Assembly: GCA_009928125.1 (NCBI GenBank)
Contig: RFVJ01000005.1
Span: 1-32,474 of the forward strand
Length of the DNA stretch: 32,474 nucleotides
Origin: Betaproteobacteria bacterium
GTDB lineage: Bacteria > Pseudomonadota > Gammaproteobacteria > Burkholderiales > Burkholderiaceae_C
Direction: 5' to 3'
Part shown: in pieces, positions 1-32,474 of the stretch
How the letters are laid out: each line of letters begins with the position of its first letter
How positions within the stretch are numbered: position 1 is the first letter of the stretch
Made by a program: the position numbers and the translations under genes
The notes under the pieces: model-generated
What the model was told of the DNA's origin: nothing
What the model saw: the letters and a program-made list of their open reading frames with translations, nothing else
Database searches by the model: none

Positions 1-1245
1 CATGTCGAAGAATTCGACGTTGCTCTTCGTGGCTTTCATGCTCTTGAGCACCATTTCCATGGCTTCAATTTCATCCATGTTGTACATGAACTGACGCAGA
101 ATTCGGGTTTTTTGCAAGACTTCGGGTTGCAATAGCATTTCTTCGCGGCGGGTACCACTGCGGTTCAAATTGATGGCAGGGAACACACGTTTTTCGTACA
201 GACGGCGTTCCAAATGAATTTCGCAATTGCCCGTGCCTTTGAATTCTTCAAAGATCACCTCGTCCATGCGGCTACCGGTGTCCACCAAAGCTGTTGCGAT
301 GATGGTCAAGCTACCGCCTTCTTCCACATTTCGCGCTGCGCCAAAGAAACGCTTGGGGCGTTGCAGGGCGTTGGCATCGACACCGCCGGTCAGAACTTTT
401 CCTGAGCTGGGCACCACATTGTTGTAGGCGCGGGCCAAACGGGTAATAGAGTCCAACAAGATGACCACGTCTTTTTTCAATTCAACCAAGCGTTTGGCAC
501 GCTCAATGACCATCTCGGCCACGTGCACGTGACGCGCGGCAGGTTCGTCAAATGTGGAAGCAATGACCTCGCCGCGCACTGTGCGCTGCATTTCTGTCAC
601 TTCTTCAGGGCGCTCGTCAACGAGCAAGACCATCAAGTGAACGTCGGGGTTGTTGGCGGTGATGGCATGCGCAATGTGCTGCATCATCACGGTCTTGCCC
701 GACTTGGGCTGCGCCACGATCAAGGCGCGTTGGCCTTTGCCAATAGGGGCAATGATGTCAATCACACGGCTGGTGATGTTCTCATCGGCCTTGATGTCAC
801 GCTCCAAGCGCATTTGAATGTTGGGGAACAAGGGCGTCAAGTTCTCAAACATGATCTTGTGCTTGTTGTTCTCTGGCAAATCGCCATTGACCTTGTCCAG
901 CTTGGTGAGGGCAAAGTAGCGTTCGCCGTCTTTAGGAATGCGAACCTCACCTTCGATCATGTCACCCGTGTGCAGATTGAATCGGCGCACTTGACTGGGG
1001 CTGATGTAGATGTCGTCGGTGCTGGCGGTGTAGCTGGTGTCGGGGCTGCGCAAGAAACCAAAGCCGTCAGGCAAGATTTCCAAAACGCCATCCGCAAACA
1101 CTTGCTCACCCGCGCGGGCGCGCTTTTTGATGATGGCAAACATCAGCTCTTGCTTGCGCATGCGGCCCGTGTTTTCAATCTCAAGTGCTTCGGCTTGCTT
1201 GAGGACTTCAGACACGTGCAGTGCCTTGAGTTCATTTAAGTGCAT
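1..1245 (-). CDS. rho: Transcription termination factor Rho (3' end truncated at or near the window edge)
   Basis: Minus-strand reading frame from ATG at 1245 ([43 protein letters not shown]...) through Walker [31 protein letters not shown], to ...NVEFFDM at base 1. Not in the ORF track because no stop lies inside the window. Confidence 0.97.
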
Positions 1246-1557
1246 GGATTTACCTGCGTAAAACAACCCGGTTGGGTTGATGTCAAAAAATCAGGGGGAG
1301 TTGGAAAACCAGAATCTCAAGGGTCTAGAAACCAAAGCCATGAAAGGTGCGCCAGAAAGGGTCAGCAGGCGCTTGGGGCTTTTGGAAGTTTCTGTCTTGA
1401 AACTGTGCTGATGCCCTTTTGGGGCGCAGCGATGCGGATTATGACAGGAATTTTGCGTGCTTCGCAAGCCACGCCCATGGCGCGCATGACACAAAACCGC
1501 TGTCGGTGGGGAAGGGGGCCTGAAGCGGCGAGCGGGTGACTCGCCTTGTTCACACCT

Positions 1558-1890
1558 TCAGGCCAGTTGTTGGTCAATGAAAGCTGTCAGTTGGGCTTTG
1601 CTCATGGCGCCCACTTTGGTGGCCGCCAATTGACCGTCTTTGAAAATCATGAGGGTGGGAATGCCGCGAATGCCATACTTGGCAGGAATGTCGCGGTTTT
1701 CATCCACATTCATTTTGGTGATCTGCAATTTGCCCTGATAGGCACCCGCCACATCGTCCAAAATGGGGGCAATCATTTTGCAAGGGCCGCACCATTCAGC
1801 CCAGAAATCAACCACCACAGGCGTGGCTGACTTGATAACGTCAGCGTCAAATGTGGCATCAGAAGTGTGTTTGATCAAATCGCTGGCCAT
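1558..1890 (-). CDS. trxA: Thioredoxin
   Basis: [44 protein letters not shown]..., WCGPC active site; start reassigned from the longer ORF (2031) to 1890. Confidence 0.96.
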
Positions 1891-2016
1891 GGCCTTTTCC
1901 TTGTTTGAATGTGAAATGCAACGAAGTGCCTTTGTAAACTGTGTGTATTTTGACAGAAACCCATAAGCCGCTAAGGCATGGGGCCATCTTTTCCATTGTT
2001 TGAACATCGCTTCCTC

Positions 2017-3351
2017 ATGAACGCCGCCCAAGTCGAACCACAGCCAACTGTCAACGTCGACGTCGCCATCGTTGGTGGCGGGCCTGCGGGCTTGATGGCG
2101 GCAGAGTTGCTTTCAAGCAGGGGGCATGCGGTGCACCTTTTTGATGCCATGCCCTCTGTCGGCCGAAAGTTCTTGTTGGCAGGGCGGGGCGGCTTGAATT
2201 TGACGCATGCCGAAGAAACTGCGCAATTCTTAACCCGGTATGGCCCACATCAGCAGCAATTGAGCCCTGTGATTCAAGCATGGGGCGCGCAAGAACTCCG
2301 CGAATGGGCTCAAAGCTTGGGCATCGACACCTTTGTGGGAACTTCGGGGCGTGTCTTTCCCGTTGAAATGAAGGCGGCGCCTTTGCTGCGATCATGGCTG
2401 CATCGTTTGCGCCATCCCGCACGGGGTGTTCCCGTTGAATTTCACATGCGCCATCGCTTGCAGCGCATTCAATCAAGCAGCGTTGTGGGTCACCCTCAAG
2501 TTCAGTTGACATTCCAGGTACAGAACTTATCGAGCCCCAACTCGCAAACCAAAGAGGTTCATGCCAAATCGGTGGTTTTGGCTTTGGGCGGCGGCAGCTG
2601 GGCGCGTTTGGGCTCGGATGGCGCTTGGGTGCCTTTGCTTCAAACCATGGGCGTACCCGTCCAACCTTTGCAGCCCTCCAATTGCGGTTTTCATGTCAGG
2701 GGCAGAACAGGGTCAGGTTGGACACCTTTCTTTGAACAGCGTTATGCAGGGCACCCCTTGAAATCGGTCACCCTGTCGTGGCGAACGCTACAAGGCCAAG
2801 TGCTCAAGCGACAAGGCGAGTTCGTGGCCACAGCATATGGGTTGGAAGGCAGTTTGGTCTATACCGCATCGGCTGATTTGCGAGCGCAAATCCAACAAAG
2901 CGGCGTGGCTGAACTTCAATTGGACATGCTGCCAGATCGAAGTTTGGCCCAGGTCCAAAAGGAAGTCATGCACCCCCGTGGTACCCGGAGTTTGTCGACG
3001 CACCTCAAAAGCCGTTTGGGCCTCGAGGGCGTCAAAATGGGATTGTTGAACGAATTGCTTTCACCTGAAGCCCTTCATGATCCCGCGCAATTGGCGCAAG
3101 CGATCAAGGGCCTTGTCATTTCATTGACGGCCACTCGACCCATGGACGAAGCCATCAGCACGGCGGGAGGGGTGACTTGGGAAGGATTGATGCCCAGCTT
3201 GGAGGTCAAAGCCTTGCCAGGCGTATTTTGTGCAGGCGAGATGCTGGATTGGGAGGCCCCGACGGGCGGGTATTTGCTCACTGCCAGCATGGCCACCGGG
3301 GTGTGGGCCGCGCAAGCGCTGCACCAGAAAATGAAAGGTGACGAGCCTTGA
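2017..3351 (+). CDS. NAD(P)/FAD-dependent oxidoreductase, HI0933-like/TIGR03862-type flavoprotein
   Basis: N-terminal [45 protein letters not shown] and C-terminal [27 protein letters not shown] motifs; start could be 1978 or 2017. Confidence 0.85.
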
Positions 3352-3438
3352 CCCCGGCACTGGCGCCGCAGTTAGAGCTGCTTGGTTCCCCACCTGACTC
3401 GGTTGGCCGCTTAACCATGCGGGAAGGCCCGTCGGGGG
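3338..3438 (-). ncRNA. ffs: 4.5S signal recognition particle RNA
   Basis: Minus strand reads GACGGGCCTTCCCGCATGGTTAAGCGGCCAACCGAGTCAGGTGGGGAACCAAGCAGCTCTAACTGCGGCGCCAGTGCCGGGGTCAAGGCTCGTC: domain IV signature GTCAGGT-GG-GGAA-CC-AAGCAGC (GGAA tetraloop, symmetric loop) and a closing 10-bp helix GACGGGCCTT/AAGGCTCGTC. Located directly upstream of dnaX. Ends approximate. Confidence 0.88.
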
Positions 3439-3467
3439 CTATTGTAAGACACCGATAGAATCAGCAC

Positions 3468-5225
3468 ATGTCCTATCTTGTATTGGCACGAAAATACCGC
3501 CCTCGCAACTTCACCGAAATGGTGGGGCAAGAGCACGTGGTGCAGGCCCTCACAAATGCTTTGGTGCAACAAAGGTTGCACCATGCTTATTTGTTCACGG
3601 GGACCCGCGGCGTGGGCAAGACCACGGTGTCGCGCATTTTGGCCAAGTCGCTGAACTGCCAAGGTGCAGACGGACAAGGCGGGATCACGGCAGAGCCTTG
3701 CGGCGTCTGTCAAGCGTGCCAAGACATCGACTCAGGTCGATTTGTGGATTACACCGAACTTGATGCAGCGTCCAACCGCGGTGTTGACGAAGTTCAAAGT
3801 TTGTTAGAGCAGGCCGTTTACAAACCTGTTCAAGGACGCTTCAAAGTCTTCATGATTGACGAGGTTCACATGTTGACCAACACGGCCTTCAATGCCATGT
3901 TGAAAACCTTGGAAGAGCCGCCCGAGTACTTGAAGTTTGTATTGGCCACCACCGATCCCCAAAAAGTACCCGTCACGGTTCTTTCGCGGTGTCTGCAGTT
4001 CAACTTGCGACCCATGGCCCCTGAAACAGTTTTTGAGCACCTCACACGCGTTTTAGACCAAGAAAAATTACCGGCCGAGCCCATGGCCTTGAAACTGCTG
4101 GCGCGTGCAGCGCGCGGTTCGATGCGCGATGCGCTGAGCTTGACAGATCAAGCCATTGCCTTTGGCAGTGGCCAGTTGCAAGAAGCCACTGTTCGATTGA
4201 TGCTGGGCAGCGTTGATCAAAGCCATGTGATGGGATTGATTGATGCATTGGCCCGCAGTGATGGTGCCGAAGTGGTGCGCATCTCCGAAAGTTTGCGACG
4301 TCATGGCTTGTCCGCTGCGTCTGCGCTCGAAGACATGTCGGTGGCATTGCAACGCATGGCGGTCTTGCAAGCGGTGCCGCAAGCTGCAGCAGAGTCCACT
4401 GAGCCAGACCACCTAGAGTTGCTGCGTTTGTCGAGCAGCATGCCTGCCGATGAAACCCAATTGCTTTACAGTTTGTGTTTGCATGGCCGCGCAGAACTTG
4501 GCTTGGCACCCGATGAGTACGCCGCTTTGACCATGGTTTTGCTGCGTTTGTTGGCTTTCAAGCCCCAACCCATCGATGCTGCCAACAACGCGACAACGGC
4601 TCAAAAAAAAACTCTAACAACAGCCCCCACTCCGCGAACTGACCCAGCCCAAGGCCATCCCGCGCCGCAAGCCGTCACGGCAGCACCCAAGGCTGAACCC
4701 ATTGTGGTGACCGATGCGGCGGAGACCTTGGCTGAGCCCGCGCAAACGCCGAGCACCACGCCGCTTCGCGTCCAAACCTTGCCTGTGCGTCAAGCCACCG
4801 AACCCACAGAAAAATTGGCCCCCAAAACTTTGGTGCTCACAGAAGAGGGTCATTTTTGGACAGAAACGGTGCGCCGTCTCATCAGTGCAGAGGCCATCTC
4901 AGCCTTGGTGCGAGAGTTGGCCTTGCAATCACAATTGATTGCGCGTGACACCGATCAGTGGCATTTGCGAATTGAAAGTGAATCACTGAACCAAGGTGTT
5001 GCGCGTGAACGTTTGCAAGCGGCACTGCATGCTGCGGGGCACTCGGTCAAACTGGTGGTTGAAATTGGTAAAGTATCCGATTCGCCGGCACAAAGAAATG
5101 CGGCAGCCCTGGCGGAGAAGCAAAAAGCGGCAGAAGATTTGATTCACGCCGACCCCTTGGTGCAGGCCATGGTGCAAGATTTTGGCGCCAAAATTGTGCC
5201 AGGCAGCATCAGGCTCATCTCTTAA
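3468..5225 (+). CDS. dnaX: DNA polymerase III subunit gamma/tau
   Basis: MSYLVLARKYRPRNFTEMVGQEHVVQALTNAL, GTRGVGKTT Walker A, zinc-binding Cys cluster, MIDEVHMLTNTAFNAMLKTLEEPP, followed by low-complexity linker and tau-like C-terminal domain. Confidence 0.97.
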   Translation: MSYLVLARKYRPRNFTEMVGQEHVVQALTNALVQQRLHHAYLFTGTRGVGKTTVSRILAKSLNCQGADGQGGITAEPCGVCQACQDIDSGRFVDYTELDAASNRGVDEVQSLLEQAVYKPVQGRFKVFMIDEVHMLTNTAFNAMLKTLEEPPEYLKFVLATTDPQKVPVTVLSRCLQFNLRPMAPETVFEHLTRVLDQEKLPAEPMALKLLARAARGSMRDALSLTDQAIAFGSGQLQEATVRLMLGSVDQSHVMGLIDALARSDGAEVVRISESLRRHGLSAASALEDMSVALQRMAVLQAVPQAAAESTEPDHLELLRLSSSMPADETQLLYSLCLHGRAELGLAPDEYAALTMVLLRLLAFKPQPIDAANNATTAQKKTLTTAPTPRTDPAQGHPAPQAVTAAPKAEPIVVTDAAETLAEPAQTPSTTPLRVQTLPVRQATEPTEKLAPKTLVLTEEGHFWTETVRRLISAEAISALVRELALQSQLIARDTDQWHLRIESESLNQGVARERLQAALHAAGHSVKLVVEIGKVSDSPAQRNAAALAEKQKAAEDLIHADPLVQAMVQDFGAKIVPGSIRLIS

Positions 5226-5243
5226 ATTCATTGAAGGAAAATC

Positions 5244-5567
5244 ATGTTCAACAAAGGACAACTTGCAGGTTTGATGAAGCAGGCTCAAGCCATGCAAGAC
5301 AACCTCAAAAAAGCACAAGACGAATTGGCATTCGTTGAAGTGGAAGGCACGGCGGGCAGTGGTTTGGTGAAAGTGGTGATGACTTGCAAGCATGTTGTGA
5401 AGCGCCTCACCATCGACCCCAGTTTGCTGGCCGATGACAAAGACATGTTGGAAGATTTGGTTGCCGCTGCGTTCAATGATGCAGTGCGACAAGCCGAAGA
5501 AGTCTCACAACAAAAGATGGGCAAGTTAACTGCCGGCTTGCCACCCGGCATGAAGTTGCCTTTCTAA
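5244..5567 (+). CDS. YbaB/EbfC family nucleoid-associated protein
   Basis: [35 protein letters not shown]..., located between dnaX and recR (conserved order). Confidence 0.95.
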
Positions 5568-5602
5568 GTCAAGCGCTGTCCAGAATCACGTCGTTCATTC
5601 TC

Positions 5603-6199
5603 ATGCAAAAACCCACAGCCCATGCCTTGGACGCGCTGATACAAGCGCTGCGCGTCTTGCCAGGGGTGGGCGCCAAGTCTGCCTCGCGCATGGCATTTCA
5701 TTTGATGCAACATGAACGGGGTGGTGCATTGATGTTGGCCAAAGCACTGACACACGCCTGTGATCATGTTCGTCATTGTGCTGAATGCCACACCCTCACA
5801 GAGTCTGAAATTTGCACCCTGTGCAGCGATTCTGAACGCGATCGAACGCAATTGTGTGTGGTTGAAACGCCAGCCGATCAGGCTGCCATCGAGAGAACTT
5901 CCACTTACAAAGGCTTGTACTTTGTGTTGATGGGCAAACTCAGTCCACTCGACGGCGTCGGCCCCAAGGACTTGGGCTTTGCCAAATTGTCAGAACGTTG
6001 CAGCGATGGTTGTGTGCAAGAAGTGATCTTGGCCACCAACTTCACCGGCGAAGGTGAAGCCACCGCCCATGTCATTGCTGAAATGTTGAAAAAGCGGGGC
6101 CTGCGCGTCACGCGATTGGCGCGGGGCGTCCCTGCTGGCAGCGAGTTGGAATATGTGGACTTGGGCACCATCGCGCATGCGTTGGTCGATCGCCGATAG
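5603..6199 (+). CDS. recR: Recombination mediator protein RecR
   Basis: [26 protein letters not shown]4 zinc finger [16 protein letters not shown], Toprim region [15 protein letters not shown]. Confidence 0.97.
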
Positions 6200-6242
6200 C
6201 GCTGCGCCGATTGTTGGTGTTCTTCATTACGTACTTACCCGC

Positions 6243-6258
6243 TTGGGAAGTTTCCCAA
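6243..6258. repeat. Inverted repeat TTGGGAA-GT-TTCCCAA (possible operator)
   Basis: Perfect 7-bp arms with 2-bp centre between recR and the substrate-binding protein gene. Confidence 0.5.
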
Positions 6259-6325
6259 TGCGCAAACACCGACACCTTTGTATGCTGAACGCATCTTTCA
6301 TCCGTTCTAGGCAAGGGGCATTGAG

Positions 6326-7363
6326 GTGTTTGTCGGACAAGGGCGTCGCAACTTTACAGCGCTGGCTGCGGCAGCGCTGGTCGGTTCGCATGCCTCATTG
6401 CGTGCTGCCACTTACCCCCACCGAGTGAGCATTGCTTTAGCAGCCCACCACAGTCTTTACCATTTGCCGCTGGTCTTGGCCGAGCAATTGGGCTATTTGA
6501 AAAACGAAGGTCTGCAAGTTGATTGGCTCGACTGCGATGCTGGCATTCAGGCGGTTCAAGCGGGCTTGGCAGGGCAAGCGGATGTTGTGGCGGGTGCCTT
6601 TGAACACGTCCTCGATTTGCAAACCTCGGGCATGCCATGGCGTGCATTTGTCTTGCAATCCAGAGCGCCCCAAATCAGTGTGGGTTTGGCCAGTCGGCGC
6701 GCAATCGGCATGAAGCACGTGTCTGAGCTCAAATCCCTGAAGTTGGGCATCTCTTCTGTGGGTTCGGCAACCCATTGGGTCGCCCAGCATTGGGTCAAAC
6801 AGGTTGGACTGCCAGCCGATGCCGTTCAATTTGTGGCCTTGGGCGCAGGCACCGCCAATGTGATGGAGGCCATGAGAGCAGGCACTGTCGATGCTTTGTG
6901 CCATGTCGACCCGGTGTTGCACTATTTGGAACAAAAAAATGAGTTGCGACTCATGGCAGATACGCGCACATTGTCCAGCTCGCAGCGAATGTTTGGCGGG
7001 CCTTTGGCTTCTGCTTGTTTGTTCAGCAAAGTGGAGTTTCTTCAGAAACGCCCAGACCTCGCGCAATCGTTGTCGCTGGGGGTGGTGCGGGCTTTGAAAT
7101 GGTTGAAAACTGCAGGACCCACCGACATTTTGAGGACTGTCCCATCCCATCACTGGATGGGGGACCGCGCGCTGTATTTGGGGGCCCTTGAAAAACTCCG
7201 TGAAAGCTACAGCTTGGACGGTTTGTTTGGCAAAGATGCTGTTCAAACGGCATGGCGCATGCGAGCCCTGCGCATGGCGCTAGAGCCCGGTTCAATGTCA
7301 GCGTTAGAGCGCAGCTATACCAATCAATTTGCGCAGCAGGCCTTGCGCAAAATGGGCAGCTGA
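6326..7363 (+). CDS. ABC transporter substrate-binding protein, NMT1/SsuA-like, probable Tat-type or Sec export signal
   Basis: GTG start; GRRNFTALAAAALVGSHASLRAA leader followed by VSIALAAHHSLYHLPLVLAEQLGYLKNEGLQVDWLDCDAGIQAVQAGLAGQADVVAGAFEHVL, typical NMT1/ThiY-like fold pattern. Confidence 0.8.
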   Translation: MFVGQGRRNFTALAAAALVGSHASLRAATYPHRVSIALAAHHSLYHLPLVLAEQLGYLKNEGLQVDWLDCDAGIQAVQAGLAGQADVVAGAFEHVLDLQTSGMPWRAFVLQSRAPQISVGLASRRAIGMKHVSELKSLKLGISSVGSATHWVAQHWVKQVGLPADAVQFVALGAGTANVMEAMRAGTVDALCHVDPVLHYLEQKNELRLMADTRTLSSSQRMFGGPLASACLFSKVEFLQKRPDLAQSLSLGVVRALKWLKTAGPTDILRTVPSHHWMGDRALYLGALEKLRESYSLDGLFGKDAVQTAWRMRALRMALEPGSMSALERSYTNQFAQQALRKMGS

Positions 7364-7384
7364 TGGTTCAACTGCTGTTGCAGC

Positions 7385-8926
7385 TCAGGGCGCTTTGGAG
7401 CCACTTTGTGTGGATGCCTTTGCATCCTTTGTCACTTGTTTGTGGGCCTTGGCGTTTGCTTGTGACTTTGCCTTGGGGCCATTGCCATGGTTCTGGCTGG
7501 GTGCGGCCTTCACGCCCGTGTTGATGCTGGATTTTTTAGGGCTTGTTTTGCTGCCTTTGGCGCTGGCCGTGGTGGGCACCAAAATGGCGATCGATTGACC
7601 TGGTTTGAGTGCCACGGGCATCTTCAATTTATTCCATGCTGCAATGTTGGCAGGCGTCACATCGTGCCGTGCAGCCAAGGTGGCCAGCGTATCGCCTTTC
7701 AAAGCGGTCACCATGATGCGGCGCAAGACCACTTCGGGCGCAAATGAAATTTGCGCGTTGTCGGCCAAATGCTCTGTCACGTCATTGTCAAGTTTGCCTT
7801 GCCGTGTCACCAACAAGGTGGAGCCTTGTTTGATTTGCATGCCGTTGGGAATGGGGTTGATGCTTCGCAATTCTTTCTCAGACATGTTGACCGATTTGGC
7901 GACGTCCGCAATCTTCATGGTCTTGGGGACTGACCAAGCGGTCCAACTGGCCAGAGGCTTGTTGGCATGCTCCTCAAGCCGGCGTAGAAATTTGTCTGCA
8001 TTGTCCCAAGGCAGCAAGATTTCGGGTGTGCCTGCTGCCAGGATCACGGGTCTGCTCATCGACGGATTCAGCGCTTTGAAGTCATCCAAACTGATGCCTG
8101 CAAAATTGGCCGCCAATTTCACATCAATGTCACGCGTGATGCTGACGGATCGGAAGTAGGGGTGATTTTGAATCAGCGGCAAGCGCGCGTTGAAACTTTG
8201 CGGTTGCGAAATGATGTTTTTAACGGCTTGTAACTTGGGAACGTAATAGCGAGTCTCGGTGGGCATGTTCAAGTCGGAATAGGTGAGACCCAAACCAGCG
8301 GCTTTGTTTTTGGCCAGCGCACGGCTGACGCTGCCTTCTCCCCAGTTGTAGGCGGCCAAGGCCAAATGCCAATCGCCAAACATGCCGTACAACTTTTGCA
8401 AGTAGTCCAAGGCCGCTCGCGTGGACTCGACCACACCGCGGCGTTCATCGCGAAACATGTTTTGTTTCAAATCAAAGTATTTGCCAGTGGCCGGCATGAA
8501 CTGCCACATGCCGGCCGCTTTGGCGGATGACACGGCTTCAGGGTTGAAGGCGGACTCAATGAAGGGCAACAAGGCCAATTCAGTCGGCATGTTGCGCCGC
8601 TCTAATTCTTCAACAATGTGAAACAGGTATTTGCGCGAGCGCTCTGTCATGCGCACCATGTAATCGGGTCTTGCGGCGTACCACTCTTCACGGTCTTTGA
8701 CCAAATCATTTTCCAGATCCGGCATCGCAAAGCCCTGGCGTATGCGCACCCAAATGTCAGCAGGGGGTTCCGAGCTGACGTCTGTTTTTTGTTTGGCCTG
8801 GACAGGCTTTGCAGCTGGCAAAGTCTGTGACGGTGGGGTGATTTGCGCTGTTTCAGGACTGGCTGGTGTGGTGACCGTTTTCTCTTCGCTTGTTTTGTTC
8901 AAAACTTTGGGAGAGTAGCTTGTCAT
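7385..8926 (-). CDS. MltD-like lytic transglycosylase with LysM domains
   Basis: SLT core ELALLPFIESAFNPEAVSSAKAAGMWQFMPATGKYFDLKQN..DERRGVVESTRAALDYLQKLYGMFGDWHLALAAYNWGEG; C-terminal LysM-like segments (GDTLATLAARHDVTPANIAAWNKLK). ATG at 8926 overlaps gloB stop. Confidence 0.9.
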   Translation of the reverse strand: MTSYSPKVLNKTSEEKTVTTPASPETAQITPPSQTLPAAKPVQAKQKTDVSSEPPADIWVRIRQGFAMPDLENDLVKDREEWYAARPDYMVRMTERSRKYLFHIVEELERRNMPTELALLPFIESAFNPEAVSSAKAAGMWQFMPATGKYFDLKQNMFRDERRGVVESTRAALDYLQKLYGMFGDWHLALAAYNWGEGSVSRALAKNKAAGLGLTYSDLNMPTETRYYVPKLQAVKNIISQPQSFNARLPLIQNHPYFRSVSITRDIDVKLAANFAGISLDDFKALNPSMSRPVILAAGTPEILLPWDNADKFLRRLEEHANKPLASWTAWSVPKTMKIADVAKSVNMSEKELRSINPIPNGMQIKQGSTLLVTRQGKLDNDVTEHLADNAQISFAPEVVLRRIMVTALKGDTLATLAARHDVTPANIAAWNKLKMPVALKPGQSIAILVPTTASAKGSKTSPKKSSINTGVKAAPSQNHGNGPKAKSQANAKAHKQVTKDAKASTQSGSKAP

Positions 8927-9696
8927 TTGAAATCGTTTTTCCAAGAACGCAAGTTGGCGAAGATCTCGACGTCTTGGTTGGGTGTGTGAGGTGCATAAGC
9001 CTGGACTGCTTGAATGACAGTACTTTGACGGCTTCGCAAAAAGGGATTGATCTTCAATTCGGTGGCCAACTGCGCTGGAAGGGTTGGCAAATTCTCCGAC
9101 CGCCTTTGTTGGCAATGTTGAACATAAGTTTGAAGCGCTAAATTGTCAGGCTCGACGGCCATTGCAAATTTCAAATTGCTCAAGGTGTATTCGTGCGCGC
9201 AGCAGACACGGGTCTGGCCAGGCAGTGCCGACAAGGCATCCATGGCCTGGAGCATTTGAGCGGGGGTGCCCTCGAAAATTCGACCACAGCCCCCCGAGAA
9301 CAAGGTATCGCCGCAGAACAAAATGGGATCTTGGGTGCTGGGCTGCGTCCAATAGGCGATGTGGCCCGATGTGTGGCCCGGTACATCCAGGATCTGGAAA
9401 ACCAAGTCCCCCCAATGGACTGAATCACCTTGTCGCAGTGGCTGGTATTCAAAGGGCAAAGATTCGCTTGCAGGGCCGTAAACCTTGGCGCCCCATTGTT
9501 GTTGCAAGCTGGCGACGCCACCCGTGTGATCGCCATGGTGATGCGTGACTAAAATGCAATCAAGCGAGAGTTGATGCTCGGTGAGCCAGCGCGTGACAGG
9601 CTCGGCTTGACCCGGATCGACCACCAAAGCGCGGCCTTGGTGCTGGATCAGCCAAATGTAATTGTCAGAGAATGCGGGCAGTGGAATCAGGTTCAT
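8923..9696 (-). CDS. gloB: Hydroxyacylglutathione hydrolase (glyoxalase II)
   Basis: [18 protein letters not shown], metallo-beta-lactamase THHHGDHTGG, FCGDTLFSGGCGRIFEGTPAQM, CCAHEYTLSNLKFA. Confidence 0.96.
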   Translation of the reverse strand: MNLIPLPAFSDNYIWLIQHQGRALVVDPGQAEPVTRWLTEHQLSLDCILVTHHHGDHTGGVASLQQQWGAKVYGPASESLPFEYQPLRQGDSVHWGDLVFQILDVPGHTSGHIAYWTQPSTQDPILFCGDTLFSGGCGRIFEGTPAQMLQAMDALSALPGQTRVCCAHEYTLSNLKFAMAVEPDNLALQTYVQHCQQRRSENLPTLPAQLATELKINPFLRSRQSTVIQAVQAYAPHTPNQDVEIFANLRSWKNDFK

Positions 9697-10525
9697 GAAT
9701 CATCCTATTATAGAAAGCAGCTCGATCACGCAAGCTTGGCGTGATTGGTTGAATTCGCCTGCAGGTGCCTATTTGTTGGATTGGGAGCAAGCTCAAATCG
9801 ATGAGGTGGTGGCCGACATCTTTGGCTACCATGCCGTGCAATTGGGCATGCCCGAGTTGGAAGGCTTGCGAGCCAATCGAATGCCACACCAATGGCTGGC
9901 AACGTCAGAGCCAGATTCAGCACTTCCTGGCAAGTCTTTGGATTTTGCGGCGCACAGTGTTGCCCTGCCATTTCAAGCCGACAGTTTGGACCTGCTGCTG
10001 ATGCCCCACAGTTTGGAGCTCAGCCTGGATGCGCACACCAGCTTGCGTGAAGCGCATCGCGTGTTGATGCCGGAGGGGCATTTGGTCATCACGGGTTTGA
10101 ACCCCACCAGCCTTTGGGGTTGGCGCCACAAACGATCGCAGTGGTATCAAAAATGGGGGTACCGTGGGCTCAGCGCACCCCCGTGTGATGAAATGATTGC
10201 TTATTGGCGACTCAAGGACTGGCTGCGTTTGTTGGGCTTTGAAGTCAAGCTGAGCCGTTTCGGCTGCTGGCGTCCGGCCATGGACAAAGCCAAGTGGCTG
10301 CAACGTTGGTCTTGGATGGACCGCCTGGGAGCGCAGTGGTGGCCCATTTTGGGTGGGGCTTATGTGATGGTTGCCGTGAAAAAAGTTCACGGTGGCCGCA
10401 TGTTGGGGGCCACCTGGAAACAACGCCGTCCCCAAACCAAAACAGCCGTCGGTGTTGCCCAAAGGCAGATCCGGCCCGGCGAACCCAATGGCCTCCATCG
10501 AAAGAATGAATGTGAATCACGTTGA
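9695..10525 (+). CDS. Class I SAM-dependent methyltransferase
   Basis: ...[45 protein letters not shown]..., gloB/methyltransferase/rnhA neighbourhood. Confidence 0.85.
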
Positions 10526-10958
10526 AATACACACCGACGGTGCATGCAAGGGCAACCCTGGTCCTGGCGGCTGGGGCGCTTTGATGCGCTCGGGTGAGAA
10601 CGTCCGGGAAATTTTTGGCGGAGAGCTGGAAACCACCAACAACCGCATGGAACTGACCGCTGTCATCGAGGCCTTCATGGCCTTGAAGCGACCTTGCAAG
10701 GTCACACTTTATTTAGACAGCGAGTACGTGCGCAAAGGCATCACCGAATGGATTCACGGTTGGAAGGCCAAAGGCTGGCGGACCGCCGCCAAGCAGCCCG
10801 TTAAAAACGCCGATCTATGGCAGAAATTGGATGCTTTAGTGATCAATTCGGGACATCAAATTGAATGGCGCTGGGTGAAGGGTCATGCAGGTGACCCCGG
10901 CAATGAGCGCGCCGATGCACTGGCCAACCAGGGTGTTGAGAAAGCCCTAGGCCGCTGA
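10506..10958 (+). CDS. rnhA: Ribonuclease HI
   Basis: [74 protein letters not shown]; overlaps the methyltransferase by 20 bp. Confidence 0.97.
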
Positions 10959-10975
10959 GTTTGTGCTTCAAGGCA

Positions 10976-11044
10976 CTCCAGCACTCGCCGTGATGTAAAG
11001 CCAACGTTAAGGAAAGTTTGGCAGAGACGCACTGGAGGTTTTTT
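10976..11044 (+). other. Nested inverted repeats followed by T6 (possible terminator or structured RNA)
   Basis: CTCCAG (10976-10981) / CTGGAG (11032-11037) enclosing GCCAA (11000-11004) / TTGGC (11018-11022), followed by GTTTTTT. Confidence 0.45.
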
Positions 11045-11105
11045 CCGATGCCAAGACCCCCCAACAACTGTTACATTTCAGAACTGTTTTGGGTCTTGTT
11101 CGGAA
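11043..11105 (+). promoter_or_regulatory. Long two-part inverted repeat immediately upstream of the RND adaptor gene
   Basis: TTCCGA (11043-11048) + CAAGACCC (11052-11059) / GGGTCTTG (11091-11098) + TCGGAA (11100-11105). Confidence 0.5.
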
Positions 11106-11111
11106 TCTTTG

Positions 11112-12458
11112 ATGTCTTTCAAAAAACCTTATCTCGCGATTGCTTTGGTTGGCGTCGCTGCCGCTTCTGGTGCTGCCTGGTGGCTGCAAAATAAACCGAA
11201 CGCCCCTGCCGCTGAAACAGCCGCAACGGCTGCCAGTCCCACAGCACCCAACGCGGCTGGCGGCGGTGCGCCGGGGGGACCCGCCAAACCCACAGCCGTG
11301 GAAGTTGCCAAAGTCGAGCAAACCAAAATTGTGGACGAGACTCAATCGGTGGGCAGTCTGCGTTCGAACCAAGGTGTTGTTTTGCGACCTGAGGTGGGTG
11401 GACGCGTCAGCCAAGTGTTGTTCAAAGATGGACAGCGTGTCAAAAAAGGTCAGTTGCTGGTTCAGTTTGATGACCAATTGCCTGCTGCACAAGTGATGCA
11501 GGCCAAGGCCGAATTGTCGATTGCACAAGCCAACCACACGCGCAACCAAGAGTTGGTGTCGCAGAACTTCATCAGCAAACGTTCATTGGACGAAAGTGAA
11601 GCCGCCTTGCAAGTGGCCCAAGCCAAATTGGCCTTGGCCCAAGCCACACTGCAACGTTTGAAAATTGTGGCCCCGTTTGATGGCGTGGCAGGTTTGCGTC
11701 AAATCAACGTGGGCGATTACTTGAAAGACGGCGCTGACATGGTCAACGTGGAAGACATCGATGCGGTATTGCTCGACTTCCGATTGGCTGAACGTTTTCA
11801 AACCAAGGTCAAACCGGGTCAAAAAGCGCAAGTCACTTTTGATGCTTTGCCTGGCCGTAAATTCACTGCGCTCATCCAGGCCATTGACCCCTTGATCGAT
11901 GCCAATGGTCGGTCAGTGGGCATTCGCGGTTGCATTGACAACCGGCAGATGCAGTTGCGTCCCGGTATGTTTGCCCGCGTCAATGCCGTGTTCGGCGAGC
12001 GAGCAGAGGCCTTGGTGGTGCCAGAGGAGGCCATCGTGCCGCAAGGCGGACGGGCCAACGTGGTCCGCATTGTGCCTGGCGCCAACAAAGATGAGCTGAT
12101 CTCTGAACGGGTCACGGTGAAGATAGGTCTGCGCCAACCTGGCAAAGTTGAAATTCTCGAGGGCTTGGCTTTGGGCGATACCGTGGTGGTTGCGGGTCAG
12201 CAGCGTTTGCAAAAAGACGGCACCTTGGTCCGAATTGTCGATACCTCCAAGGGGCAAGCGGGTGGTGCTGCGGGTGCCGCAGGGGGGACCAATGCTGGCC
12301 CATCGGGTGCACCTGCTGCGGGCAATGCCGCACCCGGCGGTGCGGGTGCCAAACCCGCTGACGCGCCGCCAACCAAAGAGGCCGACAAAGGCAAGGGCAA
12401 GATGCCCCCTGTGACCGGTGAAAACCCATGCCTCAGAGGTCAGAATGCAACTCGCTGA
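11112..12458 (+). CDS. RND efflux transporter periplasmic adaptor subunit (membrane fusion protein)
   Basis: N-terminal signal/TM, VGSLRSNQGVVLRPEVGGRVSQVLFKDGQRVKKGQLLVQFDD lipoyl-like motif, alpha-hairpin and beta-barrel pattern. Confidence 0.93.
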   Translation: MSFKKPYLAIALVGVAAASGAAWWLQNKPNAPAAETAATAASPTAPNAAGGGAPGGPAKPTAVEVAKVEQTKIVDETQSVGSLRSNQGVVLRPEVGGRVSQVLFKDGQRVKKGQLLVQFDDQLPAAQVMQAKAELSIAQANHTRNQELVSQNFISKRSLDESEAALQVAQAKLALAQATLQRLKIVAPFDGVAGLRQINVGDYLKDGADMVNVEDIDAVLLDFRLAERFQTKVKPGQKAQVTFDALPGRKFTALIQAIDPLIDANGRSVGIRGCIDNRQMQLRPGMFARVNAVFGERAEALVVPEEAIVPQGGRANVVRIVPGANKDELISERVTVKIGLRQPGKVEILEGLALGDTVVVAGQQRLQKDGTLVRIVDTSKGQAGGAAGAAGGTNAGPSGAPAAGNAAPGGAGAKPADAPPTKEADKGKGKMPPVTGENPCLRGQNATR

Positions 12459-15400
12459 AACCTCGATTCGCCGACCGGTCTTCGCGACCGTTTTGTCGCT
12501 GCTGATTCTCTTGATTGGCGCGGTCAGTTTCAATCGACTGTCGCTGCGTGAGTATCCCAAGATCGACGAGCCCACCGTCACTGTCAGTGTGAAGTACCCA
12601 GGTGCTTCCGCAGAGGTGATTGAATCGCAAGTGACCAAGCCCTTGGAAGATTCCATCGCAGGCATCGACGCTGTGGACGTGATCACGTCCATCAGCCGGG
12701 CAGACCAATCGCAAATTACGGTTCGCTTTCGCTTAGAGAAGGATGCGGACACGGCAGCCGCGGAAGTGCGCGATCGCACGTCGCGCATTCGTGGCCGTTT
12801 GCCCCAAGCCATTGAAGAGCCGGTCATTGCCAAGGTGGAAGCCGACGCGTTTCCTGTGATCTGGTTGGCGTTTTCCAGTGACACCTTGTCACCGCTGCAA
12901 ATCAATGACTTGATCAACCGGGTGGTCAAGCCGCGCTTGCAAACTGTCACGGGTGTGGCCGATGTGCGCATTTACGGTGAACGCAAATATGCAATGCGTG
13001 TTTGGTTGGACGCAGAACGCATGGCCGCCTATCGCCTCACACCGCAAGATGTGGAAGACGCCATTCGCCGCAGCAATTTGGAATTGCCTGCCGGGCGCAT
13101 TGAATCGCAGCAACGAGAATTCAGTGTCACGTCTCAAACCGATTTGATCAAGGCCGGACAGTTTGGGGACATCACCATTCGCAATGTCAACGGGTTCCCC
13201 ATCAAAATTCGCGATGTGGCCAAAGTGGAAGAGGGCGCAGCAGATGACCGAAGCCGAGTGCGTTTGAATGGCAAAGCCTCGATTTCGGCGGGCGTGATTC
13301 GTCAGGCAACGGCCAATCCTTTGGAGTTGTCCAAAGGCGTGCGCGAGATGATGCCGCGCTTGCAACAAGATCTGCCAGGCGATGTGACCATCGATGTGGC
13401 CAACGACAATTCAGTGTTCATCGACAAGTCCATCAAGAGCGTATTCCGTACCATTGTGGAAGCGGTTGTGTTGGTGGCGCTGGTGATTTTTGTATTTTTG
13501 CGGACCTTCCGCGCCTCGATCATTCCCATCGTGACCATTCCAGTGAGTTTGATTGGCACCTTTGCCATGATGGCCCTGGCAGGCTTCACCATCAACACCT
13601 TGACCCTGCTGGCCTTGGTGCTGGCCATCGGCTTGGTGGTGGACGATGCCATTGTGATGCTGGAAAATATTTTCAGGCACATCGAGGAAGGATTGGACCC
13701 GTTCTCGGCGGCCATCAAAGGCGCCAAAGAAATTGGCTTTGCGATCGTGGCCATGTCATTGACCTTGGCGGCTGTGTTTGCACCCTTGGCTTTCACACCG
13801 GGCCGTACGGGCAAGTTGTTCAGTGAATTTGCCTTGGCTTTGGCGGGCGCTGTGCTGGTTTCGGGTTTTGTGGCACTGACCCTGTCGCCCATGATGAGCT
13901 CTTTGCTTTTGCGTCACAACCCCAATCCCAACCGCTTTGACGTGTTCATGGAAAAAATCCTGACAGGCTTGTCAAACGGCTACGAAAAACTGCTCACTTG
14001 GGTGTTGAGAAAAGCACGTTGGTTGGTGGTTTTGGTGATGCTATCTTGCGGTGTCGGCATTGTGATGGTGTACCCCACCATGAAGCAAGAGTTGTCGCCC
14101 TTGGAAGACCGCGGCACCATCCTGGCCACTGTCACAGCGCCCGACGGTTCAACCTTGGACTACACCGACAAGTATGCCAAGTCGCTAGAAAGAATTGGCA
14201 GCGCCTATCCTGAATTTGACCGCATCTTTGCCAACTTGGGCAATCCAACGGTGGCGCAGGGCAGCGTCATTTACCGTGCTGTTGATTGGGATCAGCGCAA
14301 TCGCACCACGCTGGAAATTGCCCGAGAGATGCAAGGCAAGTTCAATGGCATTGCAGGCATCAATGCCTTCCCCATCACGCCGCCTTCTTTGGGACAAGGC
14401 TTCCGCGAGCGTCCTGTCAACTTTGTGATTCAAACCTCCGACAGTTATCAAAATCTGAATGCTGTCACGCGCCAAATGCTGGATGCGATTGCCAAAAATC
14501 CTGGCTTCATTGCGCCTGATGTGGATTTGCGCTTGAACAAGCCAGAGCTTCGGATTGATGTCGACCGTGTCAAAGCCACCGAGTTGGGTGTCAGTGTGGA
14601 TGTGGTGGCGCGTGCCATTGAAACCATGTTGGGTGGCCGTGCTGTGACGCGTTACAAACGCGATGCAGAGCAGTACGATGTGATTGTGCAAACCCAGGCC
14701 AGTGGCCGCAATGCACCCGATGACATCGACAACATTTATGTGCGTGGCCGCAACGATTCCGTCATTCCCTTGTCGGCCTTGGTCAAGGTTCGCGAGAGCG
14801 TATCGCCTCGTGAGTTGAATCACTTTGGACAACGCCGTTCGGTTTCCATCACCGCCAATTTGGCGCCTGACTATGCCTTGGGCGAGGCCTTGAAGTTTTT
14901 GGACACCACGGCGGCCGGTATTTTGAAGACCGGCTACACCACAGAGTTGAATGGCACCTCCCGAGAGTTTCGCAATTCGCAAGGTGCGTTGGTCATTGTG
15001 TTTGTGCTGGCGCTGTTCTTTATTTTCTTGGTGTTGGCTGCGCAGTTCGAGAGTTTCATCGACCCCTTCGTGATCATGTTGTCGGTCCCGCTGTCGATGT
15101 TCGGGGCGCTCATCACGCTCAAAATGACGGGCGGCACGCTCAATGTGTACTCTCAAATTGGCTTGATCACCTTGGTCGGTTTGATCACCAAGCACGGCAT
15201 CTTGATCGTGGAATTCACCAACCAGTTGCGCGAGCAGGGTGTTGAAACGTTTGATGCCATCGTGAAGGCCTCTGGGCAACGCCTGCGTCCCATCTTGATG
15301 ACCACGGGCGCCATGGTGTTGGGTGCAGTACCCTTGGCGTTGGCCAAAGGTGCGGGTGCTGAAAGCCGCATTCAAATTGGTTGGGTGATTGTGGGCGGCA

Positions 15401-15534
15401 TGACCTTTGGAACCTTGCTGACGGTCTTTGTGGTGCCCACCATGTACAGTTTGTTTGCGCGCAAATCAGTTCCGGGCCCTAACAAGCAAGATGTGGTGGA
15501 TTCAGCCTCAGAGGTCGGCCACGCACACCCTTGA
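12445..15534 (+). CDS. RND efflux transporter permease subunit (HAE1-like)
   Basis: ETSIRRPVFATVLSLLILLIGAVSFNRLSLREYPKIDEPTVTVSVKYPGASAEVIESQVTKPLE..., GLVVDDAIVMLENIFRHIEEG, GLITKHGILIVEFTNQLREQG; ATG 12445 lies inside the upstream gene's end. Confidence 0.96.
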   Translation: MQLAETSIRRPVFATVLSLLILLIGAVSFNRLSLREYPKIDEPTVTVSVKYPGASAEVIESQVTKPLEDSIAGIDAVDVITSISRADQSQITVRFRLEKDADTAAAEVRDRTSRIRGRLPQAIEEPVIAKVEADAFPVIWLAFSSDTLSPLQINDLINRVVKPRLQTVTGVADVRIYGERKYAMRVWLDAERMAAYRLTPQDVEDAIRRSNLELPAGRIESQQREFSVTSQTDLIKAGQFGDITIRNVNGFPIKIRDVAKVEEGAADDRSRVRLNGKASISAGVIRQATANPLELSKGVREMMPRLQQDLPGDVTIDVANDNSVFIDKSIKSVFRTIVEAVVLVALVIFVFLRTFRASIIPIVTIPVSLIGTFAMMALAGFTINTLTLLALVLAIGLVVDDAIVMLENIFRHIEEGLDPFSAAIKGAKEIGFAIVAMSLTLAAVFAPLAFTPGRTGKLFSEFALALAGAVLVSGFVALTLSPMMSSLLLRHNPNPNRFDVFMEKILTGLSNGYEKLLTWVLRKARWLVVLVMLSCGVGIVMVYPTMKQELSPLEDRGTILATVTAPDGSTLDYTDKYAKSLERIGSAYPEFDRIFANLGNPTVAQGSVIYRAVDWDQRNRTTLEIAREMQGKFNGIAGINAFPITPPSLGQGFRERPVNFVIQTSDSYQNLNAVTRQMLDAIAKNPGFIAPDVDLRLNKPELRIDVDRVKATELGVSVDVVARAIETMLGGRAVTRYKRDAEQYDVIVQTQASGRNAPDDIDNIYVRGRNDSVIPLSALVKVRESVSPRELNHFGQRRSVSITANLAPDYALGEALKFLDTTAAGILKTGYTTELNGTSREFRNSQGALVIVFVLALFFIFLVLAAQFESFIDPFVIMLSVPLSMFGALITLKMTGGTLNVYSQIGLITLVGLITKHGILIVEFTNQLREQGVETFDAIVKASGQRLRPILMTTGAMVLGAVPLALAKGAGAESRIQIGWVIVGGMTFGTLLTVFVVPTMYSLFARKSVPGPNKQDVVDSASEVGHAHP

Positions 15535-15555
15535 TGCCACAGAATTGAATTTCTC

Positions 15556-16830
15556 TCAAAGCATCAGCACATCCACCCAGTCCCCAATTTGCGCGGTGGA
15601 CTGGGCGTGCGACAACACAATCAAGCAGTTGGCTTGAACCATGGAACTCAAAACGCCAGAGCCTTGGTTGCCCGTGGTGACCACTTCTAAATCACCTTGG
15701 GCATTGCGTGTGGCAATGCCACGTTGATATTCAGTACGCCCTGGTTTTTTTCTTAAAACCTCTTGTGTTTGAGCGCGAACCAAAGGTGGGGGGGCGGTCG
15801 TCACGCCCATCATTTGCAACAGCGCAGGTTTCACAAAAGCCAAGAAGGTCACCATCACGGCAACGGGGTTGCCAGGTAAGCCAAACAACACGGCAGAGCG
15901 ATCACCTTGCGTCAAACGCCCAACCGCCATGGGCCGGCCGGGGCGCATGGCAATTTTCCAAAAAACCACGTCGCCCAATTTCTTCATCATGGCTTTGGTG
16001 AAATCGGCTTCACCCACACTGACGCCGCCGCTGGTGATCACAGCATCGGCCGACTGTGCTGCTTGGGTGAAAGCATGTTCCAAGCGCACGGGGTCGTCGC
16101 GCACAACACCCAAGTCAATCATCTCGCAGCCCAAAGCCTGCAGCATGCCAAAGACGGTGTAGCGGTTACTGTCGTACACCGCGCCTTCGCGGGGTGCTTC
16201 GCCTAAGCTCAGAATCTCGTCGCCCGTCGAGAAGTAAGCCACCTTCAAGCGACGAACCACGGTAACCGTGGGTTGCCCCAAGCTGGCCAACAGACCCACA
16301 GCAGCCGGCGTGACCCTGGTGCCTTGGGCCAAGGCAGGTGCGTTCTTTTTCAGATCTTCTCCGCACAAGCGACGGTTGTCTCCGGCGCGCACAATGCCCG
16401 CTGGAATGCTGACGCTGTCAGCGCTCACGCTGCACAATTCTTGTGGCACCACAGTGTCAAGGCCCGCGGGCATGATGGCGCCGGTCATGATCTTGACGCA
16501 TTCCCCCGCATGCACGGTCCCTTGCCAAGCCTGACCTGCCAGGGCAGTGCCAACGACTTTCAAGTTCAACGCTTCATGGGCTTGCAGTGCGTCTCCTTTG
16601 AAAGCAAAACCGTCCATGGCCGAGTTGTCATGAGGTGGCACATCGATGGGACTGATCACATCTTGTGCGATCACGCGATTCAACGCTTCGAAAATCGGAA
16701 CGTCTTCCACCTCTGAAATGGGCGTCACCAGCTGCTTCAAAAAATTCAGAACATCATCTGCAGGCAAAGCTTGGGGGTCATAGCCCTGAAGGTTGGCGGC
16801 AATCTGTGCCAGTGACTTGCTGTGGCTCAT
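15556..16830 (-). CDS. moeA: Molybdopterin molybdotransferase
   Basis: [79 protein letters not shown]. Confidence 0.96.
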
Positions 16831-17450
16831 GGTGTTTTTTCGAGGCGGTGCAATTCTTCGAGCGTGTTGGCATTGAAAAAAGCGCGAGGATCGATGTCGG
16901 GAGAATCAAAGGGCACCAACGCGCAAACGTGTTGGGCTGTCCAGGCATCGATCTTTCGGCCACCGGCTTGCATGAACTTCACCAAGCTTTCCAAGAGGCT
17001 GACACGCATCAAGCAAAAAACTGGCTGAGGGCGCACGCGGCCGTCTTCTTCCTTGGCCGCCGCAATTGCAATGTCGGCCTGTTGCTGAACCAAGGCTTCG
17101 TGCAATTTGTGTGCTAATTCCAAGGGAAATAAGGGGCTGTCGCAGGGGACGGTGAGCAAGAGTTCTGTTTCGCAACGTTCAAGGCCCGTCAGAAAACCGG
17201 CCAAAGGACCGGCAAAGCCATCGGTGCTGTCGGGCCAAACTTGCACGCCCAAGGATTCGTAGGCAGACAAATTTCGATTGGCCACGATCATGATGTCTGA
17301 CAAGGGGGCGCCATGCTGCATTTGCAAACGCATGAGGGCATGCAAGGCCAGCGGCGTGCCGTTGAAATTTTGCAGGCCTTTGTCGAGGCCGCCCATGCGC
17401 GCGCCTCTGCCGCCTGCCAAAATTAAACCGGTGATGCTGTGATCGTTCAT
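16827..17450 (-). CDS. mobA: Molybdenum cofactor guanylyltransferase
   Basis: [54 protein letters not shown] overlap with moeA (start may be 17462). Confidence 0.95.
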
Positions 17451-17475
17451 GGGGTGGGGCAATCTGAAAGCAGGG

Positions 17476-18639
17476 TCAACCCCCGATGTAACTCATCTCA
17501 ACTTTGCGTCGCGCCGCGTTGGCCTGATCGGTTGCAACGTCGCTTGAATTGTTTTCTGCCCGGCGCAGTTCAGAGTACCTGTCGGCACGTTGCGACCAGA
17601 TGGCCGCAATGGCTTGCGTCAGTGCGTTGGTATCTTGCTGGTCGCGGACCAAAGGTTTGAGGTCATAGCCTTGTGTGGCAAACAGACACAAATAAAGCTG
17701 GCCTTCTGTGGTGAGTCGTGCGCGATTGCAATCGCTGCAGAAAGCCTGCGTCACACTGCTGATGAAACCAACCTCGCCCAATTCAGGGTCGTGTTCGCCT
17801 TGTGCATTGAGGTAGCCCCAGCGTTCGGCGGTTTCGCCAAGTTGCGAAGGGGCCAAGGCCATGAGAGAAAACTCGCTTTGAAGCATTTTCAAAACGTCTG
17901 CACTGGGCATGACTTCGTTCATGCGCCAGCCGTTGGTTGCGCCCACGTCCATGTACTCAATGAAGCGCAGCGCAATGCCTGTGCCTCTGAAGTAACGGGC
18001 CATGGGCAAGATTTCTTGCTCATTGGTGCCTCGCTTGACCACCATGTTGACTTTGATGGGGCCAAGACCCGCAGCTTGCGCTGCCGCAATGCCTTCCAAA
18101 ACATCACTGACAGGAAAGTCCACATCGTTCATGCTTTTGAACACGGCATCGTCCAGGCCATCCAAACTGATGGTGACGCGTTTCAAGCCAGCGTCTTTCA
18201 AGCTTTGGGCCTTGCGCGCCAACAGCGAGCCATTGGTGGTCAACGTGATGTCCAGTGGTTTGCCAGAGACGGTTCGCAGTGCGGCCAATTGCGCCACCAA
18301 GACTTCCAAATTTTTTCGAAGCAAAGGCTCGCCACCCGTTAACCTGATTTTTTCGACACCCAAGGTGATGAAACTTTGGGCAGTGCGCGTGATCTCTTCA
18401 AAACTCAACAGGGCACTGTGCGGCAAATAGGTGTAATCGCTGTTGAAAATTTCTTTGGGCATGCAGTAACTGCATCTGAAATTGCAGCGGTCGGTGACGC
18501 TGATGCGCAGGTCTTTCAAGGGCCGCTGCAAACGATCCCTCAAGTTTGAACCTGCTACAGCGTGCGCATCTGCTGCTAACGTGGGAAGCGGCAAATTTCC
18601 CAGCGGCTGGGTGATGATGGGAATGACGCGTTCAGACAC
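17476..18639 (-). CDS. moaA: GTP 3',8-cyclase
   Basis: Radical SAM motif [28 protein letters not shown], second cluster [21 protein letters not shown]-terminal MSYIGG. GTG start at 18639 chosen over the longer ORF start at 18804. Confidence 0.95.
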
Positions 18640-19393
18640 AGCGTGCGCCGTCAACTTCAATGCACACACCACTGATGAACGAGCCTTCATCGCTGGCCAG
18701 ATAGAGGGCTGCATTGGCCACATCCAGGGCCGTCGAGAAGCGACCCAAAGGGATGGTGGCCATGAACTTGGCGCGCTTGGCTTCGTCAACAGGACCGCCT
18801 GCAAATTCAGCCGACAAGCCTGTGTCAGGATTGAACACGGGGTTGATGCAATTCACACGAATGTTGTCGGGGCCCAATTCGGCGGCCAAAGATTTGCTGG
18901 TGGTGATGACCGCGCCCTTCGAGCCGTTGTACCAAGTGAGGCCAGGGCGAGGGCGAATGCCTGCAGTCGATGCAATGTTGATGAAGGAGCCGCCACCGTT
19001 TTTGCGGAACTCGGGCACGGCATGAACCGTGGCCAAGTAAATGCTCTTCATGTTGACGGCGTAGCATTTGTCGAATTCGTCTTCGCTGACTTCAAGCGCA
19101 GGGCGGTTGCGGTGCGTCCATCCTGCGTTGTTGATCATCACATCCAAACGTCCCCACAATTTGACCGCTTCTTGCACCAAGGCTTTGACATCGTCTGAGC
19201 GCGTCACGTCAGCTGCAAAGAATGCGGCGGTCCCGCCAGCGGCTTGGATGTCTTGCACCACTTTGTGGCCCGCTGCAGTGTGGATGTCATTGACCAAGAC
19301 CTTGGCACCATGGGCCGCAAAATGTTTGGCAATGCCTTCGCCAATGCCGCCGCCAGAGCCTGTGACGATGACCACTTTATGTTGAATGTTCAT
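18632..19393 (-). CDS. SDR family oxidoreductase
   Basis: [31 protein letters not shown] (TGxxxGxG), [32 protein letters not shown]-terminal [12 protein letters not shown]. Confidence 0.94.
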
Positions 19394-19434
19394 GAGATTT
19401 CCTGATGTGAGGGTGTGTGGCCTGGCCGCTTTGC

Positions 19435-20868
19435 TTAGCCGTGTTGAATGGCAACGGTTTTCAATGTTGTGAAACCATACAGGGCTTCAAAACCTTTTTC
19501 ACGGCCATGGCCGGAAGACTTCACGCCGCCAAAGGGCAATTCAACCCCGCCGCCCGCACCGTAATTGTTGATGAAGACTTGACCACTGCGCAGGCGCTTG
19601 GCCATTCTGAATTGTCGGCCACCGTCACGTGTCCACACACCCGCCACCAGACCAAAGGCGGTGGCATTGGCCATTTCGATGGCTTGGTCCTCGCCTTCGA
19701 AGCACATGGCCGACAGCACAGGGCCAAAAACTTCCTCTTGTGCCACACGGTGATCGACGGGGACATCGCGCAGCAATACAGGCGCCTGGTAAAACCCAGT
19801 TTCAGGGGCTTCGGGCACCACGCTGCCTTGTGCCACCGTGCGAATGCCTGCGGCCTTGGCTTCTTCCAAAAAGCCTTGCACTCGCATTTTTTGCGTGGCC
19901 CTGATCAGTGGGCCTAAATTCAAGTCGGCATGGGCGGGGCCGACACGCAATTTGCTGAATGCTTCGCCCAGTCGCGCCAACAAGGGCTCGTAAATGCTTT
20001 TCTCAATCAGCACGCGGGAACCCGCACTGCAAGTTTGTCCTGAGTTTTGCACAATGGCATTGATGAGAACGGGGATGGCGGCATCCAAGTCGGCATCGGC
20101 AAAAATGATTTGCGGACTTTTACCACCCAGCTCCAAGGTGACAGGGCAGTGCCGGGCGGCTGCAGCTTGTTGAATGAGCGTGCCAACTGTGGGGCTGCCC
20201 GTAAAGCTGATGTGGTCAATGCCAGGGTGCTTGGCCAACGCATCACCCACTTCATGTCCCAAGCCGGTCACGATGTTGATGGCACCAGGCGGAAATCCCA
20301 CCTCAGCCGCCAATTGCGCGACGCGGATCAAACTCAAGCAAGCATCTTCTGCGGGCTTGACCACACAGACATTGCCAGCTGCCAATGCACCGCCGACACA
20401 TCGGCCAAAAATTTGCATGGGGTAATTCCACGGCACCACATGGCCCGTGACGCCATGCGGTTCTCGCCATGTCAAAACGCTGTAACCGTTTTGGTAAGGG
20501 ATGGTATCGCCATGCAACTTGTCGCAGGCGCCAGCATAGAACTCAAAGTAGCGCGCCAATGCTTTGGCATCGGCCACGGCTTGTTGTGTCGGCTTGCCGC
20601 AGTCGCGTTGTTCCAGCCGCATCAACTCGTCGGCGTGTTCGGTGACTTTGCGTGACAAGGCCATCAGCAAACGACCGCGTTCTGCGGCATTCAATTGAGC
20701 CCAGGGTCCTTCGAAACATTCACGCGAGGACTTGACGGCCATGTCAATGTCATGCGCATTGCTGCGTTGAATGTGGTCAAAGGTTTGGCCATCAGAGGGG
20801 TCGATCACGGGCCAAGTTTGCCCGCTTTGGCTGGCCACCGATTGGTTGTGGATGAAATTGAGTTGCAT
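19435..20868 (-). CDS. Aldehyde dehydrogenase family protein
   Basis: GVTGHVVPWNYPMQIFGR, ISFTGSPTVGTLIQQAAA, LELGGKSPQIIFADADLDAA, NSGQTCSAGSRVLIE, EEVFGPVLSAM. Confidence 0.95.
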   Translation of the reverse strand: MQLNFIHNQSVASQSGQTWPVIDPSDGQTFDHIQRSNAHDIDMAVKSSRECFEGPWAQLNAAERGRLLMALSRKVTEHADELMRLEQRDCGKPTQQAVADAKALARYFEFYAGACDKLHGDTIPYQNGYSVLTWREPHGVTGHVVPWNYPMQIFGRCVGGALAAGNVCVVKPAEDACLSLIRVAQLAAEVGFPPGAINIVTGLGHEVGDALAKHPGIDHISFTGSPTVGTLIQQAAAARHCPVTLELGGKSPQIIFADADLDAAIPVLINAIVQNSGQTCSAGSRVLIEKSIYEPLLARLGEAFSKLRVGPAHADLNLGPLIRATQKMRVQGFLEEAKAAGIRTVAQGSVVPEAPETGFYQAPVLLRDVPVDHRVAQEEVFGPVLSAMCFEGEDQAIEMANATAFGLVAGVWTRDGGRQFRMAKRLRSGQVFINNYGAGGGVELPFGGVKSSGHGREKGFEALYGFTTLKTVAIQHG

Positions 20869-20885
20869 GGTGCTATTTTGCGCGT

Positions 20886-20920
20886 AAAAAAGCCCGCGAT
20901 GAAGGCCATGCGCGGGCTTT
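20886..20920 (-). terminator. Intrinsic terminator, probably for hppA
   Basis: AAAGCCCGCG (20889-20898) / CGCGGGCTTT (20911-20920), 10-bp stem with 12-nt loop; minus-strand T6 follows (20886-20891 are A on plus). Confidence 0.85.
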
Positions 20921-20969
20921 GTGTCACTTGCGTGGCGGGCTCAGGGCACGCCACGTTCGTTTGACCGAA

Positions 20970-23036
20970 TCAGCTGTGGAACTTCATCACCAGCGGCACA
21001 ATGAGCAAGGCCACAATGTTGATGATTTTGATCAGCGGATTGATGGCGGGGCCCGCGGTGTCTTTGTAGGGGTCGCCTACGGTGTCACCCGTCACAGCCG
21101 CCTTGTGGGCTTCTGAGCCCTTGCCACCGTGGTGGCCGTCTTCGATGTATTTCTTGGCATTGTCCCAAGCACCGCCGCCAGTGCACATGGAAATGGCCAC
21201 GAACAAACCGGTGACGATGGTGCCCATCAGCAAACCACCCAAGGCTTTGGGGCCCAGCAACAAGCCAATCACGATAGGGACCACCACTGGCAACAAGCTG
21301 GGGATCACCATTTCTTTGATGGCCGCAGTGGTCAGCATGTCCACTGCGCGGCCATATTCTGGCTTGGCAGTGCCTTCCATGATGCCCTTGATTTCGCTGA
21401 ATTGGCGGCGAACTTCAACCACCACAGCGCCTGCTGCACGGCCCACGGCTTCCATGGCCATGGCACCAAACAAGTAAGGGATCAGGCCACCAATGAACAA
21501 GCCCACAATGACCAAGGGGTCGGACAAGTCAAAGCTGATGGCTTTGCCGTAGGTTTCCAACTTGTGGGTGTAGTCTGCAAACAAAACCAAGGAGGCCAAA
21601 CCGGCTGAGCCAATGGCATAGCCCTTGGTCACAGCTTTGGTAGTGTTGCCCACAGCATCCAGGGGGTCTGTGATGTCACGCACGCTGCTGGGCAGTTCGG
21701 CCATTTCGGCAATGCCGCCAGCGTTGTCAGTGATGGGGCCATAGGCGTCCAAGGCCACCACAATGCCGGCCATCGACAACATGGACATGGCGGCCACGGC
21801 AATGCCATACAAACCGGCCAAGCCATAAGACACCACAATGGCAATGCACACAAAAATCACGGGCCATGCTGTCGAGCGCATGGAGACGCCCAAGCCGGCG
21901 ATGATGTTGGTGCCGTGACCTGTGGTGGAGGCTTGCGCAATGTGTTGCACAGGGCTGTACTGCGTACCCGTGTAGAACTCAGTGATCCATACCAAGGCGG
22001 CGGTCAACACCAAGCCCACAGCGCAAGCGCCAAACAGTTTCATCTGACTGCCGCTGGCCGCAATGGCGTTGTCCGGCATGATCCACAAGGTGACAAAGTA
22101 GAACGCGATCAGGGACAGAACGCCCGCAATGGCCAAGCCCTTGTAAAGCGCAGGCATGACGTTCGTCATGCCAGGCGACGCTTTGACAAAGAAGCAGCCA
22201 ATGATGGAGGCCACGATGGACACCGCACCTAAGGCCAGGGGGTACATCACGGCGTTGCCCGGTGCGCCTGCAACCAAGAGTGAGCCCAAGACCATGGTGG
22301 CAATCAGCGTCACCGCATAGGTTTCAAACAAGTCGGCGGCCATGCCGGCGCAGTCGCCCACGTTGTCGCCCACGTTGTCTGCAATCACCGCAGGATTGCG
22401 GGGGTCATCTTCCGGAATACCGGCTTCCACTTTACCGACCAAGTCGGCGCCCACGTCAGCACCTTTGGTGAAGATGCCGCCGCCCAAACGGGCAAAGATA
22501 GAAATCAGGGACGAGCCGAAGGCAAAGCCAATGAGGGGGTTGAGGACGACTGAAAGCTTCAAATCGGGTGTGAGGTTGCCGTTGCCGGCCAGAAACCAAT
22601 AGAAGCCTGTGACGCCCAAAAGGCCCAAGCCCACCACCAGCATGCCTGTGATGGCGCCGCCTCGAAACGCAACGTCAAGGGCAGGGCCAATGCCTTTGGT
22701 GGCAGCTTGTGCGGTTCGCACATTGGCACGCACCGACACGTTCATGCCAATGAAGCCGCAAGCACCCGAAAGCACCGCACCAATGACAAAGCCAATGGCT
22801 GTCGTCATGTCGAGGAACAGCCCCATCAAGATCGCCAAAACCACGCCCACGATGGCAATGGTTTTGTACTGTCTTGCGAGGTAGGCGGCTGCACCGGCTT
22901 GAATCGCGGCTGCAATTTCTTGCATTCGGTCATTGCCGGGGTCTTGCGCCAGAATCCATCCACGAGCCCAAACGCCGTAAATCACGGCGATCAGTCCGCA
23001 AACAAGCGCCAAAATCAACGCTGAGTTGCCTGTCAT
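20970..23036 (-). CDS. hppA: Membrane-bound ion-translocating pyrophosphatase
   Basis: Many TM segments; [87 protein letters not shown]. Confidence 0.97.
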
Positions 23037-23043
23037 AAATCTA

Positions 23044-23137
23044 TCTCCTTAGTTGTTACCGCTGAGAGGAGGTGCAACGCTCGAGGAACACCTCCCGGCG
23101 TTGCTTCCTCGCTCCCACAAGGAGACGATTGGCCAAC
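23044..23137 (-). promoter_or_regulatory. Structured hppA 5' leader with a-b-c-a'-b'-c' complementary segments and anti-SD; candidate cis-regulatory RNA
   Basis: RNA (minus) GUCUCCUUGUGGGAGCGAGGAAGCAACGCCGGGAGGUGUUCCUCGAGCGUUGCACCUCCUCUCAGCGGUAACAACUAAGGAGAUAG. Plus coordinates: a 23105-23111/a' 23082-23088; b 23098-23104/b' 23074-23080; c 23089-23095/c' 23068-23074; anti-SD 23119-23125/SD 23044-23050; all perfect 7-nt complements. Confidence 0.65.
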
Positions 23138-23143
23138 AGGATC

Positions 23144-23172
23144 ATTAAAAGGGCATTGCTCTGAAATCGCAA
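23144..23172 (-). promoter_or_regulatory. Putative sigma70 promoter for hppA
   Basis: Minus strand TTGCGA (23172-23167), 17-bp spacer, TTTAAT (23149-23144). Confidence 0.5.
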
Positions 23173-23244
23173 GCCCTGTGAAAGTAAAATCGGGGTTAAT
23201 CCTAAGGTTCTTAGATTTACATCAACTCTTTATATTTTTTGAAA

Positions 23245-23781
23245 ATGTCCCTAGACAACGTTACCCCTGGCAGCAAAGTACCTGAGCAATTCAACGTCAT
23301 CATCGAAATTCCGATGAATGCCGATCCTGTGAAATACGAAGTGGACAAGGCCACTGGCGCTATTTTTGTAGACCGTTTCATGAGCACGGCCATGCATTAC
23401 CCCACCAACTACGGCTACGTGCCCAAAACCATCAGCGGTGACGGTGACCCTGTGGATGTGCTGGTCATCACGCCTGTGCCTTTGATTCCGGGTGTGGTGG
23501 TGCCTTGCCGCCCCATTGGTATTTTGAAAATGCAAGACGAAGCCGGCGAAGACGGCAAAGTGCTGGCTGTGCCCACCGACAAAATTTTGTCCATCTACAC
23601 ACAGTGGCAAAAGCCAGAAGACTTGAACCCCCTGCGTTTGAAAACCATTGCCCACTTCTTTGAGCACTACAAAGATTTGGAAGTCGGCAAATGGGTGAAG
23701 ATTTTGGGTTGGGAAGGCCCAGAAGCTGCCAAGAAAGAAATCTTGGATGGCATCGCCAATTATCAAAAAGCCAAGGCCTGA
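23245..23781 (+). CDS. ppa: Soluble inorganic pyrophosphatase (family I)
   Basis: [66 protein letters not shown] 23245. Confidence 0.97.
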
Positions 23782-23830
23782 TCAGATGCCACGCCAGACC
23801 TTGAACTCGCCCAGAGTTCGAGGTCTCAGA

Positions 23831-25000
23831 TCAGCCCTTCTTCAAGGGTGATCTGGCCTCTAGGTTGTCCAAATAGGCCGCAACGCCGCGGCCTTCTTTT
23901 TCCAAATAGCGCTCCACCGCATCCGCAAAACTGGGATGTGCCAACCAGTGTGCGCTGCTGGCCTTCACGGGCAACAAAGCACGGGCCATTTTGTGCTCAC
24001 CTTGCGCACCGCCTTCAAAGCGCACAAAACCATGGGCGATGCACCAATCTATCGGCTGGTAGTAACAAGCCTCAAAGTGCAGGCAGTCAACGCGCTCCAA
24101 TGCGCCCCAATAGCGGCCGTAGGCGACATCAGCATGGATGGCAATCAGGCTACAGGCCATGCGTTGCCCCTCTTTTTGGGCAATGAACAGCACCCAGTTT
24201 TCGGGCATCGTGTCTTGCATGCGCTGAAAAAAATCGCGGCTTAAGTAAGGCGCGTTCCCATGCTCAAAGTAAGTTTGCGCATAGCACTTGTAGAAAAAAT
24301 CCCAGTCCTGGGTTTGAATCTCTTGTCCTCGCAGTGTGGTGAAAGTCACACCGGCTTCATGCACTTTGCGGCGTTCTTGCCGAATCTTCTTGCGCTTTTC
24401 TTGGTTCAAGTGGGTTAAGAAGTTTTCAAAGTCTGTGTAGTGCGCGTTGTGCCAATGAAATTGAACGGTATGTCGCTCAAGCCAGCCCGCTGCTGCCGTT
24501 GCTTGCAGGTCATCGCCTGACAAAAACAAAACATGCACAGACGACCACTTTGCGTTTTGCGCCTGCTGAACCATGGCTTGAATCAAAGCGGACTTGCTCT
24601 CTTGGGAATCGGCCAACAACCGAGTTCCAGGCACGGGGGTGAAGGGCACAGCACCCACTGCCTTGGGATAGTATGCCAAGCCATGGCGGTGATAGGCGTC
24701 GGCCCAAGCCCAGTCAAACACGTATTCACCATACGAGTGGGGCTTGACATACAGCACGGCTGCAGCGGCCAAACGGGTGGCTGAATTTGCATTGACGTGG
24801 TGCAGACAGACAACTTGGGGAGTCCAGCCTGTTTCCGGACAAGCCGAAGCACTTTCTTCCATGGCGCACAAATAGGCGTGTCGCATGAAGGGGGTGGGTT
24901 CAGATTGCGATGCCAACAAAGAATCCCATGCAGCCGCAGTGATATTCCGCATGGAATCCTGCACTGCGATGACATAATTGTTGGAACTGAATTCCTGCAC
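23831..25000 (-). CDS. GNAT family N-acetyltransferase / DUF482-like protein
   Basis: FMRHAYLCAMEESASACPETGWTPQVVCL, NQEKRKKIRQERRKVHEAGVTF, YGRYWGALERVDCLHFEACYYQPIDWCIAHGFVRFEGGAQGEHKMARAL. Start uncertain (GTG 25000 or ATG further downstream). Confidence 0.85.
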   Translation of the reverse strand: MQEFSSNNYVIAVQDSMRNITAAAWDSLLASQSEPTPFMRHAYLCAMEESASACPETGWTPQVVCLHHVNANSATRLAAAAVLYVKPHSYGEYVFDWAWADAYHRHGLAYYPKAVGAVPFTPVPGTRLLADSQESKSALIQAMVQQAQNAKWSSVHVLFLSGDDLQATAAAGWLERHTVQFHWHNAHYTDFENFLTHLNQEKRKKIRQERRKVHEAGVTFTTLRGQEIQTQDWDFFYKCYAQTYFEHGNAPYLSRDFFQRMQDTMPENWVLFIAQKEGQRMACSLIAIHADVAYGRYWGALERVDCLHFEACYYQPIDWCIAHGFVRFEGGAQGEHKMARALLPVKASSAHWLAHPSFADAVERYLEKEGRGVAAYLDNLEARSPLKKG

Positions 25001-25004
25001 CTGT

Positions 25005-27039
<2,035 letters not shown>

Positions 27040-27084
27040 GCAATGAGTCACATGGGCTTATCGGCCTCATGTTCCTCAGCCCTG

Positions 27085-27114
27085 AAAACGCCGCAGATTG
27101 CGGCGTTTTTTTTT
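27085..27114 (+). terminator. Intrinsic terminator after glnB
   Basis: AAAACGCCGC-AGATT-GCGGCGTTTT then T run to 27114. Confidence 0.93.
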
Positions 27115-27137
27115 GATGCATCGCCAATGGCGCAGCG

Positions 27138-27725
27138 TTAAATAGACTGGCTTTGAAAGGGTGTAGGGCGTGCCGCAGCCTGAACCAAATTGGGCAAGAG
27201 TTGCTTGGCATCGGAATGGGTTTGGATCAAGTCCATTTGCCAAGATCCCATGAATTCGTGCGCCACCACATGATGAAGAAAATTCAGCATGGTGTCGTAG
27301 TAGCCATTCAAATTCAACAGGCCAATGGGTTTGTTGTGATAGCCCAACTGGCGCCAAGTCCAAACTTCATAAAACTCTTCAAAAGTTCCGATGCCGCCTG
27401 GCAATGCCACGAAAGCATCTGCGCGTTCGGCCATCAATCGTTTGCGCTCGTGCATGGTTTCAACAATGTGCAACTCGGTGCATTCGGTATGGGCCCATTC
27501 TTTTTCGACCAGCGCTCGGGGTATGACACCGACAACCCTGCCGCCTGCAGCCAGGGTGGCATCGGCCACCATGCCCATCAAGCCGTTTCGACCACCGCCA
27601 TACACCAATTGACCCCCATGCTGGCCGATCCATTGGCCCACTTGGATGGCTGAGGCTGCAAATTCTGGCTGATCGCCGGGCTTAGAGCCGCAGTAAACGC
27701 ACAAAGAGAATGCGGGGTCAGCCAT
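27138..27725 (-). CDS. LOG family protein (TIGR00730-type, cytokinin riboside monophosphate phosphoribohydrolase-like)
   Basis: MADPAFSLCVYCGSKPGDQPEF..., VYGGGRNGLMG, MHERKRLMAERADAFVALPGGIGTFEEFYEVWTWRQLGYHNKPIGLLN. Confidence 0.95.
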   Translation of the reverse strand: MADPAFSLCVYCGSKPGDQPEFAASAIQVGQWIGQHGGQLVYGGGRNGLMGMVADATLAAGGRVVGVIPRALVEKEWAHTECTELHIVETMHERKRLMAERADAFVALPGGIGTFEEFYEVWTWRQLGYHNKPIGLLNLNGYYDTMLNFLHHVVAHEFMGSWQMDLIQTHSDAKQLLPNLVQAAARPTPFQSQSI

Positions 27726-28107
27726 GAATGAATTTCCAGATGGCCGCTGCCCAGATGCCCAAACAAAGCAGCAAACTGAGCAGCACCGCAGCGCTGCCCA
27801 TGTCCTTGGCGCGTTTGGACAATGCGTGCCACTCGGTACCAATGCGATCGATGGCCGTTTCAATGCCGGTGTTCAAGAGTTCAACCACCATCACCAAGAT
27901 GACGGCGCCACACAGCAAAGCTATTTCGACCCATGTTTGACCAATCCAAAAGGCCAGTGGCAACATGAGGCAAGCCAGAATGGCTTCTTGCCTGAATGCA
28001 GTCTCACCCCATCCTGCTTTGAGTCCTGCAAGGGAGTAGCCGCCTGCATGAAAAATACGTGACAAGCCTTTTCGTGCTTTTTGAGGATTGACGTTGAGGT
28101 CGGTCAT
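27718..28107 (-). CDS. dgkA: Diacylglycerol kinase
   Basis: HAGGYSLAGLKAGWGETAFRQEA, VELLNTGIETAIDRIGTEWHALSKRAKDMGSAAVLLSL. Confidence 0.95.
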   Translation of the reverse strand: MTDLNVNPQKARKGLSRIFHAGGYSLAGLKAGWGETAFRQEAILACLMLPLAFWIGQTWVEIALLCGAVILVMVVELLNTGIETAIDRIGTEWHALSKRAKDMGSAAVLLSLLLCLGIWAAAIWKFIHG

Positions 28108-28113
28108 GAGCAA

Positions 28114-28677
28114 TTAAGGGGTGATGGTTGGCGCAGAGGGTTTGGAGACATCCACCAATTGTGTACCCGCCCAAACATCATGCCAATATTGGCCGCTTGA
28201 ATGAAATCGACTTAAGACAGCCCATATCATTACCCAGCCTACTACCAACACCGCCACTTCGGGGGCGGGCAGTTGGAAGGGGGCCGTGATGACCATGGGG
28301 GGCAATATCCAAACCCAACTGAGCAGGTAGCGCCAAAAAGCGCGCGCCTGCGTCAGGGGCCTGCCCGATGCGTCCAGCACCCTGATGTGCCATGTCTTCA
28401 TGGCCAAAGTTTGACCCTTGGACCAAAGCCAAGTGAAGTAAATGGCAAAAACCAAAAAAAGAAAAGCCTGAAGGCCATGGCGGTTGTGAAGGGCGTGTTT
28501 GGTTTGGCTCAGGGTGCCAAACAAATAGCCAGAGATGAACACAACCCCAAAGAGCAACATGCCTTCGTACAACCAACAAGCCATTCTTCTGGCCAAGGAG
28601 GGCGTCACGAAGGGGAGGGGTTCACCGGGCAAGTCTGTTGGCGCTGTTGTCACAACTGTATCTGGCTGATCGCTCAA
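28114..28677 (-). CDS. RDD family membrane protein
   Basis: LARRMACWLYEGMLLFGVVFISGYLFG, QTLAMKTWHIRVLDASGRPLTQARAFWRYLLSW; TTG start proposed, 1 nt after the upstream stop. Confidence 0.87.
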   Translation of the reverse strand: MSDQPDTVVTTAPTDLPGEPLPFVTPSLARRMACWLYEGMLLFGVVFISGYLFGTLSQTKHALHNRHGLQAFLFLVFAIYFTWLWSKGQTLAMKTWHIRVLDASGRPLTQARAFWRYLLSWVWILPPMVITAPFQLPAPEVAVLVVGWVMIWAVLSRFHSSGQYWHDVWAGTQLVDVSKPSAPTITP

Positions 28678-28678
28678 C

Positions 28679-29290
28679 TTAAGTGCCTTCTGGAATCACA
28701 ACCGGTGTGGGGAGGAGGGTTTTTTTGTCAATGACGATGCCGGTTGTCGACTTGCCTGTGTTTTCGGTTGGCGTTGACTTGCTGGGCAAACGGATGACTT
28801 TGTTGGCGGGGGTGGCGTGAGAAGCCGTTGCGGCGCCTTGAATGCCCGTTGTTTGCTGGGCTGCAAGTTTTTTCTTTTCTTCGGGACTCAACGCTTGATA
28901 GGCTTCCCACTGGGTCTTTTTCTCGTCGGCAGCCAAGCTTTTGGTTTCGTTGAAGATCAAGCGGGCTTGGGCGCGTTGCTGCGGGCTTAAAGCGGCCCAA
29001 TCGGCCATGCGATCGTGCAAAGTGGCTTGCTCTTTAGGCGACATGTTGTCGAAATTGTTGGACATGGCCAACCACTTGTTTTTTTGAGCCACACTGATTT
29101 GTGACCAGTGGGGTGCCAAGGGTGCCAGAGCTTTCTTTTGCGAGGGCTTCAAGGCTTGCCAACCAGGGTCCTGGGCCATTTGCGGTGAGGCCGTGTTGGC
29201 GTTGGCAGGGTTTGAAATTTGCGCAAAAGCACCGCCCCCTCCCATCAGGATGAGGCTGAATGCAAGGGCCATGACACCTCGAATTTTCAA
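28679..29290 (-). CDS. Secreted DUF3106-type protein
   Basis: Signal peptide MKIRGVMALAFSLILMGGGGAFAQ; repeated W..L...QK..L and LSPQQRAQARLIF / LSPEEKKKLAAQ motifs. Confidence 0.8.
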   Translation of the reverse strand: MKIRGVMALAFSLILMGGGGAFAQISNPANANTASPQMAQDPGWQALKPSQKKALAPLAPHWSQISVAQKNKWLAMSNNFDNMSPKEQATLHDRMADWAALSPQQRAQARLIFNETKSLAADEKKTQWEAYQALSPEEKKKLAAQQTTGIQGAATASHATPANKVIRLPSKSTPTENTGKSTTGIVIDKKTLLPTPVVIPEGT

Positions 29291-29730
29291 TCAGACACCT
29301 TTGCGGGCGAGGGATTGGACTTCAAGAAAATCAAAAAGCCTGGGTCGGTGTAGGCATTGGGGGGCAGGTCATCCGTGAGGAGTTCGGCATCCAGAGAAGC
29401 GATTTCATTGGTGCGATGCTCGTTTTGAAACACATGGATGGTGGCCAAGCCAAACAGCAGTGCCAACAGAGGCAATGCAGAGGCCAGACGACTCCACACG
29501 TTCAAGCCTTCGTCCAGAGGGTACTTGCCATGGCCGCCTGCCACCACCCATTGGGGCTGGGTGGTGAGGACAGGCTCGGGTTTGCGCTGAGCCAAGGCTT
29601 GCATGCGTGCAGCGCGCAAACGCTCTGTGATGTCGTGGGGCAAGTCTGTGGCGTGATCATTCAAACGGCGTGCCAGTGCCTGACCTAAGCGGTCAACACG
29701 TGTCATGTCGAGATTGGCTTGCTTTTTCAT
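29287..29730 (-). CDS. DUF3619-type single-pass membrane protein (putative anti-sigma factor)
   Basis: Charged ~80-aa N-terminus, one TM (LASALPLLALLFGLATIHVF), short C-terminal tail; directly downstream of a sigma factor gene with ATGA overlap. Confidence 0.7.
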   Translation of the reverse strand: MKKQANLDMTRVDRLGQALARRLNDHATDLPHDITERLRAARMQALAQRKPEPVLTTQPQWVVAGGHGKYPLDEGLNVWSRLASALPLLALLFGLATIHVFQNEHRTNEIASLDAELLTDDLPPNAYTDPGFLIFLKSNPSPAKVSD

Positions 29731-30293
29731 GTGTTAAATCCTTTGGCGCGAAGTGCTTTGCTCAGCGCTTGAACAGCCCGAGAACAGTGGGTTTTGACAC
29801 TGCCTTCCGTGCAACCCATGGCCGCCGCGGTTTCGGAAAGGTTCATCTCTTCCCAATAACGCAGCAGGAAGGCTTCACGTTGACGCGGTGGCAATTCTTG
29901 AATTTCTGCCTCAATTTGGTGAAAAACCTGTTTTCGATGGGTTTGGTCCTCGGTGCTTTCGCCCCATCCGGGCTCGCCCAAGCCGCCCAAATTCTCTAAA
30001 AAGTCAAAATCTTCGCCATCTGCGTCGGCCCCAAAGTCGCTCATGTTGGAGAACAAGGCATTTCGGGTTTTTTGCCGGCGAAACCAATCGAGGGTGCTGT
30101 TGGACAAAATCCGCTGGAAGAGCATGGGCAGTTCGGCGGCCGGTTTGTCGCCGTAGTGGGTGGCCAGTTTGATCATGCTGTCTTGCAAGATGTCCAAGGC
30201 CGACTCCTCATTGCGCACATGGTAGAGCGTGCGTTTGAAGGCGCGCTTCTCCGTGTTTTTGAGGAAATCTGAAAGTTCTTGTTCGGTGGCCAC
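29727..30293 (-). CDS. RNA polymerase sigma factor, sigma-70/ECF-like
   Basis: ATEQELSDFLKNTEKRAFKRTLYHVRNEESALDILQDSMIKLATHYGDK (region 2) and LPPRQREAFLLRYWEEMNLSETAAAMGCTEGSVKTHCSRAVQALSKAL (region 4 HTH). GTG at 30293 preferred over 30344. Confidence 0.93.
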   Translation of the reverse strand: MATEQELSDFLKNTEKRAFKRTLYHVRNEESALDILQDSMIKLATHYGDKPAAELPMLFQRILSNSTLDWFRRQKTRNALFSNMSDFGADADGEDFDFLENLGGLGEPGWGESTEDQTHRKQVFHQIEAEIQELPPRQREAFLLRYWEEMNLSETAAAMGCTEGSVKTHCSRAVQALSKALRAKGFNT

Positions 30294-30378
30294 AGCTTGC
30301 ACCCATTTTGTGCGAGTCGAAGAGTCCCGCAAAAGAGCACCCAAGGTTTTTCGTTAGAGAAATTCACAAAGGTTGAAT

Positions 30379-32166
30379 ATGGAAATCTCCAAAGCTGAAA
30401 TGGCCAATGCGGCCAACGTTGCTGCCGCGGCAGCCTCATCGTCCCCCACCGAATTGCGTGGTGGCGAAATCCTCGTTAAAGCGCTCCAAGCCGAAAACGT
30501 CAAATACATCTGGGGTTACCCAGGTGGCGCCGTCTTGCACATCTACGACGCGTTCTTCAAACAAGACACCATTCAGCACGTGCTGGTTCGCCACGAACAA
30601 GCCGCCGTGCATGCAGCCGATGGCTATGCACGTGCCACAGGCGATGTCGGTGTGGCATTGGTCACTTCAGGCCCAGGCCTGACCAATGCGGTCACTGGCA
30701 TTGCCACCGCCTACATGGACAGCATTCCCATGGTGATCATCAGTGGCCAGGTGCCCACCGCCGCCATTGGCCTCGACGCCTTCCAAGAGTGCGACACCGT
30801 CGGCATCACACGACCCATCGTCAAGCACAACTTTTTGGTCAAAGACGCCCGCGACATGGCCGATGTCATGAAGAAGGCTTTTCACATCGCTCGAAGCGGC
30901 CGTCCTGGCCCTGTGGTGGTCGACATTCCAAAAGACGTGTCTTTCAACAAGGTGCCTTACAACGGCTACCCCGAAACCGTTGAAATGCGCTCTTACAACC
31001 CTGTGCGCAAAGGCCACAGCGGACAAATTCGCAAAGCCCTTCAGTTGTTGATGGCGGCCAAGCGTCCTTACATTTACACCGGCGGTGGTGTGTTGCTCAG
31101 CAATGCCTCCGCCGAATTGCGCCAGTTGGTCGACATGCTGGGCTACCCCGTCACCAACACCTTGATGGGTTTGGGTGCTTATCCGGCCACCGATCCCAAG
31201 TTCCTGGGCATGTTGGGCATGCACGGCACATGGGAAGCCAACAATGCCATGCAACATTGCGACGTCTTGTTGGCCGTGGGTGCTCGCTTTGACGATCGCG
31301 TCATCGGCAACCCCAAACACTTTGCCCAAAACGAGCGCAAGATCATTCACATCGACATCGACCCTTCCAGCATTTCCAAGCGCGTGAAGGTGGATGTGCC
31401 CATCGTGGGCGACGTCAAAGATGTCTTGACCGAACTCATCGCCATGCTCAAAGAGTCGGGTCTCAAGCCCGACAACCATGCTTTGGGTTCCTGGTGGTCC
31501 ACCATTGACGGCTGGCGCCAGCGCGATTGCATGAAGTACGACAGCGACAACACCGAAGTCATCAAGCCCCAAAAGGTCATTGAGACTTTGTACGGCATGA
31601 CCAAAGACGCCGATGCGTACATCACCTCCGATGTGGGCCAACACCAAATGTGGGCGGCGCAGTACTACAAGTTTGACGAGCCACGTCGTTGGATCAACTC
31701 GGGTGGCTTGGGCACCATGGGTGTGGGCATTCCCTATGCCATGGGCATCAAATTGGCCAAGCCTGAATCCGAAGTGTTCTGCGTCACGGGTGAAGGCTCT
31801 GTGCAGATGTGCATTCAAGAACTCTCAACGTGCTTGCAGTACAACACGCCCATCAAAATCTTGTCATTGAACAACCGCTATCTGGGCATGGTTCGTCAGT
31901 GGCAACAAATTGAATATTCGGGCCGTTACAGCCACAGCTACATGGACGCCTTGCCCAACTTTGTGAAGTTGGCCGAAGCCTATGGCCATGTGGGCATGCT
32001 CATTGAGCGCCCTGAAGATGTTGAGCCCGCATTGCGCGAAGCTCGCAAGTTGAAGGATCGCACGGTGTTCATGGACTTCCGTACCGATCCCACCGAAAAC
32101 GTGTTCCCCATGGTTCAAGCAGGCAAGGGCATCACAGAGATGTTGCTTAGCCCCGAAGACCTCTGA
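30379..32166 (+). CDS. ilvI: Acetolactate synthase large subunit, biosynthetic
   Basis: GGEILVKALQAENVKYIWGYPGGAVLHIYDAF, RHEQAAVHAADGYARATGDVGVALVTSGPGLTNAVTGIATAYMDS, GTMGVGIPYAMG, TGEGSVQMCIQELSTCLQYNTPIKILSLNNRYLGMVRQWQ. Confidence 0.97.
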   Translation: MEISKAEMANAANVAAAAASSSPTELRGGEILVKALQAENVKYIWGYPGGAVLHIYDAFFKQDTIQHVLVRHEQAAVHAADGYARATGDVGVALVTSGPGLTNAVTGIATAYMDSIPMVIISGQVPTAAIGLDAFQECDTVGITRPIVKHNFLVKDARDMADVMKKAFHIARSGRPGPVVVDIPKDVSFNKVPYNGYPETVEMRSYNPVRKGHSGQIRKALQLLMAAKRPYIYTGGGVLLSNASAELRQLVDMLGYPVTNTLMGLGAYPATDPKFLGMLGMHGTWEANNAMQHCDVLLAVGARFDDRVIGNPKHFAQNERKIIHIDIDPSSISKRVKVDVPIVGDVKDVLTELIAMLKESGLKPDNHALGSWWSTIDGWRQRDCMKYDSDNTEVIKPQKVIETLYGMTKDADAYITSDVGQHQMWAAQYYKFDEPRRWINSGGLGTMGVGIPYAMGIKLAKPESEVFCVTGEGSVQMCIQELSTCLQYNTPIKILSLNNRYLGMVRQWQQIEYSGRYSHSYMDALPNFVKLAEAYGHVGMLIERPEDVEPALREARKLKDRTVFMDFRTDPTENVFPMVQAGKGITEMLLSPEDL

Positions 32167-32208
32167 ATCACGCCCATCATTTGAATTAACTTAAGAAGAA
32201 TCTATTGA

Positions 32209-32258
32209 CCGCCAAGCTTGCACATTACCGTGTGCAGGGGAGGGCGGCGAAAAGAGGA
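32209..32258 (+). promoter_or_regulatory. Structured element in the ilvI-ilvH intergenic region, adjacent to the ilvH SD
   Basis: CCGCC (32209-32213) / GGCGG (32243-32247) enclosing TGCACA (32219-32224)-TTACCG-TGTGCA (32231-32236); AAGAGGA SD-like sequence follows. Confidence 0.6.
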
Positions 32259-32265
32259 ATCGCAC

Positions 32266-32474
32266 ATGAAACACATCATCGCAGTTTTGCTAGAAAACGA
32301 ACCCGGCGCTTTGTCACGGGTGGTTGGCTTGTTTTCCGCTCGGGGTTACAACATTGAGTCACTCAGTGTTGCACCCACCGAAGATCCCAGCCTGTCCCGC
32401 ATGACCATTCAAACCGCGGGTTCGGATGACGTCATTGAACAAATCACCAAACACCTGAACCGCCTCATTGAAGT
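32266..32474 (+). CDS. ilvH: Acetolactate synthase small subunit (truncated by window end)
   Basis: [50 protein letters not shown]..., ACT domain. Confidence 0.96.

Follow-up and report, generated by a model that had tools for sequence, protein, structure and literature searches.

A conserved structured RNA leader of hppA in Comamonadaceae as a candidate translational switch

INTRODUCTION

Does the 5' leader of hppA, in which short complementary segments follow one another in interleaved order, act as a cis-regulatory RNA, and how might it do so? The question arose at a locus within a 32,474-nt stretch of betaproteobacterial DNA (contig RFVJ01000005.1), referred to here as the window. The leader region is bounded by the hppA start codon and a TTGCGA-17-TTTAAT promoter, and the soluble pyrophosphatase gene ppa is the divergent neighbor of hppA. 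A preliminary description of the letters alone had proposed three helices, a/a', b/b', and c/c', together with pairing of the Shine-Dalgarno (SD) sequence to an upstream complement, and had read the leader as a riboswitch or translational switch. Here we examine which of these features are conserved and what kind of regulation they suggest. Positions of the individual features are given in Table 1.

TABLE 1 Features of the hppA leader region, in window coordinates
Feature	Position	Strand	Basis or remark
hppA	20970..23036	-	membrane-bound ion-translocating pyrophosphatase, 688 aa; NCBIfam NF001951 and TIGR01104
hppA Shine-Dalgarno AAGGAGA	23044..23050	-	sequence; SD-like site in 205/217 homologs
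c', 3' arm of covarying helix	23068..23075	-	pair counts and tree-based null; 7-nt complement CACCTCC at 23074-23068
b' GCGUUGC (DNA, GCGTTGC)	23074..23080	-	in or at edge of c/c' loop; GCGU near-invariant, next bases vary
a' TTCCTCG	23082..23088	-	
c, 5' arm of covarying helix	23088..23095	-	six of eight c/c' pairs changed on both sides; 7-nt complement GGAGGTG at 23095-23089
b GCAACGC	23098..23104	-	overlaps core block 2; near-invariant
Core block 2, AGGAAGCAACG	23099..23109	-	exact in 88/88 covariance-model-found loci
a CGAGGAA	23105..23111	-	
P1 hairpin, UCGUCUCCUUGUGGGAGCGA	23109..23128	-	length varies in homologs; base pairs covary
Anti-Shine-Dalgarno UCUCCUU	23119..23125	-	within P1 5' arm
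Core block 1, GUUGGCCAAU	23128..23137	-	exact in 88/88 covariance-model-found loci
Putative -10 box TTTAAT	23144..23149	-	6 nt upstream of element
Putative -35 box TTGCGA	23167..23172	-	sequence; in homologs, -35-like site less uniform than -10

RESULTS

Interleaved complements and the predicted transcript. The exact 7-nt complements are present in the order a-b-c-a'-b'-c' within a span of 44 nt, as first noticed. Segments a, b, and c were said to abut; the dinucleotide CG separates b from c, and b' and c' overlap at base 23074. When the leader was dinucleotide shuffled 20,000 times, an ordered, non-nested triple of exact 7-bp complements never arose, whereas 16% of the shuffles had at least one exact 7-bp complement. 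The folding energy of the leader lies 3.1 standard deviations below that of dinucleotide shuffles. The SD and its complement UCUCCUU were found where the preliminary description had placed them, and the promoter boxes and their 17-nt spacing are as it described. Aligned on GTTGG, 203 homologs show a TAnnnT-like box (T87 A76 n A84 n T90, in percent) at -12 to -7. In most homologs, 6 nt lie between this -10 box and GUUGG, a spacing that should put the mRNA 5' end at or next to the first base of the core; transcription in the window is predicted to start at 23137, the first base of the element. The resulting leader of about 101 nt agrees with the earlier estimate of approximately 100 nt.

The element is confined to hppA in one family. 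A first covariance model gave matches in 92 of the 301 genomes of the GTDB family to which the window belongs. A second model, built on 58 diverse leaders, gave matches in 122 of these genomes, representing 64 of 141 genera; hppA itself is present in 230 of the 301. The gene lies directly downstream on the same strand at 211 of 216 loci, and the remaining five retain only 23 to 86 nt of sequence, too short to show it. All 30 hppA loci from the same genus carry the leader. Neither core block was found at twenty hppA genes from family genomes lacking a model match, and searches of the order and class outside the established clade returned weak matches only (E = 0.006 to 0.08), none of them near hppA. 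Among the matches listed by the pattern scan, the named genomes with the element are nearly all Comamonadaceae, with genera such as Limnohabitans, Hydrogenophaga, Polaromonas, Ramlibacter, Variovorax, Acidovorax, and Curvibacter.

A contig labeled as belonging to a Gemmatimonadetes metagenome-assembled genome (JAGWYS010000078.1; locus L172) also carries the element before an hppA that is 72% identical to that of the window over the available part; this occurrence may reflect mis-binning or transfer. An origin as a repeated or mobile element was rejected, as the window's own genome holds no second copy and no plasmid match was found. The motif GTTGGCCAATC has 10 sites in that genome, against 0 for a reversed control; the element does not recur in any of the eight contexts inspected, which appear coding-like by eye.

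An invariant core surrounds a variable hairpin. The most conserved part of the element is held by GUUGGCCAAU and P1, which lie outside the features singled out at first. Both core blocks are letter-perfect in the loci of Table 1, and exactness was counted on loci found by covariance model (n = 88), which removes the bias of an exact-pattern scan. P1 sits between the two blocks and covaries at its base, and in 95% of homologs it has a lower folding energy than mononucleotide shuffles; the gap between the blocks varies widely in length with pairing kept.

Long letter-perfect blocks suit binding by a protein or an RNA as well as they suit an aptamer, and the core may therefore be a site for a protein (pyrophosphatase-related autoregulation, or a CsrA-like factor) or for a trans-acting small RNA; the leader would then work through this factor and not through a metabolite. 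CsrA sites contain GGA motifs, and both the core (AGGAAG) and the SD have such a motif. Restriction to one gene in one family would also fit this reading. However, the length and invariance of the blocks exceed those of a typical CsrA site, and we consider a protein or small RNA site somewhat unlikely.

Helix c/c' covaries. The strongest evidence for RNA structure comes from c/c'. In alignment A3, 90.8% of its cells are paired, and 81 are changed on both sides; the corresponding counts are 26 for shuffles and no more than 27 for slid arms. Under a tree-based null, 85% are paired, against a mean of 47% and a maximum of 74.5%. The arms have been replaced wholesale with pairing kept, for example by GGAGACA/UGUCUCC (L048), GAAACACAA/UUGUGUUUC (L046), and GGUGGUG/CACCAC (L060). 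When 6,441 column pairs were scanned agnostically, ranks 1 and 2 were both taken by c/c' pairs (E = 0.23 and 1.2); under this harsh null, they are not individually significant, and the significance of the helix thus rests on the helix-level tests.

The other two proposed helices fared differently. The a/a' complement is a local coincidence, with 44% of cells paired and no compensatory change. Pairing of b with b' is maintained (94% paired) but is so nearly invariant that it is uninformative on covariation, and none was seen. In a diverged genus (L270 and L271), GCGU of b' is absent and a helix after the core is still present. In 202 of 219 homologs, b' falls within the loop of the best helix or at the loop edge, loop lengths being approximate because they include other helices. 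The linker between b' and c' is almost nil in most members and 10 to 38 nt in some, and c/c' still forms in leaders with tens of bases between the two. Three further pairings were rejected: GAGG with CCUC of c', seen in the minimum free energy (MFE) fold of the window, is lost in other genera, where c' differs; an apical GGAG/CUCC hairpin shows one-sided changes only and is not kept by eye in the wider set; and pairing of the 5' GUUGGC with GC(nn)YAAC before the SD shows only a one-sided change. Weak antisense-strand scores were also obtained with the first covariance model (L022, L025, L049, and others) because the element helices are near-palindromic.

These patterns bear on whether the conservation could reside in DNA, as an operator or initially transcribed signal, or in an upstream reading frame, rather than in RNA structure. 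At the predicted transcription start lies GTTGGCCAAT, with the palindrome TTGGCCAA, as might be expected of a DNA element, and ATG or GTG follows shortly after GAGGAA in some genus members, as might be expected of a reading frame. Compensation at many positions of c/c' and maintained pairing across an inter-block gap of widely varying length argue against a DNA element; the start codon in question is missing from the leader in the window, and the frame is shifted by indels of one base in c and c' (L022 and L023). We regard both possibilities as highly improbable, and an upstream reading frame was rejected as a candidate because its frame is not conserved. As a side observation, many genus members (L024, L029, L018, and others), although not the window, have ATG or GTG a few bases past GAGGAAGCAACGC, which opens a short overlapping frame or extends hppA in frame; this frame is likewise not conserved.

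Same-strand position upstream of hppA in 64 genera, sequence conservation, and compensatory change in c/c' and at the base of P1 bear out the proposal of a conserved, structured, cis-acting hppA leader.

The SD is predicted to pair with P1. Across the predicted ensembles of 198 homologs, the mean probability of pairing between the SD and the P1 5' arm is 0.53, compared with 0.18 when P1 is shuffled and 0.12 when it is reverse complemented. Because the homologs are related, Wilcoxon p-values for this comparison overstate its significance. Nor is the test independent, since both partners, the SD and the P1 CUCC, are conserved by descent. The P1 5' arm is the main predicted SD partner in 130 of the 198 homologs, which extends the proposed pairing of UCUCC with the SD to most homologs; roughly one in three makes no use of it, and in 11 of the 198 the SD is largely unpaired. 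The earlier suggestion that c' is an alternative SD partner does not hold in general, as c' changes in sequence along with c. In Variovorax-type leaders, the P1 anti-SD pairing is absent and GUCUCC after c' is predicted to pair with the SD. The anti-SD thus appears to have moved between lineages, lying in the P1 arm or next to c'.

Helix b/b' forms in most of the predicted ensembles (0.82), and c/c' is rare (0.11). Helix c/c' covaries and yet is rare in nested ensembles, which points to a pseudoknot joining b/b' and c/c' or to a factor or cotranscriptional folding that selects c/c'. Nested folds that keep P1 and c/c' but leave the SD unpaired are less stable than the MFE fold by about 12 kcal/mol, a large cost for a ligand unless a pseudoknot or cotranscriptional folding helps. 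The leaders inspected have no U run after c', which makes transcription termination less likely.

This energy gap, together with SD pairing predicted in most homologs without ligand and a core that begins at the predicted 5' end, would also fit a leader whose structure fixes mRNA stability, 5'-end protection, or a low translation rate, with no switching. Stability alone hardly explains 21 invariant core bases, however, and the maintenance of c/c' despite its rarity in nested folds suggests a second state or a pseudoknot. A static leader therefore seems improbable to us.

DISCUSSION

Our results suggest that the element is best read as a translational switch, probably riboswitch-like. The invariant sensor core, GUUGGCCAA/P1/GGAAGCAACGC, would start at the 5' end of the mRNA. 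When P1 is open, its 5' arm would pair with the SD, and HppA translation would be low. A signal, most simply a small ligand, would stabilize the core with P1 closed, releasing the SD so that HppA is made. The c/c' helix, with the conserved GCGU of b' in the loop facing b, would be part of the switching or of a tertiary structure. The switching, its ON/OFF direction, and ligand sensing are inferred; a ligand is favored as the signal because invariant bases flank a hairpin, as in an aptamer internal loop. Metabolite riboswitches are not usually confined to one gene in one family, and this narrow range counts against the switch. On balance, we give about an even chance to the reading that the hppA leader of Comamonadaceae is a cis-regulatory RNA controlling translation initiation by the switch proposed. 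More tentatively, and with the balance tilting against it, the leader may be a new riboswitch class in which pyrophosphate, phosphate, Mg2+, K+/Na+, H+, or a related energy-state signal is sensed directly through the GUUGGCCAA/GGAAGCAACGC core of a pseudoknotted, SD-occluding switch that sets HppA synthesis.

How does this leader compare with known RNAs? At gathering level, Rfam 15 matched only two RNAs in the window, an ilvH leader (RF02993, 32195-32262, plus strand) and a bacterial small SRP RNA (RF00169, 3337-3433, minus strand), and not the hppA leader. No family matched positions 22900-23400 up to E = 5 or seven homologous loci, mostly diverged ones, up to E = 2, so the impression that the leader belongs to no recognized class withstood the covariance-model search. 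Fluoride (crcB), SAH, and preQ1 riboswitches are small leader aptamers, some of them pseudoknotted; the hppA leader has no Rfam match to any of these at E ≤ 5. Like SD-occluding translational riboswitches, the element is a single-gene 5' leader with an invariant core around a variable hairpin, a predicted anti-SD/SD pairing, and mutually incompatible helices. Unlike them, its core matches no Rfam family, and it serves one gene in one family only.

The literature searched yielded no hppA RNA motif, no RNA regulation of hppA, and no riboswitch for pyrophosphate. Genome-wide intergenic searches have reported candidate structured RNAs (PMC8632094, PMC11109978) that resemble the hppA leader in being conserved and structured with an unknown effector. 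As far as the main texts of these two papers go, neither mentions Comamonadaceae or the genera searched for, and their few mentions of pyrophosphate concern thiamin pyrophosphate or HMP-PP. The element is apparently an undescribed cis-regulatory RNA family, riboswitch-like by architecture and orphan by function.

A near-invariant orphan leader of one gene in at least 64 genera is a clean system for a ligand search, and from the identity of that gene the signal to look for is pyrophosphate or ion status. The leader also offers a candidate SD switch in which the anti-SD has apparently been relocated between lineages.

A separate conserved block resembling GGATTAACCCCGATTTTACTTTCAC lies at approximately 23180-23215, on the ppa side and upstream of the hppA promoter, and may be the ppa promoter or the ppa 5' end. 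Related forms (GGG..AACCC..GATTTTA) occur at hppA loci without the RNA element.
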